64,000 bases of DNA from Candidatus Saccharimonadota bacterium (GTDB taxonomy: Bacteria > Patescibacteriota > Saccharimonadia > Saccharimonadales > Saccharimonadaceae). The DNA lies in contig JAFWIU010000010.1 in assembly GCA_017514765.1 (NCBI GenBank), positions 62,001 through 126,000 of the forward strand. Reading direction: 5' to 3'. This document shows, piece after piece, positions 1 to 64,000 of this stretch. Numbering within the stretch: position 1 is the stretch's first letter; every line of letters starts with the position of its first letter. A program made the translations under genes and the position numbers. A model generated the notes under the pieces. That model saw only the letters and a list, made by a program, of their open reading frames with translations. It was not told where the DNA came from and ran no database searches.

Positions 1-80
1 GTGATGTATTATAGTTATACAGAGTCTGAGCATAATCAGAATATCGCCAGTCATTGCCAGGAGCTCTGCAACGTATCATT

Positions 81-1169
81 ATGACAGCGAAGAAGAAAAA
101 ACGAGATTTTAGTTTGGTAAAGAAGATTTTACCCTATTTTCTGGTAGGGACGGTAACGCTTTTGGTGGCATTTTTGGGTTCTCTAGATAAACAAAGCAAC
201 GAGACTAGCTTAAGCTTGGATAATTTTGTTGCAAATGATTATAAGGTATCAGTGGATCAGATGTCTGAATTGTATGTAGTAGCGGATTTGTCGGATGCTT
301 TAGGGCTCGCCAGTGCATCAGATGTGGCCTCTAACTATGTGATTACAACTACGATGTATGATTCAGGACAAACTTCGGCTAGCAAGTTGGAGAAACCCAA
401 TCTGACCAACATTAGTGCTTCACGTGGCGTAATCGAATATACGGTAAAAGAGGGAGAGACGATGGAGTCGATTGCGAGCGCGCGTGGGTTAACTACCGAT
501 CAAATCAGGTGGTCAAATGGATTGAAAACCACTGATGTTGCTGTTGATACGGTGCTATATTTACCGAGCACGCCTGGTATTGTGTATACGGTAAAATCTG
601 GCGATACGCTTGAGTCAATAGTCGAGAAGTATGGTTCCACCAATGAAGAGATCATTGCTTTAAATGATTTGGAGGTCTCTGGTGTGACGGAAGGCGCCAG
701 GATAGTGATTAAGGATGGATCTTTACCAGAAACAGAACGTCCAGAATATGTGGCGCCGGTAGTAAGACCGACTTACACTACGACATATACCTATACTTAT
801 TCGTATCTGGGTAGTACTTCGGAACGACAGAATATGCGCTCGGAGGGCTATCTATACATCGGTGGTGGGCAATGTGTGGATTACGCTCTCTATAAGAGGC
901 CGGATTTGAAAGCGCTATATGGCTGGTCGCTGGGTAATGCAAACACTTGGGCTGCCAGAGCGACGCAATCTGTGGTGGATCGCACACCATCGGCGGGTGC
1001 CATTTTCCAGACCGCCGCTGGCTACTTCGGTCACGTGGGTTACGTGGAATCAGTCAATGGTGATGGTTCAATAGAGGTGACTGAGATGAATTACGGGTAT
1101 ATCCCTTATCGTGTGGTACGTTCAACGATCCCGGCCAGTGCGGTAGGTAACTTCTTCTACATCCATTAG
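81..1169 (+). CDS. LysM-CHAP cell-wall amidase/endopeptidase, membrane-anchored
   Basis: Predicted extracellular peptidoglycan hydrolase. From the ATG at 81 it is 362 residues: a Lys-rich N-terminus, one membrane segment or signal anchor at about 15-33, two LysM peptidoglycan-binding repeats at about 118-162 and 167-211 (each opening with YTVKxGxT), a Thr/Tyr-rich linker, and a C-terminal CHAP domain from about 252. The CHAP catalytic Cys lies in GGQCVDYA (about 265) and the His in GHVGYV (about 318). An in-frame TTG at 54 is possible, but its extra residues look non-native. The AGGAG at 59-63 is too far from ATG 81 to decide the start. Family knowledge: CHAP enzymes cleave stem peptides during cell separation. 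Not obviously in an operon with obgE. Confidence 0.85.
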   Translation: MTAKKKKRDFSLVKKILPYFLVGTVTLLVAFLGSLDKQSNETSLSLDNFVANDYKVSVDQMSELYVVADLSDALGLASASDVASNYVITTTMYDSGQTSASKLEKPNLTNISASRGVIEYTVKEGETMESIASARGLTTDQIRWSNGLKTTDVAVDTVLYLPSTPGIVYTVKSGDTLESIVEKYGSTNEEIIALNDLEVSGVTEGARIVIKDGSLPETERPEYVAPVVRPTYTTTYTYTYSYLGSTSERQNMRSEGYLYIGGGQCVDYALYKRPDLKALYGWSLGNANTWAARATQSVVDRTPSAGAIFQTAAGYFGHVGYVESVNGDGSIEVTEMNYGYIPYRVVRSTIPASAVGNFFYIH

Positions 1170-1234
1170 ATTAGGTGTTGATTTGCTTAATGATTAATTG
1201 GGTCGAGCATCCATTAGGTTAAACTGCTTAAATA

Positions 1235-1243
1235 TGTTATAAT
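1235..1243 (+). promoter_or_regulatory. Extended -10 promoter of obgE (leaderless type)
   Basis: TGTTATAAT ends six bases before the obgE ATG, so the expected transcription start falls on the start codon. There is no Shine-Dalgarno sequence. Confidence 0.7.
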
Positions 1244-1249
1244 TATGCT

Positions 1250-2608
1250 ATGTTTGTAGATGTTGCAAAAGTGAGTTTGAAGGCTGGTAAAGGCGGTGAT
1301 GGAGCCGTATCTTTTCGCCGTGAGATTTATATTCCGAAAGGTGGTCCAGATGGAGGCGACGGCGGAAAAGGTGGAGATATTGTTTTTCGAGCTGATAGGG
1401 ATACGGATACATTGGTGGATTTTCGCTTTACGCCGATTTTGACTGCTGAGGATGGTCGTAATGGTTCTGGAACGCGGTCGGCGGGGCGTAGCGGTAAGGA
1501 TTTAGTGGTAGAGGTACCGATTGGGACTGTAGTGAGGCGAGATGGTGAAGTAATAGCCGATTTAACTACTGATGGTCAGACTGCAGTCATTGCCAAGGGC
1601 GGGTCTGGCGGGTTCGGCAACGCGCATTTTAAAAGCTCAACACGTCAGGCTCCTATTATTGCTGAAGTGGGTGAACCCGGTGAGGAATTTGAGGCTGAAT
1701 TAGAACTAAAATCTATGGCAGACGTGGGATTGGTGGGACTACCTAATGCTGGAAAATCCACTTTTCTGTCGGTGGTATCAAATGCGAAACCTGAGATTGC
1801 GGACTATCCGTTTACTACAATCACGCCTAATCTAGGGGTAGCAACGATTGATAAACATGATTTATTGATTGCGGATATACCTGGATTAATTGAAGGAGCT
1901 TCTGAAGGGAAGGGGTTAGGATACGATTTCTTAAGACACGTGGATCGCACTGCGGTGTTATTACATCTAGTCGATGTGTATAATGATGACGCTGGCAAGG
2001 CTTATCAGACGATTCGGAAGGAACTAGAGAAATATGAAGAACTAGGGACGCGACCGGAAATTGTGGCGTTAACTAAATGCGAAGGGGTGGATTCTGAAAT
2101 TATCGAGATGCAAATGGCGTCCATTCTCTCTGTTAATCCAAATGCACGGATATTTACGATTTCTTCTGCAGCGCATCAGGGACTAACAGAATTACTGAGG
2201 GAGCTCTATGCTGAGGTATCTAAATCCCACTCATCCGAGGAGTTCCGGAGCCTGGCAAGGCGAGGGTTAGCGCGCGAGCCCCGTGGCGATGGAAGCGAGC
2301 GACGCTCCCCGAGGGGAGTAGGCTTAGATAACCCAGAATTGGAAATCCCGACAATTACGCTGGGCAAGGATGCGTTGAAGACGGCGTGGAAGGTTGAGAA
2401 GACCGATGATGATAAGTTTGTCGTGACGGGCGAAAAGATTGAGAAATTTGCTAGGCGGACGGATTTGAATAATTATGCTAGCGTGAATCGTTTGCGTGAT
2501 ATCATGAAGAAAATGGGTATTCGCGGAGAACTAACGACTTTGGGTGCGAAACCGGACTCGATTATTTCGATTGCGGGCAAAGAGTTTACCCTAGTCGAGG
2601 ATTGGTAG
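1250..2608 (+). CDS. obgE: GTPase Obg (ribosome assembly, stress control)
   Basis: 452-residue Obg GTPase that binds the maturing 50S subunit. The glycine-rich Obg fold fills about residues 1-158 (GKGGDG, GGDGGKGG). The G domain follows with G1 GLPNAGKST at about 164-172, the switch-I threonine in FTTITPN, G3 DIPG, and G4 as TKCE rather than NKxD. A C-terminal OCT domain runs from about residue 363 (PTITLGKDA onward), ending like other OCT domains. Between the G and OCT domains, at about residues 327-359, is an Arg/Ser/Gly-rich segment encoded by a GC-rich imperfect palindrome that is not part of the family. The gene has its own leaderless-type promoter. Confidence 0.97.
   Translation: MFVDVAKVSLKAGKGGDGAVSFRREIYIPKGGPDGGDGGKGGDIVFRADRDTDTLVDFRFTPILTAEDGRNGSGTRSAGRSGKDLVVEVPIGTVVRRDGEVIADLTTDGQTAVIAKGGSGGFGNAHFKSSTRQAPIIAEVGEPGEEFEAELELKSMADVGLVGLPNAGKSTFLSVVSNAKPEIADYPFTTITPNLGVATIDKHDLLIADIPGLIEGASEGKGLGYDFLRHVDRTAVLLHLVDVYNDDAGKAYQTIRKELEKYEELGTRPEIVALTKCEGVDSEIIEMQMASILSVNPNARIFTISSAAHQGLTELLRELYAEVSKSHSSEEFRSLARRGLAREPRGDGSERRSPRGVGLDNPELEIPTITLGKDALKTAWKVEKTDDDKFVVTGEKIEKFARRTDLNNYASVNRLRDIMKKMGIRGELTTLGAKPDSIISIAGKEFTLVEDW
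2230..2325 (+). repeat. In-frame GC-rich palindromic insertion in obgE
   Basis: The left part and the reverse complement of the right part share the blocks CTAA, CC, ACTC, CGG/CGAGGAG and GC. It contains a strong hairpin, CTCCC-CGAG-GGGAG, at about 2306-2320. The reading frame stays open through it. It lies in the linker between the G and OCT domains of ObgE. The arm beginning with ACTCC and CCTCGG resembles the arm of the lysS element at 39357-39443. Edges are approximate. Confidence 0.55.
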
Positions 2609-2616
2609 ATTTGTTA

Positions 2617-2772
2617 TTCTAGGCACCAAGAAACCGGCCTTGCGACCGGTTTCGCGCTGATGCGCGCCCACCCTTGGGGCACATTGTTTTGTTTTAATCC
2701 GCTGTTTGTTTTATGTAGTCTCCACACTCCACTTAACTTTGTCAGTGGAACCCCTGTGAAGCGTATCAGCTT
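2617..2772 (-). ncRNA. Candidate structured non-coding RNA
   Basis: The minus strand between obgE and trmD carries a consensus promoter (2779-2807) but no open reading frame. Predicted transcript features are a CCACT/AGTGG hairpin near the 5' end (about 2727-2750), then a three-way junction made of GCCCCAAG paired to CTTGGTGC, a CGCGC-ATCA-GCGCG hairpin, and a perfect GAAACCGG/CCGGTTTC hairpin at 2630-2653. No 6S, SRP, tmRNA or RNase P signature was recognised. The 3' end is a guess because no poly-U tract follows. The structured part could instead belong to the obgE 3' UTR, since it folds on both strands. Confidence 0.5.
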
Positions 2773-2778
2773 ACTCTC

Positions 2779-2807
2779 ATAATAAAGCATAAGCGTGGAT
2801 TTGTCAA
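2779..2807 (-). promoter_or_regulatory. Consensus sigma-70 promoter, minus strand
   Basis: TTGACA (2802-2807), a 17-base spacer, and TATTAT (2779-2784), reading toward obgE where no minus-strand gene exists. It supports the candidate RNA at 2617-2772. Confidence 0.65.
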
Positions 2808-2825
2808 GGCTTTTTTGACGAAAAA

Positions 2826-2834
2826 TGGTATAAT
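2826..2834 (+). promoter_or_regulatory. Extended -10 promoter of trmD (leaderless type)
   Basis: TGGTATAAT ends six bases before the trmD ATG. No Shine-Dalgarno sequence is present. Confidence 0.7.
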
Positions 2835-2840
2835 TTAGAT

Positions 2841-3515
2841 ATGATAAAGTTTACAATTATTACATTGTTTCAAGAGGCCATCGAGCCATATCTTAAGTCT
2901 TCGATGATGTGGAAGGCTACAGAGAAGGGATTGGCAGAGTTTGATTTTGTGAATTTGCGTGAATTTGGTTTAGGGCCACATAAGTCGGTGGATGATACAC
3001 CTTATGGAGGGGGGGACGGAATGTTACTCCGATGTGAGCCGGTTTTTGCCGCGATTGAATCCGTGAAGGCAAAAGATCCAGATACGAAAGTGATCCTTCC
3101 TACCCCTGTAGGTGAATTGTGGACACAGAAGATGGCAAGGGAGTTCGCATTTCATTCGGGATTACGTCCAGCCAGCCATTACATCATTCTATGTCCTCAC
3201 TACGAGGGGTATGATGAGAGGATATTGTCGATTGTGGATTATAAAGTTTCGTTAGGAAAGTACGTGTTAACGGGTGGGGAATTGCCGGCACTCATTATGA
3301 TTGACTCTATTGTGCGATTAATTCCAGGTGTGTTAGGCGGGGAACAATCGGCAGAAATTGAGTCTTTTTCAGAGGGGGATAATTTGGAATATCCGCAATA
3401 CACGCGGCCGGAAGATTTTCGGGGGATGAAAGTGCCAGAGGTGTTGCTTTCTGGCAATCATGGGGAGATTGCTAGGTGGCGTGAGAAACATTCGGGTAGA
3501 GTTGAAATAAAATGA
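2841..3515 (+). CDS. trmD: tRNA (guanine37-N1)-methyltransferase TrmD
   Basis: SPOUT-fold methyltransferase that adds N1-methyl to G37 of tRNAs reading CNN codons, preventing frameshifts. At 224 residues it is close to the usual 230-250. Family motifs seen: TPYGGGDGM at about 54-62, LCPHYEGYDER at about 119-129, and the AdoMet-binding knot LTGGELPALIMIDSIVRLIPGVLG at about 142-165, followed by the usual EYPQYTRP. It stops at TGA, which supports the standard code. It is transcribed alone from a leaderless-type promoter and ends at a bidirectional terminator. Confidence 0.97.
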   Translation: MIKFTIITLFQEAIEPYLKSSMMWKATEKGLAEFDFVNLREFGLGPHKSVDDTPYGGGDGMLLRCEPVFAAIESVKAKDPDTKVILPTPVGELWTQKMAREFAFHSGLRPASHYIILCPHYEGYDERILSIVDYKVSLGKYVLTGGELPALIMIDSIVRLIPGVLGGEQSAEIESFSEGDNLEYPQYTRPEDFRGMKVPEVLLSGNHGEIARWREKHSGRVEIK

Positions 3516-3519
3516 CATG

Positions 3520-3549
3520 AAAAAGTACCGCCTAAGAGCGGCACTTTTT
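3520..3549. terminator. Bidirectional terminator between trmD and the converging gene
   Basis: AAAAAGTACCGC pairs with GCGGCACTTTTT (one mismatch) around a six-base loop, with T runs in both directions. Confidence 0.85.
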
Positions 3550-3565
3550 GTTCTACTATTGGGTA

Positions 3566-4306
3566 TTAGGTTGGAAGGACTTTAGAGTTACCACCCACCC
3601 GCGTCGCCCCGGTTACTGTGGTGTAAACCTTGGCATTGTTGTACACCTTAACGTTGTCAGTGACAAAAGCTTCGGTATAAACCCGCGCTTTGCCGCCGAC
3701 TTCGGCATTACCACAAATTTCGGCGTTGCCAAAAACCCTAGCGTCTTCAGATACCATGGCATAGCCATGAATCTTGACAGTCGCATATTCCTTGCGACCG
3801 CCACAAAGCATCGTGTAATCAGTGCAGCCATCCAGTCTGGCTTTCCCAAAAACACAGGCGTTTTCGGAGATTTCGGCGTTGTAGGCGTTAGCATAGTTCA
3901 GGACCTTAGCATAGTCCCGTACGCTGCTATTGCAGATGATGCCATGATTAGCGACGATGGCGTGGTCGGAGATGCGTCCATTAAAAACGACTGCAAAGTC
4001 CTGGACCCTAGCATCACCCGTCACTTCGGAGTTGCCACACACCGTAGCGAGGCCAGTCACTATGGCGCGATCTCGAACCTTAGCATCGTCTAGAATTTTG
4101 CCTTCGCCGAAGACGACGGCGTCATCATAGACCCAGCAAGCGCCTTCGTGAGATAAGTTTCCTTCGTAGGCTATCCAACCGCCGTATTGGCCGGCTTTGA
4201 CATCGCCAAAATCTCTTAATGCGACGATGCGATACACTTTGAAATTGCCTTTGTCATATTTAATCTTGGTACTGTTTTCCTTTAACACCTTGTACTTCTT
4301 CTGCAT
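3566..4306 (-). CDS. Hexapeptide-repeat beta-helix protein
   Basis: About 246 residues from the ATG at 4306, chosen because AGGGAGG (4312-4318) lies 5 bases upstream; a further ATG at 4324 has no such site. A short N-terminal module (KYKVLKEN ... VYRIVALRDFGDVKAGQYGGWI) is followed by about 25 imperfect six-residue repeats such as ARVFGNAEICGNAEVGGKARV, typical of a left-handed parallel beta-helix. From family knowledge, similar proteins with the GDVxxGxxGGWI entry module occur in phages and gut bacteria and have no assigned activity. No signal peptide and no acyltransferase His motif were recognised, so a structural or binding role is more likely than catalysis. It has a consensus promoter. 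Confidence 0.8.
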   Translation of the reverse strand: MQKKYKVLKENSTKIKYDKGNFKVYRIVALRDFGDVKAGQYGGWIAYEGNLSHEGACWVYDDAVVFGEGKILDDAKVRDRAIVTGLATVCGNSEVTGDARVQDFAVVFNGRISDHAIVANHGIICNSSVRDYAKVLNYANAYNAEISENACVFGKARLDGCTDYTMLCGGRKEYATVKIHGYAMVSEDARVFGNAEICGNAEVGGKARVYTEAFVTDNVKVYNNAKVYTTVTGATRVGGNSKVLPT

Positions 4307-4378
4307 AGAAACCTCCCTTGACATAGTAGATTTGAAACGTTCTTACCCCTAACGCATTTGCATAGTGATATCTGTTTA

Positions 4379-4407
4379 ATTATATCATACATTTTGTTAT
4401 TTGTCAA
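4379..4407 (-). promoter_or_regulatory. Full consensus promoter of the beta-helix gene
   Basis: TTGACA (4402-4407), exactly 17 bases, then TATAAT (4379-4384) with TGA before the -10. Here the start codon lies about 70 bases downstream and uses a Shine-Dalgarno sequence, so this gene has a normal leader. Confidence 0.85.
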
Positions 4408-4479
4408 TCACTGTATCACTATCATGAGAATGTCATTAGGCGCATATTCCGTTATGCTTTTTGAGGAATAGGGAAGGTT

Positions 4480-4488
4480 TGATATAAT
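4480..4488 (+). promoter_or_regulatory. Extended -10 promoter of recG (leaderless type)
   Basis: TGATATAAT ends six bases before the recG ATG. Confidence 0.75.
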
Positions 4489-4494
4489 GAAGGT

Positions 4495-6573
4495 ATGGAT
4501 TTATCGGATTCCGTAGAGGTATTGAAGGGTGTAGGGCCCAAGACGGCGGTGATTTTGAATAAATACGGAATTCGCACGGTGAGAGATTTGTTGTACACTT
4601 TGCCGAGGGATTATGAAAACTATGAGGCGCCCACTTCAATCGCTGAAATGCGACCAGGTAAGGTGGTGATTAAGGGTAAGATTGACTCTCTGTCTTCGCG
4701 GCGAGCCAAAAAACGTAATCTTTCAATTACAGAGGGAGTGATTCGTGACACGACTGGCGCCGTGAAAGTGGTTTGGTTTAATCAATCTTACCGGGTGAGG
4801 CAGTTTTCACCCGAGAAAGAATACTATTTCACTGGTAACTATGAGTTCAAAAACGGACGTTACAGCCTCATATCGCCATCAGCCGCTGAGGTATCTGGGG
4901 TGGATCCCATTTCAGGTCTTAGCCCTATTTATGTAGCTCACGGGGGGTTGAAATCGAACGATTTTAAGCGTATCATCAGTAAATCGCGAGATATATTTAT
5001 CTCTATCCCTGATCTATTACCGTCGGTGCGGCATGGGACGCGAGCGAAAGCATTGTTCTATGCACATTTTCCCAATTCAGAAAAATCGATCGGTGGTGCA
5101 AGAAATTATTTGGCTTATGAAGAGTTATTTGAATTGATCTTGGCATCTCAATTAAACCGGCGCGAAAATGACAAATTGCAAGCAGAGCCGATTGCATTTC
5201 GTGTAAACAAGATTCGGGAGCTGGTAGAGAGTCTGCCGTTTAAGCTCACGATGGCGCAACGACGAGCGGCTTGGGATATTTTTCAAGATATGGGTAAGGC
5301 TACGCCGATGAATCGGCTCCTGCAGGGTGATGTGGGCTCGGGTAAAACTATCGTGGCGGGGATGAGCGCCTATGAAGCCTTTCTAGGCGGCGTGCAAGTA
5401 GCAATACTGGCACCGACAGCAATTCTGGCTTCTCAGCATTATGAGGGTCTAAAAGCGATTCTGGAACCATTGGGGGTTAAAATAGCGCTTTTGACTGGTG
5501 CGACTAAGAAGAAGCCAGAACTGAAAAAACAGATTCGTGAGGGTGTTATTAATCTAGTGATTGGTACACATGCTTTACTGACCGATGATACGGATTTTAT
5601 GAAGCTCGGCCTGGTGATTATTGATGAGCAGCACCGCTTCGGTGTAGAACAGAGACAGAAGCTAATGTTAAAATCACCAGCTGGGTTGGCGCCACATCTT
5701 TTGGCGATGACGGCGACCCCTATTCCGCGCTCTTTGCAGTTGACGGTGTTTGGGGATTTGGATGTATCAATTCTAGATGAGCTACCCGCAGGACGTCAGC
5801 CTATCACAACGGCGATTATTACGGAGGTAGAAACTAAGGAAAAGCTTTATCCTCACATGGAAAAGATTCTACAGTCGGCGCCCGACCAGAAAAAACATGG
5901 TATTAAGGCACATGGGCAACAAATTTATTGGATTTGCAAGGCGATTGATGACGTGGATGGCAAGACAGCGGGTGATTCGAGCGACAAGCTAGATATTACT
6001 TCGGTAAAAAAGCGTTGTAGGAGACTTAGGGAAGTTTTTCCGAATGCGAGAGTGGAATTCTTGCACGGAAAGCTGAAGCCATCTGAAAAGGATGTGGTGA
6101 TGGAGCAGTTCGCTGCAGGTGAGATTGATATTTTGGTATCTACTACAGTGGTAGAAGTGGGGGTAGACGTGCCGAATGCAACTCTTATGGTAATCGAAAA
6201 TGCAGAGTCGTACGGCCTAGCGCAGTTACATCAGCTGAGAGGTAGAGTAGGAAGAGGTGCTTCGGCAGCTTATTGCTATCTGTTGACCTCTGGTGACATG
6301 AGACCATCGAGGAGGCTAACTGAACTGGTGAAGTCCAACGACGGGTTTCATTTGGCAGAGGTGGATTTGAAATTACGTGGTCCAGGCGAGATTTACGGGG
6401 CTCTACAACATGGCGCATTGGATCTTCGGATAGCATCCCTATCGGATACCAAGTTGATTAGTCGCGCCCGCAAGGATGTTGGAATCTTCTTGCAAAACCC
6501 CGAAAATATGGTAAAATATAGAGAGTTGATGGGTGGGATCGCTAAATATCAACAAATTACTACACTGAATTAA
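4495..6573 (+). CDS. recG: ATP-dependent DNA helicase RecG
   Basis: 692-residue branch-migrating helicase that remodels stalled forks and recombination intermediates. The N-terminal wedge/OB region binds branched DNA (GVGPKTAVILNKYGI at about 12-26). Helicase motifs follow in order: GDVGSGKT Walker A at about 279-286, the DEQH box in IIDEQHRFG at about 376, MTATPIPRSL, and the motif VI region HQLRGRVGRG at about 578. Length and order match the family. rsmD starts one base after its stop, so the two are co-transcribed from the leaderless-type promoter at 4480. Confidence 0.97.
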   Translation: MDLSDSVEVLKGVGPKTAVILNKYGIRTVRDLLYTLPRDYENYEAPTSIAEMRPGKVVIKGKIDSLSSRRAKKRNLSITEGVIRDTTGAVKVVWFNQSYRVRQFSPEKEYYFTGNYEFKNGRYSLISPSAAEVSGVDPISGLSPIYVAHGGLKSNDFKRIISKSRDIFISIPDLLPSVRHGTRAKALFYAHFPNSEKSIGGARNYLAYEELFELILASQLNRRENDKLQAEPIAFRVNKIRELVESLPFKLTMAQRRAAWDIFQDMGKATPMNRLLQGDVGSGKTIVAGMSAYEAFLGGVQVAILAPTAILASQHYEGLKAILEPLGVKIALLTGATKKKPELKKQIREGVINLVIGTHALLTDDTDFMKLGLVIIDEQHRFGVEQRQKLMLKSPAGLAPHLLAMTATPIPRSLQLTVFGDLDVSILDELPAGRQPITTAIITEVETKEKLYPHMEKILQSAPDQKKHGIKAHGQQIYWICKAIDDVDGKTAGDSSDKLDITSVKKRCRRLREVFPNARVEFLHGKLKPSEKDVVMEQFAAGEIDILVSTTVVEVGVDVPNATLMVIENAESYGLAQLHQLRGRVGRGASAAYCYLLTSGDMRPSRRLTELVKSNDGFHLAEVDLKLRGPGEIYGALQHGALDLRIASLSDTKLISRARKDVGIFLQNPENMVKYRELMGGIAKYQQITTLN

Positions 6574-6574
6574 A

Positions 6575-7093
6575 ATGAACGAAGTTAGAGTTACAGCGGG
6601 TTCTTATAAGGGCCGCAAAATCACCACCCCTGGTGGCAAAACCCATCCGATGGGAGAAAGGGAACGGATTGCCCTGTTTAATATGATAGTGGAATACGTG
6701 CCCGGTTCCAGAGTGTTGGATGCTTATGCTGGAAGTGGGGTATTGGGGGTAGAGGCATTGTCGCGAGGAGCCTCTGAGGTGGAATTTCTTGAGAAAAGCC
6801 CTACCGTAGTGAAGACTATCCGTGAAAACTTGCGTGGTTTAGGCCTGAAGGCACGGATTTTTACTGGCGATGCGATTGATTTCACGACCAATGATGGGTT
6901 TGACTTGATTTTGGCTGATCCGCCATATGATGATTTTGATATGGCCGGGGTGGAGTATTTGGCGGGATTTCTGAAAAACGGGGGAATTCTAGCCTTGTCA
7001 CACCCTGATACAACACCGGAGATTGCGGAATTAAAACTGATTAAGACGCGCAAATACGCTGCGGCGCATATTTCCGTTTATGCTAAAATATAA
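6575..7093 (+). CDS. rsmD: 16S rRNA (guanine966-N2)-methyltransferase RsmD
   Basis: 172 residues, near the family norm. It starts RVTAGSYKGRKI and MGERERIALFNM, both typical of RsmD. The AdoMet-binding motif VLDAYAGSGVLGVEALSRGA lies at about 48-67 and the catalytic DPPY at about 114-117. It methylates G966 of 16S rRNA during 30S assembly. It follows recG by one base, so it depends on that promoter. Confidence 0.93.
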   Translation: MNEVRVTAGSYKGRKITTPGGKTHPMGERERIALFNMIVEYVPGSRVLDAYAGSGVLGVEALSRGASEVEFLEKSPTVVKTIRENLRGLGLKARIFTGDAIDFTTNDGFDLILADPPYDDFDMAGVEYLAGFLKNGGILALSHPDTTPEIAELKLIKTRKYAAAHISVYAKI

Positions 7094-7109
7094 GCTTGCT
7101 TTTTTAGCA
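7081..7109 (+). terminator. Hairpin overlapping the end of rsmD
   Basis: TGCTAAAA pairs with TTTTAGCA across the rsmD stop codon, with a T run inside the right arm. It is a plausible terminator for recG-rsmD. Confidence 0.5.
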
Positions 7110-7115
7110 AAAGTG

Positions 7116-7124
7116 TGATATAAT
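7116..7124 (+). promoter_or_regulatory. Extended -10 promoter
   Basis: TGATATAAT lies 20 bases before the ATG at 7145. AGGAG (7134-7138) provides a normal ribosome site, so this is one of the genes with a short leader. Confidence 0.75.
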
Positions 7125-7144
7125 GGAGGCATAAGGAGTTTATT

Positions 7145-7618
7145 ATGTATTATCAAGAAGAAATTGAGAGAAAGGAACGCCGTAAAATCATTATAGTTGC
7201 TACTATAGCTGTGGTTATTATTTTGGCGCTGATTGCAGCAATTATTGTCGTAGCGACCAAGAAGACTGCTAGGAACGTAGCTGAAAAGGCTGGTGAGCCA
7301 ATCGCGGTGACTACTAGTAATGGAAGCGAGCAGTCTAATACCAATAAGATTAATGATTCTGCTAATACTTCTAGTTCGTCCGACAAGACTTCTTCAACCA
7401 CTTCGACTAGTACAACTACTGGAAAGAGCTCAGATAGTACTCAGAAATCCACCAGCAAGAGCTCAACTACTTCTAGTAGCTCAAGCAATACTGCTTCTGC
7501 CGGTAACACTTCTAATATTCCAACAACTGGTCCAGAAGATGCATTGCCATTAGCTTTGGTACTTGGTACTTTGACTACTTACGGACTTTCATCGGTGCTA
7601 GTGAAGCGCGAAGCGTAA
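7145..7618 (+). CDS. Ser/Thr-rich two-anchor surface protein with an IPTTG-like C-terminus
   Basis: 157 residues, no enzymatic domain. After a charged start comes a membrane segment at about 14-36, then a low-complexity stretch of Ser, Thr, Asn and Lys (about 50-120). It ends with NIPTTGPEDALP, a hydrophobic segment and VKREA, the layout of sortase-sorted proteins (LPxTG-like motif, membrane span, positive tail). Motif plus tail is what is seen; that a sortase cleaves it is inference, and no sortase gene lies in the window. Probably a wall-spanning stalk or spacer. Confidence 0.7.
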   Translation: MYYQEEIERKERRKIIIVATIAVVIILALIAAIIVVATKKTARNVAEKAGEPIAVTTSNGSEQSNTNKINDSANTSSSSDKTSSTTSTSTTTGKSSDSTQKSTSKSSTTSSSSSNTASAGNTSNIPTTGPEDALPLALVLGTLTTYGLSSVLVKREA

Positions 7619-7646
7619 TTAGTACTATTTAAAGTGAAATACGATT

Positions 7647-7674
7647 AAAGCGAGATGCGGGGATCTCGCTTTTT
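7647..7674 (+). terminator. Terminator with GCGGGG loop
   Basis: AAAGCGAGAT and ATCTCGCTTT form a perfect 10-bp stem around the six-base loop GCGGGG (7657-7662), followed by T residues. The loop is the same as in the longer hairpins at 7938, 11104 and 11156. Confidence 0.85.
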
Positions 7675-7758
7675 GGTGGTATGTAGTGATTTGATGATGT
7701 ATGGGTGGTTTTAATGATGTGCGACAAGATGTAGGGCAGAGTCTCGCTTTTTGGTGGT
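7664..7758 (+). repeat. 17-bp direct repeat flanking 61 bp
   Basis: TCTCGCTTTTTGGTGGT occurs at 7664-7680 and again at 7742-7758. The first copy is the right arm and tail of the terminator above. The second copy lacks a good left arm and sits just before the tRNA promoter. Confidence 0.9.
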
Positions 7759-7763
7759 CATTA

Positions 7764-7772
7764 TGATATAAT
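7764..7772 (+). promoter_or_regulatory. Extended -10 promoter of tRNA-Leu(TAG)
   Basis: TGATATAAT ends eight bases before the first base of the mature tRNA, predicting a 5' leader of zero to two bases. Confidence 0.75.
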
Positions 7773-7780
7773 TGGAACAC

Positions 7781-7865
7781 GCCCGAGTGGTGAAATTGGT
7801 ATACACGTATGCCTTAGGAGCATATGCCATTTGGTGTGCAGGTTCAAGTCCTGTCTCGGGCACCA
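7781..7865 (+). tRNA. tRNA-Leu (anticodon TAG)
   Basis: A class II tRNA with acceptor GCCCGAG/CTCGGGC, anticodon stem TATGC/GCATA, and loop CTTAGGA giving anticodon TAG at 7815-7817. It has a long variable arm, the T-loop GGTTCAAGTCC, and an encoded CCA. It reads CUA and probably other CUN leucine codons. Confidence 0.96.
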
Positions 7866-7888
7866 ACATACTTGATTCTTGGATCTTA

Positions 7889-7912
7889 CCGCCTGAAAGG
7901 CGGACTTTTTTA
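7889..7912 (+). terminator. Terminator after tRNA-Leu
   Basis: CCGCCT-GAA-AGGCGG followed by ACTTTTTTT. Confidence 0.88.
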
Positions 7913-7937
7913 TTCGCCGAGCGCAGCTCGGAACAAA

Positions 7938-7983
7938 GGCGAAAATGGGCTTGCGGTGCGGGGGTCGCAAGCCCATTTTCGCC
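7938..7983 (+). repeat. Long perfect hairpin with G-rich loop (copy A)
   Basis: Two 18-base arms (7938-7955 and 7966-7983) are perfectly complementary. They enclose a loop closed by a G-T pair that contains TGCGGGGG. There is no T run after it, so it is not a simple terminator. It lies in the intergenic stretch after tRNA-Leu. The intergene 7866-8302 otherwise holds only smaller hairpins (CCGAGC-GCA-GCTCGG at 7917-7931, GCGC-TTTC-GCGC near 8016-8027). Confidence 0.85.
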
Positions 7984-8120
7984 ATTATCCCAAGCTTCGC
8001 TTAGCAATAAAAAAACGCGCTTTCGCGCGAAGATCCTAATTTTTGTTCCGTAATGGTGCGATTATATGATATCGCTAGAACCTATTTTAGCGCAAATAAT
8101 AAATAAGAATTCAGCAAAGG

Positions 8121-8162
8121 GAGCTTTTAGCGGGCTGAAGGGGGCAGCCCGCGTAAAAGCTC
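8121..8162 (+). repeat. Long hairpin with G-rich loop (copy B)
   Basis: A 17-base left arm, GAGCTTTTAGCGGGCTG, pairs with 8145-8162 with one bulged C. The loop is AAGGGGG. The architecture is like copies A, D and E: an outer A/T run, an inner GC-rich block and a G-run loop. The stem sequence is unrelated to the others. Confidence 0.8.
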
Positions 8163-8177
8163 TCTTGCGACAAAGTC

Positions 8178-8217
8178 GCTTTCGGCGAGGCGGGCGCCGG
8201 CGTCCCGCCGGAAAAGC
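8178..8217 (+). repeat. GC-rich imperfect hairpin
   Basis: GCTTT, GGCGGG and GC on the left pair with CG, CCCGCC and AAAAGC on the right, with small bulges, around a CGG core. It lies directly after copy B. Possibly a decayed member of the same family. Confidence 0.55.
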
Positions 8218-8288
8218 CACATCAAAAATGATGAAATTGATATCAGTTGATTGATGGCGGCAGTTGTATTGTGTAGCAATGCAATGTG

Positions 8289-8297
8289 TGCTATAAT
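8289..8297 (+). promoter_or_regulatory. Extended -10 promoter of candidate small RNA
   Basis: TGCTATAAT, with a predicted start at about 8303. No start codon or ribosome site follows, but a terminator does. Confidence 0.7.
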
Positions 8298-8302
8298 GAA
8301 AT

Positions 8303-8402
8303 CACAGAGATTTACTGCCGAAACGCGGTGCCCTGTGCATTCCTTCCTGGACAAGCTCCTGGATAGGTGGTGAATCGCAAATAAAGTCCCTCGGGACTTT
8401 TT
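8303..8402 (+). ncRNA. Candidate small RNA of about 100 nt
   Basis: The sequence is bounded by an extended -10 (8289-8297) and a strong terminator, AAAGTCCC-TC-GGGACTTT plus T run (8383-8403). The body folds into one long irregular hairpin: TGC/GCA, ATTC/GAAT, CTTCC/GGATAG and an apical GGA-CAAGC-TCC (8336-8379). The motif CTGGA with flanking TCC appears twice. No open frame of note. It resembles a bacterial SRP RNA in size and in being a long hairpin, but the conserved GGAAGG-type apex was not found on this strand. It converges tail to tail with the DUF3800 gene. Confidence 0.6.
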
Positions 8403-8404
8403 TG

Positions 8405-9037
8405 TTAATTAATAAGTTCAATGTTGTCAATCAGATTCCTGATTACTTTAATGTAATCGTGTTTCAATCTTTTTGCCTTATCATATTTTGCATTTATGGC
8501 TCCGGCTACCATATCGGCTAACTGAATCAAGACATCATTTCTAGAATCAACTAGACGAAAATTAACCATTCGGCGATTATTGTTATTTATGGTTTTGCGA
8601 ATATCGGCCGTAGATTTCTTACGAAAAATTTTGTTACCACTACCATCAAGGCAAACTCGTGCTAATTTCATATCTTTATAATCATCTAACACCTTTTTTA
8701 TAACATAACCATAAAACGATTCGCTTTTCTTTAAAACAGGTTCAATTATTTTACTTTTATCTACAACAAGAGCACGTATTATGAATTCGTGTTTCTTAAT
8801 GGTGCTAAAAAACAATTTCTTTTGCTCATTGTCCGCACGATGGAATTTGAATTCTCTTTCTTGTTTCCAACCAATTTGTTCTTTTAGCATTTTAATGTTA
8901 GCGCTGGTGTATTCGGCACTAATCTTACTATTAAAGATAACGCAGGCTATCACAAAATAACGGCTAGAGCCTCTATTTAACTTAAAGCCCGGATCTCCAG
9001 AATCATCAACAAAGATTAATTGTTCGTATTTTGACAT
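8405..9037 (-). CDS. DUF3800 domain protein
   Basis: 210 residues with the DUF3800 signature at the N-terminus (LIFVDDSGDPGF at about 7-18), a central KFHRADNE block and a C-terminal LVDSRNDVLIQLADMVAGAI (about 161-180). These acidic positions fit the RNase H-like fold proposed for the family; catalytic activity has not been seen here and is inference. Family members are common in mobile and defence neighbourhoods. The gene has a leaderless-type -10, eight bases from ATG, and ends three bases from the small-RNA terminator. It is more AT-rich than flanking housekeeping genes, which hints at acquisition. Confidence 0.85.
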   Translation of the reverse strand: MSKYEQLIFVDDSGDPGFKLNRGSSRYFVIACVIFNSKISAEYTSANIKMLKEQIGWKQEREFKFHRADNEQKKLFFSTIKKHEFIIRALVVDKSKIIEPVLKKSESFYGYVIKKVLDDYKDMKLARVCLDGSGNKIFRKKSTADIRKTINNNNRRMVNFRLVDSRNDVLIQLADMVAGAINAKYDKAKRLKHDYIKVIRNLIDNIELIN

Positions 9038-9045
9038 ATTCTTTC

Positions 9046-9051
9046 ATTATA
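9046..9051 (-). promoter_or_regulatory. -10 element of the DUF3800 gene
   Basis: TATAAT eight bases before the ATG. It lacks the TG extension found elsewhere, and no Shine-Dalgarno sequence is visible. Confidence 0.55.
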
Positions 9052-9134
9052 TGTTATAAGGGATAAAATAGATAGGACTTTTAAAGAACTAAAAGGTAGT
9101 TAACTACCACCTTTTTCATCTTGAAAAGCTCTAC

Positions 9135-9163
9135 TTGACAATTTTTATTTAATATGATATAAT
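9135..9163 (+). promoter_or_regulatory. Full consensus promoter
   Basis: TTGACA (9135-9140), a 17-base spacer ending in TGA, and TATAAT (9158-9163). It drives the gene at 9205. A second TATAAT at 9195-9200 lies only four bases before that ATG. Confidence 0.85.
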
Positions 9164-9204
9164 GAACTACACTAATTATGGAAAGGGGGTAGGCTATAAT
9201 TACC

Positions 9205-9579
9205 ATGTACATTTCAATAAAGGATGCTAGAGACATTCTAGAGAAGAAGGCATACGATTGGGCTATAGGAGAGCAGAAAAGAATGGGCTGTATGGCAGAA
9301 CCGGTTTCGCTTGAATTCGAATCGGATTTTCTGACAGTCGATAGAGATGGTTGTATTATCTCACTTTTCTATGACCAGAAGAGTAACAAGGCGATGCTAA
9401 GGCGCGATTGGCTTGACGATATGGGAATAAAATATAACATTCTCGTAAACTTGGATGAAATAAAGAAAACTGCGCCATTGTCCGTTGCGCATATGTTGGA
9501 AAATGGAATAAAAGTATACCGTTATTATGACGGACCAACTGGAGGCGTAACAAGGAAGATAAATAAAGAATGGAGATAG
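9205..9579 (+). CDS. Hypothetical protein, 124 residues
   Basis: Not recognised. It is a soluble, charged protein without signal peptide or membrane span. It begins MYISIKDARDILEKKAYDWAI, suggesting an N-terminal helix, then alternating beta-like segments, and ends in a Lys/Arg-rich tail with a GPTGGV turn. It has its own consensus promoter and terminator. GGAAAGGGGG at 9179-9188 is far from the ATG (about 16 bases). It sits in the small accessory block between tRNA-Leu and the sigma4-alphaCTD gene. Confidence 0.65.
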   Translation: MYISIKDARDILEKKAYDWAIGEQKRMGCMAEPVSLEFESDFLTVDRDGCIISLFYDQKSNKAMLRRDWLDDMGIKYNILVNLDEIKKTAPLSVAHMLENGIKVYRYYDGPTGGVTRKINKEWR

Positions 9580-9580
9580 C

Positions 9581-9612
9581 AAAAAAGGGACTCATTTAGA
9601 GCCCCTCTTTTT
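9581..9612. terminator. Bidirectional terminator
   Basis: AAAAAAGGGACTC pairs with GAGCCCCTCTTTTT with mismatches. It separates two converging genes. Confidence 0.75.
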
Positions 9613-9619
9613 ATCTATA

Positions 9620-9991
9620 TTACTGCGCCGCAGATTTTCGCCAATTATCAGGCTCATTGCCCCTTGCTTCTTCCGGTGTACTATGTACGAAACCTTGAGA
9701 ATCTATGTATGATTGTTCGGTTGGCTTTTGGCTGAAATGTTCAGCCGTCACTCTACTAGCACCCAAAGACTGGCTTCCAAGTTTCTGTGCACTCATTCGG
9801 GGTGTAGCGTTGTCATCTAGTTCAGACAAAAGCTTATCCAGAAGTGTTTTTACTTCTTCAATTCGAGCTCTGATTTTTTCATTATCAGGTTTTCTTTCCT
9901 GTTCTGATTCAAGTTGCCCTAGTTCTTCAACTGATTGATCAAAGTATTCCTCCCTAACTTCGTCTACCGGCGTTTTATTAATGTTTTCCAT
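9620..9991 (-). CDS. Hypothetical charged coiled-coil protein
   Basis: 123 residues, Glu-rich, with a likely helical coiled coil at about 15-62 (VEELGQLESEQ ... EEVKTLLDKLLSEL) and a polar, probably disordered C-terminal half. No family recognised and no membrane segment. Start chosen at 9991 because AAAAGGAGA lies just upstream and TGATATAAT about 30 bases upstream. It is transcribed toward the gene at 9205 and shares its terminator. Confidence 0.65.
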   Translation of the reverse strand: MENINKTPVDEVREEYFDQSVEELGQLESEQERKPDNEKIRARIEEVKTLLDKLLSELDDNATPRMSAQKLGSQSLGASRVTAEHFSQKPTEQSYIDSQGFVHSTPEEARGNEPDNWRKSAAQ

Positions 9992-10016
9992 TGTATTATC
10001 TCCTTTTATTTTCTAC

Positions 10017-10025
10017 ATTATATCA
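10017..10025 (-). promoter_or_regulatory. Extended -10 promoter, minus strand
   Basis: TGATATAAT upstream of the gene ending at 9620, with a short leader carrying AAAAGGAGA. Confidence 0.7.
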
Positions 10026-10078
10026 CATTTAAAACAAGAGGACTATCCTTGATTTCTTGAAGAAAATGATGCCGTATC

Positions 10079-10107
10079 TTGACAAATTATAGTGTTTGTG
10101 CTATAAT
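10079..10107 (+). promoter_or_regulatory. Full consensus promoter of the sigma4-alphaCTD gene
   Basis: TTGACA (10079-10084), a 17-base spacer ending in TGC, and TATAAT (10102-10107). The predicted start at about 10114 gives a leader of about 170 nt, unusually long for this window. Confidence 0.88.
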
Positions 10108-10114
10108 TAAAGTG

Positions 10115-10151
10115 TTGAGCGAGGAAGCTCAAGTCTAGCACCAAGGAGGTG
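10115..10151 (+). promoter_or_regulatory. Leader hairpins, the second sequestering a ribosome site
   Basis: TTGAGC-GAGGAA-GCTCAA (10115-10132) is followed by CACC-AAGGA-GGTG (10139-10151). The second hairpin holds the AAGGAGGTG Shine-Dalgarno sequence of the leader peptide in its loop and stem. Confidence 0.6.
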
Positions 10152-10157
10152 AGTACA

Positions 10158-10226
10158 TTGAAAATTTTAAGAAAGGAGAATTGTTATTATCTTGGGTTTT
10201 GCCCCTTATTCCCTATCTCATTTTAG
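10158..10226 (+). CDS. Putative 22-residue leader peptide
   Basis: TTG start seven bases after AAGGAGGTG; the reading frame encodes a short peptide beginning KILRKENCYY and ending FPISF, with a TAG stop. Its stop overlaps a hairpin at 10221-10239. The position between a strong promoter and the regulator gene suggests translational coupling or attenuation. The peptide itself is not recognised. Too short to be sure from sequence alone. Confidence 0.5.
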   Translation: MKILRKENCYYLGFCPLFPISF

Positions 10227-10239
10227 GCTACGCCTGAAA
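10221..10239 (+). promoter_or_regulatory. Attenuator-like hairpin at the leader-peptide stop
   Basis: TTTTAGGC-TAC-GCCTGAAA followed by TTTTA. A stalled or terminating ribosome on the leader peptide would cover its left arm. Confidence 0.45.
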
Positions 10240-10284
10240 TTTTACATAGATTCACTTCGAACATAGTTTATGGAGGAAAAACAC

Positions 10285-10965
10285 TTGAAAAAACCATCAA
10301 ACGAAGTATTGAAAATCGAAGGTAGCACAAATAACGTTATTATGGAGGTAGAAAACATGGAAAAAACTCAGAAGTCCCTATTTATCGACATTATGACTCT
10401 GCGCGTTTGGATGCTTTATGCAGCTATTCTTGGCTCATCACCGACAATGAGTCGCGAAGAACTCTTTTCCGGTGATAAACCAGCTGTCAGCAGCGATGAG
10501 TTTGAAAAACTGATAGCGATTATAAACACTTTACCGAAGAATGCACGAGTCGTATTGATCTTGCGTTTTGGTCTTATGGATGGGAAGACTAGAAGTCTCG
10601 AAGACGTTGGCAAGGAGCTTAATATTACTCGTGAACGCGCTAGGCAGCTCGAGGCGAAAGCCCTGAGGATAATGCGAAGCCCCAGTCAGTTATGCAAACT
10701 TCCGGCACTCTTCGGATTTGTTCCCCCAGTGGAACCAAAATCTGGCATTGAAGATGTCAATGCCGATACCGATATCATCAATCTGGGCCTTAGCATTAGG
10801 ACATACAACTGCCTGAAACAATTCGCTCACATTGACACAGTTGGGGAAATCCTTGATTACCCAAAGGAGGATTGGCCGAAAATTAAGAATCTTGGTCACA
10901 AAGCTACTTTGGAAATTCAGGAAAGAATGCGCACTGTTGGCTACCCGGAGTTCAGTGTTGAATAA
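10285..10965 (+). CDS. Sigma-70 region 4 / RNA polymerase alpha-CTD fusion regulator
   Basis: 226 residues from TTG 10285 (GGAGG eight bases upstream); an internal ATG at 10357, with its own GGAGGT site, would give 202. Residues about 79-133 match RpoD region 4: [15 protein letters not shown], then [25 protein letters not shown], the -35-binding helix-turn-helix. Residues about 163-219 match the alpha C-terminal domain: [14 protein letters not shown] and [10 protein letters not shown], keeping the Arg, Asn, Cys, Gly and Lys positions that contact UP-element DNA in E. coli alpha. Sigma region 2 is absent, so it cannot be a complete sigma factor. Inference: it bridges -35/UP DNA and polymerase, or replaces sigma region 4. 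It has a consensus promoter and a structured leader. Confidence 0.85.
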
Positions 10966-11045
10966 TCAGGAGTAGTATATTGACCTGCTCGTTAACCCGT
11001 TTACTCTTCCTTTCTTAAAATAATTGCTCTTATGATTTTAAGAGC

Positions 11046-11077
11046 AAAAAGTCCCCGGCAGCCAGTCGGGGCTTTTT
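11046..11077 (+). terminator. Terminator after the sigma4-alphaCTD gene
   Basis: AAAAAGTCCCCG pairs with CGGGGCTTTTT (one mismatch) and carries a T run. It is preceded by a small GCTCTT/AAGAGC hairpin. Confidence 0.85.
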
Positions 11078-11103
11078 GCTATGGCAAGAGAAAATGTTTT
11101 TAT

Positions 11104-11139
11104 TTTCTGGCGGGGCGGGCGGGGGCGCCCCGCCAGAAA
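11104..11139 (+). repeat. Perfect hairpin with GGCGGGGG loop (copy D)
   Basis: 14-base arms, TTTCTGGCGGGGCG and its exact complement, enclose the eight-base loop GGCGGGGG (11118-11125). The intergene 10966-11368 holds this element, copy E and two terminators, with no gene seen. Confidence 0.88.
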
Positions 11140-11155
11140 GCGACTTCGGATTCAA

Positions 11156-11196
11156 GGATTTTCGCAGGCTGGGCGGGGGGCAGCCTGCGAAAATCC
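11156..11196 (+). repeat. Perfect hairpin with GGCGGGGGG loop (copy E)
   Basis: 16-base arms, GGATTTTCGCAGGCTG and its exact complement, enclose the loop GGCGGGGGG (11172-11180). The loop is nearly identical to copy D, but the stem is different. Confidence 0.88.
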
Positions 11197-11276
11197 GATC
11201 TATTTATCATAAGTAGTAAAATAAGTTCGAGCGGAATTATAAAACCGCACCAAAACTGCACAATTTTCAGTTAGTT

Positions 11277-11296
11277 CGCCCGCAGGGCGATTTTTT
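11277..11296 (+). terminator. Short terminator
   Basis: CGCCC-GCA-GGGCG followed by ATTTTTT. It insulates the next gene from the hairpin region. Confidence 0.7.
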
Positions 11297-11368
11297 ATTC
11301 TGGTTTTTAAGTTTGACTTAAAAGAATGGTGGTAAAATCAAAATATAAACATTTAAATGGAGAACACT

Positions 11369-11638
11369 ATGGAAAATGATATTACAAATGAGAAGAAAGA
11401 TATGGCAAAGGACAAAATAATCCTGTTTGTGATCGGCGTGCTGGTCGGTGCGGTGATTTCGACAGCAGCGTTCTTTGTCTACGTTAAGACTTTAGGAACC
11501 AGTAGTACCACTGGTGGTTCATCGCAACAAATGCCAGGTGGGACACCACCAGAAATGCCAAGTGGCGATAACCCTGGAAATAGCCAGGGCGGTACACCGC
11601 CAGAAATGCCTTCTAATAATTCCAGCAATAATAACTGA
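11369..11638 (+). CDS. Small membrane-anchored protein with PPEMP repeats
   Basis: 89 residues from the ATG at 11369 (GGAG six bases upstream; the ATG at 11357 overlaps that site). A cytoplasmic charged start is followed by one membrane segment at about 17-39 and an outside tail with two GGTPPEMPS repeats, rich in Pro, Gly, Ser and Asn. It is 20 bases ahead of the large beta-helix protein, with which it is probably co-transcribed. No family recognised; a partner or anchor for the next protein is a guess. Confidence 0.65.
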   Translation: MENDITNEKKDMAKDKIILFVIGVLVGAVISTAAFFVYVKTLGTSSTTGGSSQQMPGGTPPEMPSGDNPGNSQGGTPPEMPSNNSSNNN

Positions 11639-11658
11639 AGACCAGGGAGGAGGGCATA

Positions 11659-13008
11659 ATGAAAGATAAGCAGAATTTGACTTATACAGCTATAATCATG
11701 GCACTGGTAGTAACTCTTGGAGTGCTATGGTTCTTGATTGTTGATACAGTGAATACTGATTACGTCGCCAATAATGGTAATGTGCCAGTGATGAACAGTA
11801 GTGGCGGTAGTGGCGACTCTGCCTCATATTCCGCCGTCAAAGAGATCACGACGGACGAGACTATCAGTAGCGGGGATTATGGCTCTACTAATACCGACGA
11901 GAACGCCATTTCTGTCTCTGGTGACATTACCGCTACCTTATCAAATATCAGTGTGACTAAGTCCGGCGATTCCGACGGTGGTGACAGTACCAGTTTTTAC
12001 GGCACCAATTCTGCTATTATCGCGAAAGACGGCGCTACTCTCAATATCAAAAACGCCACCATCACTACCGACGCCACCGGCGCCAATGGCGTGTTTAGCT
12101 ATGGTGGTTCTGCGACCACTAATAATTCATCCTCTGATGGTACCACAGTGAATATTTCCGATTCCACCATTACCACGAAAAAAGACGGTTCCGGTGGTAT
12201 TATGACTACTGGCGGTGGTATTATGAACGCCGAAAACCTCACTATTGCTACCGCCGGCACTTCTAGCGCCGCTATTCGCTCAGATCGTGGTGGTGGCACG
12301 GTCACAGTTAATAAAGGTGCCTACAAAACCACCGGCAAAGGCTCCCCAACCATCTACTCCACAGCCGACATCACTGTGAAAAATGCCACTCTCGTCTCTA
12401 CAGCTTCTGAAGGGGTCGTAATTGAAGGCAAAAATAGCGTGACACTCGAAAGTGTCGATTTGACCGACACAAATAATACTTTAAACGGCCAATCCACCAC
12501 TTATAAAAACATCTTCCTTTACCAGTCCATGTCTGGCGATGCGGCCTCTGGCGAAGCAGTCTTCTCTGCCAAAGATTCCACTATCACCACCAATCAAGGC
12601 GACAGTTTCTACGTTACCAATACAACTGCAACTATTAACCTTGAAAACAACAAAATCGTTAACAATGATTCCACTGGTAACTTCCTCCGTATCCAGGCTG
12701 ATTCTTGGGGGAATTCTGGCAGCAACGGCGGCACAGTTACCTTGAACCTGACCAACCAATCCGCCAAAGGAAACATCTTGGTGGATTCTATCTCCACCCT
12801 TACTATGAATCTAAAGAGCGGTTCGTCGTTTAAAGGCACGATTAACGGTGATAATACTGGCGATATTTCACTTACTCTCGATAGCTCCAGCACTCTTACT
12901 CTTACTGTCGACACTTACGTAAAGTCCCTCACTAACGCCGATGCCACCAATAGCAATATCGACCTCAATGGCTACAAACTTTACGTAAACGGAGTGGAAT
13001 TGAAATAG
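11659..13008 (+). CDS. Surface beta-helix protein, Thr/Ser/Asn-rich
   Basis: 449 residues with an N-terminal signal anchor at about 10-30, then a long region of repeating short beta-strands with alternating Thr, Ser, Asn, Asp and Gly (for example ATLNIKNATITTDATGANGV, TTVNISDSTITTKKDGSGGI). This layout is typical of right-handed beta-helix adhesins. No catalytic motif or C-terminal sorting signal was seen. Codons end in C much more often (ACC, GCC, TCC) than in flanking genes, which suggests acquisition or high expression. GGGAGGAGG lies just upstream of ATG 11659. Likely a host- or matrix-binding surface protein; ligand unknown. Confidence 0.72.
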   Translation: MKDKQNLTYTAIIMALVVTLGVLWFLIVDTVNTDYVANNGNVPVMNSSGGSGDSASYSAVKEITTDETISSGDYGSTNTDENAISVSGDITATLSNISVTKSGDSDGGDSTSFYGTNSAIIAKDGATLNIKNATITTDATGANGVFSYGGSATTNNSSSDGTTVNISDSTITTKKDGSGGIMTTGGGIMNAENLTIATAGTSSAAIRSDRGGGTVTVNKGAYKTTGKGSPTIYSTADITVKNATLVSTASEGVVIEGKNSVTLESVDLTDTNNTLNGQSTTYKNIFLYQSMSGDAASGEAVFSAKDSTITTNQGDSFYVTNTTATINLENNKIVNNDSTGNFLRIQADSWGNSGSNGGTVTLNLTNQSAKGNILVDSISTLTMNLKSGSSFKGTINGDNTGDISLTLDSSSTLTLTVDTYVKSLTNADATNSNIDLNGYKLYVNGVELK

Positions 13009-13017
13009 AGTAATTCA

Positions 13018-13061
13018 AAAATAGGTAATTAGACTCAGCTATAACTGACGTAGCCTATTTT
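13018..13061. terminator. Possible shared terminator
   Basis: AAAATAGG and CCTATTTT pair across a 28-base loop between converging genes. The right arm covers the stop codon of the ABC permease gene. Confidence 0.45.
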
Positions 13062-14248
13062 CGTCCCCGCAGGAACTTGGGTTTCGCAATATTGAAGTTG
13101 ATGGCGTTTTTCTGGAAGGTGGTGATGGCAAGGCGGATGGCGATAACCGAGGAGACGATTACCACACCGATGCCAATACAGAATTCTGGAATCGAAATGG
13201 TACCGAAGCCATTTCTGAGCATCAAGGCGATAGGAGCGGAGAATGGGAAATAGGTGAAGAACTGCACAATGAAGTTCGGCTCGGTGGCCATGAAGAGCGA
13301 CATGAAGTAGAGTGGCAAGACCATTACGATGATAGCTGGGCCGATAAAGGACGAAGCGTCGCGGGCGGTGGAAACGAGGGAGCCCACAAAAGTACAGACA
13401 CCAGCATAGAAAACTGACGAAGCAATAAACAGAATGATACTGAGCGTGATGGAAATTGGGTCGATTTCGATGCTTGATAATATGCCGCTGATAAAAGCGT
13501 TGTCGCAATTAGCGAAGATGAGAAGTAGAACCGGTACAACAAGCACTACAACTTGAATTAGACCAAGTACGAGCAAGGCAATGATTTTGCCGACAATGAG
13601 GTGCTTGGAGGAAATAGAAGTGAGAATCATCTCGCTGATGCGGTTTTCCTTCTCTTCAACTACGGTGAGGAGGAAGCGGTTGCCACAAAGCGCAATAAAC
13701 ATGAAGAAAACGATACCGATAAAGAACGGGATAATGGCTTTGCCGAGGGCGTTGGCGTCGCTGCCGTCCTTGGTGAGTTTATTGTCGACAATTTCGTAAC
13801 CGTTGGTAAGAGCAATCACGTCAAGTGCGTCAACACGGCTGGCAGCGTCTTGGGTCATGATTGCGTTCAAGATACTGGCGTCGTTATTAAAGATTTCGAG
13901 ACCCTCGGAAATGTGATAAAACTCAGCCTTTTTATTCTCGGCGAAGTCAGCGGGGATGTAGAAGTAGTAGTCTACCTCGCCGTTTTTGACCATTTCGATA
14001 CCTTTATCCTTGTCGTCGTGTACGAGATAGGGAACCCGTTTAGATAAAACACCAGCGTCGTCGATAATGGCGATTTTGGAGTTTTCGTCGAAAGCGGGTT
14101 CTTCCTCAACGTGGGCGGAAGTAACGAAACTGACAAAGTAAATCAAGCCAATCATAAATGGAATAAGGAGGGTTGCGGCCCAGAAGGCAGGTTTCTTGAG
14201 TTGTCGCATGATTTCGAATTTGGCAACCCGCATAGTAAACTTATTCAT
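13055..14248 (-). CDS. ABC-2 type transporter permease (NatB-like)
   Basis: 397 residues from ATG 14248, with CGGAGGTGA as ribosome site; its ATG overlaps the stop of the upstream ATPase gene (ATGAATAA). One membrane segment at about 21-42 precedes a large external domain (about 45-170), then five or six further spans from about 180. The motif VEEKENRISEMILTSISSKHLIVGKI is characteristic of ABC-2 permeases of the sodium-efflux/export type (NatB, YhaP). Family role: export of ions, lipids, peptides or antimicrobials. Substrate cannot be told from sequence. It is encoded tail to tail with the beta-helix protein. Confidence 0.88.
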   Translation of the reverse strand: MNKFTMRVAKFEIMRQLKKPAFWAATLLIPFMIGLIYFVSFVTSAHVEEEPAFDENSKIAIIDDAGVLSKRVPYLVHDDKDKGIEMVKNGEVDYYFYIPADFAENKKAEFYHISEGLEIFNNDASILNAIMTQDAASRVDALDVIALTNGYEIVDNKLTKDGSDANALGKAIIPFFIGIVFFMFIALCGNRFLLTVVEEKENRISEMILTSISSKHLIVGKIIALLVLGLIQVVVLVVPVLLLIFANCDNAFISGILSSIEIDPISITLSIILFIASSVFYAGVCTFVGSLVSTARDASSFIGPAIIVMVLPLYFMSLFMATEPNFIVQFFTYFPFSAPIALMLRNGFGTISIPEFCIGIGVVIVSSVIAIRLAITTFQKNAINFNIAKPKFLRGRK

Positions 14249-14963
14249 AATCACCTCCGTAGACATCTACAAAGATTTGGTCGAGGCTTTTGCCGCCAAA
14301 TTCTTGTTTAATTTCTTTAATGGTGCCGTAAGCGCGCGCGGTGCCGTCTTTAAGAAGTAAAGCGCGGTCGCAGAAGCGTTCCACTTCGTCCATGTAGTGC
14401 GTAATCATGATGATGGAGGCGCCTTTCTTGTGGTGTTCCTCGATGATTTCCATGAGGAGACGGCGGTTCATGGGGTCGAAGCCCTTGGTCGGCTCATCGA
14501 GAATGAGGAGTTTCGGATCATTCATAATCGTGATACCAAGTTGGATTTTTTGCTGCTGGCCGCCAGAGAGTTTTTCGATCTTCTCGGTCTCTTTATCCGC
14601 GAGCCCAACACGTTTTAAGTAGCGGCGGCTCCATTCGAGGGGATCCTTTATGCCCTTGAGCTCGCCGAAATAGAGCATCGTGTCAATTACGTTCTCCTTG
14701 CGGTAAAGGCCGCGCTCTTCGGGCAGGTAGCCGACGGTAACTTTGGTGTTTTCTGGATTGTATTTGGCACCGTCGATCAAGAGTTCGCCACCAGTTGGCG
14801 TATAGAAGCCAAGTAAAGCACGAATCGTGGTGGTTTTACCGGAACCATTGGCGCCGAGTAGGCCGAAAATTTCGCCTTTTTTGACGGTAAACGACAGGTC
14901 CTTGATGACCGTTTTGCCATCAAAAGTCATTTTGAAATGGTTAACGTCTATCATGTTCTTCAT
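14241..14963 (-). CDS. ABC transporter ATP-binding protein (NatA-like)
   Basis: 240 residues from ATG 14963. Motifs in order: Walker A GANGSGKTT at about 40-48, Q-loop region YLPEERGLY, ABC signature LSGGQQQKIQLGI, Walker B LLILDEPTKGFDP, and the switch His in MITHYMDE. The YLPEERGLY sequence and the pairing with an ABC-2 permease place it in the NatA/YhaQ-type export family. It drives export by the permease encoded next in the operon. The start is supported by TATAAT exactly six bases upstream. Frames reading further upstream pass through the promoter. Confidence 0.93.
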   Translation of the reverse strand: MKNMIDVNHFKMTFDGKTVIKDLSFTVKKGEIFGLLGANGSGKTTTIRALLGFYTPTGGELLIDGAKYNPENTKVTVGYLPEERGLYRKENVIDTMLYFGELKGIKDPLEWSRRYLKRVGLADKETEKIEKLSGGQQQKIQLGITIMNDPKLLILDEPTKGFDPMNRRLLMEIIEEHHKKGASIIMITHYMDEVERFCDRALLLKDGTARAYGTIKEIKQEFGGKSLDQIFVDVYGGDYE

Positions 14964-14969
14964 AGGTCT

Positions 14970-14978
14970 ATTATAACA
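14970..14978 (-). promoter_or_regulatory. Extended -10 promoter of the ABC operon (leaderless type)
   Basis: TGTTATAAT ends six bases before the ATPase ATG. Confidence 0.72.
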
Positions 14979-15034
14979 TGGTGGAGGAGGTGTGAAATGG
15001 AATAATTTCAAAATCGTAAAAAGCATAAAAACTA

Positions 15035-15043
15035 TGTTATAAT
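15035..15043 (+). promoter_or_regulatory. Extended -10 promoter of the FAD oxidase gene
   Basis: TGTTATAAT ends nine bases before ATG 15053, giving a leader of about three bases. Confidence 0.68.
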
Positions 15044-15052
15044 GGTGAAAGC

Positions 15053-16639
15053 ATGGGTAAAATTACCAAATATTTAAATCAGCTCATCGTCGGAAATGTT
15101 TTTGATGACCCAGAGATTCTGGAGGCTTATGCTACCGATCGTTCAGCACTTAGGGTGAAACCGAAGTTCGTGGCTTTTCCGGAATCAACGGAAGATATTC
15201 GTAAATTAATGCGTTTTTTTAACCAAATAGCCGCAAAGGAAATACCAGTTTCACTGACTCCTAGGGGTTCTGGTTTGGATGAAGGTGGCGCAGATTTGTC
15301 GAGTGGGTTGGTGGTTTCTATGGAAAAACTTAACCATCTACTCGAAATAGACCCCCGCGACCGACTAGTGCGAGTGCAAGCCGGTATTACTCTGAAAGAG
15401 CTAAACACCGCTTTGTCCGTCTCTGGTTTAACTTTACCAATCGGAGGACATGACTATGAGACGATTGGTGGGTTGATTGCCAATTCGACGGCGGATTTAT
15501 ATCAGGATAAATATGGTGGTATCGGCAAATTTGTAGAACGAGTAGAAGTAGTCTTATCAAACGGAGAGTGTTTACAGACTGCTCGCTTTAAGAAATATGC
15601 ATTGGCAAAGAAGACTGCCGAAAAATCCTTTGAAGGTAGTGTTTATCGTAAGATAGTTAAACTAATCAAGAACAACGAGAGATTGATTAATAGCTTGGAT
15701 TTGAAGGAAGTCGGATTAGCTGGGTATCCAAATATCCAAAAAGTACAGCGTCGTGAAACGGTAGACTTGATGCCGCTTTTCTTAGGTTCACAGGGGACGT
15801 TAGGTATTATTTCTGAGGTAATATTGAGAGTGGTGCCACAGCGGACTAAACCTCTGAGATTCGCAGTAACTGCTAGAAATATCGATGCACTGACTTGCTT
15901 CTTGGATATGATATCGCCATTGAAGCCGCGCGAAATTAATTTATTTGATTTGAAGATTATACAAGAGGCACGCGAGTCGGGTAAGAATCTGGATGGTATC
16001 ATCAGGAAAATAGACAATGGTTACGTGGCATATGTTACGTTTGATGAATACAAGAAAATCATCGCACGCAGGCTCAACCGAATCAAAGAGAAGGCGCCAC
16101 GGACTGTAAGAATAATGTTCGATACACCAGAGAATGAATTAGCTTTAAATGAGCTCGAAAACTCGTTAGCGACTTATTTAAATCGTCCCAAAAATGGCGA
16201 GCGGGTGCCGATTTTGACCGATTTCTATTTACCTAGCATTAATTTAGCAAGCTTCTTGAATGATCTTAAAGTGTTGGAAGACAAATTGGGGTTGAATTTG
16301 GAATTGTTTGGATCCTATAGCTCAGAGATTTATAGCTTAAGGCCAAAATTTGACTGTACAAAAGAGGGATATAACAAAAAGTTGGCGACTTTCCTAAGAG
16401 CTGGAGCATACGTGATAGAGAGACAAGATGGAGTGTTAACTGGTGGTACACCGGAAGGAAGGCTAAAGGCGGTGGTGGTTAATCCTGCGATGTCGGATTC
16501 ACAAAGAAAATTATACGAACGCATCAAAAAGATTTTCGATCCGAATAGCATCCTAAATCCCGATGTCAAATTAGGATCAACTTCCAAGTTTTCTTTGACG
16601 CATTTGCGTGACACCGAGCTGAAGAAAATTTCAGTGTAG
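15053..16639 (+). CDS. FAD-binding oxidoreductase (GlcD/D-lactate dehydrogenase-like)
   Basis: 528 residues. The PCMH-type FAD-binding domain fills about 38-265: FPESTEDIRKLM, the pyrophosphate-binding segment TPRGSGLDEGGADLSSGLVVSMEKLN (about 69-94), RVQAGITLKELN, the GGLIANSTADLYQDKYGGIG segment, and SQGTLGIISEVILRV. The C-terminal half fits FAD-linked oxidases. The family oxidises 2-hydroxy acids such as D-lactate or glycolate, passing electrons to quinone or another acceptor. The substrate is undetermined here. Divergent from the ABC operon, monocistronic. Confidence 0.85.
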   Translation: MGKITKYLNQLIVGNVFDDPEILEAYATDRSALRVKPKFVAFPESTEDIRKLMRFFNQIAAKEIPVSLTPRGSGLDEGGADLSSGLVVSMEKLNHLLEIDPRDRLVRVQAGITLKELNTALSVSGLTLPIGGHDYETIGGLIANSTADLYQDKYGGIGKFVERVEVVLSNGECLQTARFKKYALAKKTAEKSFEGSVYRKIVKLIKNNERLINSLDLKEVGLAGYPNIQKVQRRETVDLMPLFLGSQGTLGIISEVILRVVPQRTKPLRFAVTARNIDALTCFLDMISPLKPREINLFDLKIIQEARESGKNLDGIIRKIDNGYVAYVTFDEYKKIIARRLNRIKEKAPRTVRIMFDTPENELALNELENSLATYLNRPKNGERVPILTDFYLPSINLASFLNDLKVLEDKLGLNLELFGSYSSEIYSLRPKFDCTKEGYNKKLATFLRAGAYVIERQDGVLTGGTPEGRLKAVVVNPAMSDSQRKLYERIKKIFDPNSILNPDVKLGSTSKFSLTHLRDTELKKISV

Positions 16640-16658
16640 TGTGTCTTAGGTTGAAGTA

Positions 16659-16667
16659 TGTTATAAT
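16659..16667 (+). promoter_or_regulatory. Extended -10 promoter of tig
   Basis: TGTTATAAT, followed by a leader of about 17 nt with AGGAG (16681-16685) five bases before the ATG. Confidence 0.72.
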
Positions 16668-16690
16668 ATGTTTAATATAGAGGAGTTTTT

Positions 16691-17986
16691 ATGAAGACAA
16701 AATATAAAAAGCTTTCGGATTCCAGGGTAGAACTAACGGTAATTCTGGATGCTGAAGATTTGAAAAAAGCCAAAGAAAAGGCTCTGGCTAAGTTAGCGAA
16801 GGAAGTAAAAGTCGAGGGATTTCGCAAAGGAAAAGTACCAACAGAGGTTGCCAAGAAGTTTATACCCGAAAACGACCTGAACGCAGAAACAATTGACTAT
16901 GCGGTACGTTCTACCGTGGTGCAAGCCTTCCAGAAGGAAGAAAAGTCGCCTTTGGTCTTGCCTAGCGTAAGTGTTACAAAATACGTTCCAGACGAGACTG
17001 CCGAATATACTGCCACGGCGGATATTATCCCTGAGGTCAAGTTGGGTGACTACAAGAAACTGGATGTTAAAATGGGCGAAGTGAAAGTGACTGAGAAAGA
17101 AATCAAGGATATTTTGGATAATATTGCTACTTCGTTCGCCGAAAAGAAGGTGGCAAAGAAGGCCGCTGAAATGGGTGATGAGGTAATTATTGACTTCGTA
17201 GGCAAAAAGGACGACAAAGCCTTCAAGGGTGGCTCAGCAAAGGATTATAAATTAGTACTCGGTTCGAAGTCATTTATTCCGGGATTCGAGGAAGGAATTG
17301 TTGGTCATGGATCTGGCGATAAGTTCGATCTCAAACTAACTTTCCCGAAGGACTATGGCGTGGAAGACCTCGCCGGTGCAAAGACGGTTTTCGAAGTATT
17401 AGTGAAACAGGTTAATGAAATTAAGAAACCGGCAATCGATGATGATTTGGCGAAGAAGTGTGGACCATTCAAGAATGTAGACGAATTAAAAGCAGACATT
17501 AAGAAGAATCTAGAAGCTCAAAAGAAGCATACTGAAGAAGAGAAATATAAGGATGCGCTGGTACGCGAACTGGTCAAGGTCTCTAAGATTCCCGCTCCTG
17601 AAGTTTTGATCGACGACCAAGTACGCGTCATTCGTGACGATATGACTCGGAACGCTGCTTCGCAAGGAATGAGTTTTGAAGAATTCCTAAAGAAGAACAA
17701 TGAGACTCCTGAAAACTGGGATAAAGAAGCACGCAAAATCGCTACAGAGCGCGTTAAAGCATCGTTAGCTCTGCAAAATGTAGCATTAGCGGAAAAAATC
17801 GATGTTCCGGATGAGCTCGTGGCAGCGAAAATCGCGGAACTCAAGGATGTTTATAAGAAATCTCCTGAGGCATTGAAACAATTAAAGCAACCAAACGTAC
17901 GTTCCGACATTAAGAACCGGATGATTATTGAGGCGACGTTGGATTACTTAGTTAAAGTCAACAGTGAGCCAGATAGCAAGAAATAG
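16691..17986 (+). CDS. tig: Trigger factor (ribosome-associated chaperone)
   Basis: 431 residues, the normal length. The N-terminal ribosome-docking domain has the signature GFRKGKVP at about 43-50. An FKBP-type prolyl isomerase domain lies at about 150-240 (GDEVIIDFVGKKD, FIPGFEEGIVGHGSGD). The helical C-terminal chaperone arms follow. It binds uL23 at the exit tunnel and shields nascent chains. High Lys and Glu content is usual for the family. Confidence 0.96.
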   Translation: MKTKYKKLSDSRVELTVILDAEDLKKAKEKALAKLAKEVKVEGFRKGKVPTEVAKKFIPENDLNAETIDYAVRSTVVQAFQKEEKSPLVLPSVSVTKYVPDETAEYTATADIIPEVKLGDYKKLDVKMGEVKVTEKEIKDILDNIATSFAEKKVAKKAAEMGDEVIIDFVGKKDDKAFKGGSAKDYKLVLGSKSFIPGFEEGIVGHGSGDKFDLKLTFPKDYGVEDLAGAKTVFEVLVKQVNEIKKPAIDDDLAKKCGPFKNVDELKADIKKNLEAQKKHTEEEKYKDALVRELVKVSKIPAPEVLIDDQVRVIRDDMTRNAASQGMSFEEFLKKNNETPENWDKEARKIATERVKASLALQNVALAEKIDVPDELVAAKIAELKDVYKKSPEALKQLKQPNVRSDIKNRMIIEATLDYLVKVNSEPDSKK

Positions 17987-18007
17987 GTTTACTTTTTGCC
18001 GCAGGCG

Positions 18008-18016
18008 TGATATAAT
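18008..18016 (+). promoter_or_regulatory. Extended -10 promoter of rpsL-rpsG
   Basis: TGATATAAT about 80 bases before the rpsL ATG. A second TATAAT at 18070-18075 could also act. Confidence 0.72.
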
Positions 18017-18032
18017 GGTGGGAAGAGTTTCA

Positions 18033-18063
18033 GCTTGGTTTTGATTGCTGTAAGAAACCGAGC
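18033..18063 (+). promoter_or_regulatory. Leader hairpin upstream of rpsL
   Basis: GCTTGGTTTT pairs with GAAACCGAGC (10 bp including G-U pairs) around an 11-base loop, about 30 bases before the ATG. Ribosomal protein operons often carry such autoregulatory leaders; which protein would bind is unknown. Confidence 0.5.
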
Positions 18064-18095
18064 ATAATATATAATCATAATAAGAGGAAATTTTA

Positions 18096-18509
18096 ATGCC
18101 AACTATTAATCAGTTGATTCGTAAGCCTCGTAAGAAGGCTGCTAAGAAATCAAAATCTCCGGCGCTTGGTTCTATCATTAATACGTTGAAAACTAGGCGT
18201 TATGAGACTGCTGCGCCTCTGAAGCGCGGTGTATGTATAAAGGTAACCACTAAGACCCCAAAGAAGCCAAACTCCGCGATGCGAAAAGTCGCTCGTGTAC
18301 GTCTTACGAATGGTCAAGAAGTATGGGCCTATATTGGCGGGGAGGGTCACAATTTGCAGGAACACGCCGTAGTATTAGTACGCGGTGGTCGTGTACCGGA
18401 TCTTCCTGGTGTGCGTTATCACGTTGTACGTGGCACATTGGATCTGCAAGGCGTGCAAGGTCGCAAGCAGGGTCGCTCCAAATACGGTGCGAAGAAGGAG
18501 GGTAAGTAA
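18096..18509 (+). CDS. rpsL: 30S ribosomal protein S12
   Basis: 137 residues with S12 signatures [48 protein letters not shown] and the end RSKYGAKK. It contacts the decoding site. A ribosome site AGAGG lies eight bases upstream. It heads a two-gene rpsL-rpsG operon; fusA and tuf, which often follow, are absent here. Confidence 0.98.
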
Positions 18510-18511
18510 TT

Positions 18512-18988
18512 ATGCCACGTAAGACTACTAAATCGTTAGTTCGCAAGACTAATCCAGATCGCAAATACCAATCAATCTTGGTACAGCGTTTGATTAATAA
18601 ATCAATGCTAAATGGCAAGAAGCAAGTTGCAGAACGTGCTGTATATTCAGCAATTGAAGGTGCCGCTAAGAAACTGAAGTCAGAGAATCCAGTAGAAGTA
18701 CTCGAAAAGGCGATTGCCAATGTGTCGCCGGATTTCGAAGTAAAATCACGCCGTGTAGGTGGTGCTAACTACCAGATTCCGTTTCCAATTGCGGGACATC
18801 GTCAGTTACACTTTGCCTTCTCATGGCTAGTACAATCAGCTCGCGCGCGTAAAGGTATGCCTTATGCAAAGCGCCTGGAAGCTGAAATTGTAGATGCTTA
18901 TAACGAAACTGGCGCCGCCTTCAAGAAGAAGGAAGATTGCCATCGTATGGCAGAAGCGAACCGCGCATTTGCACACTTCGCAAGATAA
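18512..18988 (+). CDS. rpsG: 30S ribosomal protein S7
   Basis: 158 residues; begins MPRKTTKSLVRK and carries LINKSMLNGKKQVAERAVYSAIE, the RVGGANYQIPFPI block and KKEDCHRMAEANRAFAHFAR, all S7 hallmarks. It organises the 30S head. It starts two bases after rpsL and is followed by a strong terminator, so the operon ends here. Confidence 0.98.
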   Translation: MPRKTTKSLVRKTNPDRKYQSILVQRLINKSMLNGKKQVAERAVYSAIEGAAKKLKSENPVEVLEKAIANVSPDFEVKSRRVGGANYQIPFPIAGHRQLHFAFSWLVQSARARKGMPYAKRLEAEIVDAYNETGAAFKKKEDCHRMAEANRAFAHFAR

Positions 18989-18992
18989 AAAG

Positions 18993-19018
18993 ACAGGTCC
19001 GACAAGGACCTGTTTTTT
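18993..19018 (+). terminator. Terminator after rpsG
   Basis: ACAGGTCC-GACAA-GGACCTGT and a T run. Confidence 0.93.
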
Positions 19019-19041
19019 ATCTCACACATTATACAATTGTG

Positions 19042-19050
19042 TGATATAAT
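19042..19050 (+). promoter_or_regulatory. Extended -10 promoter of the gap operon
   Basis: TGATATAAT, then a short leader with AGGAGGT just before ATG 19076. Confidence 0.78.
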
Positions 19051-19075
19051 AGACATAAGTATATTAGGAGGTAAA

Positions 19076-20080
19076 ATGGTAAAGGTTGCGATTAACGGTT
19101 TTGGTAGAATCGGTCGTAATGCACTTAAGATATTATTGGATCGCCGCGACGTGCAAGTTGTGGCAATTAATGACATTACAGATGCGAAGACTTTGGCGCA
19201 TTTGTTGAAGCATGATTCGACTTATGGAACGTATGACAAAAACGTTTCGGCAAAAGATAATGCAATAGTGATAAATACGCGCGAGATTCCGGTTTATGCT
19301 GAAAAGGATCCGGCCAATTTACCTTGGAAAAAGCTGGGGGTTGATGTAGTAATTGAGTCGACAGGATTCTTTACTAACCCCGAAGATGCAAAAATACATC
19401 TTACAGCAGGAGCCAAAAAAGTAGTAATATCGGCTCCGGCGAAGGGTGAAGGCGCGAAAACCGTAGTACTTGGTGTAAATGAGGATGTAGTTGACGGTAA
19501 AGACAAGATTTTATCTAATGCTTCTTGTACGACCAACTGTATCGCGCCAATCATGAAAGTGCTCGAAGATACCTTCGGTGTAGATAAGGCCATGATGACG
19601 ACAGTGCATTCCTATACAGGTTCACAGCGGATTTTGGATGCTCCGGCAAAGGATTTACGCGAGGCCCGCTCAGCAGCAGAAAATATTGTGCCAACTACCA
19701 CAGGTGCTTCGAAAGCTGCAGCGCTGACTGTGCCGGCCCTGCAAGGAAGATTCAATGGCTTATCAATCCGGGTGCCAACACCAGTGGTTTCGCTTTCCGA
19801 CATTACAGCGATTTTGAAACGTGATACTACTAAGGAAGAATTAGTCAAACTCTTCAAATCTACTGCCAAAGAACCCTATTATGAGGGTATTATCGGCGTA
19901 ACCGAAGAAGAATTAGTTTCATCCGATTTTATCGGTGATCCACATTCTTGTATTGTAGATTTACCGCTAATTGATGTAGTAGGCGGTAACATGGTAAAGA
20001 TTGTCGCTTGGTATGATAATGAGTGGGGGTATTCGAATCGGTTAGTAGAACTCGCAGTTGATTTTGGAAAAGGGGAATAA
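19076..20080 (+). CDS. gap: Glyceraldehyde-3-phosphate dehydrogenase
   Basis: 334 residues from ATG 19076, which follows AGGAGGT; frames opening at 19037 pass through the promoter. NAD-binding INGFGRIGRNALK is at the start, and the catalytic Cys lies in SNASCTTNC (about residue 151). HSYTGSQRILDAPAKD and the C-terminal WYDNEWGYSNRLVEL are typical. It converts glyceraldehyde-3-P to 1,3-bisphosphoglycerate. It is the first gene of a tightly packed operon with rpiB, rpe, pfkB-type kinase and a LOG protein, linking pentose phosphate conversion to lower glycolysis. Confidence 0.97.
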   Translation: MVKVAINGFGRIGRNALKILLDRRDVQVVAINDITDAKTLAHLLKHDSTYGTYDKNVSAKDNAIVINTREIPVYAEKDPANLPWKKLGVDVVIESTGFFTNPEDAKIHLTAGAKKVVISAPAKGEGAKTVVLGVNEDVVDGKDKILSNASCTTNCIAPIMKVLEDTFGVDKAMMTTVHSYTGSQRILDAPAKDLREARSAAENIVPTTTGASKAAALTVPALQGRFNGLSIRVPTPVVSLSDITAILKRDTTKEELVKLFKSTAKEPYYEGIIGVTEEELVSSDFIGDPHSCIVDLPLIDVVGGNMVKIVAWYDNEWGYSNRLVELAVDFGKGE

Positions 20081-20529
20081 TGGAAATCTATGTCGGTGCA
20101 GATTATCGAGGATTTGAAAAGAAGCAGGAACTGATAGAATTTTTGACGAGCCAAGGTCATCAAGTAGTAGATGCAGGTGCCTATACATACAACGAGGGTG
20201 ATGATTTTAATGATCCAGCCATAGCGGTGGCAAAAGCAGTACGCGAAAACCGTGGTAGTAGAGGGATACTAATCTGCGATTCGGCGCACGGAGTGACGAT
20301 GCAAGCAAATCGATTCAAGGGCATACGAGCAGCTCACTGTGATAGTGTAGAATCAGCTATACTAGCACGTGAGCACGATGATGCAAATGTATTATGCTTG
20401 TCGGCTCATTTTATGGATGAATCGAAGATGCATGAAATTATTAATAGTTTTTTGGAAACTAATTTCACCAACTTGGAGCGCCGAGTAAGGCGAATTAATC
20501 GTTTAGACGAAAGGGAAGACTATGATTAG
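20080..20529 (+). CDS. rpiB: RpiB/LacAB-family sugar-phosphate isomerase
   Basis: 149 residues; overlaps the gap stop by one base. It has the family layout: MEIYVGADYRGFEKKQEL at the N-terminus, the active-site loop around GILICDSAHGVTMQANRFKGIRAA (about 63-86), and AREHDDANVLCLSAHF. The catalytic Cys is kept, but the usual CGTG becomes CDSA and ANK becomes ANR. Most likely ribose-5-phosphate isomerase B given the following rpe gene, though the altered loop leaves room for another sugar phosphate. Confidence 0.85.
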   Translation: MEIYVGADYRGFEKKQELIEFLTSQGHQVVDAGAYTYNEGDDFNDPAIAVAKAVRENRGSRGILICDSAHGVTMQANRFKGIRAAHCDSVESAILAREHDDANVLCLSAHFMDESKMHEIINSFLETNFTNLERRVRRINRLDEREDYD

Positions 20530-21178
20530 AACCGTATCAATCGTACCAACGATACTCACGGACAATAAGCAGGATTACCGCGCGCAAGCTGAGCGAATCA
20601 ACATTTTTACGAGACGGGTCCAAATTGATGTAACGGATGGAGTATTCACTCCCGCGCAAACGTTGGATATTACCAATATCTGGTGGCCGCGCAACTGGGA
20701 AGCGGATTTGCACCTAATGGCAGCGTATCCATCACAGCATATGGATACAATTCTGAAATTATCACCAGCGCTTTGTATCTTGCATGCGGAGGCATCGGAA
20801 GATTTATTGCCGAGTTTTCAGCAGCTTAAGGAAGCAGGGATTAAGACTGGCGTGGCGCTCTTGCCGTCAACTTTTCCTGGCAATGTACAACACTATATTC
20901 AAGCGGCAGATCACGTGCTGATATTTGCAGGACAGCTCGGAGTGCAGGGTTCACCGGCAGACTTGATGCAGATGGAAAAAATTCCGTTGGTGCGCAATAT
21001 GAAGCCAGAGCTCGAGATTGCTTGGGATGGTGGCGCAAATATGACCAACGTGCGTGCACTCGCCCATGCGGATTTGGATGTAATTAATGTAGGTTCGGCG
21101 ATTTCGCAGGCGCCTGACCCAGCACAAGCATTCCAAGATTTAGTGGCAGAAATTGACAAAAACGGAGTAGTACTCTAA
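20522..21178 (+). CDS. rpe: Ribulose-phosphate 3-epimerase
   Basis: 218 residues, TIM-barrel epimerase joining ribulose-5-P and xylulose-5-P. The expected metal ligands are present: QIDVTDGVF (Asp), DLHLM (His), CILHAE (His) and AWDGGAN (Asp). The phosphate-binding INVGSAI lies near the C-terminus. It is somewhat diverged from the usual MMVEPGFGGQ loop. It overlaps rpiB by eight bases and the pfkB-type gene by one base, so translation is coupled. It would feed xylulose-5-P to the split phosphoketolase at 60936-63037. Confidence 0.85.
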   Translation: MIRTVSIVPTILTDNKQDYRAQAERINIFTRRVQIDVTDGVFTPAQTLDITNIWWPRNWEADLHLMAAYPSQHMDTILKLSPALCILHAEASEDLLPSFQQLKEAGIKTGVALLPSTFPGNVQHYIQAADHVLIFAGQLGVQGSPADLMQMEKIPLVRNMKPELEIAWDGGANMTNVRALAHADLDVINVGSAISQAPDPAQAFQDLVAEIDKNGVVL

Positions 21179-22140
21179 TGGCTCGCATCGTATCGATTGG
21201 CTCGGCGCTGCAGGATATTTATTTGATTGATCATGATGATCTAGTACCGACAGCGATTGGCGATGCGGCGATTTTTGGCAAAGTATTAGTAGGTTCCAAG
21301 GTTGACATAGATAGAATATCATATGAAATAGGTGGCGGTGGTGTAAACTCGGCAATTACTTTCGCACGACATGGCCACGAAGCTGTTTTTATTGGTAATA
21401 TTTCCAGAGACCCAGCCGGTATGGCGATTGTGAAGGCCTTAAACCGGGAGGGAATTGATAGTAGTTATATGAATTTTCTGGAACGTAAATCGACTGGCAC
21501 TTCGGTGATACTGCTGGACTCAAAATCTGGTGAGCGAACAATACTAACTTGCAGAGGTGCGTCGGAGCAGTTTGGAAATTTTGATGAGAAAGATTTAGAC
21601 CTGATTCAGCCGGATTGGCTATATGTCACCACATTACGCGGAGATTTGGATACTTTGACCAGATTCTTCGTACGCGCAAAAAAGCTCGGCACGAAGATTA
21701 TGTTTAATCCAGGTGTCCGAGAATTAGAACAAGCCGATACACTGTTGGGCTTATTAAAATATGTTGATATTCTTAATGTTAATAAAGATGAAGCTTCTAA
21801 CTTGGTGCCAGGTAAGACTTTAACTGAACTATTAAGTCATCTGAGTAATTATGTCGAAACGGTAATTATTACTGACGGTATGATGGGTGGGATTGCAACT
21901 AACGGAGCCGAGACTTACCGATTTGGTATTTACGAAGATGTACGTGTAAAAGATGCCACTGGCGCGGGGGATGCTTTTGGTTCAGGTTTCTTGGCTCGTA
22001 CCGCAGACGGACGCGATTTTAAGACTGCATTGGTATTTGCTTCGGCCAATTCGACATCAGTGATTACGAAACTAGGCGCGAATCGGGGGATTCTGGAGAG
22101 CAATACTAAGTTGCACATGATGCCGATTCAGAAAATCTAA
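21178..22140 (+). CDS. PfkB-family carbohydrate kinase
   Basis: 320 residues. The N-terminal pattern GGGGVNSAITFARHGHEAVFIGNISRD and the C-terminal PfkB signature DATGAGDAFGSGFLA (about 259-273, catalytic Asp in GAGDAF) define the family. Members phosphorylate ribose, adenosine, fructose-6-P and other substrates. In an operon with rpiB and rpe, ribose or another pentose or nucleoside is the best guess, but specificity cannot be read from the sequence. Confidence 0.88.
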   Translation: MARIVSIGSALQDIYLIDHDDLVPTAIGDAAIFGKVLVGSKVDIDRISYEIGGGGVNSAITFARHGHEAVFIGNISRDPAGMAIVKALNREGIDSSYMNFLERKSTGTSVILLDSKSGERTILTCRGASEQFGNFDEKDLDLIQPDWLYVTTLRGDLDTLTRFFVRAKKLGTKIMFNPGVRELEQADTLLGLLKYVDILNVNKDEASNLVPGKTLTELLSHLSNYVETVIITDGMMGGIATNGAETYRFGIYEDVRVKDATGAGDAFGSGFLARTADGRDFKTALVFASANSTSVITKLGANRGILESNTKLHMMPIQKI

Positions 22141-22149
22141 AGGAGGAAT

Positions 22150-22878
22150 ATGCTAAAAACTGAAGCAGAACTACTGAAAAAATTGTCAATCGCAGATTTG
22201 GAACGCGCTAATGCTTATGCAAAAGATTTAGGACGGGGTCTACAAATCGTGCGTTCATTTCCGCAGGGCGTAACTATTTTTGGTTCAGCGAGACTGTCGC
22301 AAGATTCGAAATATTGCAAAATGGCTTTCGAATTAGGACATTTACTCGCTGAAAACGGGCATGCGGTGATTACGGGTGGTGGGCCTGGCATCATGGAAGC
22401 CGCTTCACACGGCGCTTATGAAATTGGTGGGCGTACCATTGGGCTAAACATTACCCTTGCGCACGAACAGCGACCAAACCCATATTTAACTGATTGTTTG
22501 ACGTTTGAGTATTTTTTCGCTCGCAAGGTATCTCTCGCAATGTCGGCCAAAGTATTCGTGTTTTTCCCAGGTGGGTTTGGTACGATGGATGAGCTTTCGG
22601 AAGTATTATGTCTGATGCAGGAAAAGAAAATGCCTACGATGCCAGTGTTTCTAGTTGGTGAATCGTACTGGAAAGGCTTTGATAAAATGATTGGCAAAAT
22701 GATAGCGCTAGGGCTGATTGCGTCTAAAGATACAGCAATTTTCCATATTACCGATCGGCTGCAGGATGTAGTGGATGCAGCAAATAAGATTGGGCATCCA
22801 AAAGTGTCTGAGAATTTCTATGATGGGTTTAGAGAAGCGAGCGCGATGAAGAGCGAGGCTCCGAGTTTTAAGGATTAG
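22150..22878 (+). CDS. LOG family protein (nucleotide phosphoribohydrolase-like)
   Basis: 242 residues with the Rossmann-like motifs of the lysine-decarboxylase-like family: VITGGGPGIMEAASHGA (about 75-91) and the diagnostic PGGFGTMDEL (about 139-148). Known family members hydrolyse nucleoside 5'-monophosphates to a base and ribose-5-P. This fits an operon of ribose-phosphate enzymes, since ribose-5-P released here could enter rpiB. AGGAGG lies just before the ATG. Last gene of the gap operon, converging with enolase. Confidence 0.85.
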   Translation: MLKTEAELLKKLSIADLERANAYAKDLGRGLQIVRSFPQGVTIFGSARLSQDSKYCKMAFELGHLLAENGHAVITGGGPGIMEAASHGAYEIGGRTIGLNITLAHEQRPNPYLTDCLTFEYFFARKVSLAMSAKVFVFFPGGFGTMDELSEVLCLMQEKKMPTMPVFLVGESYWKGFDKMIGKMIALGLIASKDTAIFHITDRLQDVVDAANKIGHPKVSENFYDGFREASAMKSEAPSFKD

Positions 22879-22881
22879 GCA

Positions 22882-24162
22882 TCAGAACGGGTGGGCGAGG
22901 CCGAGACGGGAATTGGTGTCGGCAATGCGAATAAGTTCGTTATACTTTGCGATGCGTTCGCTGCGGGAGAGGGAGCCGGTTTTGATTTGGCCGGTGCCGA
23001 GACCGACGGCGAGGTGGGAAATTGTGACATCTTCGGTTTCACCGGAACGGTGTGACATAACAGTATTGAAACCAGCCCGTTTGGCGAGAAGAACAGCATC
23101 AATAGTCTCAGAGAGAGTACCGATTTGATTAGGCTTAATCAAAATAGCGTTGCCGCAATGTTCGGTGATGCCGCGCTCTAAGAGTTTAACGTTGGTAACG
23201 AAAAGGTCGTCGCCAACTAGCTGTACGCGGTCGCCGAGTCGTTTTGTTAAGATTTGCCAATTTGACCAATCACTTTCGGCGAGACCGTCTTCGATGGAAA
23301 CCACTGGGTAATTATCAACAATCCAAGTGTACCAGTTAATCATATCATCGGCTGATTTCCAGTCACCGTTGGTTTTGAGTACGTAGTGATCTTTGTCGTA
23401 AAACTCGGAAGCGGCAATATCCATCGCGATAGCAATATCCTCACCGAATCTGTATCCAGCCTTGCCAACTGCGTACTTGATACATTCTAGTGGTTCATTG
23501 TTGCCGTCACGCACGCGAGGAGCATAGCCACCTTCGTCGCCAACTGTGGTAGGATAATCACGCTCCTTCAGTACGTCCTTCAGGGCATGGAAGACTTCGG
23601 CACCCATCCGCACGGCGTCAGCAATATTACCACTCGAGCGAGGGATAATCATATATTCTTGGAAATCCGTAGCCCAGGCGGCATGTTCGCCACCGTTTAT
23701 GACGTTCATCATCGGCACAGGGATAGACATTTCATCTTCAGTGCCAGCGAGTTCGGCGACGTACTTATAAAATGGCATTTTGCGAGCACGAGCATTGGCT
23801 TTGGCATTAGCAAGTGAGACGGCAAGGATGGCGTTGGCGCCGAGACTAGATTTGTTGTCAGTGCCGTCGAGATCGAGCATGATTTGGTCAACATAGCGAG
23901 GCTCAGCGGAGTTACCGACGAGCACATCGGAGATTTTAGAATTGACGTTCCAGACGGCTTTCAATACACCTTTGCCGCCGAAGCGGGTTTTGTCCCCATC
24001 ACGTAACTCTAGGGCTTCACCGGAACCGGTTGAAGCACCGGATGGTACGATGGCACGTCCTATACCACCATTTGTCAATTGCACTTCAGCTTCTACGGTG
24101 GGATTACCTCTTGAGTCTAAAACTTGTCTTGCTTTGATACTATTTATAATATATTCATCCAT
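22882..24162 (-). CDS. eno: Enolase
   Basis: 426 residues from ATG 24162, placed by TATAAT six bases upstream and by homology (DEYIINSIKARQVLDSRGNPTVEAEV). Family motifs: VPSGASTGSGEALELRDGD, MMNVINGGEHA, SIEDGLAESDW, LVGDDLFVTN, LIKPNQIGTLSET and MSHRSGETED, with Mg ligands in place. It converts 2-phosphoglycerate to phosphoenolpyruvate. Converges on the gap operon; only three bases separate the two stops. Confidence 0.98.
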   Translation of the reverse strand: MDEYIINSIKARQVLDSRGNPTVEAEVQLTNGGIGRAIVPSGASTGSGEALELRDGDKTRFGGKGVLKAVWNVNSKISDVLVGNSAEPRYVDQIMLDLDGTDNKSSLGANAILAVSLANAKANARARKMPFYKYVAELAGTEDEMSIPVPMMNVINGGEHAAWATDFQEYMIIPRSSGNIADAVRMGAEVFHALKDVLKERDYPTTVGDEGGYAPRVRDGNNEPLECIKYAVGKAGYRFGEDIAIAMDIAASEFYDKDHYVLKTNGDWKSADDMINWYTWIVDNYPVVSIEDGLAESDWSNWQILTKRLGDRVQLVGDDLFVTNVKLLERGITEHCGNAILIKPNQIGTLSETIDAVLLAKRAGFNTVMSHRSGETEDVTISHLAVGLGTGQIKTGSLSRSERIAKYNELIRIADTNSRLGLAHPF

Positions 24163-24168
24163 GTCATA

Positions 24169-24174
24169 ATTATA
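24169..24174 (-). promoter_or_regulatory. -10 element of eno (leaderless type)
   Basis: TATAAT exactly six bases before the eno ATG on the minus strand. Confidence 0.65.
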
Positions 24175-24194
24175 TACCAATTTTAAAAAACTTG

Positions 24195-24203
24195 TGTTAA
24201 AAT
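24195..24203 (+). promoter_or_regulatory. Extended -10 promoter
   Basis: TGTTAAAAT upstream of the gene at 24239, with AAAAGGAG in the leader. Confidence 0.55.
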
Positions 24204-24238
24204 GCTAATAAGAGTCATTAATATAAAAGGAGTTATTT

Positions 24239-25603
24239 ATGAATAACAACCCAGGGGAAACCCCAAACCCCCTAAACGGTGGTTCAGTGAATAGTGCTGG
24301 ACCAAGTGTTCCCCCGCAGGCGAGTGCGGGAGTTCAGGCTGACGGAACGGTACCGCCAGCGCCAACTATTACACCCGTAGCATCGCTTGATCCTACAGGG
24401 AGGCCGATGGCACAGAAAATCGAAGCTCCTGCACCACCAGCCAAAAAACTCAACAAAGGTTTAATTGCTGGAATAATTATTGGCTGTGTGCTGTTAATTG
24501 GTGGAATAGTTGCCGCAGTGTTGCTCATGGCGAATGCGAATAAAGGCGACGCGGTGGCTGCTGCGATGCAAAAAATCATGAGCGGGGAAGCGCCTAAAAA
24601 TGTGGCGATTGACGGCACAATTAATATCCTACTAAACAATGAAGATACTCCAATCAAGCGGATTAATATTGATCTTGATTCCGACATTATGGTTGGTTCG
24701 ATGATTAATACTTCTTCGGCTGTATTGACTTTCACCGATCAGAACAACAAGGACTATTCAGTAAAAGTCAATGAGATTTATCCGGCCAACGATGATTTGT
24801 ATTTTGAGATTGAGGGCGCTAAAAACGCTATTAAAGAATCTGGTCTACTTAATATGATGAGTGGTGGCAGTACGGAAACTAAGTGCATTGGCGACAGTTC
24901 TGGCGATACCAAATGTGAGACACCTGTGGTGGTAGATTGCGGTGACGATGAAGACTGTCTGGAAGTCGAAACCACAGCCGAGTTAGACGAGGTTAGCTCA
25001 CTGATCAATAACGCCTTGATTACTATCGTGGAGTCAATTGATGGGGTGTATCTCAAGATTTCAGCTGAGGAGTTGAATCTACTCAAAGAGCAATCCCTCA
25101 ATAATAATAGTGAGATTAGCTGTATTACCGATTTAGTAAGTTCACTCAACAAAAATTCTATTAGCACAATTCAGCTCTACAATAAGCATCCATTTATCGC
25201 TTCGACTAGCGAAAAGATCCCGATTGCTAGCAAACAAAATCCGATTTATCAAATCTGGGTTGATGATGAGAGTTTCGCGGATTATGTTAATGATATGAAA
25301 GATACCGAGGTTGCTAGATCGTTGTATTCCTGTATGGATTGGGATGATAACGCCACCATCACGAAGGACGATGTAGCCAAGATTACGCGTCAAATGCCAA
25401 ACATTTACGCCGAAGTAAACAATGAAAACAACTTTACACGTTTATATCTGGAGTCAGATATCAACGATGGCACTGCAACGGCTACGATTGATCTTGGTTT
25501 CAGTTATCCGACCAATATCAACGTTTCTGAGCCGGTCGAATATAAGGATTTTTCCGAGTTTATTCAGACCTTAATGACTACAATGTACTCTATAGAAGAT
25601 TAG
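24239..25603 (+). CDS. Membrane-anchored protein with large external domain
   Basis: 454 residues, family not recognised. A Pro/Ala/Gly-rich cytoplasmic tail (about 1-75) precedes one membrane segment at about 75-96 (GLIAGIIIGCVLLIGGIVAAVLLM). An external domain of about 350 residues follows, with mixed alpha/beta character and a cluster of Cys at about 220-241 (TKCIGDSSGDTKC, VVDCGDDEDC) that could form disulfides. Pro-rich tail, single span and exported domain recur in CPR genomes with unknown function. Its own promoter and AAAAGGAG site are present. Confidence 0.7.
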   Translation: MNNNPGETPNPLNGGSVNSAGPSVPPQASAGVQADGTVPPAPTITPVASLDPTGRPMAQKIEAPAPPAKKLNKGLIAGIIIGCVLLIGGIVAAVLLMANANKGDAVAAAMQKIMSGEAPKNVAIDGTINILLNNEDTPIKRINIDLDSDIMVGSMINTSSAVLTFTDQNNKDYSVKVNEIYPANDDLYFEIEGAKNAIKESGLLNMMSGGSTETKCIGDSSGDTKCETPVVVDCGDDEDCLEVETTAELDEVSSLINNALITIVESIDGVYLKISAEELNLLKEQSLNNNSEISCITDLVSSLNKNSISTIQLYNKHPFIASTSEKIPIASKQNPIYQIWVDDESFADYVNDMKDTEVARSLYSCMDWDDNATITKDDVAKITRQMPNIYAEVNNENNFTRLYLESDINDGTATATIDLGFSYPTNINVSEPVEYKDFSEFIQTLMTTMYSIED

Positions 25604-25634
25604 ATACGCCGATTGTGGTACTAAAGTACTAGTA

Positions 25635-25663
25635 TTGACAATTATCCATAAGTGTGATATAAT
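25635..25663 (+). promoter_or_regulatory. Full consensus leaderless promoter of uvrC
   Basis: TTGACA (25635-25640), 17 bases ending in TGA, TATAAT (25658-25663), then exactly six bases to ATG 25670. It is the clearest example of the leaderless arrangement. Confidence 0.88.
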
Positions 25664-25669
25664 ATAGAG

Positions 25670-26947
25670 ATGAACGAAGCGTTGAAACAAAAACTAAGTA
25701 AACTCCCGGTGGCTCCGGGGGTTTATTTTCATAAAAATGCCGCTGGAGAGATTATTTACGTAGGGAAGGCGGCGGTACTAAAAAACCGGGTGCGGCAGTA
25801 TTTTCAAAATTCACGGAAAGATGCAAAAACCGAAGCCTTAGTGGCCGAAATTGATGATACGGATTGGATTACAGTAGACACCGAGATGGATGCCTTGTTC
25901 TTGGAATCCGAAATGATTAAGCGTTACATGCCGAAATGGAATATTCTACTACGTGACGACAAGACTGTATCATACGTACGTGTCTCAATGGGGGATGAGG
26001 TGCCCTACGTGTCATTTACACGCACACCGATGGATGATAAAGCGGTATATGTCGGGCCATTTTATGGTAAAACCGCCGTCGAAAAAGCGTTACGGATATT
26101 GCGTCGAGTATTCCCATATTACACCAAGCCATATTCGGGACATAAAACTTTAGATACGGACTTAGGTCTCACACCTGGCATCGAAATCGGTAAATGTACG
26201 CCGCGTGATTATAAACGCAATTTGCGTAAATTAATTCGTTATCTGGAAGGCGATCGAGAAAAACTAATTCGAGACTTAGAAAAGACTATGCAGGATGAAG
26301 CCAAGAAGGGGAATTATGAATTGGCGGCAGAAGCAAGAGATCAGCTATTTGGTCTGAAGGAATTAAAAAAGAAAATTGTATTTTCGGACAAAGAGTTTCT
26401 GGATATTTCTTCCGATCAGGCTTTGAAACAATTGCAGGATTTATTGGGTTTGGCTGAGCCACCGCGTCGAATCGAAGGGTACGATATCTCACATCAGTCG
26501 GGCGAGAATACGGTGGGAAGTATGGTAGTATTTATCAACGGCACTGCAGCGCGAGATGAATACCGTAAGTTCAAAATCCGCACTTCGCGTAACGACGACC
26601 TGAAAAGTATGAAGGAAATGATTTCACGCAGGCTGAAGCATAAAGAGTGGAATTTCCCGGATTTAATTATCTTAGATGGTGGCATGACACAAGTGAATGC
26701 TATATTGCCACTAGTAGAGCCGCATAATATTCCGGTGATTGGACGCGACAAGTCGGGCGATCATACGCGCAATGCGAAGATTAAGCTAGTAATTCCAAAG
26801 ACCCCAAATCTCGACCAACATCTGGAATGTCTGGAATTACAAAAGAGCTCCCATATTGCGCGCTTGGTCGCCCGGATTGATGAGGAGGCGCATCGGTTTG
26901 CAATTACGTACCATTCTTTACTCAAAAGAAAAAGTATGCTAAAATAG
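25670..26947 (+). CDS. uvrC: UvrC excinuclease subunit, short form
   Basis: 425 residues against about 600 usually. The GIY-YIG nuclease domain (GVYFHKNAAGEIIYVGKA at about 18-35) makes the 3' cut. A UVR motif for UvrB contact lies at about 205-240. The RNase H-like 5' nuclease domain keeps its acid/His residues: GYDISHQSG, LDGGMTQVNA and EEAHRFAITYHS. The protein stops about ten residues after this point, so the C-terminal helix-hairpin-helix DNA-binding domain is missing. No frameshift or remnant is visible downstream, because secG starts 20 bases later. uvrB is at 56617. Confidence 0.93.
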   Translation: MNEALKQKLSKLPVAPGVYFHKNAAGEIIYVGKAAVLKNRVRQYFQNSRKDAKTEALVAEIDDTDWITVDTEMDALFLESEMIKRYMPKWNILLRDDKTVSYVRVSMGDEVPYVSFTRTPMDDKAVYVGPFYGKTAVEKALRILRRVFPYYTKPYSGHKTLDTDLGLTPGIEIGKCTPRDYKRNLRKLIRYLEGDREKLIRDLEKTMQDEAKKGNYELAAEARDQLFGLKELKKKIVFSDKEFLDISSDQALKQLQDLLGLAEPPRRIEGYDISHQSGENTVGSMVVFINGTAARDEYRKFKIRTSRNDDLKSMKEMISRRLKHKEWNFPDLIILDGGMTQVNAILPLVEPHNIPVIGRDKSGDHTRNAKIKLVIPKTPNLDQHLECLELQKSSHIARLVARIDEEAHRFAITYHSLLKRKSMLK

Positions 26948-26966
26948 ACGCATAGAGGAGATATAT

Positions 26967-27194
26967 ATGCAGATTGGTAATTTCTTGGAAGTAGTAATAT
27001 TTATCTCGGCGTTTTTGTCGATTGTGATGATTTTGTTGCAGACGCGTGGTGCATCGCTCGGAGCAGGTTTGGGCGGCTCTGGTGAATTGTATACCAAGCG
27101 ACGTGGTCTAGAGAAGTCTATGTTTGTCACGACAATTGTGTTTGTGGTAATTTTCGTTTCATCAATTATAGGAATACTATTAATACCGGCATAA
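26967..27194 (+). CDS. secG: Preprotein translocase subunit SecG
   Basis: 75 residues with two membrane segments (about 5-23 and 51-72) around the typical SecG loop (LLQTRGASLGAGLGGSGELY). It assists SecYE in export. AGAGGAG precedes the ATG. Followed after one base by a solute-binding protein gene. Confidence 0.93.
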   Translation: MQIGNFLEVVIFISAFLSIVMILLQTRGASLGAGLGGSGELYTKRRGLEKSMFVTTIVFVVIFVSSIIGILLIPA

Positions 27195-27195
27195 T

Positions 27196-28932
27196 ATGGG
27201 TAATACATTTAAAAAGCGTGGGCAAAAGTTTGTAAGGAAGTTTTCTCGTGTTACTGCTAAGGCAAGCGAGGAAGGTAAAGAACACATCAAGGAAAATTTC
27301 TTTGGACGCCTGCAAAACGTAGGGAACATTAAACTGTTGATTTTGGAGTGGTCTTTATTAATCGTGGCGTTGGTATTGCTGGCCGTCGCGCAGGCATTTT
27401 GGTTCGCAGATTCATATTCTGAGAATGTATTTTCAAACGGTGGAAGCTATATCGAAGCGACACTGGGTGACGTAAACTCTATGAATCCGCTTTTCGCCAC
27501 CACAGATAGCGAGAAAGTGCTGAGTCGACTAATGTTTGGGACACTGGTGACAATTGATTATTCTGGACATCCAAATGTCGGACTAGCTAGTTCGGTGACG
27601 CCCAGTGAAGATGGTAAGACGTGGACAGTTAAACTGCGTGATGGTCTAACTTGGTCTGATGGTGAGCCAATCACCAACGACGACGTAATATATACCGTCG
27701 AGCTGATTCGTAACCCACGCGTGGATTCGGTATATGATACTAATCTTGCAAATGTGAAAGTATCCGTAAATGAAAACGGCGAGATTGTTTTCGATCTGCC
27801 ATCGGCTTATGCAGATTTCATTTCGGCGTTGAATATTCCAATTCTACCAAAGCATATCTTGGCAGAAAGTGATCCAGAAACTCTGATCGAGAATACTTTT
27901 TCGACCGCGCCAGTAACTTCGGGAGCATTTACCTTCAATGCCCAGCAAACCACTTCGAGAACGGATGAAACGGTGGTCTATTTATCGGCTAATCCGGATT
28001 ACTATAAGGGCGGGCCGTTATTGAATAGTTTTGCAATTCATACCTATGATGATAAAGAAGCGATTATTTCGGCTTTGAACGCCGGCACGGTGACAGCTAC
28101 AGCTGAATTGACAGAGGCCGATCGTGATTCGGTTAACACGGGACAATTCTTAGAAAAGAACTCTAGCTTAAGCTCTGGCACCTTCATCTTTTTCAATACA
28201 AAAAACTCTGCCGTTAAAGATGTCGCCATGCGTTCAGCCATAAGACAAGGACTCGACATCGCAAAGCTACGTGAGTTGGCTCCGGACACCGTAGCATTAA
28301 ACTATCCAATCTTGACTTCACAAATAAAGCTCTCAAAATATCCAGAGATTCCGGGCTATGATTTCGATGCTGCAAAGGCGAAAATCGCCGAACTGATGGG
28401 CGAAGAACCAATCCCGCTAAGCATCGCAACGGTGAATTCAAGTTTCTTGCCGGCAGTTGCTAATGAGTTAGGTGAAGAGTTGAAAAATTTAGGGTTCAAT
28501 GTTAACGTGTCGGTTTATGAAGAAGACCAAGAATTCATGACTAATATTATTTCGATGCGAGGTTATGATATCCTGGTGTACGAGGTTGAGCTGGGTTCAG
28601 ATCCAGACCTCTTGCCATACTATCATTCTTCGCAGGCATCAAGCAAGGGACTGAATCTATCAAACTATCGCAGTGCATTGGTAGACGATCTGTTGCTCGG
28701 TGCGCGCGATACTCTAGATGAAGAATTACGAGTGAAAAAATACGAAACCTTTCTAGAGTACTGGGTCTCAGATGTCCCCGCGATTGGGTTATATCAACCG
28801 AATTTGACTTATTATTATAATAGAAACACCCAGACGTTTAGCAATGACACCAAGTTAGTGACGGCGTTAGATAGGTTTTCCGATGTAACAGATTGGGCGG
28901 TCGTCAAAGTGACCAAGAATAAAACACCATAA
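27196..28932 (+). CDS. Family 5 solute-binding protein (oligopeptide type), membrane-anchored
   Basis: 578 residues. A basic N-terminal stretch and one membrane segment at about 52-72 replace the usual lipoprotein signal; no lipobox is seen. The SBP_bac_5 domain follows: VNSMNPLFATTDSEKVLSRLMFGTLV, WTVKLRDGLTWSDGEPITNDDV, and the C-terminal EVELGSDPDLLPYYHSSQ block. The family binds peptides or similar solutes for an ABC importer; no permease or ATPase partner is nearby. It lies one base after secG, so is probably co-transcribed. Confidence 0.9.
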   Translation: MGNTFKKRGQKFVRKFSRVTAKASEEGKEHIKENFFGRLQNVGNIKLLILEWSLLIVALVLLAVAQAFWFADSYSENVFSNGGSYIEATLGDVNSMNPLFATTDSEKVLSRLMFGTLVTIDYSGHPNVGLASSVTPSEDGKTWTVKLRDGLTWSDGEPITNDDVIYTVELIRNPRVDSVYDTNLANVKVSVNENGEIVFDLPSAYADFISALNIPILPKHILAESDPETLIENTFSTAPVTSGAFTFNAQQTTSRTDETVVYLSANPDYYKGGPLLNSFAIHTYDDKEAIISALNAGTVTATAELTEADRDSVNTGQFLEKNSSLSSGTFIFFNTKNSAVKDVAMRSAIRQGLDIAKLRELAPDTVALNYPILTSQIKLSKYPEIPGYDFDAAKAKIAELMGEEPIPLSIATVNSSFLPAVANELGEELKNLGFNVNVSVYEEDQEFMTNIISMRGYDILVYEVELGSDPDLLPYYHSSQASSKGLNLSNYRSALVDDLLLGARDTLDEELRVKKYETFLEYWVSDVPAIGLYQPNLTYYYNRNTQTFSNDTKLVTALDRFSDVTDWAVVKVTKNKTP

Positions 28933-28944
28933 AAGCAGATTTTA

Positions 28945-28953
28945 TGATATAAT
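28945..28953 (+). promoter_or_regulatory. Extended -10 promoter of tRNA-Leu(GAG)
   Basis: TGATATAAT ends eight bases before the first base of the tRNA, the same spacing as for tRNA-Leu(TAG). Confidence 0.75.
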
Positions 28954-28961
28954 GGGTATAT

Positions 28962-29052
28962 GCGCGCGTGGTGGAATTGGTAGACACGCTACCTTGAGGT
29001 GGTAGTGGCCACAATCACGGCTGTGCTGGTTCAAGTCCAGTCGCGCGCACCA
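28962..29052 (+). tRNA. tRNA-Leu (anticodon GAG)
   Basis: A class II tRNA with acceptor GCGCGCG/CGCGCGC, anticodon stem CTACC/GGTAG, loop TTGAGGT (anticodon GAG at 28996-28998), a long variable arm, GGTTCAAGTCC and an encoded CCA. Confidence 0.97.
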
Positions 29053-29068
29053 CATAAAATGAAATGTA

Positions 29069-29077
29069 TGATATAAT
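29069..29077 (+). promoter_or_regulatory. Extended -10 promoter
   Basis: TGATATAAT about 30 bases before ATG 29108, with GGAGGAG in the leader. Confidence 0.72.
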
Positions 29078-29107
29078 AATAGTTATTGTTAACAAGTGGA
29101 GGAGTTA

Positions 29108-30154
29108 ATGGATAGAAAACTATTTTTCGGAAAGCTGGTACTATGTCTAGTGGCTGTGATGATGGTCGGGCTAATGTTGCCACCCAGCGTAGGTGCGGAA
29201 GGTGAGCAAAATACAGATGATAACGCCAGCCAGGAAGCTACAGACGAAAATACCAGCCAGAACAAAGGTGGTACCAGTATCAGCCTGATGCCGGTGAGCA
29301 AAGTCCTACAAATAGCTCCGAATTCTGAATACGAAGACGTTTTGACAGTCAATAATGACGGTGATGATGAAATCGAGATTGAGGTGTTTGCGGCACCATA
29401 TGCCTACGTGTATTCTGAAGACGAACAAACTTACAAGCTAGGCTTTAATACGGAAACTAACTTTACCCAGATTGTTCGTTGGGTAACATTTAAGAAAGCC
29501 GACGGTGGATGGGACAAAAAGGCACAGTACAAAATCCCCGCCCGTGAAAGTTTAGCGGTGAAATATAAGATTACTACCCCGAATAAGATTCCGGAAGGTG
29601 GTCAATACGCTGTGATTTTTGCTCACACCTTAACTGGTGTGGTGTCCGCGAGCGGGATTCGAACTGAGGCCAGTCCTGGTATGGTATTATTTGGTCGTTC
29701 GGCCGAAGGTGATATCAAAACTGTCGCCCAAATTTCAGATATGAGTGCGCAATATGGCATACACGGTGATGATACCCAGAACAATTATTTCTATGGCTCA
29801 GCCAAAGTCAAAAATGATGGTAATATCGATTTCAATGCTAACGGCAAATTAAAGGTAGAGCCGATCATAGGATTCGGCGGTTATGAAACACCAGAGAGTC
29901 GTGGTAGGGTTTCGGTGATTCCAGAGTCTGAGCTTGAAGTGACTGATAGATGGGATGAATCACCCGTGTTTGGTTTGTATAAGGTGACTTGGACGGTGAA
30001 AGCAGGTGAGGAAACCGAAACGATTGAAACATTGATCTTCGTAAACCCAATTGTTGCAATAATTGTGATAATAATAGTCTTGACAATTATAACCATATGG
30101 ACTATAATGATAGTCAGGAAACGTAAAGACCGTCGTTCTAGATTGGCAGTCTAG
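29108..30154 (+). CDS. Secreted, C-terminally anchored surface protein
   Basis: 348 residues from ATG 29108, which follows GGAGGAG. Signal peptide at about 1-30 (ending PPSVGAEG), an acidic Gln/Asn/Thr stretch, then beta-sandwich-like sequence (about 50-300) opening SLMPVSKVLQIAPNSEYEDVLTVNNDGDDEIEIEV, which resembles the start of DUF916/WxL-interacting-type domains. It ends with a long hydrophobic segment at about 309-335 and a KRKDRRSR tail that keeps it in the membrane. Function unknown. The next surface gene may belong to the same set. Confidence 0.7.
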   Translation: MDRKLFFGKLVLCLVAVMMVGLMLPPSVGAEGEQNTDDNASQEATDENTSQNKGGTSISLMPVSKVLQIAPNSEYEDVLTVNNDGDDEIEIEVFAAPYAYVYSEDEQTYKLGFNTETNFTQIVRWVTFKKADGGWDKKAQYKIPARESLAVKYKITTPNKIPEGGQYAVIFAHTLTGVVSASGIRTEASPGMVLFGRSAEGDIKTVAQISDMSAQYGIHGDDTQNNYFYGSAKVKNDGNIDFNANGKLKVEPIIGFGGYETPESRGRVSVIPESELEVTDRWDESPVFGLYKVTWTVKAGEETETIETLIFVNPIVAIIVIIIVLTIITIWTIMIVRKRKDRRSRLAV

Positions 30155-30229
30155 AGACGGTGACCGTTGCGAGCGGTTAAACCTTTACAAAACCAAAACA
30201 AATATTAAACATAAACAAGAGTGTAGAGT

Positions 30230-31159
30230 ATGAAAAAGACACAAAAAAGAATTATCGGTCTTTTCGGGCTTGTTCTCGTTGTCGCAATGACTATTTTTGC
30301 GGCATTTTTGCCGAGTCCGGAAGTGTCCGCAGTATCAGCTCTGACTGACCACATCACTGTGGTAGTCGTAAATGAGGAACAACCACCCTCAGCGAGCATA
30401 AATAGTCCAAATTCTGGCGAAAGATTTTTGACCCCAGATCAGACTATTGAGATTGGCTACACTAATCTCAAACAATACAAATTAATTGTCACCTATACCG
30501 ACGAGGAAGGCGTAGAAACAACGGAAACGGTGGCAGAGAATACCAACCCTGATCCGGTAGGGCCAGACTATTATGATTTTAGGTCGATAGCAGAACGGTT
30601 TGGTTATGGTAAATATGTATTTAAATTGGAAGCGGTAGGCGATGATGATTCGGCGATTGATGATACGGTGGAGTTTGAATATATAGCGATTGAGGCGGAC
30701 GTAACAAAGGATGAGGAAACGGGTGGAACATATGTGGATTTGGATTTTGATCAAGACCAGGAAAGTTTAACGGAAGATTTGAAGATTGATCAAGTAATAT
30801 TGACGATTTATGATAAAGATGGCAATGAAATCACTACCATCTCGCCAATTGTGGTAAAACCACCAGTGGGTCGCGTTGAGATTCCATTTGATGATGAGCC
30901 AGCTGGTGAATACATCATCGTGGCGCAACCTTATAATTCGGCGGGGGAAGCTTTGTTTGACACGGTGATTATGAAAGTGACATATGACGGGAAAGAAATT
31001 GTAGTGCCTTCAACAGCTGATACGGGTGGTTTATTTAAGAATTTAAATATTTCTAAGGCGGATTATTTAATAACTGGAGTTGGATTCTTCCTGGTAGTAG
31101 GAATTAGCGGTATGATCTTTATCAATAAACGAGGGAAGACTAGTAGGCGACGTAAATAA
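30230..31159 (+). CDS. Secreted, C-terminally anchored surface protein
   Basis: 309 residues. Signal peptide at about 1-34 (ending PEVSAVSA), two or three Ig-like beta domains (about 45-255) with acidic residues, then VPSTADTGG, a membrane segment at about 275-297 and a KRGKTSRRRK tail. The PSTADTGG plus span plus basic tail resembles a sortase signal, but this is not a canonical LPxTG. No close promoter was recognised. It may be read from the upstream gene; a CCGTC-type hairpin overlaps the end of that gene but lacks a T run. Confidence 0.68.
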   Translation: MKKTQKRIIGLFGLVLVVAMTIFAAFLPSPEVSAVSALTDHITVVVVNEEQPPSASINSPNSGERFLTPDQTIEIGYTNLKQYKLIVTYTDEEGVETTETVAENTNPDPVGPDYYDFRSIAERFGYGKYVFKLEAVGDDDSAIDDTVEFEYIAIEADVTKDEETGGTYVDLDFDQDQESLTEDLKIDQVILTIYDKDGNEITTISPIVVKPPVGRVEIPFDDEPAGEYIIVAQPYNSAGEALFDTVIMKVTYDGKEIVVPSTADTGGLFKNLNISKADYLITGVGFFLVVGISGMIFINKRGKTSRRRK

Positions 31160-31176
31160 TCTTAAAACTCTGCACA

Positions 31177-31218
31177 AAAAATCGGTCACCCATATAACTG
31201 CGAGGGGTGACCGATTTT
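31177..31218. terminator. Bidirectional terminator
   Basis: AAAATCGGTCACC and GGTGACCGATTTT form a strong stem between the surface-protein gene and the end of tsf. Confidence 0.9.
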
Positions 31219-31219
31219 A

Positions 31220-31810
31220 TTACTCTGTGACGCCTAATTCGATACGCTTGAATTGGCGGACAGTAATATTTTCACCGGTCTTGGCGATAGCTTCCTTGAT
31301 AAATTGCTCGACGGTCTTAGAATCGTCTAGGATGTAGGGTTGGTTCATCAAAACTTTTTCAGAAAAGGCTTTCTTAACTTGGCCTTCGAGGATTTTTTCC
31401 TTCATATTCTCAGGGCCTTTGAAGTTGGCTTCGAGCTCTTTAATCTTGGCCTTGCGGTCAGCCTCTGGGATATCAGCCTCTGAAACGTAAAGTGGATTCA
31501 TGGATGCGATTTGCATGGCGATTTGATGAGCCAAGGTCTTGAATTCTTCAGTCTTGGCGACAAACGAAGTCTCACAGTTGACTTCAACAATAGCACCAAG
31601 GCGACCATCGTGGATGTAAGACTCCACTAAACCTTCACGCGTCTCGCGATCGCCGCGTTTTTCGGCCTTAGTGAGACCTTTTTTGCGCATTGCTTCGAGA
31701 GCCTTGTCGAAATCACCCTTAGCTTCCACGAGTGCTTTCTTAGCATCGGTGAGTCCGGCGCCAGAGAGCTCTTTTAATTTCTTAATTAGTTCGACTGTTA
31801 TTTCAGCCAT
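31220..31810 (-). CDS. tsf: Elongation factor Ts, short form
   Basis: 196 residues. The N-terminal UBA-like domain with ELIKKLKELSGAGLTDAKKALVEAKGDFDKALE is canonical, as is GRLGAIVEVNCETSFVAKTEEFK, which contacts EF-Tu. It lacks one of the two core subdomains of the long E. coli form, matching the known short type. It exchanges nucleotide on EF-Tu. A GGAGGC-type site precedes the ATG. Downstream of rpsB in the usual order. Confidence 0.96.
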   Translation of the reverse strand: MAEITVELIKKLKELSGAGLTDAKKALVEAKGDFDKALEAMRKKGLTKAEKRGDRETREGLVESYIHDGRLGAIVEVNCETSFVAKTEEFKTLAHQIAMQIASMNPLYVSEADIPEADRKAKIKELEANFKGPENMKEKILEGQVKKAFSEKVLMNQPYILDDSKTVEQFIKEAIAKTGENITVRQFKRIELGVTE

Positions 31811-31877
31811 TTTTGCCTCCTTATTTTATAAATAGTTAGTGTAAATTTGTGTAGTAAACGATGCTTATTCACGGTGA

Positions 31878-32564
31878 TTATTTCTTGCCCTCTTTAATAG
31901 CTGCGACGAAATAATCAAGAAAGAGCTGCGTAGCCTTGACTGAGTCATCATTACCCGGGATAACATAGTCAATGTTGGATGGATCGACATTGGAATCAAC
32001 TACAGCGATGACCGGAATATGAAGATTGTTAGCTTCCTTGACTGCATTCTTGTCTTCCATAGCGTCAACTACAATAAGAGCAGCTGGCTGGTCGGTCATA
32101 TCCTTGATACCGCCATAACGCTCATTAAGTAAATCGATCTCTTCTTGGAATCTCTGAACTTCAAGCTTGGAATAACGATTCTCGAGTTCACCAGAAGCCA
32201 TGCGGCGTTCCAAATCTTTGAGTTTTTTGATTTGGCGATTCACGGTATCAACATTGGTTAAAGTACCACCAACCCAACGCACGGTAACGTAGGGCATTTC
32301 GACTGACTCGGCTGCTGCCTTCACGATGTCCTTGTGTTGTTTCTTAGTACCAACGAATAGTACCTTCTTGCCAGACTTAGCGAGCTCAGTGAGCTTAGGC
32401 AAGGCTGCTTCAAGACCCTCGATGGTCTTCTCTAGATTAATAATATGTGCTTCACCGCGTTTGCTGTGAATGTATGGTGCCATCTTGGGATGCCACCGGC
32501 TGGTTTTGTGCCCAAAATGAGCACCAGCTTCCAGCAGAGCTTTCATATCGACATCTACTGCCAT
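31878..32564 (-). CDS. rpsB: 30S ribosomal protein S2
   Basis: 228 residues with ALLEAGAHFGHKTSRWHPKMAPYI at the start, VLFVGTKKQ, YVTVRWVGGTLTN, and PAALIVVDAMEDKNAVKEANNLHIPVIAVVDSN, all S2 hallmarks. It sits at the 30S head-body junction. First gene of rpsB-tsf, with a structured leader at 32586-32621. Confidence 0.98.
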   Translation of the reverse strand: MAVDVDMKALLEAGAHFGHKTSRWHPKMAPYIHSKRGEAHIINLEKTIEGLEAALPKLTELAKSGKKVLFVGTKKQHKDIVKAAAESVEMPYVTVRWVGGTLTNVDTVNRQIKKLKDLERRMASGELENRYSKLEVQRFQEEIDLLNERYGGIKDMTDQPAALIVVDAMEDKNAVKEANNLHIPVIAVVDSNVDPSNIDYVIPGNDDSVKATQLFLDYFVAAIKEGKK

Positions 32565-32585
32565 ATATGATTTCCTTTCCCTTCA

Positions 32586-32621
32586 CTTTGGAGCCCGAAA
32601 TATCAGGAAATCCCTCCAAAG
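32586..32621 (-). promoter_or_regulatory. rpsB leader hairpin
   Basis: CTTTGGAG and CTCCAAAG form a perfect 8-bp stem about 20 bases before the rpsB ATG, within an 80-base leader. S2 leaders are autoregulated in several bacteria. The left arm contains GGAGGG, so the hairpin also hides a pseudo ribosome site. Confidence 0.6.
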
Positions 32622-32649
32622 CTGTTTCATTAAAACTGTTATTAATATT

Positions 32650-32658
32650 ATAATAGCA
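32650..32658 (-). promoter_or_regulatory. Extended -10 promoter of rpsB-tsf
   Basis: TGCTATTAT on the minus strand, overlapping a TATAAT shifted by a few bases. Confidence 0.55.
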
Positions 32659-32740
32659 CATATGCTTGAAAAAAGCAATACTTTAGAGTAAAATGTGGTC
32701 AGATGGAGTGGGTGCTCATTAATAGAAAGGAGGTGGAATA

Positions 32741-33397
32741 ATGTCCCTTGCAGCTGATAACATTATATCTGATTTACACACCAGTATTTCTTGTAATATG
32801 TTCGAGTTCGGTAGAGCGATCGAAATGACAGAGAGGAGATTGTATCTGTACGGAACCATATATAGCATAGACATGGACGAACAGCCGTTGTATTATGATG
32901 CTTCAAAGATGTCTAAGCTGGCAGAGTTTATTTTGGATTATAACCGTATAGACGAAGATATTGCTCCGGAAGAACGAGAGCCGATTCGACTTTATATCAA
33001 TTCACCTGGTGGTGATGTAACCGAAGGATTCGCCTTAATTGACGTGATGGAAGCAAGCAAAACGCCAATTTATACGATTAATCTGGCAGAAGCATGTTCG
33101 ATGGCTTTCTTAATAGGTATAACTGGCACAAAGCGTTTCTCGCTTCCCAGCGCAACCTTCATGATGCACGAGCCGTCTGGGCTCACGGTAGGCAAGTTTA
33201 GCGACATGGCAGATAAAGTTGCGTTTAATCAGCGTTACCAGGAAATGATTATCAAGAATCATGTTATGAAGCATAGTACAATGACGGAACAGAAATACAG
33301 TTCGGTCTCGACCAAGGATTTCTATATGTTATCATGCGATGCGCTGAAATATGGATTCATTGATGAAATTGTAACGGACATTAGCTCCATCTTATAA
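32741..33397 (+). CDS. clpP: ATP-dependent Clp protease proteolytic subunit (ClpP family)
   Basis: 218 residues. Family motifs: IRLYINSPGGDVTEGFALIDVM (about 87-108), the catalytic Ser in AEACSMAFLIG (about 120), the catalytic His in FMMHEPSG (about 143), and Asp in STKDFYMLS, which takes the place of DRDxFM. The sequence around the Ser (ACSMAF for AASMAA) and the 30-residue insertion-like N-terminus are divergent. It would form tetradecamers working with ClpX or ClpC; none is in this window. AAAGGAGGTGG gives a strong ribosome site. Confidence 0.88.
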   Translation: MSLAADNIISDLHTSISCNMFEFGRAIEMTERRLYLYGTIYSIDMDEQPLYYDASKMSKLAEFILDYNRIDEDIAPEEREPIRLYINSPGGDVTEGFALIDVMEASKTPIYTINLAEACSMAFLIGITGTKRFSLPSATFMMHEPSGLTVGKFSDMADKVAFNQRYQEMIIKNHVMKHSTMTEQKYSSVSTKDFYMLSCDALKYGFIDEIVTDISSIL

Positions 33398-33406
33398 TTT
33401 ATAGAT

Positions 33407-33431
33407 AGGTGAGCTTCGGCTCACCTTTTTC
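33407..33431 (+). terminator. Terminator after clpP
   Basis: AGGTGAGC-TTCG-GCTCACCT with a TTTTT tail. Confidence 0.93.
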
Positions 33432-33460
33432 TTTACATTTTGCGAAATCTCTGATATAAT
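33432..33460 (+). promoter_or_regulatory. Promoter of rpmE
   Basis: TTTACA (33432-33437), 17 bases ending TGA, TATAAT (33455-33460), then ten bases to ATG, so the leader is about four bases. Confidence 0.75.
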
Positions 33461-33470
33461 TGGAACAATT

Positions 33471-33824
33471 ATGAGTAAAAAAGAGTTACATCCTAAAGAT
33501 TATCGTGACGTCGTGTTTTCCGACGAAGCGGCTGGCTTTTCGTTTTTGACTAAATCCACGGCGAAAAGCGAGGAAACAATTAAGTGGGAAGATGGTAAAG
33601 AATATCCTTTGGTAAAGGTGCAGATTTCATCGGCTTCGCACCCATTCTTTACGGGAGAAGAGAAGATTATCGATACCGAAGGCCGCGTTGATCGCTTCAA
33701 GGCTCGTGCTGCACGCGCCGCTAAAATGAAAGCAGCGCTCGAGAGCAAAGCCAAGAAGGCAGCTCGTGAGGCAGAGAAGAAAGCTAAGGCGAAGGAAGAG
33801 AAGATTGAAGCTAAGGCTGAATAA
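33471..33824 (+). CDS. rpmE: 50S ribosomal protein L31 type B with Lys/Ala-rich tail
   Basis: 117 residues. The first 80 match bL31 of the zinc-free type: [48 protein letters not shown] and GRVDRF. No CxxC zinc ligands are present. Beyond the normal end there is an extra tail of about 35 residues of Lys, Ala and Glu, predicted helical, comparable to tails on other CPR ribosomal proteins. Its role is unknown. Monocistronic with a leader of only a few bases. Confidence 0.92.
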
Positions 33825-33830
33825 AAGCAG

Positions 33831-33858
33831 AATCGACCTCTTAAATAGGTCGATTTTT
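33831..33858 (+). terminator. Terminator after rpmE
   Basis: AATCGACCT pairs with AGGTCGATT around a seven-base loop, followed by TTT. Confidence 0.85.
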
Positions 33859-33933
33859 GTTGGATGGATGTGTTTTACTGGCGTATAATGATGCTGACAA
33901 GTCGTCAATCTAACGTCTTCCAGTAAAGATACA

Positions 33934-33942
33934 TGGTATAAT
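33934..33942 (+). promoter_or_regulatory. Extended -10 promoter of frr-uppS
   Basis: TGGTATAAT, followed by a short leader with AAGGAG. Confidence 0.7.
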
Positions 33943-33965
33943 TAACTTATAAACAAGGAGTGATT

Positions 33966-34511
33966 ATGTTTGACACCAAAGAAGACCGCGCCAAGATGGA
34001 GGGGACTCTCCAGCGCTTTAAAGATGAAATGAAGAAAGTCCGGACGGGTCGGGCGCATCCAGATATGCTATCTGGTATCAAGGTCGAGGTGTACGGTCAG
34101 TTTATGCCTTTAAACCAAACTGCCAATATTACGGCGGCGGATGCGACTTTGCTCGTAGTAACGCCATTTGATCCAAGCAATATTCAAGCGATTGCTGCAG
34201 CAATTCGTGCTGACCAGGCTCTGGGACTCAATCCGGCCGATGATGGACGTGTGATTCGTGTACCGATTCCACCACTAACGGAAGAGCGCCGCAAGGAAAT
34301 CGTCAAAACCGCTTCTGCCAAAGTTGAAGAAGCGAAGGTAGCTATCCGTAATGTACGGGAGGATGCTAGAAAGGCTATCAAAAGTGCTACCGACTTAAGC
34401 GAAGACGTCAAGAAGCGTGCCGAGAAAGCCATTGATGATCTCACGAAGGAGTTTAACGACAAGATTGATGCCGAGTTTAAGGCAAAGTCTGAAGAAATCA
34501 TGAAGATATAG
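33966..34511 (+). CDS. frr: Ribosome recycling factor
   Basis: 181 residues from ATG 33966, with AAGGAGTG upstream. RRF motifs: KKVRTGRAHPDML near residues 20-32, EVYGQFMPLNQTANITAADATLLVVTPFDPS, and RVPIPPLTEERRKEIVK. It splits post-termination ribosomes with EF-G. uppS follows after seven bases. Confidence 0.97.
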   Translation: MFDTKEDRAKMEGTLQRFKDEMKKVRTGRAHPDMLSGIKVEVYGQFMPLNQTANITAADATLLVVTPFDPSNIQAIAAAIRADQALGLNPADDGRVIRVPIPPLTEERRKEIVKTASAKVEEAKVAIRNVREDARKAIKSATDLSEDVKKRAEKAIDDLTKEFNDKIDAEFKAKSEEIMKI

Positions 34512-34518
34512 GAGCAAT

Positions 34519-35193
34519 ATGTCAGAATTAAAACATTTAGGAGTGATTGCAGATGGAAATCGGCGGTGGGCGAAGGAAAAGGGTTTGCCCACTATTGAAG
34601 GGCATCGGCAAGGATTGAAATCAATCGAGAAAATGGTACTAGGCGCAATGGACGCCGGTATCCCATATATTACATTTTATGTATTTAGTACTGAGAACTG
34701 GGGTAGAAGCGAGAAAGAAGTTGCTTACATCATGAAACTCGCGGAAACCAAAATTATGGGCTACGCTGAGAAAATGAAAGCGCGCAATGGACGCATGATA
34801 ATTCTGGGTTCCAAGAATAAGATACCGCCCAAACTACTGACCATTATCGAAAAAGCGGAGAAGTTGACCGAAGACTGCGACGGAATTACCGTGTCGTTTT
34901 GTTTCAATTATGGTGGCGAGCAGGAAATTGCCGATGCTGCCAATATCGCACTAGAAGCGGAGAACGAAATCACGCCAGAGACTATTCGCAAGCATTTATA
35001 CCACCCAGAAATACCGGATATCGATATGGTAGTACGGACTTCGGGCGAGGAGCGCATCTCAGGATTCATGTTGTGGCGCTCGTCGTATGCAGAGTTTCTG
35101 TTTGTTAAAAAGTACTTCCCGGAAATGGGCGAAGATGATATTAAAGAAATCTTAAAAGAATACGAAAAGCGCAACCGCCGTTTCGGAAAATAA
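34519..35193 (+). CDS. uppS: Isoprenyl (undecaprenyl diphosphate) synthase
   Basis: 224 residues; a cis-prenyltransferase making the lipid carrier for wall and surface polysaccharide. Motifs: VIADGNRRWAKEKGLPTIEGHRQG (catalytic Asp in ADGN), TFYVFSTENWGRSEKEV, FCFNYGGEQEI, and RTSGEERISGFMLWRSSYAEFLF. Length is slightly under the 240-250 norm. It is in the conserved frr-uppS-(cdsA)-rseP order with cdsA missing. The carrier would be used by the polysaccharide locus at 40.9-56.6 kb. Confidence 0.95.
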   Translation: MSELKHLGVIADGNRRWAKEKGLPTIEGHRQGLKSIEKMVLGAMDAGIPYITFYVFSTENWGRSEKEVAYIMKLAETKIMGYAEKMKARNGRMIILGSKNKIPPKLLTIIEKAEKLTEDCDGITVSFCFNYGGEQEIADAANIALEAENEITPETIRKHLYHPEIPDIDMVVRTSGEERISGFMLWRSSYAEFLFVKKYFPEMGEDDIKEILKEYEKRNRRFGK

Positions 35194-35202
35194 TGCTATA
35201 AT
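35194..35202 (+). promoter_or_regulatory. Extended -10 promoter of the M50 protease gene (leaderless type)
   Basis: TGCTATAAT ends six bases before ATG 35209. It overlaps the end of uppS. Confidence 0.7.
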
Positions 35203-35208
35203 GGTCTT

Positions 35209-36525
35209 ATGGATATATTTTTAGGTGTTATTGTCGGCTTAATAGTATTGATGCTACTGGTCATCGCACATGAATTTGGGCATTTTTTGGCAGCACGCAA
35301 AAACGGTGTAAACGTGTTGGAATTCGGAATCGGGTTTCCGCCGCGTGCGATTGCTTGGAAGAAAGACGTAAAGACTGGTAAATGGAAGCGATTACCACGT
35401 AGTGAATGGTCGAAAGAAAAGGTTGCCAAGGTGGTTTATTCGGATAGCAAAGACACCAGCCTGACGCAAAAAGGGATGATTTTTAGCATAAACTGGTTAC
35501 CGATTGGTGGGTTTTGCCAGATGGATGGCGAGTCAGCAGAGGACAGTCGTGAGGGAACTTTCGGCAAAGCTTCGTTCTGGGCTAAGACTAAGATTCTCTT
35601 CGCTGGCGTAACGATGAACTGGCTAGTAGCGTTTATTATCTTTACGATTCTAGCATGGACCGGAATGCCGGAGTTCTTAGATGGACAATTTACAATACCA
35701 GATGACACCAGGAGGGATGCCACCCCAGTGCAGATTACATCGGTAGCCGAGGATTCACCGGCTGAGCGTGCAGGACTGCAAGCTGGTGATTACATTATCG
35801 AAGTGGATGGCAATGGGTTTACTTATTCTAGTGAAATCATCGACTACAACACGGCACATGCGGGAGGACAGGTGCGCTATAAGGTGGAACGAAAAGAGAC
35901 GGCCTGTACAGAACAATCAAGTTGCGAGGAAGAGTCATGCCCGTGCACAAAGGAAGAAGAAGTAAGAAGAGTATATGAACCAGTGGTAACACTCAATTCA
36001 GCGGACTCGGAATACCTACTAGGGGTAACAATGGCTTCGTCGCAGGCAATGTCGTATTCAACTTGGTCGGCACCAATCGTGGGAGCAGGACTGACCTTAC
36101 AACTGACTGGCGAAACATTCAAAGGGGTTGGTATTATGATGGGCGATTTAGTATCTGGTACAGCAAGATTATTTAGTTTTGATGATGCAGTACGTGAAAG
36201 TGGACAGGAGGCGCTCTCAGAAGTCAAAGATTCCGTAACGGGTCCAGTGGGGATCATTGGGGTATTATTCCCAGCCTTTACTACGGCAGGACCATCGAAT
36301 CTCGCCTTCCTGGCTGCCCTGATTAGTGTATCGTTAGCCTGTATGAACGTGTTACCGATTCCGGCTCTCGATGGTGGTAGGTGGTTACTAATTGCGATTT
36401 ATAAGCTACGAAAGAAGAAATTGACCAAAGAGACTGAAGAGAAAATTGTGTCGCGAGCCTTTATTGTGCTACTAGCCCTCATCTTTATCGTGACAATCCT
36501 AGATATTATAAGGATTACACATTAA
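35209..36525 (+). CDS. rseP: M50 site-2 metalloprotease (RseP/RasP family)
   Basis: 438 residues. The zinc motif HEFGH lies in the first membrane segment (about 23-27). A PDZ domain lies at about 160-260 (SPAERAGLQAGDYIIEVDGN), and the third zinc ligand lies in MNVLPIPALDGGRWLL (about 387-402). A Cys-rich, Glu-rich insert (CTEQSSCEEESCPC at about 233-246) interrupts the PDZ region, which is unusual. The family cleaves membrane-embedded anti-sigma factors and signal peptides. Overlaps the next gene by one base. Confidence 0.92.
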   Translation: MDIFLGVIVGLIVLMLLVIAHEFGHFLAARKNGVNVLEFGIGFPPRAIAWKKDVKTGKWKRLPRSEWSKEKVAKVVYSDSKDTSLTQKGMIFSINWLPIGGFCQMDGESAEDSREGTFGKASFWAKTKILFAGVTMNWLVAFIIFTILAWTGMPEFLDGQFTIPDDTRRDATPVQITSVAEDSPAERAGLQAGDYIIEVDGNGFTYSSEIIDYNTAHAGGQVRYKVERKETACTEQSSCEEESCPCTKEEEVRRVYEPVVTLNSADSEYLLGVTMASSQAMSYSTWSAPIVGAGLTLQLTGETFKGVGIMMGDLVSGTARLFSFDDAVRESGQEALSEVKDSVTGPVGIIGVLFPAFTTAGPSNLAFLAALISVSLACMNVLPIPALDGGRWLLIAIYKLRKKKLTKETEEKIVSRAFIVLLALIFIVTILDIIRITH

Positions 36526-37331
36526 TGAAAGAGAAGACTAACACCGATAAGACGAAGAAAGCGCCTGAGGCTTTGCCGAAAAAACAGGTATGGAAAACGA
36601 TTTTTTACATATTAGCACTGATGCTTTGGGTATTTGCGTCCATAATTGCATCACAGATAGTGGTGGGTTACATCATGGCGTGGACAATTGGCGCAGAAGC
36701 ATTGATGAAGCCGGTGCCAACGGCGGTTTATTCCGCTCTGTCGTATGTCGTGGCAATGCTAATGATAATCATGGTTCCAGCCCTGTTGGCCAGGAAATAT
36801 CCTAAATGGCATAATGGTGCAACTAGCCGCAAAGCTTTAGGGCTACACAATTGGCCGACTTGGACGGATTTAGGTTTAGCGCCAGTGGGATATATCCTTT
36901 ATTTAGTGCTTGCGGGTGAGCTCATGGCATTATTTAGCCTGTTCCCGTGGTTTAATTCGGGTGAAGTACAGGAGGTAGGGTTTAGTTATTACGTACTCGG
37001 GTTTGACAGAGTGGTGGCCTTCGTTACATTGGTGCTAGTCGCACCGATTGCGGAAGAAATTATCTTCCGAGGATGGTTGTATGGCAAAATGAGGGAAGCG
37101 TTAGCGAAACAATACTCAAACAAGGTTTCAATAATTGTGTCGATTCTGCTGGTTTCACTGGTGTTTGGTATAGTTCATCTACAGTGGAACGTGGGGGTAA
37201 ATGTCTTTGCGCTTTCGCTAGTGTTATGTGGGCTACGCGAAATCACGGGCACAATTCACTCCGGGATATTCTTGCATATACTGAAGAATGGGATTGCGTT
37301 TTATCTACTTTTCGTGCTGGGTATGGGGTAG
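36525..37331 (+). CDS. CPBP-family intramembrane metalloprotease
   Basis: 268 residues with about seven membrane segments after a basic cytoplasmic start. The diagnostic motifs are EEIIFRGWLYGKM (about 176-188) and FGIVHLQW (about 211-218), giving the paired Glu and His active-site residues. Related to prenyl-protein proteases and bacteriocin self-immunity proteins; substrate unknown. Translationally coupled to the M50 protease. Confidence 0.88.
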   Translation: MKEKTNTDKTKKAPEALPKKQVWKTIFYILALMLWVFASIIASQIVVGYIMAWTIGAEALMKPVPTAVYSALSYVVAMLMIIMVPALLARKYPKWHNGATSRKALGLHNWPTWTDLGLAPVGYILYLVLAGELMALFSLFPWFNSGEVQEVGFSYYVLGFDRVVAFVTLVLVAPIAEEIIFRGWLYGKMREALAKQYSNKVSIIVSILLVSLVFGIVHLQWNVGVNVFALSLVLCGLREITGTIHSGIFLHILKNGIAFYLLFVLGMG

Positions 37332-37333
37332 TA

Positions 37334-37342
37334 TGATATAAT
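37334..37342 (+). promoter_or_regulatory. Extended -10 promoter of proS (leaderless type)
   Basis: TGATATAAT ends six bases before ATG 37349. Confidence 0.75.
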
Positions 37343-37348
37343 GTACCC

Positions 37349-38578
37349 ATGAGATTATCGAAAACTTTTATTAAAACATTGCGCGAAGCGCCGAAAGATG
37401 AGACGGCGAAAAATGGCGCTTATTTGATTCGGGCAGGCTATGTCCATAAAGAAATGGCGGGAGTGTATGATTATTTACCGCTGGGACTCAGAGTGATTGA
37501 CAATATTAAGACTATTATCAGGGAAGAATTAAACAAGATTGGTTGCGAGGAATTATCGCTGACGACTTTACAGAATCCAGAGCCTTGGGAAAAGTCAGGT
37601 AGATTCGAAGACCAGGAAGTGGATATTTGGTTCAAGACAGAATTATCTTCGGGCGGACTAGTGGGATTGGCACCGACGCATGAGGAGCCGGTGACGAACT
37701 TGATGCGGTCATATATCAGTAGTTACAAAGATTTACCGGTGAAGGTGTATCAATTCCAAACCAAATTCCGCAACGAGCTACGAGCAAAGTCCGGCTTGAT
37801 GCGTGGACGCGAGTTCTTGATGAAGGATTTATATAGTTTCCATCGAACCGAAGAAGATTTGGATGCTTTTTATGCGGAAGTGGAAGAGGCTTATCGACGA
37901 ATCTTTGAAAGACTCGGGATTGGCGAAGTGACTTTTGAAACGTTTGCGAGTGGCGGAATCTTTACGAAATATTCGCACGAGTTCCAAACTTTCTTACCGG
38001 TGGGTGAGGATACCGTATATTATAATCACGATAAATCTGTCGTACTCAATAAAGAGGTATATAATGACGAGGTATTGAAGGATTTAGGAGCGACTGGTGA
38101 GAAGTTTGAGGAAACTAACGCCGCTGAGGTAGGCAATATCTTCAAGCTGAAGTTTAAGTATTCGGAACCACTAGAACTGAAATACATTGACGAGAATAAT
38201 GAGCAGGAGTTGGTGTACATGGGTTGTTACGGGATAGGCGTATCGAGATTAATGGGGGTGATTGCGGAAAAGTTTGCTGACGACAAGGGTTTGGTGTGGC
38301 CAGATACGATAGCACCGTATAAATATCATTTGATTGGAATTGGCGATAAGGGTATGGCAGAAGCGGAAAAGTTCTATACTGGGCGGGAAGACGTGGTGTT
38401 ATTTGACGACCGTGATAAGCGACCAGGCGAGAAGTTCGCGGATGCGGAACTGATGGGATTACCGCTGAGAATTGTGATTTCAGATCGGACTTTGGCAGAT
38501 AATACGGCGGAAATAACTGATCGGAAAACTGGCAAGAATTGGTCGGTAAACTTGGAAGAACTCTTCGAGAAATTTTAG
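37349..38578 (+). CDS. proS: Prolyl-tRNA synthetase without editing domain
   Basis: 409 residues against about 570 in E. coli. Class II core motifs: GVYDYLPLGLRVIDNI (about 36-51), TLQNPEPWEKSGRF, LAPTHEEPVTNLM, YQFQTKFRNELRAKSGLMRGREFLMKDLYSFH and MGCYGIGVSRLMGVI. The core runs straight through where the bacterial editing insert lies, so the INS domain is missing. A C-terminal anticodon-binding domain closes the protein. It charges tRNA-Pro. Confidence 0.95.
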   Translation: MRLSKTFIKTLREAPKDETAKNGAYLIRAGYVHKEMAGVYDYLPLGLRVIDNIKTIIREELNKIGCEELSLTTLQNPEPWEKSGRFEDQEVDIWFKTELSSGGLVGLAPTHEEPVTNLMRSYISSYKDLPVKVYQFQTKFRNELRAKSGLMRGREFLMKDLYSFHRTEEDLDAFYAEVEEAYRRIFERLGIGEVTFETFASGGIFTKYSHEFQTFLPVGEDTVYYNHDKSVVLNKEVYNDEVLKDLGATGEKFEETNAAEVGNIFKLKFKYSEPLELKYIDENNEQELVYMGCYGIGVSRLMGVIAEKFADDKGLVWPDTIAPYKYHLIGIGDKGMAEAEKFYTGREDVVLFDDRDKRPGEKFADAELMGLPLRIVISDRTLADNTAEITDRKTGKNWSVNLEELFEKF

Positions 38579-38580
38579 TA

Positions 38581-38609
38581 TTGACATAGTGTTAGTTTTC
38601 GTGTAGACT
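38581..38609 (+). promoter_or_regulatory. Promoter of greA
   Basis: TTGACA (38581-38586), 17 bases, TAGACT (38604-38609). A TAGACT/AGTCTA hairpin lies in the leader, and GGAG precedes the ATG. Confidence 0.7.
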
Positions 38610-38637
38610 AGAGTGAGTCTAATTTGGAGTTACGATT

Positions 38638-39084
38638 ATGATAAAGAAAACGATTAGTTTGACTGCTGACGGCAAGAAAGAATTGGAAGCGGAATTAGAC
38701 GCCCTAATTAAGGGTCGTCCAGCTATTGCCGAGAAGATTGCGACAGCGCGAGCTTTTGGTGATTTATCCGAAAATGAAGAGTATAGCTCCGCACGTAATG
38801 AGCAAAAGGTAGCTGAGAGCCGGATTCTGGAGATTCAGGATATTTTGAAAAACGCTAAGGTGATTCGTGGAGGGAAGCGCAGCAAGATCGACCTCGGCGT
38901 GACCTGCGATTTGGATTTTGGTGGCAGAAAAGTGACTTATACTCTGGTAGGACCGACTGAAGCGAATCCGCTTGAAGGAAAGATTTCAAACGAGTCGCCA
39001 ATTGGCAAAGCTTTACTGGGACGAAAGGCGGGTGAAGCGTTTGATTTCAATGGCAAAACGGTAAAGATTGTTGAAATTCAGTAA
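38638..39084 (+). CDS. greA: Transcription elongation factor GreA
   Basis: 148 residues. An N-terminal coiled coil carries the acidic tip DLSENEEYSSARNEQKVAESRI (about 42-63), which reaches the polymerase active site. A C-terminal FKBP-like domain follows (YTLVGPTEANPLEGKISNESPIGKALLGRKAGE). It rescues backtracked polymerase. Confidence 0.96.
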   Translation: MIKKTISLTADGKKELEAELDALIKGRPAIAEKIATARAFGDLSENEEYSSARNEQKVAESRILEIQDILKNAKVIRGGKRSKIDLGVTCDLDFGGRKVTYTLVGPTEANPLEGKISNESPIGKALLGRKAGEAFDFNGKTVKIVEIQ

Positions 39085-39086
39085 CA

Positions 39087-39095
39087 TGATATAAT
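39087..39095 (+). promoter_or_regulatory. Extended -10 promoter of lysS (leaderless type)
   Basis: TGATATAAT ends seven bases before ATG 39103. Confidence 0.72.
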
Positions 39096-39102
39096 ATATA
39101 GT

Positions 39103-40620
39103 ATGTTACTGGAAGATTATCGAAACGAAAGACTTAAAAAACTAGAGGAAATACGGGGGAGAGGCATAGAACCATATCCTTCCACTACGGAACGTAATAC
39201 TAAAATTGCTGACGTAGTGAATCATTTTGATGAGAAACAAGGTCAAGAGGTCTGCGTAGCGGGACGGATTGTAGCGATTCGCTCGTTTGGTAAATTAGTG
39301 TTTATTAAACTACGCGATTATACGGGAGAAGTGCAGATATTCATGAAACAACAAGCGAATTCTGACCACTCCGTTCCCCTCGGACACGCTCAAGGCCGCT
39401 CGGCCGAGCCTATGGTTCTCGGGGAAGGAGTGGCTCAGAATTCTCTTGGTATAAAGGATGTCAAACTCCTCGATACCGGTGATTTTATTGAGGCGACTGG
39501 TGTGGTAGATAAATCCCAAACGGGCGAGATTTCAGTGTTCACCGATCACATTAGACTGCTCACCAAATCGCTACGACCCTTACCGGAGAAGTTTACCAAT
39601 AAGGAAGAGCGATATCGCCGGCGCTATGTTGATATGAATGTGAACCCCGAAGTGCGCGAGAGGCTCGTAAGAAGGTCTAAATTCTGGCAGGCGACGCGCG
39701 ATTTTATGAACTCGCATGGGTTTATCGAGATTAATATTCCGGTACTAGAACATACCACTGGTGGAGCGGATGCGCAACCGTTCGTGACGCACATGAATGC
39801 CCTAGACGAGGATTATTATTTACGGATTTCACACGAGTTACCTTTGAAGCGATTGCTTGGTGGCGGATTTGAGAAAGTATACGATATTGGACCGCGATTC
39901 CGCAATGAGGGAGTCGACGATGAGCATTTGCCAGAGCATATTGCGTTTGAGGCCTACGCGGCATATGAGAATTACGAGGACGGCATGAAGCTTTACGAGG
40001 AAATGATTAAGTACGTTGCCAAAGAGACTTGGGGAACTTTGAAGTTTAATGTGGGTGGATTCGAGATTGACCTAGATTGTGAGTGGCCACGCTATAAGTA
40101 CGCGGATTTGTTGTCCGAGAGGTTTGGCGTGGATGTATTTAATCCAGACAGAGAACAGTTGATTCGGATTTTGAAGGAGAACGGTGTGGAGTCGAACTTC
40201 GACATGACAACGCCGCATCTAATTGATCATGTCTGGAAGCTGATTCGGAAGACTTCGGCTGGGCCTTACTGGGTGATCGAAGAGCCATTATCATTATCGC
40301 CGCTCGCAAAGAAGTCGTCCGGCAACCCATTGGTGACGGAACGATTCCATCCGATTATTGCGGGAACTGAGATGGGGAACGGATTCTCGGAGTTAAATGA
40401 CCCGCTCGACCAGTTGGCGCGATTCCAAGAGCAACAAGCGGCGCGCGATGCGGGTGATGAAGAGGCACAGATGCTCGACATGGATTTCGTAGAGATGCTA
40501 GAATACGGCATGCCGCCAGCGTGTGGCTGGGGTAATTCGGAGCGAAACTTCTGGCTACTCGAGGGAGTGTCAGGACGCGAAGCAGTGCCGTTCCCGTTGA
40601 TTAAAAGTCGAGAAGATTAA
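39103..40620 (+). CDS. lysS: Lysyl-tRNA synthetase, class II
   Basis: 505 residues. OB-fold anticodon-binding domain at about 45-170 (VAGRIVAIRSFGKLVFIKLRD, RLLTKSLRPLPEK), then class II motifs 1-3: FIEINIPVLEHTTGGADAQPF, DIGPRFRNEGVDDEHLPEH and the C-terminal GWGNSERNFWLLEGVSGREAVPFPLIK. Residues about 86-113 are an inserted peptide (SDHSVPLGHAQG ... GEGVAQNS) encoded by an 87-bp palindromic element and fall in a surface loop of the OB fold. The last four bases overlap the stop of the converging DUF167 gene. Confidence 0.97.
   Translation: MLLEDYRNERLKKLEEIRGRGIEPYPSTTERNTKIADVVNHFDEKQGQEVCVAGRIVAIRSFGKLVFIKLRDYTGEVQIFMKQQANSDHSVPLGHAQGRSAEPMVLGEGVAQNSLGIKDVKLLDTGDFIEATGVVDKSQTGEISVFTDHIRLLTKSLRPLPEKFTNKEERYRRRYVDMNVNPEVRERLVRRSKFWQATRDFMNSHGFIEINIPVLEHTTGGADAQPFVTHMNALDEDYYLRISHELPLKRLLGGGFEKVYDIGPRFRNEGVDDEHLPEHIAFEAYAAYENYEDGMKLYEEMIKYVAKETWGTLKFNVGGFEIDLDCEWPRYKYADLLSERFGVDVFNPDREQLIRILKENGVESNFDMTTPHLIDHVWKLIRKTSAGPYWVIEEPLSLSPLAKKSSGNPLVTERFHPIIAGTEMGNGFSELNDPLDQLARFQEQQAARDAGDEEAQMLDMDFVEMLEYGMPPACGWGNSERNFWLLEGVSGREAVPFPLIKSRED
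39357..39443 (+). repeat. 87-bp in-frame palindromic element inside lysS
   Basis: Both ends carry GAATTC with matching flanks (GAATTCTGA-CCACTCC at the left, GGAGTGGCTCAGAATTC at the right). Arms pair through CCACTCC, TTCCCC and GAG blocks to a perfect 12-bp core, GCTCGGCCGAGC, at 39398-39409. 87 is a multiple of three, so the frame is preserved. Base composition is GC-rich relative to the gene. Confidence 0.82.
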
Positions 40621-40835
40621 AATTCAATTGTTTTGGTGCGCGACTTGGCGCCGCGAGTGATAGTGATGCTGGTTTTTGGAATATCAAAATATTTCGCAAG
40701 AAGTTTAATGAGGGCCGTATTAGCCTCGCCATCGTGAGGTTTGGCGCGAAGATAGATAATCAGTTCGCCTGGCGCAGTTTCAACGATTTTTTCCTGCGAA
40801 GACCCAGGTTTGACGGTGATTTGGTATTTGGACAT
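40617..40835 (-). CDS. DUF167 (YggU-family) protein
   Basis: 72 residues matching the small DUF167 family: KPGSSQEKIVE, then YLRAKPHDGEANTALIKLLAKYFDIPKTSITITRGAKSRTKTIEF. The conserved KPxDGxAN block is present. Cellular role unknown. The TGATATAAT six bases before the ATG places the start; its stop overlaps that of lysS. Confidence 0.9.
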   Translation of the reverse strand: MSKYQITVKPGSSQEKIVETAPGELIIYLRAKPHDGEANTALIKLLAKYFDIPKTSITITRGAKSRTKTIEF

Positions 40836-40841
40836 ATATAT

Positions 40842-40850
40842 ATTATATCA
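40842..40850 (-). promoter_or_regulatory. Extended -10 promoter of the DUF167 gene (leaderless type)
   Basis: TGATATAAT on the minus strand ends six bases before the ATG. Confidence 0.75.
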
Positions 40851-40862
40851 CCTGTGATATGG

Positions 40863-40891
40863 TTGACCAGTTATCTTAAATGCGATATAAT
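40863..40891 (+). promoter_or_regulatory. Promoter of the polysaccharide operon
   Basis: TTGACC (40863-40868), 17 bases, TATAAT (40886-40891). It lies about 40 bases before ATG 40934. An ATG at 40880 is inside the promoter and so is not the start. Confidence 0.72.
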
Positions 40892-40933
40892 AAGGATAAG
40901 AGCAAATTTTGTTTGCTGAGTGGAATTATTAGG

Positions 40934-41788
40934 ATGCCAAAAGAAAATTATTCAGTTTTAATGTCAGTTTACAAGAACGAAAAGCCTGGTATTTTGAAGC
41001 AAAGTATGCAGAGCATTTTTGACCAGACCATTCCGACGGATGATTTTGTTTTAATTTGTGATGGGCCACTAAATAAGCGCCTAGATGATGTGATTGATGA
41101 GATGCAAGAGCAGTTTGGAAAACGGTTGCGTGTGATTCGTCACAAAAAAAATCATGGGCTAGGATATTGCCTAAGGACTGGCATTCCGGAGTGTAAAAAT
41201 GATTTGATTGCAAGAATGGATTCAGATGATATTTCCAGGACAGATCGTTGCGAAAAGGAGCTGAAGATTTTTGCAGAGCATCCAGAGATTAGTGTAGTGG
41301 GGGGATTAGTGGGGGAGTTTACGGTGACGATTGAGGAAGTCAATTCGATTCGCAGGGTGCCGGAAACAAACGAAGAAATCGTTAAGTTTGTAAAGTGGCG
41401 TAGTCCAATGAATCATCCGTCAGTGATGTTCCGTAAGAAAGACGTACTGGCGGTAGGAAACTATCCTGAGGTGAGGAACTGTCAAGATTGGTATCTATGG
41501 TCAGAGATGCTAATGAGTGGTTATCGGCTTTATAATGTGCAGGAAATATTAGTGTATATGCGAGAAGACAGGACTACATTTAAGAGACGTTCTGGCTTGA
41601 AGTATTTTAAAATACAGAAAAAACTATACGATAAGATGCGAAAACGGAAGTTTATTTCTGTCCCACAATATGCGGCTGCTGTTTCTGTGCGGTTTTGTTC
41701 GGCAATGGCGCCGAACGGGTTGAGAAAAAAGATGTTTGAGACATTTATGAGGGAGAAAGTGGAACAAGCGAAGGGTGCGGAACAATAA
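40934..41788 (+). CDS. Family 2 glycosyltransferase
   Basis: 284 residues from ATG 40934. GT-A fold motifs: YSVLMSVYKNEKPGILKQSMQSIFDQT at the start and the metal-binding DSDD in LIARMDSDDISRTDRCEKEL (about 93-112), then PMNHPSVMFRK and NCQDWYLWSEM in the acceptor half. It adds a sugar to a lipid-linked repeat unit in the cytoplasm. First gene of the polysaccharide locus, one base before the next gene. Confidence 0.9.
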   Translation: MPKENYSVLMSVYKNEKPGILKQSMQSIFDQTIPTDDFVLICDGPLNKRLDDVIDEMQEQFGKRLRVIRHKKNHGLGYCLRTGIPECKNDLIARMDSDDISRTDRCEKELKIFAEHPEISVVGGLVGEFTVTIEEVNSIRRVPETNEEIVKFVKWRSPMNHPSVMFRKKDVLAVGNYPEVRNCQDWYLWSEMLMSGYRLYNVQEILVYMREDRTTFKRRSGLKYFKIQKKLYDKMRKRKFISVPQYAAAVSVRFCSAMAPNGLRKKMFETFMREKVEQAKGAEQ

Positions 41789-41789
41789 T

Positions 41790-42884
41790 ATGAATATTCT
41801 ACACATAGCTAGTATAACTGACGACAAATCAAAAGGGCCAAATATAAATGTTCCAAAGAGTGTTTTGTATGGTAATAGATTTGCTAACGTCGGACTTTAT
41901 AATTTGCGCGACAGTAAGCTGACGATAAAGGTTCCATCAGAGAAACTTTTTTACAAAAAGAACTATCAGCGCATCAGTGAACTACCTAGCCCATTCAATA
42001 GGCCGGATGTGGTGGTTTTTCATGGGGTTTATTATATTGATTATTGCTGGATTGCAAAGTGGCTTCGAAAGAATAACATTCCTTATATTATAGTCCCTCG
42101 ATGCTCAATGACAACAGCGGCCATTAAAAGCCATTTATTAAAAAAGAAGACGGCAGGAATCCTATTCTTTAATAAATTTATCTCTGAGGCTAGTGCTATT
42201 CAATTCTTGACTAAAAATGAATATCTCGAAAGCAAAAACAATTTCAAATTCAAAGGCCATTTCATACTTGGAAATGGTGTAGAATTGCCAAAAAAGTATT
42301 ATACCACCAAGAACCGGAAAGATTTTAGGATTGTATTTATCGGTAGGTACAATGTATATCACAAAGGGTTGGATGTTTTATTGCGGGCAGCCAGGGAGCA
42401 CGTGGATTGGTTTAGGGATAATAATGTTGTTTTGGAATTGTATGGCAGCGATTCCGACAATGGGTTAAGATTTCTAACGAGTTATATAAATAAAAACAAT
42501 ATGAAAGATATCGCCATCATTAAAGGACCTACTTTTGGTGGTGCGAAAGTAAAAGCCTTGCTAGATGCTGATGTTTTTATTCATACATCCCGTCTGGAAG
42601 GACAGCCGACCGCCGTAGTTGAAGCAATAAGCTACGGTGTGCCTGTAATTGTGACGCCAGGAACGAATATTGCAGACGTAGTAAAAAGATTTGATTTAGG
42701 TTTTACGTCAGAGTTCGATTCGGAAGCGATTTTCAATTGTATTAAAAAAGCATTTGAAAGTAAGAAAGATTTTTCTGATATTTCAAGAAATGAAGTTAAG
42801 TATTCGAGGGAACATTTTGACTGGAATAGTATAGCTAACGGATTGATTGATTATTGTTCTAGAAAGGTTAGAGATGGCAAATAG
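41790..42884 (+). CDS. Family 4 (GT-B) glycosyltransferase
   Basis: 364 residues from ATG 41790. The C-terminal half has the GT4 donor-binding pattern: FRIVFIGRYNVYHKGLDVLLRAA, then DVFIHTSRLEGQPTAVVEAISYGVPVIVTPGTNIADVV with the conserved E-x7-E spacing. Retaining transfer of a hexose is usual for the family. Sequence from here to about 50.6 kb is markedly AT-rich, with many ATA and AAA codons, unlike the genes before it. Confidence 0.9.
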   Translation: MNILHIASITDDKSKGPNINVPKSVLYGNRFANVGLYNLRDSKLTIKVPSEKLFYKKNYQRISELPSPFNRPDVVVFHGVYYIDYCWIAKWLRKNNIPYIIVPRCSMTTAAIKSHLLKKKTAGILFFNKFISEASAIQFLTKNEYLESKNNFKFKGHFILGNGVELPKKYYTTKNRKDFRIVFIGRYNVYHKGLDVLLRAAREHVDWFRDNNVVLELYGSDSDNGLRFLTSYINKNNMKDIAIIKGPTFGGAKVKALLDADVFIHTSRLEGQPTAVVEAISYGVPVIVTPGTNIADVVKRFDLGFTSEFDSEAIFNCIKKAFESKKDFSDISRNEVKYSREHFDWNSIANGLIDYCSRKVRDGK

Positions 42885-44178
42885 TAGTGGCAAAACGATA
42901 GAAAGAGTTCAGATAGTCTTGTATGTATTCTTTTTGTTCCTATGGTTTATTAGTCCAAATAAGCCAACGTTGAGACTAATTAGCGTTGTTTTATTAGTAT
43001 TCTTTTTATCAATTCAAGTTATAAAGATTCTTAAACGAAAAAAAATATATATAATAAAACCTGTTCTCTATTATGTCCTATTCACAGTCTGGTCTTTACT
43101 ATCTGTTATTTGGGCGCAGAATCAATCAACGGCTATTGATAGAATTACGGACGTGGTATGCAATTCCTTATTCTTGGTCGTTTCGTATGATTTCTTCTGT
43201 GAGGCCAAGATTAGTAAAAGGGGGTTTGTTTCAATTTTTGTAACAATTGGCATATTGTTTGCAATATATGTATTTTTATACTATGGCATTGGGCAGTATT
43301 TTTCTATGCTTTTGGCCGGAAGAAGAGTCGGCGGAGAAATTATTAACGTTAATTTTGTTGGCTTAGTATCTACGATGACAGTAATTATAATACTGTATTC
43401 GGTTCTCAACGATATATATAAGAATAAATTAGTTTTGTTATTGTTGATTCCATTGATCATAGTGGCTCTCGGATCTGGAAGCAAAAAAGTATTGATAGGT
43501 TTAGTTATAGGCGTCTTAATGATTATTGTGTTATACCTAAAAGGAAAAATGACCTGGAAGAAGATAGCCACGATTATGCTATTCTTCGTTTTATTAATTG
43601 GTTCATTTTTTGCCATTAGAAGATTACCGTATTTTAGCACTGTATTTGAAAGGATGGATGTAATGGTTGAAACGTTAGACAGGGAGTCGTCTGCGGAAGA
43701 AGGTTCGACGGAAGCTCGGAAGGAGTTTATAGGGAGGGGGTTCCATACATTTTTGAGTTACCCTATAACTGGAATAGGTTTAAACAATTCAGGAATAATT
43801 ACAGAAGATATTATAGGAAGAGAGGTGTATTTACATTGCAATTATGTAGAACTATTAGCTTGTGTAGGTTTTGTCGGATTCATGTTATACTATGCCATTT
43901 ATTTAGATATATTTTTTAAAACAATTGCAATGAATAAGGATGGTGTCGAAAAGAACTATTTGCCAATAGTGATAGTGGTTACCCTTCTTGTGGTCGAGAT
44001 AGGCTGTGTTACATATTACGAGATTAAAACATCTATGTATTTTATTCTAATGATAATTCTCTTATATAAGCATAATTGGGAAACCGTGTGTATTCACAAG
44101 AAGAATAATATAAGAGTTCCCCTTGATGATGATTCTATGAAGAGTGTTAAAACGACAGTAACAAAGGAGAGAAAATGA
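42874..44178 (+). CDS. O-antigen ligase/polymerase-like membrane protein (Wzy)
   Basis: 434 residues from ATG 42874, overlapping the previous gene by 11 bases. About 11 hydrophobic segments, and a large external loop (about 265-315) ending FLSYPITGIGLNNSGIITED, which matches the O-antigen ligase/Wzy loop pattern. It would polymerise repeat units on the outer face of the membrane. Family sequences are weakly conserved, so polymerase versus ligase is not settled. Confidence 0.8.
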   Translation: MANSSGKTIERVQIVLYVFFLFLWFISPNKPTLRLISVVLLVFFLSIQVIKILKRKKIYIIKPVLYYVLFTVWSLLSVIWAQNQSTAIDRITDVVCNSLFLVVSYDFFCEAKISKRGFVSIFVTIGILFAIYVFLYYGIGQYFSMLLAGRRVGGEIINVNFVGLVSTMTVIIILYSVLNDIYKNKLVLLLLIPLIIVALGSGSKKVLIGLVIGVLMIIVLYLKGKMTWKKIATIMLFFVLLIGSFFAIRRLPYFSTVFERMDVMVETLDRESSAEEGSTEARKEFIGRGFHTFLSYPITGIGLNNSGIITEDIIGREVYLHCNYVELLACVGFVGFMLYYAIYLDIFFKTIAMNKDGVEKNYLPIVIVVTLLVVEIGCVTYYEIKTSMYFILMIILLYKHNWETVCIHKKNNIRVPLDDDSMKSVKTTVTKERK

Positions 44179-45086
44179 CAAGGAAAGAGAAAATTAAACA
44201 TGTGCTAAAAAATCCTTTATGGATTATTGTAATGCTAAACAATAGGGGACTTCATCTTCTAGGTGATGAAGCGTACATTAGACTATTATTCAGGCTAAAC
44301 TTAAATAAAAGAGCCAATTTAGATAACCCTCAAACTTTCAATGAAAAGATCCAATGGCTTAAACTTCATGACCGTAAAGCTAAGTATACCACAATGGTGG
44401 ATAAATACGATGCTAAGAAATATGTGGGCAACATAATTGGCAAAGAACATATTATACCAACAATAGGTGTTTACGAAAGATTTGACGATATTGATTTTGC
44501 AAATCTTCCGGATCAATTTGTTATTAAATGTACACATGACTCTGGCGGTTTGGTCGTTTGTAAAGATAAGAAAAAATTTAACCAAAAGATGGCCAGAAAA
44601 AAAATCAATAAATGCATGGATAAAAATTTTTATTGGTCTAGTCGCGAATGGCCATACAAAAACGTTAAGCCGCGAATCATTGTGGAACAATACATGTCAA
44701 GCTTTGGTGATAATCCAGATGATTATAAAGTACATTGTTTTAATGGGAAGCCAAAAATTATATTGGTTTGTAAAGATCGTTTTAACCAAAATGGAATGTC
44801 TGAGGATTTCTTTGATACGAAATGGAGGCATTTAGATCTAAAAAGGCCAAACCAAAAAACTAGTCAGGAGCCAATTAGTAAGCCCGTAAAGCTGGAGGAA
44901 ATCCTCAGTTATTCTAAAGAACTATCTAAAGATATTCCTTTCCTGAGGATAGATTTCTATATTATTGATGGGAAGGTTTATTTTGGCGAGTTAACATTTT
45001 TCCCAGCTTCGGGCCTTCGACCCTTCGTTCCAGAAGAGTGGGATAAAAAGCTTGGGAAGATGATAAAATTGGAGGATAAAACATGA
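44175..45086 (+). CDS. TupA-like ATP-grasp protein
   Basis: 303 residues. The start (DEAYIRLLFRLNLNKRANLDNPQTFNEKIQWLKLHDRK) and DKYDAKKYVGNIIGKEHIIPTIGVYERFDDIDFANLPDQFVIKCTHDSGG are characteristic of the TupA-type ATP-grasp family found in polysaccharide clusters. It likely ligates an amino acid or similar acid to a sugar, by analogy with teichuronopeptide synthesis. Overlaps its neighbour by four bases on each side, so is translationally coupled. Confidence 0.85.
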   Translation: MTRKEKIKHVLKNPLWIIVMLNNRGLHLLGDEAYIRLLFRLNLNKRANLDNPQTFNEKIQWLKLHDRKAKYTTMVDKYDAKKYVGNIIGKEHIIPTIGVYERFDDIDFANLPDQFVIKCTHDSGGLVVCKDKKKFNQKMARKKINKCMDKNFYWSSREWPYKNVKPRIIVEQYMSSFGDNPDDYKVHCFNGKPKIILVCKDRFNQNGMSEDFFDTKWRHLDLKRPNQKTSQEPISKPVKLEEILSYSKELSKDIPFLRIDFYIIDGKVYFGELTFFPASGLRPFVPEEWDKKLGKMIKLEDKT

Positions 45087-46204
45087 GCAAGATAATAATC
45101 GGATCAGATGTTGTGCCTTATGGTAAAGTTGAGAGCCTATTCTCGGACGGAAACTTGAGAGCTATTCTCGGAGAAAGTTTGTCTAAGATATGGTTAGGTG
45201 CAGAATATAGGTTTTTTAATCTTGAGTGTCCAGTTACGAATAGTAACAAAGGAATTAATAAAAACGGTCCCCTTCTGAAATGTAATCCTAAAACAATAAA
45301 TGGGATAAAAAAGCTTGAGCCAACATGCGTAATGCTTGCAAATAATCACATTATGGATTATTCCGTAGTCGGTTTAGAAGACACAATAAAACTCTTGGAT
45401 GGTAGCGGAATAGACTGGATTGGTGTCGGCAAAGATGCTAAAAATCTTAAGAAAACTTTTTCATTCAGATGCGATAACAAAGAGATTACGATTTACAATT
45501 GTTGTGAACACGAATTTTCGATTGCAACCGATACGAACCCAGGAGCAAATCCCTATAATGAGTTGGATATTTTTGATGAAATAAGAGAGAGCAAGAAAAA
45601 CAGCGATTATTTGGTGATAGTATATCATGGTGGAAAAGAGTATTATAGATACCCGAGTCCACTTTTACAAAAACGTTGCAGAAAAATGATTGATTCTGGG
45701 GTAGATTTGGTTATTTGTCAACACAGTCACTGCGTTGGCTGTGAGGAGAAATATAAAAAAGGAATAATTGTATACGGGCAGGGCAACTATATATTTAATA
45801 AGCGCAGTAACGAATTTTGGGATACCTCATTGCTTATAAGCATCGATGTGAAAAATGGTTTTAAAACTGACTATATCCCTATTGTTAGAACAGAGGATGG
45901 GACTAGCTTAGCATCAGAAGCGCAGGCAAAGGTGATATTGGGTAGTTTTAGCGAAAGGTCTTCCGAGATTAAGAACCAGGGGTTTGTTGAGAAAAAATAT
46001 AGAGAATTTGCTGAAGAAAGATTAGATAATTATCTCATGATATTAAGTAGGCACAACCGCCTGTTAAAACTGATCCACAGGATAAGTCCGAAGGCCTTTC
46101 GTGCAATTAAATACAAATATGCTGCTATTCTAAATGTTGTAGAGTGTGAAGCGCATAACGAATTACTGATTGAAGGATTGAGAGGAAAACTTAAAAAGAA
46201 GTAA
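45083..46204 (+). CDS. CapA/PgsA-family protein (capsule synthesis metallophosphatase fold)
   Basis: 373 residues. Motifs of the PGA_cap family: IIIGSDVVPYG at the start, FNLECPVTNS, LANNHIMDYSVVGLEDT, VIVYHGGKEYY and VICQHSHCVGCEEKYKKGIIVYGQGNYIF, giving Asp/His/Asn metal ligands. From family knowledge such proteins take part in polyglutamate or polysaccharide capsule assembly. No signal peptide or membrane segment is seen, so it may act in the cytoplasm with the TupA-like protein. A role in adding amino-acid decorations is inference. Confidence 0.85.
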   Translation: MSKIIIGSDVVPYGKVESLFSDGNLRAILGESLSKIWLGAEYRFFNLECPVTNSNKGINKNGPLLKCNPKTINGIKKLEPTCVMLANNHIMDYSVVGLEDTIKLLDGSGIDWIGVGKDAKNLKKTFSFRCDNKEITIYNCCEHEFSIATDTNPGANPYNELDIFDEIRESKKNSDYLVIVYHGGKEYYRYPSPLLQKRCRKMIDSGVDLVICQHSHCVGCEEKYKKGIIVYGQGNYIFNKRSNEFWDTSLLISIDVKNGFKTDYIPIVRTEDGTSLASEAQAKVILGSFSERSSEIKNQGFVEKKYREFAEERLDNYLMILSRHNRLLKLIHRISPKAFRAIKYKYAAILNVVECEAHNELLIEGLRGKLKKK

Positions 46205-46207
46205 GCA

Positions 46208-47284
46208 ATGAAGGATTATATGCTAAATAAAAGACATGTGCAGCTCCAACCACTAGTTTCTATAGTAGTACCGATTTATAATTCTGACAAGTTTTTGCCA
46301 AGATGTTTAAGTTCTATTTGTAAACAAACATATGATAATATTGAAATTATCCTTGTTGATGATGGTTCAACAGACGATTCGCTTAGGATCACTCAGGAGT
46401 TCGCGAAAAAAGATTCAAGAATAAGGGTTATTACTCAAAAAAATGGTGGTCCAACTGTTTCTAGGAAAAATGGTATAAAAACAGCAAAGGGCAGTTATAT
46501 TATTACGGAAGATTCAGATGATTGGCTAGATCGTAGACTTGTTGAGAAATGCATAAAAGCCATCAATGAGGAAAAAAATGTTGATGTCGTGAAATTCGGT
46601 TATATAAACGAGCCGTCCAAAATTGAAAAAAATGCCTTAAATGATGGGCAAATAAAAAAACGGGTACTAGAAGGGGAAGAGATCAATCAGGTCATTAAAT
46701 GCTTAATATATGATACGAGCTGCAACCACGTTTGGAATGAAATGGTCAAAAAGGAACTATATGATTTTGGGGATGAATTATTTAAAACACTAATAAAAAA
46801 GGGGGAGGATGCTCAAACAAATCTGCAAGTATTTCAAAAGGCAAAGAAAGTTGTATTCTTAGAGGATAACCTATATCACTATACGGACAATCCGGATGGA
46901 GCAACCAATAGTATTAATCCAGGAGATGTTATCTATAATGTAAAGGATAATATTTATTTAAATAAAATTAGGGAAAAAGTTGCGAATGATAGATTCGGTT
47001 CTGTTAATAAGACAAGTCTTATCAACACTACGCTGTCAATGCTTTCTGGAAAAATTATTAGAATACTGGCAAGTAGTAAAAACCCTGAGGCTGATTTATT
47101 GGAGATAGAAAATGGCTTGGGGGATGAGTTGTCTCATTATTTGTTAGGATTTGATAAGACAAAGCTCAACCATAGCTCATTAAAGAAGATGATTTGCGTA
47201 AACATAATAAGTGGTGACTACGAAAAGAATATAAAGTATAGACCATTTTGCAAATTATTGAAAAGGATAGGAAAGGTAAAATGA
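46208..47284 (+). CDS. Family 2 glycosyltransferase
   Basis: 358 residues; GT-A motifs VSIVVPIYNSDKFLPRCLSSICKQTYDNIEIILVDDGSTDDS (about 18-59) and the DSDDWLDRR metal site (about 101-109). The C-terminal part resembles the acceptor domain of capsule GT2 enzymes. The second GT2 of the locus. It overlaps the flippase gene by four bases. Confidence 0.92.
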   Translation: MKDYMLNKRHVQLQPLVSIVVPIYNSDKFLPRCLSSICKQTYDNIEIILVDDGSTDDSLRITQEFAKKDSRIRVITQKNGGPTVSRKNGIKTAKGSYIITEDSDDWLDRRLVEKCIKAINEEKNVDVVKFGYINEPSKIEKNALNDGQIKKRVLEGEEINQVIKCLIYDTSCNHVWNEMVKKELYDFGDELFKTLIKKGEDAQTNLQVFQKAKKVVFLEDNLYHYTDNPDGATNSINPGDVIYNVKDNIYLNKIREKVANDRFGSVNKTSLINTTLSMLSGKIIRILASSKNPEADLLEIENGLGDELSHYLLGFDKTKLNHSSLKKMICVNIISGDYEKNIKYRPFCKLLKRIGKVK

Positions 47285-48798
47285 GAAGTAAAAAGGCTTT
47301 ATATAACATTATTAGCAATATTATTCTTCAGGTCGTTATCATTATCAGTGGTTTTATTGTACCCAAGATAATAATTAGTACGTTTGGATCTACGGTCAAT
47401 GGCTTGGTTTCATCCGTAACACAGTTTTTAGCATATATCACATTGTTGGAATCGGGTTTTGGCCCAGTTGTGAAAGCGGCTTTGTATAAGCCAATTGCCA
47501 ATGAAGATAATAAAACTATTGGGAACATTTTAAAAACTTCCGAAAGATTTTTTAGGATAATAGCAGTCATTTTTCTTGGATATATTGCTATTCTTTGCCT
47601 TTTTTATCCAACAGTAATTAATCATGATTTTGAATGGGCGTTTACTGCGTCATTAATTATAATAATAGGAATTAGTACTTTTGCGGAATATTTTTTCGGG
47701 ATGACATATACTCTGTTCTTACAGGCTAAGCAAAAAAAATATATCATTTCAAATATTCAAATATGTACTTATGTATTATCGACCTTATCCGTAATTGTCT
47801 TAGCAAAAATGGGAGCCGGTATTCATCTTATTAAGTTAATAAGTGGAGTGATTTTTATTCTTCGTCCACTGATTTTAAATGTATATGTAAAAAAGAAGTA
47901 TAAATTGGATTATACTGATAGTTCGGACAGCTATAAACTCGATAAGAAATGGGATGGTTTGGCACAGCATATCGCTTATGTTATTCATACCAAAACTGAT
48001 GTAACTGTCTTGACTATTTTTTCAACGTTGAGCGAGGTGTCAGTTTATTCCGTATACTATTTAGTGGTTAGAGGGATAAAAGCTATTATCGGTGCTTTCT
48101 CTGGCAGTATTGATGCAACATTTGGAGATATGATTGCGAAGAATGAGAAGCAGAATCTAAATAAAAAATTTTCAATGTTTGAAGTATTGTATGGATTTAT
48201 TGGCACCGTTTCTTTCGCCACTGCAATTGTGCTAATAACCCCATTTGTTTCTGTATACATGAAGGGTGCTACCGACGCTAATTACATTAGGCCTGTGTTT
48301 GGTATACTCATCGTTATTAGCGAATACATTTGGGCCATCCGGCAACCATATAATTCAATCATTTTAGCGGCCGGTCATTTTAAAGAAACACGTAGAGGCG
48401 CATGGATTGAATGTTTGACCAATATTATTATTTCCATTATCTTGGTTGGTCAATTTGGATTAGTTGGCGTCGCCATAGGCACAACTATAGCTATGACTAT
48501 TCGTACCGCAGAATTTGTTTATCATACTAACAAATTTATACTGGATAGATCTATTTGGGAGAGTGTTAAAAAAATACTATTAATAATAATTGAAACAATT
48601 ATAATTGTATTAGTTTCACAATTGTTGCCATTTTTGGATAATACTAATTATTTGAATTGGTCGATCAATGCTTTAATGGTGTTCAGTGTTGCTTGTATAG
48701 TGACGCTTGCTTTTAATTATGTTTTCTATCGCGCCGAGCTAAAGGCGTCTAGGCGATTGATAAAAAGACTGTTGCCGAAACGACGAAAGAGTTATTAA
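47281..48798 (+). CDS. Wzx-type polysaccharide flippase
   Basis: 505 residues from ATG 47281, preceded by GGAAAGG. About 12-14 membrane segments with a positive N-terminus (KKALYNIISNIILQVVIIISGFIVPKIIISTFGSTVNGLVSSVTQFLAYITLLESGFG), the pattern of MATE/MVF-type polysaccharide exporters. It would move lipid-linked repeat units across the membrane to the polymerase. Confidence 0.9.
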   Translation: MRSKKALYNIISNIILQVVIIISGFIVPKIIISTFGSTVNGLVSSVTQFLAYITLLESGFGPVVKAALYKPIANEDNKTIGNILKTSERFFRIIAVIFLGYIAILCLFYPTVINHDFEWAFTASLIIIIGISTFAEYFFGMTYTLFLQAKQKKYIISNIQICTYVLSTLSVIVLAKMGAGIHLIKLISGVIFILRPLILNVYVKKKYKLDYTDSSDSYKLDKKWDGLAQHIAYVIHTKTDVTVLTIFSTLSEVSVYSVYYLVVRGIKAIIGAFSGSIDATFGDMIAKNEKQNLNKKFSMFEVLYGFIGTVSFATAIVLITPFVSVYMKGATDANYIRPVFGILIVISEYIWAIRQPYNSIILAAGHFKETRRGAWIECLTNIIISIILVGQFGLVGVAIGTTIAMTIRTAEFVYHTNKFILDRSIWESVKKILLIIIETIIIVLVSQLLPFLDNTNYLNWSINALMVFSVACIVTLAFNYVFYRAELKASRRLIKRLLPKRRKSY

Positions 48799-48830
48799 GC
48801 CTAAAACGATAGGAATAAGCTAAATGAGCA

Positions 48831-48839
48831 TGCTATAAT
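48831..48839 (+). promoter_or_regulatory. Extended -10 promoter of the DUF1919 gene (leaderless type)
   Basis: TGCTATAAT ends seven bases before ATG 48847. Confidence 0.7.
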
Positions 48840-48846
48840 ATAGTAT

Positions 48847-49506
48847 ATGTCGGAAAGTTTATTGTGTAGGTTTGGGCATATCAAATATAAGTTGATGCTC
48901 AAGCATAATGAAGGAATATTCGCTAGACGTAGGAACAAGCACTTAAAGAAGAAGCAGTTCACAATTATCTCAAACAATTGTTGGGGGGGATACGTTTATA
49001 GACTTTTTGATTTGCGATATCAATCACCAACCATTGGTCTGTTTATTATGCCAGAAGATTATTTGAGATTTATAAACAATCTTGAGTATTATATTAATGA
49101 GTGCAAACTTTCTTTTATTAAGCCAGAAGAATCACATAGTTATGCTTTTCTTCGAGATAAAAAAAGCTTTGGCAGTTATCCGATCGGCGTGCTCGATGAT
49201 ATAGAAATATGTTTTATGCACTATAGAACAGAAGAGGAGGCTTTTAAAAAATGGACACGTCGTTGTCAACGTATTGTTTGGGATAATTTGATTATAAAAT
49301 TTTGCGATCAAAATGGTTGTAAGAAAAAACACATCGAGCAATTTAATAAGATTGATAGGTATGACAAGATGGTCTGTTTTACCGCTAAGAAAATACCTGG
49401 GAAATATAATATTTATATGTGGGAATTTAAAAAGGACGGTTATGTGGTTGATGATAAGTATTTTCTGTTCCAGCATCTAGATCTTAAGAAGCTAATTGAA
49501 AAATAG
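48847..49506 (+). CDS. DUF1919 exopolysaccharide biosynthesis protein
   Basis: 219 residues with the DUF1919 signature TIISNNCWGGYVYRLFDLRYQSPTIGLFIMPEDYLRFI (about 38-75) and YPIGVLDDIEICFMHYRTEEEAFKKWTRRCQRI. The family occurs in surface-polysaccharide loci, and members are thought to be transferases; the reaction is not established. Soluble, AT-rich like its neighbours. Confidence 0.85.
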   Translation: MSESLLCRFGHIKYKLMLKHNEGIFARRRNKHLKKKQFTIISNNCWGGYVYRLFDLRYQSPTIGLFIMPEDYLRFINNLEYYINECKLSFIKPEESHSYAFLRDKKSFGSYPIGVLDDIEICFMHYRTEEEAFKKWTRRCQRIVWDNLIIKFCDQNGCKKKHIEQFNKIDRYDKMVCFTAKKIPGKYNIYMWEFKKDGYVVDDKYFLFQHLDLKKLIEK

Positions 49507-49512
49507 CTTGAA

Positions 49513-50577
49513 TCACGTACACTTCTTTTGCTCGCCTATTGACCATGGTATTATTCTTCTCAACATCAACCCTATAAGAATTGAAATTATTGTTGCCACA
49601 ACACTAGTAACGAGCGCAAGGCATATTTCAAGTAAAAAATCGCTATTCATTAGTAGTTTTGAAAAAACACCTAGTTTTGTTTGGGTTATTACGACAATTA
49701 GTTTGTGAAATATTAGAACACTCATTGTATTTCTGCCAATACATTCAATTGTTTTGTTATTATCAATTCCTTTTGAGAGCAGAATAATAGCTAATGCCGA
49801 AGTCATCCCGGCTGTTATTGTTAAGAAATAGTTTTGATACTTATAACTTTGCCATCCGATGCTTTCTGGTCCATTAAAATAAATCGCAAGCCCACACAAA
49901 ACAATACACGCAACAAATAAACCTGTATTACTTTGTTTTGTTTCTAGCTTTTCAAAAATTCGCCACTTTTTTAACAAGTATCCAAAATAAAAGAAGCATC
50001 CAATGGTTAAGGCACTATTTAACCCCCATGGCAGATAGAAGTCTTTTGCGAAAAAAGTACACGAGAAACCGATTAGTAGTGTTGCTATGAATGTAATTGT
50101 TTCCATTTTTTTGCTCTTGAGCGAATATACTATACAATAAAAAATTACTTCCGTAGAAAATAACGCAGGCAAAAACCATAAGGGACTGTTTTGCTTCAGT
50201 GCATTATTTACCCCGTTGCCGTATAGAACATTTCCGATTTGTTCCCATATATTGAATGAAGATTTTCGTGAGAGTTCGTCGGCTACGTCTTGTCCAAGAA
50301 TAAAATATGGTATTAAGAATACTAATGCCCAAAAGAAGTATGGCAACATGATTCTGAGAAACTTATTTTTTAAGAATTCAAAAAATGATTCTCTTTCTTT
50401 TATGCGGAGCATATATCCGGATAGCACGAAGAAAATTGGCACGTTGATAAAGTAAATGATTCGATATATTGGGTATGCGTGACTTGAACTTGATGAAATC
50501 GCATGCCCTAAAACAATAAGAAACATTGCAATTCCCCTTGCGATATCTATATATTTAATCCTCTTATTAGATTTCAT
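49513..50577 (-). CDS. Acyltransferase family 3 membrane protein
   Basis: 354 residues, about ten membrane segments. The N-terminal IKYIDIARGIAMFLIVLGHA carries the conserved His of acyltransferase 3 (OatA/WecH type). VLSGYMLRIKE follows. It would add acetyl or similar groups to surface sugars. It is the only gene of the locus on the opposite strand and has its own leaderless-type promoter, which suggests separate control or insertion. Confidence 0.9.
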   Translation of the reverse strand: MKSNKRIKYIDIARGIAMFLIVLGHAISSSSSHAYPIYRIIYFINVPIFFVLSGYMLRIKERESFFEFLKNKFLRIMLPYFFWALVFLIPYFILGQDVADELSRKSSFNIWEQIGNVLYGNGVNNALKQNSPLWFLPALFSTEVIFYCIVYSLKSKKMETITFIATLLIGFSCTFFAKDFYLPWGLNSALTIGCFFYFGYLLKKWRIFEKLETKQSNTGLFVACIVLCGLAIYFNGPESIGWQSYKYQNYFLTITAGMTSALAIILLSKGIDNNKTIECIGRNTMSVLIFHKLIVVITQTKLGVFSKLLMNSDFLLEICLALVTSVVATIISILIGLMLRRIIPWSIGEQKKCT

Positions 50578-50583
50578 ATTGTT

Positions 50584-50592
50584 ATTATATCA
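50584..50592 (-). promoter_or_regulatory. Extended -10 promoter of the acyltransferase gene (leaderless type)
   Basis: TGATATAAT on the minus strand ends six bases before the ATG. Confidence 0.75.
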
Positions 50593-50635
50593 AACTATAC
50601 TACCGTAATGAACTAGGCCGAACCCTCACCTTTTG

Positions 50636-50644
50636 TGATATAAT
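50636..50644 (+). promoter_or_regulatory. Extended -10 promoter of the epimerase gene
   Basis: TGATATAAT; ATG 50655 is ten bases downstream, while an in-frame ATG at 50646 overlaps the promoter edge. Confidence 0.72.
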
Positions 50645-50654
50645 AATGTGTATT

Positions 50655-51704
50655 ATGAACAAAACGATTGATTTTAGTGGTAAAAAAATTCTTATCACTG
50701 GTGCGGCGGGGTTTATTGGGTGGTATCTAGCGAAGCGAGTATGCGAGGAAAACCCGGAAGCGAAAGTGATTGGGTTTGACTCAGTAAATGATTATTATGA
50801 CGTAGCTTTGAAGGAATACCGATTAAAAGATTTGGAGCAGTATAAGAACTTCACTTTTATTAAAGGAAATTTGGCGGATAAGCAGGCATTAGTAGATGTG
50901 TTCGAGAAGTACCATCCAGAAATCGTGGTAAACCTTGCGGCTCAAGCGGGGGTGCGATATTCGATCGACCATCCAGATGCTTATATTGAGGCTAACCTGA
51001 TTGGATTTTACAATATCTTGGAAGCGTGCCGACACTATCCAGTAGAGCACCTAGTCTATGCGTCATCATCGTCGGTGTATGGCGGCAACAAGAAAGTACC
51101 GTTTTCTACAGACGATAAGGTAGATAATCCAGTGAGCTTATACGCAGCAACGAAGAAATCTAATGAATTGCTCGCACATGCCTATTCAAAACTATACAAT
51201 ATACCGTCGACTGGTCTCCGCTTCTTTACAGTGTATGGTCCAGCTGGGCGGCCGGATATGGCGTATTTTGGCTTTACTAATAAGTTAATCAAGGGTGAGA
51301 AGATCCAGATATTTAACTACGGGAATTGTAAGCGGGACTTCACCTATATTGACGATATTGTAGAGGGAGTGATGCGAGTAATGGCAAAAGCACCAGAGAA
51401 GAACGATGGTGAGGATGGTTTACCACTCGCGCCATACAAAGTCTACAATATTGGGAATTCGAATCCAGAGAATCTATTGGACTTCGTACAGATATTACAG
51501 GAGGAACTGATTCGCGCTGGAGTATTACCGGAAGATTATGATTTCGAGACACATAAGGAATTGGTACCAATGCAGCCCGGTGATGTGCCGGTGACCTACG
51601 CTGACACGAGCGCGCTCGAAAAAGATTTCGGGTTCAAACCGCATACGTCTCTACGCGAAGGTTTACGAAAGTTCGCGGAGTGGTACAAAGAATTCTACCA
51701 ATAG
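50655..51704 (+). CDS. NAD-dependent UDP-sugar epimerase (UDP-glucuronate 4-epimerase type)
   Basis: 349 residues from ATG 50655. Rossmann motif KKILITGAAGFIGWYLAKRV, the substrate block VNLAAQAGVRYSIDHPDAYIEANLIGFYNILEACR, catalytic Ser/Tyr/Lys in SSSSVYG and YAATKKSNE, and RFFTVYGPAGRPDMAYFGFT. The NYYD and GVRYSI patterns are typical of UDP-glucuronate 4-epimerases. Followed by a UDP-glucose dehydrogenase, which would make its substrate. Composition returns to that of the housekeeping genes. Confidence 0.92.
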   Translation: MNKTIDFSGKKILITGAAGFIGWYLAKRVCEENPEAKVIGFDSVNDYYDVALKEYRLKDLEQYKNFTFIKGNLADKQALVDVFEKYHPEIVVNLAAQAGVRYSIDHPDAYIEANLIGFYNILEACRHYPVEHLVYASSSSVYGGNKKVPFSTDDKVDNPVSLYAATKKSNELLAHAYSKLYNIPSTGLRFFTVYGPAGRPDMAYFGFTNKLIKGEKIQIFNYGNCKRDFTYIDDIVEGVMRVMAKAPEKNDGEDGLPLAPYKVYNIGNSNPENLLDFVQILQEELIRAGVLPEDYDFETHKELVPMQPGDVPVTYADTSALEKDFGFKPHTSLREGLRKFAEWYKEFYQ

Positions 51705-51719
51705 ATCACTTGTGCTTAA

Positions 51720-51748
51720 TTGACAAATACTCTTAAGCAGTGTATGAT
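51720..51748 (+). promoter_or_regulatory. Promoter of the nucleotide-sugar dehydrogenase gene
   Basis: TTGACA (51720-51725), 17 bases ending TG, TATGAT (51743-51748). About 37 bases before ATG 51785. Confidence 0.72.
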
Positions 51749-51784
51749 TATAGGAATAGTTATTATAATGTGGAGTTATATAAA

Positions 51785-52969
51785 ATGAAAATTGCAGTAG
51801 CAGGAACTGGTTATGTGGGATTGTCACTGGCGACATTATTATCTCAGAAGCATGAGGTAGTGGCGCTCGATATCATACCGGAAAAAGTCAAAATGGTGAA
51901 TAAGTTTACCTCGCCGATTCGGGATGAGTATATTGAAAAGTATTTTGATGATGCCGTGAAGGGAGAGCGGAAATTGAACCTTAAAGCAACATTAGACTGG
52001 GAAGAAGCTTTCCGAGACGCTGATTACGTGATTATCGCTACGCCGACCGATTATGATGAAACGAAGGATTATTTCAATACAAGTTCAGTGGAAGATGTCA
52101 TCGAGAAGGTAATTTCGTTAGATAACCCCAAGACGACGATGGTGGTAAAATCTACTATTCCGGTGGGCTATATTAACTCCATACGACGAAAATACGACAT
52201 CGACAACATTTTCTTTTCGCCAGAATTCTTGCGTGAAGGCAAAGCATTGTATGATAATTTATATCCGTCACGAATTATCGTGGGCTCCTATTCGGAGGAA
52301 GCGCAGAAATTTGCAGAGCTATTGCGTGAAGCTACCTTGGCGGATGATGTGCAGGTACTGGCTATGGATAGCAAAGAGGCCGAGGCAGTAAAGTTATTTG
52401 CGAATACTTATTTGGCTTTGAGGGTAGCTTATTTCAACGAACTAGATACTTACGCTGAAGTAAAAGGGATTAATGCGAAGAGTATTATTGAAGGGATTTC
52501 ACTTGACCCACGAATCGGGACACATTATAATAATCCGTCGTTTGGTTACGGTGGATACTGCTTGCCGAAGGATACGAAGCAATTACTAGCAAATTACAAA
52601 GGTGTACCGCAAGATTTAATTAAGGCGATTGTGAATGCAAATATCACTAGGAAGCAGTTCATTGCAGATGAAGTGATGAAGAGTAACCCGAAGCTGATTG
52701 GGGTCTATCGCCTGACGATGAAGTCAGATTCGGATAATTTCCGAGCAGCAGCAATACATGACATCATTAAAACTTTGCGGGATAACAAAAAGAAGGTTAT
52801 AATCTATGAGCCAACCTTGAAGGATGCCGAATACAACGGCGTGGAAGTAACAAAGGATTTGGATCAGTTTAAGAAGAATTGTTCGGTAATCTTAGCGAAT
52901 CGCATCACGCCGGAATTGGAAGATGTGCGAGAGAAGGTCTATACGCGAGACTTGTTCTCTCGAGACTGA
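51785..52969 (+). CDS. ugd: UDP-glucose/GDP-mannose dehydrogenase family protein
   Basis: 394 residues from ATG 51785 (TGGAG upstream). MKIAVAGTGYVGLSLATLLSQKHEVVALDI binds NAD. FFSPEFLREGKALYDNLYPSRIIVG, KEAEAVKLFANTYLALRVAYFNELDTYAE, and the catalytic-Cys motif FGYGGYCLPKDTKQLLANY follow. It oxidises a UDP-hexose to the uronic acid; UDP-glucose is most likely, given the 4-epimerase next to it. Together they would supply glucuronate and galacturonate for the polymer. Confidence 0.94.
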   Translation: MKIAVAGTGYVGLSLATLLSQKHEVVALDIIPEKVKMVNKFTSPIRDEYIEKYFDDAVKGERKLNLKATLDWEEAFRDADYVIIATPTDYDETKDYFNTSSVEDVIEKVISLDNPKTTMVVKSTIPVGYINSIRRKYDIDNIFFSPEFLREGKALYDNLYPSRIIVGSYSEEAQKFAELLREATLADDVQVLAMDSKEAEAVKLFANTYLALRVAYFNELDTYAEVKGINAKSIIEGISLDPRIGTHYNNPSFGYGGYCLPKDTKQLLANYKGVPQDLIKAIVNANITRKQFIADEVMKSNPKLIGVYRLTMKSDSDNFRAAAIHDIIKTLRDNKKKVIIYEPTLKDAEYNGVEVTKDLDQFKKNCSVILANRITPELEDVREKVYTRDLFSRD

Positions 52970-52972
52970 TAA

Positions 52973-52981
52973 TGCTATAAA
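52973..52981 (+). promoter_or_regulatory. Extended -10 promoter of the LCP gene
   Basis: TGCTATAAA, followed by GGAAAGGAAG before ATG 52999. Confidence 0.6.
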
Positions 52982-52998
52982 GGAAAGGAAGTGGGATT

Positions 52999-54483
52999 AT
53001 GAAGAAAAGCGAGATAGAAGAAAGCACAATAATCTGGCGGGGGGTGGGATTAGTAGTAGTTGTAGCGCAGGCGATTATTTCCTTTATGTTGGTTATTTCT
53101 ATGATTAATACTGGCATTGTAGCAAGTTGGATTACAATACTGGTTGCCATTGTACTGGCGGCATTGCTGATATTTAATATCGTAAAGCTACTGGCGCAGA
53201 ACAAAACCTCTACGGCAACGAGGATTGTTTGCATGGTGCTTGGCATCATCTGTATTATCGGTGGAGTATTTGCGATGCGCTACACTGGTGCTTTCAATGA
53301 ATTCTTAAACCGCGTCACTGAGCAGAAGGCAGAAGTGAAAGAGTATAGCGTGATAGTGATGAATGATAGTGGAATTAAGGACTTGTCTGGGCTAGCTGGT
53401 AAAAGTGTTGGGCTACTCGAAACCGACAAGGAGGCCAAGAAGGCTGGACAACACCTGCAAGGTCTAGTTAAAGTTGACACAGGCTTTTATGATAGTATGG
53501 ATACTTTGATTAGTATGTTGGAGGGTAAATTAATTGACGCAATGACTATAGAATCAGACCGGATGGAGATCGCAAAGGAAGAAATGGACGGTGGGTTGGA
53601 AAGTATGCGGGTAATTTATACCTTTGAAATTGAGCTCGACGGGAAGGAGACGCAGGCTTCTAATAAAAAAGTAACCATTGAGCCTTTTATAGTTTATATC
53701 TCGGGAAGTGATTCGAGAACTGGGATTAAGACTACCGCACGTTCGGATGTAAACATTGTGGCAGTAGTGGATCCTGCGAAGGGTAAAATGTTACTAGTTT
53801 CCATACCGCGCGATACTTATGTACAACTGCATGACACGACTGGCATCAAGGATAAGCTGACGCACGCTGGTGTGTACGGAATTGAAATGAGCAAAGCTAC
53901 AATTGAAGATTTTCTCGGAATCAAGATCGACCATACAATTAAGGTAAGCTTCGATACGGTAGTGAAAGTAGTAGACCAGCTAGATGGGATCGAGATTAAT
54001 TCAGATCAAGCCTTGCAACTCAAAACCAATGGCAAAGTGTGTAATTACGTAGTGGGAAAACAGGTAGTAGATGGCGACTGTGCTTTGAGGTTTGCGAGAG
54101 AGCGGAAATCCTACGAAACTGGCGATCGGCATCGTGGAGAGAACCAGCAAGAAGTAATTACTGGTATTGTGAAGAAACTATCTGGCTCGAAAGATTACTT
54201 ACTCAAGGTACCTGAGATATTGGAAATTGCAGCGGACTCTTTTGAAACCACGTTCCAAAGAGACGATATTGTTGGATTTATTAGGATGCAACTCGAAAAC
54301 CCGAAAAACTGGCAGGTAGAATCAATTGCGGTTAATGGTACTGGCACTATGTTGCCAACTTACAGTATGGGAGCGAATCTGCCATTATATGTAATGATAC
54401 CGGACGAAAACACCGTAGCTAATGCCAGGACCAAGATTAATCAGTACCTCAATGTCAGTACGGTGGATGATGCGGAGGAATAA
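52999..54483 (+). CDS. LytR-CpsA-Psr (LCP) family transferase with an extra external module
   Basis: 494 residues. Three membrane segments at about 13-93 precede an external region at about 115-215 that looks like part of a type-2 solute-binding fold (SGIKDLSGLAGKSVGLLETDKEAKKAG, MLEGKLIDAMTIESD). The LCP domain follows (about 230-430): SDVNIVAVVDPAKGKMLLVSIPRDTYV, KLTHAG, and ALRFARERKSYETGDRHRGENQQEVI with the Arg and Asp residues that bind pyrophosphate. LCP enzymes move polymer from undecaprenyl phosphate to peptidoglycan. This is the attachment step of the locus. Confidence 0.92.
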   Translation: MKKSEIEESTIIWRGVGLVVVVAQAIISFMLVISMINTGIVASWITILVAIVLAALLIFNIVKLLAQNKTSTATRIVCMVLGIICIIGGVFAMRYTGAFNEFLNRVTEQKAEVKEYSVIVMNDSGIKDLSGLAGKSVGLLETDKEAKKAGQHLQGLVKVDTGFYDSMDTLISMLEGKLIDAMTIESDRMEIAKEEMDGGLESMRVIYTFEIELDGKETQASNKKVTIEPFIVYISGSDSRTGIKTTARSDVNIVAVVDPAKGKMLLVSIPRDTYVQLHDTTGIKDKLTHAGVYGIEMSKATIEDFLGIKIDHTIKVSFDTVVKVVDQLDGIEINSDQALQLKTNGKVCNYVVGKQVVDGDCALRFARERKSYETGDRHRGENQQEVITGIVKKLSGSKDYLLKVPEILEIAADSFETTFQRDDIVGFIRMQLENPKNWQVESIAVNGTGTMLPTYSMGANLPLYVMIPDENTVANARTKINQYLNVSTVDDAEE

Positions 54484-54521
54484 GAATAATAGAAAAAAGT
54501 CTTTAATTATTATGCTTAGTA

Positions 54522-54530
54522 TGGTAATAT
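54522..54530 (+). promoter_or_regulatory. Possible extended -10 before the tyrosine kinase gene
   Basis: TGGTAATAT, followed by AGGAGG (54535-54540) and ATG 54546. Confidence 0.5.
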
Positions 54531-54545
54531 ATTTAGGAGGACAAT

Positions 54546-55901
54546 ATGGAAGAGATAAATATTAAAGAATTTTTTAGTTATTTAAAGCATTATATTTTCG
54601 GTTATATCGTAGCGATTGTATTAGCCGTAGGTGGCATCGTAGCTTATGATGTAATAATCAAGAAGCCGCTCTATCAGTCTAGTACGACTGTCGTCATCGC
54701 GAAAGCAGATAGTACTGACGGAACAGCGGTTAACATTAACGACGTAAACGCTAGTCAGAAATTGGCCAACACTTATAGCGAGATTGCGAAGAGCGAGTTG
54801 GTACTGAACCGGGTGATAGAAGAGTTAGACCTTTCGATGTCTAGCAAGGAATTGAGCAAGGGCGTGACGATTAAACCAATTGAAAACACCTCCATTATCA
54901 ATATTACAGTCAAGGATAAAAACGCTACTCGCTCAGCTACTATCGCTAATGGTATTGCTAAGGTGTTTGCGGAGGAAATTGCCAAGATTTATAGGCTCGA
55001 CAATGTTAGCCAATTAAGTGTTGCAGTAACGCCAACCGCACCATGTAATAACACTCTATCGCGCGACATTGTGTTGGCGATAGCTATCGCTGTGCTTGGT
55101 GTGACTGGCTTTGCATTCCTCCGATTTTATCTGGATGACACCGTGAAGCATACTGACGATATCGAGAAGATGCTGGGTTTACCGGTGGCTGGGAGCATTA
55201 CAAAGAACGACACAAGAGTAAAAAATGGTAACGAACTTCCTGTAGCGCGCGCGCCGAAGTCAATCGTAAGCGAGAATATTAAAAGTTTACGGACTAATCT
55301 ACAATTTACAGCAGTGGATAGGAATCTGAAAACTATCTTAGTAACTAGCGCTAATGCAAGCGAGGGCAAAAGCTTCGTATCAGCAAATTTGGCGGTTTCT
55401 TTTGCTCAGGCGGGGAAGAAGGTGTTGATTATTGATTGCGATCTTCGAAAAGGACGTTTACATAAGCTCTTCAAGACTTTTAACAATGCAGGGTTATCCA
55501 ATCTATTGGCTGACAATATTAAGAACATTGGTAGCTATATTCGTAAGACTACAGTAGATAATCTCGATTTGATTACTTGTGGTACATATCCACCCAATCC
55601 AAGTGAATTGTTAGCGTCGCAGCGTAATAAGAAGGTATTAGCGGGATTGCGCAATCATTACGATATCATCATCTTAGATGGTGCACCAGTGGGTGGCTTG
55701 GCAGATTCAGTGATTTTATCTAGCTTGGTTGATGAAGTGTTAATCGTAACAAAGGATGGGGCAACTTCGAAGAGTGATTTGTCTGCAACCAGAGATGCCT
55801 TGAAGCGAGTGGATGCCAATGTTGCTGGTATTGTGTTCAATAATGTAAATCATAGATCGTCGAAATATTACTATTATTACGGAGAAGAAGACAAAAAATG
55901 A
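54546..55901 (+). CDS. Chain-length regulator fused to tyrosine autokinase (Wzc/CpsCD-like)
   Basis: 451 residues. Wzz-like N-terminus with membrane segments at about 15-35 and 176-194, then a cytoplasmic BY-kinase domain: Walker A SANASEGKS (about 264-272), Walker A' KVLIIDCDLRKGRLH and Walker B IIILDGAP. It ends in a Tyr cluster, [12 protein letters not shown], for autophosphorylation. In Gram-positive systems this is usually two proteins; here they are fused, as in Proteobacteria. Controls polymer length and export. Overlaps the phosphatase gene by four bases. Confidence 0.93.
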   Translation: MEEINIKEFFSYLKHYIFGYIVAIVLAVGGIVAYDVIIKKPLYQSSTTVVIAKADSTDGTAVNINDVNASQKLANTYSEIAKSELVLNRVIEELDLSMSSKELSKGVTIKPIENTSIINITVKDKNATRSATIANGIAKVFAEEIAKIYRLDNVSQLSVAVTPTAPCNNTLSRDIVLAIAIAVLGVTGFAFLRFYLDDTVKHTDDIEKMLGLPVAGSITKNDTRVKNGNELPVARAPKSIVSENIKSLRTNLQFTAVDRNLKTILVTSANASEGKSFVSANLAVSFAQAGKKVLIIDCDLRKGRLHKLFKTFNNAGLSNLLADNIKNIGSYIRKTTVDNLDLITCGTYPPNPSELLASQRNKKVLAGLRNHYDIIILDGAPVGGLADSVILSSLVDEVLIVTKDGATSKSDLSATRDALKRVDANVAGIVFNNVNHRSSKYYYYYGEEDKK

Positions 55902-56608
55902 TAGATATCCACTCGCACATTTTACCTGGGATTGATGATGGTGCGAGAACGTTGGATGAAAGTATTGATATTATACAAGAATTATCACGTCAGGGCGTAA
56001 CGAGTATTGTGGCGACACCACACTATATTACTGATACTATGTATACCTCTCCGCGAAATAACAATCTCATACTTCTGAATAAATTAAGGCAGGCTTTAGG
56101 CGATGCAGGCGTAGAGGTTGGAGTGTATCTAGGAAATGAGATTTTTATCGACATCAAGATTGCTGAACTCCTGAAGAAAAGAATAGCATCCACAATGGCT
56201 GATAGTGAATATATATTGGTCGAATTTTCGTTAAATGAAGAATATCCGAATTATGCGGACATCCTGGGTAATTTAATGGAGCTTGGATACAAGGTGATTT
56301 TAGCTCATCCTGAAAGATATGTACTGGCAGAGGAGGATTTTGACAGACTTGAGGAGCTGCAAGAGATGGGGATATTATTCCAATGTAATGCTGGGAGCTT
56401 TATTGGTCAATATGGTAAGTCGGTTGAGAAGATAGTGGTGCGACTAGCGAAGGAAAAGCGAATCTTCGCGTTAGGTAGCGACATGCATCATGCCCGTGGG
56501 GATAATAGGATGATAAAAGCGCAAAAGAAACTACGTAAATATTATAGCAAAGCAGAGTTGGACCGCATCCTGGTGAAGAACCCCAGTAAAATTATCGGTG
56601 TGATATAA
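55898..56608 (+). CDS. CpsB/CapC-type protein-tyrosine phosphatase (PHP fold)
   Basis: 236 residues; [26 protein letters not shown] opens the PHP metal site, with further ligands in [26 protein letters not shown] and [12 protein letters not shown]. It dephosphorylates the Tyr tail of the kinase encoded just upstream, completing the phosphorylation cycle that controls capsule export. Confidence 0.95.
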
Positions 56609-56609
56609 T
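56601..56609 (+). promoter_or_regulatory. Extended -10 promoter of uvrB (leaderless type)
   Basis: TGATATAAT ends seven bases before ATG 56617 and overlaps the stop of the phosphatase gene. Confidence 0.75.
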
Positions 56610-56616
56610 AATAGAT

Positions 56617-58620
56617 ATGGCTAAATTTAAGTTGGTGTCAAAATATCAGCCGACCGGTGATCAGCCGGCGGCGATTCGTCAGCTCGTGGACGGGCTTAAT
56701 GCTGGTGTCCATGAACAGACTTTGCTGGGCGTGACTGGATCTGGGAAGACTTTTACGATGGCAAACATTATCAATAAAGTACAACGTCCTACATTGGTAT
56801 TGGCACATAATAAAACTTTGGCAGCACAGTTGTATGCGGAATTTCGGGAGTTTTTCCCGGAGAATGAAGTGCACTATTTCGTGTCGTATTTCGATTACTA
56901 TCAACCAGAGGCATATATCGCATCAACCGATACGTATATCGAGAAGGACTCAGCGATTAATGACGAGATTGATAGACTCAGACATGGAGCAACGGAAGCG
57001 TTACTGACCCGTCGCGATTGTATAGTCATATCTTCGGTATCATGCATATATGGCATTGGTTCACCAGCTCACTACGAGGAGATGTCATTACCGATGTGGC
57101 GAGAGAAAGGTGGGTGGGCGATCAGCGAGACTAGTCATCTAACGCAACTTGAGTTTATTCGTCGGCTCGTCGGGATGCAATATCATCGGAATGATTTGGC
57201 GTTCGAACGGGGGAATTTCCGCGTGATGGGTGACACGGTAGATTTGTATCCGGCGAACGGGGAATATGCGTATCGATTCGAGTTTGGGTTTGATACTTTG
57301 GAGGAAGTAAAGATTGTAGACCCTTTGACCTTTGAGGTGCGAGAGAAACCTGACCACGTACATGTTTTCCCAAACACACATTATGCGACGCCGATGGACC
57401 AGCTCGAGAAGGCACTGGTAACAATTCGAGCAGAGTATGAAGACAGGATGAAGTATTTTGAAAAGCACCAGAAGTATCTGGAGGCGCAGAGGTTGTCACA
57501 GCGAACTAAATATGACCTTGAGATGCTGAAGGAAACGGGGTTTGTTAAGGGAATTGAGAATTATTCTAGGCACCTGGATGGGCGGAAGCCGGGCGAGCCG
57601 CCGTCGACTTTACTGGATTTCTTCCCAGAAGATTGGTTGTTGATCGTAGATGAGTCGCATATGACTTTGCCACAAGTGCGTGGGATGTATAATGGCGACC
57701 ATGCTAGGAAATTAGCACTAGTGGAATATGGGTTCCGATTGCCGTCGGCGCTAGACAACCGACCACTCACTTATGGTGAATTCCAAAAGCATATTAACCA
57801 AGCGATTTATGTATCAGCTACGCCGGGTGAGTATGAATTAGAAGTATCACCAGAACCGGCGCAGCAGGTGATTCGCCCAACTGGATTACTTGACCCCGAG
57901 GTTGAAGTACGTGGCTCGGATGGACAAATTGATAATCTGATGGAAGAGATTGACCGACGCATTGCGAAGGGTCAGAGAACTCTGATTACGACACTGACTA
58001 AACGGATGGCAGAAGATTTGACTGACCATTTGAAGGAACGAGGCGTGAAGACAGCGTATATTCACTCCGATGTAGATACGCTGGAGCGCGGGGATATTTT
58101 GCGGGATCTGCGTGCGGGAGTATACGATGTGCTTGTGGGGATTAATTTGTTGCGTGAGGGATTGGATTTGCCGGAAGTATCGTTAGTCGCGATTCTGGAT
58201 GCGGATAAAGAAGGATTCTTGCGCTCGGAATCGGCTTTGATTCAGACGATTGGGCGTGCGGCGAGACATGAAGAAGGCAAGGTGATAATGTATGCTGATT
58301 TTATTACGGAAAGCATGGAAAAGGCAATATCCGAGACTAATCGGCGGCGCGAGATTCAGAAAGAGTACAACGCTAAGCATGGCATTACGCCACATTCGGT
58401 AGTGAAAGAGATTTCGGCGGGCCTACGCGCCATTATTCCAGAGAAAGAGGAGATTGATAAGTTGGATATTAAGCGAATTCCGAAGGATGAATTGCCGGCT
58501 CTGATTAAGCATCTGTCATCCGAGATGCAACTCGCGGCGGCGAACTTGGAGTTCGAACAAGCCGCAGCACTTAGGGATGAGATCGAGAAGATTAAAGAGT
58601 TTATGGAAGGGAAGAAATAA
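56617..58620 (+). CDS. uvrB: UvrABC system protein B
   Basis: 667 residues, full length. Walker [14 protein letters not shown] (about 38-50), the beta-hairpin region [23 protein letters not shown], helicase motifs [47 protein letters not shown] and QTIGRAARH, and a C-terminal UVR motif ([16 protein letters not shown]) that contacts UvrC. It verifies lesions in nucleotide excision repair. Confidence 0.98.
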
Positions 58621-58649
58621 AAAGAGGGCTAGCTCTAGCAGCTTCCCTC
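58619..58649. terminator. Terminator for the nuclease gene, possibly bidirectional
   Basis: On the minus strand GAGGG ... CCCTC is followed by TTTTT; it also follows uvrB on the plus strand. The remainder to 58719 holds an AGGTTAAG/CTTAACCT inverted repeat only. Confidence 0.6.
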
Positions 58650-58719
58650 GGTAGGTTAAGCAGTTGATTCAATTCAGTATCTTATACTTAACCTCTTATC
58701 TGTGATTATAGTCCAATCG

Positions 58720-59109
58720 CTATTTAATGTCAACTAGTTTTTTGGTTTTGGTGAGGACTTTCAGCTGTCTAATTCTAGTTCTTTCGTTCTTGACGAATTC
58801 TTGCGCTCTGGATATTCCTTGTCTATCGGTTAACTTTGCGCGCGTTAAATCTAAAATAACATTTTCCGATTGGCCATCGGTATCTCTCAAGTTGTTCTGT
58901 ATCGTATGTTTACTTCCACCAATGGGGGACTTCAATTCCCAACGAGTATTAGTCTTTAGAATAAATAAATCTGGTGTCTTACTTTGATACCTGCGCAAAA
59001 ATACAATGTCACTTTCGAATAATTCCGCTACTAAGCGAGCTGCTTTCTTTTCATGAGGACGAGGTTCTGAATTCTTGTTGTCCTCGATATGTACAGTATA
59101 TTTTTTCAT
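58720..59109 (-). CDS. CdiA C-terminal-type nuclease domain protein (orphan)
   Basis: 129 residues from ATG 59109. Matches the CdiA-CT tRNA-nuclease domain family (PD-(D/E)xK type): TPDLFILKTNTRWELKSPIGGSKHTIQNNL gives the Asp and the ExK, followed by GQSENVILDLTRAKL. In toxins this domain sits at the end of very large surface proteins; here it is alone, with no delivery domain and no obvious immunity gene. Similar free-standing copies occur in phage and gut Firmicutes contigs. A weak TTGAAA-17-TACCCT lies upstream, seven bases from the ATG. Confidence 0.8.
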   Translation of the reverse strand: MKKYTVHIEDNKNSEPRPHEKKAARLVAELFESDIVFLRRYQSKTPDLFILKTNTRWELKSPIGGSKHTIQNNLRDTDGQSENVILDLTRAKLTDRQGISRAQEFVKNERTRIRQLKVLTKTKKLVDIK

Positions 59110-59330
59110 GCCAAATAGGGTAACATAGAGGAGGTGAAATTTCAACCCCGTGGTGCGAGGTTTTGGAGCATGAGCGTTTTGGAGTGAAGGTTATTCAACC
59201 TCCCGTTCGCTTTGGTGTTCGGGGTTTGTTCGGTGATACGCTAGATGTGGTGGTTGGTGGCAGGTGTGGCACGCTAGATATAGCGTAGGCGGGTCACTAT
59301 ATATTATATGTAGTGCGATGCTGACGGGTA
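59110..59330. other. Intergenic region without recognised gene
   Basis: Two divergent-looking flanks but no convincing frame. It contains a near-palindrome CACTATATAT/ATATGTAGTG (about 59296-59316), a CGCTA-GATA-TAGCG hairpin, and ACGCTAGAT twice (about 59237 and 59268). It may be the decayed remains of a gene once linked to the nuclease. Confidence 0.4.
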
Positions 59331-60806
59331 TTATTCTTGCCACTTGGTGATGGTGGAAGGGACGGTCTGGCGACTAGCGGAGTATCCAGAACGATTAATC
59401 TCAGTTAGCGTGATTGTTCGTAACTGTGCAGCCGTTACTTTATATGAGTCTTGTGTAACCCAATATGGAAGGATTGTATGATTGCCGACTGTTAGTAATG
59501 AATCTGCTTGAATATAAGAGACAAATCCAGCTTCTACTCCTTGGGCGCCAAAATATGTAGCGGCTGTTTCAGTGGTATTTTGAAAAATAAGATAGTCATA
59601 GATTCCAAAAACATCTGAATTGATATTATCCAATATAAATCCAACCCTATCATAATCATCCATATCTGTATCTAGCATAAAGAATAGACTTGTTATGGCT
59701 CCACTGGTTCTATTATAATAGTACCGAATGTAACATAGTAAATAGTTTGTTGGCACTTCTCTAACTATATAGACAGTACCACCTTCTGGTGTGATTTGGG
59801 CAGCATCTATAGATTGAACCTGTAGTTTCATCCAATCGATATTGCCACCGTCGTATATTTCATAGTTATCAAGATATTTAGCGGTAAATTCGTCGATGTC
59901 GCCAGTATACTTAAAGTACCCACCATACAATGTATCTGGTGTAAGCTTATCATATAAGCCATCTGCTGTGCCAAGGAGATTATAGGTACTACCTTCTGGT
60001 AATTCGGATAGTTTCATGGTGACTGGGTTTTCTTGACCCGGAGTGTCAGATAAGGCACGGCCAGTGTATAGGACTCTGAAAGTAGGTGGTTCGGGAGCAG
60101 TGTGGTTATATGGATGCACCATAGTGTATTTGACTTGTCCTGAGTAGGTATCGGCTGGTTGAGTAGTGGAGATGTAGGTAGCGTAGGTAGTTTCTAGTTT
60201 AGCGCCTAGTGTAGTGTCAGTAGTGGATGGATCGGTAGTAGAAGAGTGATAGTCTGCTACTTTAGTATAAGTATCTGGTACAATATGCCAATTATTAAAG
60301 CTATTAGTGATAGTCATAATATTAGGATTATAAGTAACTGGACTACCTGATACTGGATTATCTACTTTAGTTACTTTCATAGACCAGTTGGAGGTAGTAT
60401 CGCCACTGGCATAGACTTTAGTGGAAATGGTTTCATTAGTATTTTGACCTATGAGTTTAGTGTGGTTTTCACCTTCATAGACATCACCAGTAAAGCCAAT
60501 AGCATATATAGCAAAGCCATTATTGTCATTACAAAAAGCAGTGAGCGTGGTCTTACCGATACCATTCTCATATTCATTACCGCTTGCTCCAGAATAGGTG
60601 CCTGGATTAATGGAGGCATTGTGTGAGTTAGTACCAACTCCACCCATAGTACAGGCTATTGGGACAGTGAGTTCTACAGTATCTATAACTTCGTTGTCTT
60701 CAGCTGAAACAGCAGAAGAAGAAAGAACTAAGCCAGAGAAAAGGGTGAGACTAAGAATCACATATATGAGAAAAGTAGAAGAAGATTTAAGTATGAGCTT
60801 GTTCAT
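59331..60806 (-). CDS. Large secreted surface protein
   Basis: 491 residues from ATG 60806, set by a -10 six bases upstream. Signal peptide at about 1-35 (SAVSAED). Then a Cys-containing beta domain (VELTVPIACTMGGVGTNSH ... GKTTLTAFCNDNNGFAIYAIGFTGDVYEG) of a type seen in several secreted CPR proteins, and Thr-rich, Tyr-rich beta sequence to the end. No membrane anchor or sorting motif is visible at the C-terminus. No family assigned; likely a cell-surface or secreted protein for interaction with a host or matrix. Confidence 0.75.
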   Translation of the reverse strand: MNKLILKSSSTFLIYVILSLTLFSGLVLSSSAVSAEDNEVIDTVELTVPIACTMGGVGTNSHNASINPGTYSGASGNEYENGIGKTTLTAFCNDNNGFAIYAIGFTGDVYEGENHTKLIGQNTNETISTKVYASGDTTSNWSMKVTKVDNPVSGSPVTYNPNIMTITNSFNNWHIVPDTYTKVADYHSSTTDPSTTDTTLGAKLETTYATYISTTQPADTYSGQVKYTMVHPYNHTAPEPPTFRVLYTGRALSDTPGQENPVTMKLSELPEGSTYNLLGTADGLYDKLTPDTLYGGYFKYTGDIDEFTAKYLDNYEIYDGGNIDWMKLQVQSIDAAQITPEGGTVYIVREVPTNYLLCYIRYYYNRTSGAITSLFFMLDTDMDDYDRVGFILDNINSDVFGIYDYLIFQNTTETAATYFGAQGVEAGFVSYIQADSLLTVGNHTILPYWVTQDSYKVTAAQLRTITLTEINRSGYSASRQTVPSTITKWQE

Positions 60807-60812
60807 AATTCT

Positions 60813-60821
60813 AGTATAGCA
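60813..60821 (-). promoter_or_regulatory. Extended -10 promoter of the secreted protein gene (leaderless type)
   Basis: TGCTATACT on the minus strand ends six bases before the ATG. Confidence 0.68.
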
Positions 60822-60920
60822 CAAGTTCTTTGGTTTGGGTTGATATTGTGGCATTATTTACTGTTTTGCTTATAGGCTGTTATGTATATCATTTGTAGGG
60901 TTTATTTTTGAATAGGGTTA

Positions 60921-60929
60921 TGGTATAGT
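60921..60929 (+). promoter_or_regulatory. Extended -10 promoter of the phosphoketolase operon (leaderless type)
   Basis: TGGTATAGT ends six bases before ATG 60936. Confidence 0.65.
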
Positions 60930-60935
60930 TAAGAT

Positions 60936-61868
60936 ATGAATGCGGTGGGAATTGCAGAAATCGATAAGATTAGGAAGCGGATTCAAATATGCGATTATTT
61001 AGTGGTGGCACAGCTGTTCCTAAGTGATAATTTTCTGTTGGAAAGAGAATTGGAGTTTGAGGATATTAAGCCGCGACTACTCGGGCATTGGGGGACTTGT
61101 CACGGCATCAATGTAGCATATGCAAATCTGAAGGCAGTGTACGGTGATGATGCGAATTACAGCTTTATCTTAGGTCCAGGACATGGGTTTCCGGCACTAA
61201 ATGCTAACTTATGGCTAGATGGCGAACTTGCCAAAGTAGACCCTAAGGCAACAGTTGACATGGATGGATTGGAATACCTTTGCCGAAGTTTCTCGTGGCC
61301 GGACGGATTTCCAAGTCATGCTAGCCCGATAACGCCGGGCGTAATTACGGAAGGTGGTGAGCTCGGCTATGCCTTAGCAAATGCTTATGGAATGAGTCTA
61401 GGTCATCCAGAGAAAACCACCGCAGTACTAATCGGTGATGGGGAACTGGAAACCGCTACAGCGATTGATACTCTGAATTGTAGAAACCTCTTTGATGGTT
61501 CGAACAATGGTAAAGTGTTGCCAATCCTGCACCTTAACGGCTATAAAATTTCAGCGCCATCCCTCTATGCGCGTAAATCCGAGCGAGAACTACATGAAAT
61601 GATACGAGGGTTCGGATTTGAGCCGATCGAGTTTGATGGTGATGATATTGAGGCGTTTCAGTATGCTCTACGAGAAGAGGTTGAGTCCCCGTTCTATATT
61701 ATGAAAACGGAAAAAGGTGAAGGCGGACCGAACCGCCATCAAGACGCACACCAAATTCCGTTGAAGAACCCCAAGACGGATACAGAAGAATTAAAACAAC
61801 TAGAAGAGTGGCTGAAGTCATACCATTTTCGCGATTTGTTCGACGCCGAGAAAGGAGTTATATTGTGA
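60936..61868 (+). CDS. Phosphoketolase, N-terminal (ThDP pyrophosphate-binding) half
   Basis: 310 residues equal to roughly the first 40% of xylulose-5-P/fructose-6-P phosphoketolase (about 800 residues). Motifs: LLGHWGTCHGIN (about 49-58), LGPGHGFPALNANLWLDG (79-96), EGGELGYALANAYG, the ThDP/Mg motif GDGELETATA (167-176) and LPILHLNGYKISAPSLYARKS. It then stops at TGA, and the rest of the enzyme is encoded by the next gene, whose GTG overlaps this stop. Both halves look intact, so this appears to be a genuine two-subunit enzyme and not a broken gene. Confidence 0.9.
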   Translation: MNAVGIAEIDKIRKRIQICDYLVVAQLFLSDNFLLERELEFEDIKPRLLGHWGTCHGINVAYANLKAVYGDDANYSFILGPGHGFPALNANLWLDGELAKVDPKATVDMDGLEYLCRSFSWPDGFPSHASPITPGVITEGGELGYALANAYGMSLGHPEKTTAVLIGDGELETATAIDTLNCRNLFDGSNNGKVLPILHLNGYKISAPSLYARKSERELHEMIRGFGFEPIEFDGDDIEAFQYALREEVESPFYIMKTEKGEGGPNRHQDAHQIPLKNPKTDTEELKQLEEWLKSYHFRDLFDAEKGVIL

Positions 61869-63037
61869 TAGAGAGTATTAGGAAACTGGGAACTGAAAAA
61901 TATTCGCCAGCTAAACGGATTGGGGAACTTTTGGCAGAAGAGTTTAAGAATAATCCACATTTCTATTTCTTTTCGCCGGATGAGACGACTTCGAACAAGT
62001 TTGACCAGATTTTTACAGTAGAGAAGCGGGCTTGGGGGGATTTGCCGATCGAAGAGTGGGACTTGCCAGAAGCGGCTAACGGCAGAATTGTGGAGATGCT
62101 TTCGGAGAACGTGCTGTTTTCCGTGATGAGTGGACATTTAGCTAATGGCGAGCCGGCAATGATGGGAAGTTATGAGGCTTTTTATCCGATTATTACGGCC
62201 CAATTATTGCAACAAATGAAATTTATCAAGCAGTCTAAAACTGTGGGGTGGCGTGAACCGATGCCGGCAATTAACTTGCTATCTACTTCGACCTGCTGGC
62301 GTCAGGACCATAATGGATTTACTCATCAGTCACCGGCCTTAATTTCTACTCTTCTGTCAGTGCCTTCCAATCTTGCAAATTGCATTTTCCCGATCGATGA
62401 TGTAGCGGCCGAAGAGAGCTATCGGTTCATGATGGAATCCACCAATGTTGTAAATCTTACAACATTTGATAAGAACGAAAGGCCACGCTATATTGATTCG
62501 CTTCATGCGAATTACGAATTCATGAACGGTGGAGCGTCGATTTATCAATTTGTTTCCGATGAGGAACCGGATGTCGTGTTTACGGCGTGTGGTGATATCG
62601 TCGCGCATGAAATGATAGAGGCAATTAGAATATTGAAGGAAGACCTGCCAGAGGTTAGAATTAGATTTGTATACATCAACGCTCTTTCTTATCGCGGTAT
62701 CGGTACGACTGAAAATAAACTAAAACGAGAGAAGTTTATGGAGCTCTTTACGGTGGATAAACCGATTATCGCTAACTTCCATGGCTATCCAGAAACTTTG
62801 GAGAATATCCTAGAAAACTACACAGCACGCGGCAGACTGCGCGTACATGGTTTTAACGAAGAGGGATCTACTACTACGCCATTTGAAATGTTGAGGCGCA
62901 ATGCAGCGTCACGTTATGATGTTGCGATCGATGTAGCAACACTAGCAAAGCGTAAAAACTTAGTGGAAAAATACGCAGCCGCTATGGAGCAAAACCACGC
63001 CTACGCTTTAAGACACGGCGTAGATATGATACAATAA
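61865..63037 (+). CDS. Phosphoketolase, C-terminal half
   Basis: 390 residues from GTG 61865, chosen because AAAGGAG lies seven bases upstream and GTGA overlaps the previous stop; an in-frame GTG at 61808 has no ribosome site. Motifs of the middle and C-terminal phosphoketolase domains: FFSPDETTSNKFDQIF (about 34-49), MMGSYEAFYPIITAQL, WRQDHNGFTHQSPALIS (144-160), VDKPIIANFHGYPETLENIL, HGFNEEGSTTTPFEMLRRNAASRYDVAI. The linker that joins the halves in normal enzymes is lost. With rpe and gap it gives a route from pentose phosphate to acetyl-P and triose-P. Confidence 0.9.
   Translation: MIESIRKLGTEKYSPAKRIGELLAEEFKNNPHFYFFSPDETTSNKFDQIFTVEKRAWGDLPIEEWDLPEAANGRIVEMLSENVLFSVMSGHLANGEPAMMGSYEAFYPIITAQLLQQMKFIKQSKTVGWREPMPAINLLSTSTCWRQDHNGFTHQSPALISTLLSVPSNLANCIFPIDDVAAEESYRFMMESTNVVNLTTFDKNERPRYIDSLHANYEFMNGGASIYQFVSDEEPDVVFTACGDIVAHEMIEAIRILKEDLPEVRIRFVYINALSYRGIGTTENKLKREKFMELFTVDKPIIANFHGYPETLENILENYTARGRLRVHGFNEEGSTTTPFEMLRRNAASRYDVAIDVATLAKRKNLVEKYAAAMEQNHAYALRHGVDMIQ
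63027..63035 (+). promoter_or_regulatory. Possible extended -10 before the PIN-TRAM gene
   Basis: TGATACAAT inside the end of the phosphoketolase gene, eight bases before ATG 63044. Confidence 0.45.
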
Positions 63038-63043
63038 TTCGTG

Positions 63044-63733
63044 ATGGATTATTTGATTTTAGCGATTGGTTTGATGATTCTAGCTGAAACGACTTTTTTG
63101 GTTTTTAAGAAACATGCACCGGTGCGAGTAGGAAGGCGTAAAGTGTTTGTCGACACCTCAGCCTTGATTGACGGGCGTATCGTTAACGTGGCACGTACTG
63201 GGTTTCTTGATGGTGATTTAATTATCCTGAAGAGCGTGTTGCGTGAATTACAATTACTGGCAGATAGTAAAGATGCAGAAAAACGTACACGAGCCAGGTC
63301 GGGATTAGATAACGTGGCGGAGTTGGAAAGAGTGATTGAGGTCAATACAGAGATTCTGGATGATGGTGAAGATCCCAAAAAAGTGGATGATGCTCTGCTT
63401 AAATTCGCGCGCGAGTATAGTGGCATGGTGCTGACATTAGATTATAACTTGATTAAGGTAGCCGAAGCGGAAAAAATTGGAACACTTAACTTAAATGATT
63501 TGGCGTTGGCAACAAAGACTGATTTTAAACCGGGTGAGAGAGCGAAAGTGAAGATAGTCGAGAAGGGTTCCGGCGCGGGACAGGGCGTAGGACACCTCGA
63601 AAACGGCGCTATGATAGTAGTAGAGCGCGCCGCTAATAAGGTAGGTAAAGAAGTTACGGTAGAATTTGAGCGCCTGCACGAAACCTCTGCTGGACGCATC
63701 ATCTTTGCTAGATTGGCTAGAGGGAGGGATTAG
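63044..63733 (+). CDS. PIN-TRAM domain protein (YacL-like)
   Basis: 229 residues. A single N-terminal membrane segment at about 2-20, then a PIN nuclease domain with the expected acidic residues (VFVDTSALIDGRI, LRELQLLADS, LTLDYNLIKVAE), and a C-terminal TRAM domain (about 165-225; PGERAKVKIVEKGSGAGQGVGHLENGAMIVV). YacL-type proteins have one or more spans, PIN and TRAM; this is a short version. Its nuclease substrate is unknown. It starts seven bases after the phosphoketolase stop. Confidence 0.9.
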   Translation: MDYLILAIGLMILAETTFLVFKKHAPVRVGRRKVFVDTSALIDGRIVNVARTGFLDGDLIILKSVLRELQLLADSKDAEKRTRARSGLDNVAELERVIEVNTEILDDGEDPKKVDDALLKFAREYSGMVLTLDYNLIKVAEAEKIGTLNLNDLALATKTDFKPGERAKVKIVEKGSGAGQGVGHLENGAMIVVERAANKVGKEVTVEFERLHETSAGRIIFARLARGRD

Positions 63734-63738
63734 TATCT

Positions 63739-63796
63739 ATTCCGCTTATGCTTTAATATATAGGCATAAGCTTTAATACATAGGCATAAGCGGAAT
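63739..63796. repeat. Stem-loop containing a tandem 20-bp repeat
   Basis: ATTCCGCTTATGC (63739-63751) and GCATAAGCGGAAT (63784-63796) are perfectly complementary. Between and overlapping them lie two copies of TTTAATAYATAGGCATAAGC (63752-63771, 63772-63791; one difference). The second copy supplies part of the right arm, so either copy can pair with the left arm. It separates two converging genes and could act as a weak terminator. Confidence 0.85.
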
Positions 63797-63802
63797 GTCG
63801 GT

Positions 63803-64000
63803 TTATGAACCGTTACTGTCTACGGTAGGTTGCTTTTTGTCGTCGTTATTGGTCGGAGTGGAAGTGGGGGTTAGAGTCATTTCGCTTGTGGTTGATCCAC
63901 CAGCAGAATCGGAAATAGTAAGCTTAATGCTCTTTTCTTTACCAGTTAAAGTATAACCATTAATCTTGCCATCACCACCGAGCGAAATACCGGACTTTTC
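63803..64000 (-). CDS. Surface protein, C-terminal end (partial, runs off window)
   Basis: The last 65 residues of a minus-strand gene. They read as a beta-domain end (GGDGKINGYTLTGKEKSIKL, DSAGGSTTSEMTLT) followed by a Thr/Pro/Asn/Asp/Lys-rich tail ending DSNGS. It resembles the Thr-rich stalks of extracellular proteins; no membrane anchor at the end. The start lies beyond 64000. Confidence 0.65.
   Translation of the reverse strand, partial: EKSGISLGGDGKINGYTLTGKEKSIKLTISDSAGGSTTSEMTLTPTSTPTNNDDKKQPTVDSNGS

Follow-up and report, generated by a model that had tools for sequence, protein, structure and literature searches.

We have analysed a window of 64,000 bases (contig C6, 62001–126000) in a genome of 696,678 bases, here called G000, whose assembly is rated 99% complete and gives no match to 16S rRNA. 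The window carries on its plus strand a regulator gene, the sigma4/alphaCTD gene, which joins a sigma-70 region 4 (PF04545, E 9.2e-12) to an RNA polymerase alpha C-terminal domain (PF03118, E 5.2e-15). The named relatives with this gene are Candidatus Saccharibacteria from the sheep gut. Between promoter and gene runs a leader of about 172 bases (10108–10284), for which an initial annotation had proposed hairpins, a leader peptide and two regulator starts, with autogenous, translational or attenuation control. Every part that it named, including the consensus promoter (a 12/12 match), has been found where it was placed. The features are as follows.

10079–10107, plus strand: TTGACA-17-TATAAT promoter whose -10 is extended (TGC), conserved together with the leader; TTGACA at 10079–10084, 17-base spacer, TATAAT at 10102–10107, TG before the -10 box
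10115–10132, plus strand: hairpin P1, TTGAGC (10115–10120) with GCTCAA (10127–10132), changed on both sides at all six pairs in the alignment A4
10139–10151, plus strand: hairpin P2, CACC (10139–10142), AAGGA, GGTG (10148–10151), covering SD1
10143–10151, plus strand: first Shine-Dalgarno sequence SD1, AAGGAGGTG, within P2
10153–10168, plus strand: motif M with an A/T stretch, GTACATTGAAAATTTT, a conserved core in the alignments A1 and A4
10158–10226, plus strand: TTG open reading frame, the proposed leader peptide, 22 codons and TAG, judged not conserved
10169–10178, plus strand: second Shine-Dalgarno sequence SD2, AAGAAAGGAG, inside the TTG frame and able to pair with 10212–10218
10194–10204, plus strand: hairpin P3, GGG...CCC, weak here (GGGC-UUUU-GCCC in relatives)
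10221–10239, plus strand: hairpin P4, TTTTAGGC (10221–10228) with GCCTGAAA (10232–10239), recurring in relatives
10240–10252, plus strand: single-stranded motif TTTTACATAGATT after P4, with UUU-N-AYAUA in all 13 rows of the set A5
10272–10287, plus strand: SD3 (GGAGG, 8 bases before the TTG) and start A (TTG 10285)
10344–10359, plus strand: SD4 (GGAGG, 8 bases before the ATG) and start B (ATG 10357)
10285–10965, plus strand: regulator gene, sigma-70 region 4 followed by the alpha C-terminal domain, with starts at 10285 and 10357

The promoter is 79–93% identical to those of four relatives. With much of its spacer (TTGACAAATTAAAGCnCTTnTGCTATAAT), it recurs before many genes across the genomes of the genus. 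Downstream of the regulator gene, at 11104–11197, the window holds GC-rich inverted repeats, seen as a minus-strand self-match.

Conservation and spread of the leader

We have searched the leader DNA (query 10070–10370) in 174 genomes of the same genus. Long matches were obtained in G092 (89%), G083 (82%), G121 (81%) and G129 (82%); the matches in G032, G119, G008, G103, G108 and G107 are partial. Compared region by region, the leader of the former four is identical at 88.9%, 81.7%, 81.3% and 83.9%, respectively, and the 150 bases upstream of the promoter at 62.4%, 66.1%, 58.5% and 60.8%, i.e., at the level of a shuffled leader (~61%). The coding DNA reaches 85.7% in G092, a close relative, and 69.3%, 66.6% and 65.6% in the other three, and the identity of the regulator protein is 60% in G083 and 43% in G129. 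By these values, conservation is higher in the leader than in the protein behind it.

In addition, the leader is found before unrelated genes that lack the sigma4/alphaCTD domains, such as the gene of a 368-residue protein in G121 without Pfam or NCBIfam match, which weakens autogenous control. That the leader outlasts the protein and precedes unrelated genes suggests a so far undescribed RNA element controlling the making of the protein. When the genus was searched with a profile of 13 sigma4/alphaCTD proteins (A3), a non-RpoD set scored above the background of housekeeping sigma factors. Of the 41 loci from this search (one of them, L136, is RpoD in hindsight), 15 have the leader according to the covariance model R2, whose training set included several of these 15, and it was found in none of 19 other loci (18 RpoD loci plus one family member, L015). 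By sequence reading, contig C5 of G092 carries two leader copies ~1 kb apart, one preceding a sigma4/alphaCTD gene and the other a gene from the G008 family. On a short contig of G008 (C16, locus L151), three sigma4/alphaCTD-like genes are accompanied by a member of an unnamed 172-residue family. In G107:C4 and G130:C3, the sigma4/alphaCTD gene adjoins a membrane pyrophosphatase gene in divergent orientation.

A first covariance model, R1, was derived from A1, a plain MAFFT alignment of 11 leaders picked from the leader-DNA matches. The model searches were run under strict filters, and some of their weak matches are false. At E ≤ 0.05, R1 hit 33 of the 174 genomes in the genus, 11 of them with E ≤ 3.2e-12. 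In the family (394 genomes, 61 genera), R1 at E ≤ 0.01 matched 25 genomes, which belong to 2 genera; in the order (392 genomes, 156 genera), R2 at E ≤ 0.001 matched 12 genomes, also from 2 genera. The leader matches are limited to two genera of one family. Four weak matches inside coding sequence, apparently due to chance (L069, L070, L083, L086), and L080, whose sequence is unlike the leader, were not counted.

The leader has also been compared with known elements. Neither a known riboswitch nor an Rfam leader class was recovered by any curated covariance model; the Rfam scan of 9000–11500, with E up to 5, gave no leader match, and eight loci scanned at gathering score gave tRNA only. A phage, plasmid or viral origin was rejected as well, as viral contigs yielded 0 matches to the exact pattern and none in the protein scan, and neither plasmids nor phages were matched by the leader in blastn.

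Hairpins, ribosome-binding sites and starts

The folding energy of 10109–10284 is ordinary (-37.3 kcal/mol, against -35.1 ± 3.6 for shuffles, z = -0.60), so a single sequence could not decide the matter. The minimum-energy folds of the whole leader are inconsistent across relatives and have therefore been excluded as evidence. It is the conservation together with the covariation that makes the leader more than chance. Within the window, the core pattern ACATTNAAAATTTTAAGAAAGGAG with at most three mismatches occurs once, against 0.01 expected.

The covariation was calculated on A4, a realignment to the covariance model in which 30 loci were given and 27 matches, 25 of them distinct, were retained. 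In these 25 rows, which lean towards structure as they have been fitted to the model, 91.7% of the cells of P1 and P2 are paired, double changes occur at 8 of the 10 pairs (31 double-change cells), none of 500 shuffles reaches any of the measures, and the slid controls give at most 48.5%. For P2 alone, 98.8% of the cells are paired, with double changes at 2 of 4 pairs. In A1, where two rows are one base out of register in P1, 90.4% of the cells are paired and the covariation is not significant (the covariation score is reached by 79 of 500 shuffles, and the paired cells by 107). Pairs kept by changes on both sides, as expected of a structured cis-regulatory leader, have thus been observed in the structure-fitted alignment.

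The initial annotation held that P2 hides SD1. In G108, the loop-adjacent pair of P2 has turned from C-G to U-A, and the Shine-Dalgarno sequence is lost; as this genome keeps the pair, P2 is not kept solely to hide SD1. Since some relatives (G108, G074) have a weak SD1 or none, hiding it cannot be what P2 does in every genome either.

For the 3' half we have used A6, a set of seven closely alignable leaders. Here P3 is 86% paired, a possible helix between SD2 (a site absent from the initial annotation) and the pyrimidine stretch has 95% of its cells paired and no double change, and P4 is paired at 98% and shows one double change. P4 was also followed in A5, whose 13 rows were chosen by eye because P4 is present; in all of them it has 6–10 pairs, with unrelated stems (TTTTAGGC, CCTCAGA, CCTAAAT, CTAGAC), and always lies immediately 5' of UUU-N-AYAUA. 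The observed stem is reached in 0–17 of 500 shuffles per row. P4 is not clearly seen in G309, G141, G089, G165 and G170. Overall, the three hairpins P1, P2 and P4 proposed at the outset are present, the first two covarying and the third recurring, and the hairpin loops vary in both sequence and length.

The two regulator starts, each with its own GGAGG, recur in relatives. Start A is TTG or ATG and, in the long leaders, has a GGAGG before it, whilst start B is ATG after the second Shine-Dalgarno sequence; here an additional in-frame ATG at 10270 overlaps the Shine-Dalgarno sequence. Out of 12 loci picked by eye, 10 were located, G309 and G029 being missed by the search strings, and the translations of these two show in-frame read-through. 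In all 10 segments, A and B are in frame with 0 stops over 10–27 codons, and both other frames contain stops. Besides the sigma4/alphaCTD genes, two further gene families (G121, G008) show the double start, and a single evident start is found in leaders including those of G006, G119, G032, G392, G092:C5, G074, G060 and G103. Leader-level RNA structure, unpaired stretches bearing Shine-Dalgarno sequences, and the double start are conserved.

Explanations of the conserved leader

We consider, with a probability of about 60%, that 10108–10284 acts in cis as a structured 5' leader RNA, travelling as one cassette with the promoter and the double in-frame start. Such a leader would set how often ribosomes arrive at starts A and B, through control of translation initiation by access to the Shine-Dalgarno sequences: P2 would cover SD1, and SD2 could pair with the pyrimidine stretch. 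Motif M and the motif after P4 would be contact sites, and the balance may be shifted by the ribosome, or by a factor reading the unpaired motifs (M before the Shine-Dalgarno sequence, UUUnAYAUAGAUU after P4). Initiation at A would add 10–27 mostly polar residues (24 here), while initiation at B would give the bare protein. The translational control named in the initial annotation fits, with Shine-Dalgarno sequences in or beside helices and no terminator-like site on the plus strand of 10108–10284. Of that interpretation as a whole, the conserved structured leader, the covarying hairpins and the dual start have held, but the leader peptide and attenuation have not.

On the other hand, the conservation might mainly reflect recent transfer of a promoter-leader cassette acquired by accessory genes, with no regulatory RNA fold. 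Unrelated genes behind the same leader, sharp conservation edges, matches in 2 genera only, and a G121 copy near a tyrosine recombinase (PF00589) would all agree with such transfer. However, leaders sharing ~80% identity are no fresh copies, and the compensatory changes in P1 and P2 together with the rebuilt P4 stems require selection on RNA pairing, which leaves this explanation rather unlikely.

A still smaller chance is given to leader-peptide attenuation, in which ribosomes on the TTG peptide would decide the downstream hairpins, halting transcription or freeing the regulator's Shine-Dalgarno sequence. SD1 is well spaced from the TTG, and G000, G092 and G121 each have 22 codons before the stop, with second halves identical in residues and only synonymous changes; these C/T changes are equally explained by the pairing of either C or U with G. 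We have read all three frames in 15 leaders (a 16th, G103, lies outside this set and has TTC). The TTG is kept in 8 of the 15 (G000, G092, G121, G129, G119, G008, G309, G032); the other seven have TTA or TTT, among them G083 (TTA), where the frame is shifted too. Among the eight, the stop comes after 16 codons in G129, 4 in G008, 4 in G309 and 9 in G032, and G119 runs on without a stop in the stretch. Whether in the TTG, ATT or third frame, start, frame and stop are not kept together, so the frame at 10158–10226 exists as annotated, but the 22-residue peptide, as read from these leaders, is not a conserved feature. Peptide attenuation is further not supported because the leader has no terminator-like site on the plus strand, and transcription attenuation was rejected for the same reason; the early termination suggested near 10240 thus finds no support in the sequence. 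Least probable of all is a coding role for the 3' half, which would then specify a small hydrophobic peptide (LPL..Y.ILGYA) in place of a regulatory RNA. Similar stretches are open in G000, G092, G121, G129 and G006; they are open in G083, G119 and G309 as well, where the frame relation differs. Against this reading, the frame relation to upstream starts varies by genome with no common start codon, P4 accounts for the nucleotides without any peptide, and G029, G126 and G092:C5 retain P4 but not the peptide.

Three known systems resemble the cassette. Autogenous ribosomal-protein leaders are RNAs before a nucleic-acid-binding protein, with Shine-Dalgarno sequences in or beside helices and a narrow lineage spread. 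The leader here shares the gene class, the placement of these sequences and the narrow spread, but also precedes unrelated genes and has a nested pair of starts. Riboswitches with translational output likewise have hairpins before the Shine-Dalgarno sequence and no terminator; in contrast, the loops here are variable, which leaves no obvious ligand pocket, and Rfam gives no match. The trp or erm leader-peptide attenuators have a short reading frame with its own Shine-Dalgarno sequence and hairpins after it, as is seen here, but in this leader the frame is not conserved and a terminator is lacking. The best reading is probably a new structured translational-control leader. Searches of one open-access library gave no account of a structured leader, of motif M or of sigma4-alphaCTD fusions in Saccharibacteria, and the riboswitch passages of PMC11665869 concern tools. 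That an RNA element persists while the protein behind it varies or is exchanged points to translation control as a shared regulatory layer in organisms with very small genomes, and the leader offers concrete mutants for testing.

Motif M beyond the leader

Motif M is GYWCHTTNANA before a Shine-Dalgarno sequence, and here it appears as GTACATTGAAA immediately 5' of SD2. A looser form is present upstream of 26 of the 40 family genes evaluated (41 entries, with L108 left out), against 0 of 40 reversed controls. A pattern of motif M, Shine-Dalgarno sequence and start was run over 190 loci (747,147 bases, with redundancy), giving 40 distinct matches and none in the reversed control; its one match within the window lies before clpP at 32741. 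The shorter pattern GTACNTTNANA..GGAG matches in 54 of 60 genomes, with 3 matches in G000 against 0 in its control, though the reversed control also matches in some other genomes.

The membrane pyrophosphatase gene is present in 31 of 60 genomes. Motif M is found before its Shine-Dalgarno sequence too: among 29 upstream stretches, 21 match GYWCHTTNANA, 6 nearly match, and 2 lie inside coding sequence. We tentatively propose that motif M could mark a lineage-specific post-transcriptional regulon of membrane pyrophosphatase, clpP and sigma4/alphaCTD cassettes, read by an RNA-binding factor or a small RNA, of which the leader would be the most elaborate form with its ladder of Shine-Dalgarno sequences to two nested starts. 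The hairpin region upstream of the pyrophosphatase genes of the genus is perhaps a separate leader RNA.

Two minor observations concern these genes. In the window, the clpP-like gene (PF00574) has at 32714–32743 the sequence GCTCATTAATAGAAAGGAGGTGGAATAATG, which fits motif M and a Shine-Dalgarno sequence. Upstream of the PF03030 pyrophosphatase genes of the genus (L161–L189), a GTGGGC-type hairpin, motif M and a Shine-Dalgarno sequence often follow one another.

Follow-up and report, generated by a model that had tools for sequence, protein, structure and literature searches.

The lysyl-tRNA synthetase gene (lysS) analyzed in this work carries an in-frame palindrome, and this insert belongs to a family of tiny palindromic elements that are translated and that occur in the Saccharibacteria genus Nanosyncoccus and in several Bifidobacterium species. 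In the reading that we favor, with moderate confidence, the mobile part of this Nanosyncoccus element family is a tip of 37 nt, and the stem of about 25 bp that supports it would be partly built from the target by snap-back or template-switch synthesis. A stricter formulation, according to which the 37-nt tip alone is heritable, the stem is made de novo at each target by a fold-back reaction with a ruler of about 25 nt, and the copies in Saccharibacteria and Bifidobacterium are connected by horizontal transfer, is put forward only tentatively.

The window, that is the whole stretch of 64,000 nt that was analyzed, comes from a gut Saccharibacterium genome of 0.70 Mb with a completeness of 99%. 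The features relevant to the element are the following:

39103..40620, + strand: lysS, the host gene, encoding a lysyl-tRNA synthetase of 505 aa (ORF list, Pfam and LysS matches in the PDB)
39357..39443, + strand: palindromic element of 87 bp, in frame in lysS (fold z, inverted repeat and absence from 14 orthologs)
39357..39381, + strand: 25-nt left arm, specific to this locus (aligned with the sister insertion L131/L126)
39382..39418, + strand: conserved core, 37 nt, the sole part common to different loci (19 aligned copies and GTDB scan)
39398..39409, + strand: GCTCGGCCGAGC, self-complementary centre that forms the apical loop and the 3' strands of two helices (sequence and fold)
39419..39443, + strand: right arm, 25 nt, which pairs with the left arm leaving single-base bulges (fold and inverted repeat)

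The first-pass annotation had described an 87-bp palindrome that keeps the frame of lysS, and the sequence bears this out: the 87 nt begin and end with GAATTC, GCTCGGCCGAGC is located at the expected centre, and the reading frame of the 505-aa ORF continues through the element. The palindrome is imperfect, with a layout of 25 nt (arm), 37 nt (core) and 25 nt (arm), and its predicted folding energy is -57.8 kcal/mol versus a mean of -31.7 for shuffled sequences (z = -7.75; 0 of 200 shuffles). In the core, GGAC pairs with GTTC at the base, followed by GCTC with GAGC, and by GGCC with GGCC closing a GCTC tip.

LysS shows the Pfam domains tRNA-synt_2 (E 7.8e-65) and the OB-fold tRNA_anti-codon (E 1.2e-13), and the peptide predicted from the insert is QQANSDHSVPLGHAQGR. 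In a structure predicted from eight sequences, which is confident for the N-terminal OB domain only, the insert (residues 86-111) has a pLDDT of about 25, as a disordered loop, and is located between an OB strand (76-82) and a helix (117-122). At this loop the relative of known structure 3a74 has around 9 residues where the LysS of the window has around 35. The proposal that the insert sits in a tolerant OB-fold loop is therefore upheld, and in the predicted model the palindrome occupies a permissive, disordered loop of this domain.

When the LysS loop was compared at 20 loci of the same genus, 14 orthologs were found to be empty, with the conserved anchors 30-33 nt apart, and the other six showed 99-120 nt; hence, the segment is not conserved in all LysS proteins. 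The lysS of the window has 99 nt between these anchors, thus its net gain with respect to the 14 empty orthologs is 66-69 nt (22-23 codons) and not 87 nt, and it follows that 18-21 nt of the palindrome correspond to loop length that existed previously. The length of 29 codons given earlier is accordingly right for the palindrome and too large for what LysS gained. Empty orthologous sites were also found in many sister genomes for rluB, tsaD, obgE, leuS and tgt.

Further copies of the element had been expected in related genomes, and there are many in sister species; the genome of the window itself has a single copy of this core family. A BLAST search gave 33 matches, including the window copy, in 13 of 60 sampled genomes, every one of the same genus, and no match in 24 sampled genomes of other genera. 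A scan of GTDB with the core pattern yielded at least 100 stretches, mostly from ruminant-gut Saccharibacteria, plus Bifidobacterium; among the matches listed there are B. callitrichos, B. rousetti, B. santillanense and B. platyrrhinorum, and also one Bifidobacteriaceae MAG. From 19 aligned copies a covariance model of the core (R1) was obtained with 12 pairs, 4 of which show compensatory changes (0 of 500 shuffles). With this model, whose match counts are to be read as minima, matches were found in Nanosyncoccus alone among 132 genera of the order, with at least 16 in the richest 0.7-Mb genome, in 1 of 209 genera of a phylum sample, and in 0 of 117 further genomes that sample the class of Bifidobacterium; in four element-bearing Bifidobacterium genomes there are at least 13-56 matches each. 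No match was detected in phage records searched with the element, in viral contigs searched with the core pattern, or in plasmids searched with the core. In agreement with the earlier remark that no such family was described for this lineage, no paper in the open-access literature was found to describe the element for Saccharibacteria or Bifidobacterium, and an Rfam search of the window returned tRNAs only.

About 70 of 110 copies are in frame within long ORFs, in which the core is read mostly as EDRKLGRAPLSVSE (34 copies), SDTLKGARPSLRSS (23) or GHAQGRSPKLTVL (11). Long ORFs are weak evidence of genes in the GC-rich Bifidobacterium, and for this reason our statements on the frame are based on the hotspot genes of Saccharibacteria (lysS, rluB, tsaD, obgE, leuS and tgt), where all 43 occupied copies keep a single ORF. 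The same hotspot loops have been struck independently, in differing orientations, and also by other core families. In the genome of the window there are in-frame palindromes of other families in rluB (L166, G000:C6:55771-56508), tsaD (L172) and leuS (L283), at hotspot loops that are also used in sister species. Additional core families, with apices such as CCCGTNNNNACGGG and CCCTGTGGCGACAGGG, occur in these rluB, obgE and leuS loops (L154, L167, L268-L270, L281-L287), and one tsaD (L047) apparently carries two palindromic insertions in two different loops.

Conservation between copies is confined to the 37-nt core. Each locus has its own pair of arms, which are complementary to each other and unrelated to those of other loci: arm complementarity is far above the null obtained from unrelated loci out to approximately 25-30 nt and then drops to this null, and arm identity is the same within a genome as between genomes, with a value of around 0.28 beyond 15 nt from the core. 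The median position at which the arms end is 25 nt in each of the two phyla; 0 of 99 copies have less than 10 bp of arm. Some pairs, such as L019/L025 and L063/L096, do share their arms within a genome, from which we conclude that whole elements sometimes move. The idea that the inner arm is common within a genome while the outer arm differs was discarded, given that it holds for a few pairs (L016/L029) and not generally.

Pairing of the arms is kept between sister insertions. The only other LysS with the insertion of the window copy is L131, and the changes that distinguish the left arms are compensated in the right arms; in total, 2 pairs have changed on both sides among the lysS sister insertions, and among those of rluB 5 pairs have changed on both sides and 0 on one side only. 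This pattern is compatible both with selection on the stem and with homogenisation of the arms by template switching (PMC8794818, PMC8604942).

The origin of the arms was approached through the length of the 43 occupied copies in the six hotspot genes, whatever their core family. In these copies the palindrome is longer than the DNA added with respect to the empty orthologs, with a median excess of 27 nt, approximately one arm, and the difference is positive in 37 of the 43 copies, although some values are inflated or negative where the fold was over- or under-extended. In the tightest loops, with clean folds, the excess is +22 to +32 nt for lysS and mostly +19 to +25 nt for obgE. The excess could instead reflect loop residues that were deleted at insertion. 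We conclude that the palindrome is not equivalent to the inserted DNA, and that about one arm length is native or was copied from native sequence.

At several loci, one arm includes in its outer part an exact inverted copy of the flank (L173, L179, L267, L269, L020, L026). In tsaD, the left arms of L173 and L179 contain 11-nt inverted copies of the codons that each genome uses for the conserved FPLL; the copy in L173, AATAGAGGGAA, is matched equally well by 0 of 19 other genomes, and that in L179, AGTAATGGAAA, by 1 of 19. The obgE copies L267 (N. alces) and L269 have 8-nt inverted copies of their own ADL codons, AAATCGGC and AAATCAGC, for which 1 and 5 of 15 other genomes, respectively, match equally well. 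The intergenic copy L020 could be compared with the empty sites L222, L223 and L240; here the native sequence is GTTACTT, and the inverted copy AAGTAAC is present at the outer left arm. L026 presents an equivalent picture from the opposite side, with a poorer alignment, and there the inner arm is not native. No direct target-site duplication, of the kind that flanks the terminal inverted repeats of a MITE, was seen at L020, the one clean empty site at the DNA level. Summed over the 43 hotspot copies, the test for copies of own codons was not significant (p about 0.09), therefore the claim of flank copying is limited to the loci listed and to the length argument; most arms, the two of the window copy among them, are in unconserved loop sequence, which is beyond the reach of a test for native origin.

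The arms of Bifidobacterium have a near-constant length of 25 nt, are positionally conserved in part, and are bounded by GNCCG...CTCNGTT, so that they look more like those of a conventional palindromic element; the spacers that contain them are too diverged for an empty-site comparison. Head-to-head pairs of cores separated by 100-200 bp, each with its own arms, were observed at L204, L211, L213, L218 and L219.

This positional conservation, together with the compensatory changes between sister insertions and the arms common to L063/L096 and L019/L025, speaks for an RPE- or MITE-like element of conventional type, in which the whole 87-bp palindrome inserts and its arms diverge fast while pairing is preserved by compensation or homogenisation. 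Nonetheless, arms are unrelated even within one genome despite near-identical cores, the palindrome is longer than the added DNA, and there are exact flank copies at the loci listed above; we judge this explanation to be somewhat unlikely. It could also be proposed that the tip inserts alone and that the flanks are afterwards turned into arms through quasi-palindrome mutation by template switching. This process is known to generate hairpins and to perfect them (PMC8794818, PMC8604942), and flank copies are present in the arms at some loci; however, core-only copies are absent (0 of 99), and arm length, instead of being spread from near zero, has the same median of 25 nt in the two phyla, which makes this proposal quite improbable.

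According to the reading that we favor, what spreads is the self-complementary tip of 37 nt, which ends up on top of a site-specific stem of about 25 bp. Insertion would add the tip and an inverted copy of the neighbouring DNA, so that one arm would consist mostly of sequence already present at the site and the other would be its reverse complement. The route is most likely an event of the replication or repair type: a strand end beside the target would acquire the tip, the tip would fold back on itself, which is natural given that the core is palindromic, its 3' end would prime synthesis on its own flank for around 20-30 nt, and the end would then rejoin the target. Either flank may serve as the copied side, and selection would retain only the in-frame events in surface loops. 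We infer the snap-back synthesis, as well as the origin of the limit of about 25 nt and of the tip itself, and the copy of the window would presumably have arisen by this route.

Regarding the enzymes that could be involved, the RAYT/Y1 transposase (PF01797) was found in 0 of 14 element-bearing genomes, and the control genomes were positive. The domain RVT_1 was detected in 8 of these 14 genomes and is absent from the genome of the window; reverse transcriptases were rejected as mobilisers, since they are present in some genomes, look mostly like DGR enzymes, and are not correlated with the element. In the set L241-L256, where this type predominates, a 0.7-Mb genome can carry as many as four RT genes; in L252 the RT gene adjoins a gene for a variable-protein-like product, and similar RTs occur in two Bifidobacterium genomes.

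The first-pass annotation had likened the insert to the Rickettsia palindromic elements (RPE). RPE and the coding palindromes of Wolbachia and Methanocaldococcus are on the 100-bp scale, are found in frame in conserved genes and also in spacers, and are tolerated in loops; one gene may have different families at nearby positions (PMC2229807, PMC3767692), and RPE families have been found by their own sequence with HMM (PMC3767692). The likeness holds in that the element is a repeated palindrome, in frame in conserved genes, with empty orthologous sites. It breaks down in that, in comparison with RPE as they are described, only the 37-nt tip is common to the copies, the arms are site-specific and at some loci partly copied from the target, and the lineage is different. 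Given that arm conservation was not found, the element was not classified as an RPE.

Other systems share some of these characteristics. Template-switch or quasi-palindrome mutations produce reverse-complement copies of adjacent DNA that result in hairpins and in multi-base compensatory changes (PMC8794818, PMC8604942), but they have no dispersed conserved tip, whereas here a specific 37-nt sequence is present at every apex. In mitochondria of Nematomorpha, long locus-specific inverted repeats are found in essential coding genes, and template switching has been suggested (PMC6649704). These palindromes and the element described here both have locus-specific stems; nonetheless, those of Nematomorpha are perfect, reach 284 bp, both of their arms code for conserved protein, and no conserved mobile apex has been described for them. 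Like REP/BIME, the element consists of short hairpins that are sometimes in head-to-head pairs (the Bifidobacterium copies); unlike them, it is found without Y1/RAYT in 14 genomes and is often inside genes in Saccharibacteria, and no GTAG or CGTC tag of the REP type was recognised by eye.

A hairpin that selection maintains for an RNA or regulatory function, such as a processing site, a translational bypass or an attenuator, and not a selfish sequence, would account for the stable and covarying structure. This is very improbable, because the element is patchy at each site, appears in both orientations and in unrelated essential genes, and several core families use the same loop; moreover, the frame of the host genes is kept, therefore a translational bypass is not needed. 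An artefact of assembly or amplification, that is chimeric inverted sequence in metagenome-assembled genomes, from which the majority of loci come, can be practically dismissed by the insertions shared between independent assemblies (L018/L101; L131/L132; L151/L152), the tip conserved among copies, the open frames, and the copies in genomes of named Bifidobacterium strains.

Should the stem be built from the target, this DNA would spread in a manner different from the cut-and-paste or copy-and-paste of an element already complete. It would leave behind a signature, a constant tip on a site-specific stem, which escapes ordinary repeat finders. In-frame selfish palindromes are also present in the reduced genomes of Patescibacteria, where the loops repeatedly struck are those of aminoacyl-tRNA synthetases, ObgE, TsaD and RluB. 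The tip is near-identical in Saccharibacteria and Bifidobacterium, and this similarity of sequence suggests that DNA may have been exchanged between Patescibacteria and Actinomycetota. The known Saccharibacteria epibionts have hosts in the phylum Actinomycetota, and such an exchange could give a hint about the hosts of the rumen Nanosyncoccus.

The bulges of the lysS element caused it to be overlooked in an ungapped hairpin scan of the window. The window also contains four spacer hairpins, at 7937-7983, 8119-8164, 11104-11139 and 11156-11196, which have near-perfect, unrelated arms of 13-19 bp and similar G-rich loops, e.g. GGGCGGGGGGC, and are possibly another family with a constant loop and variable arms.
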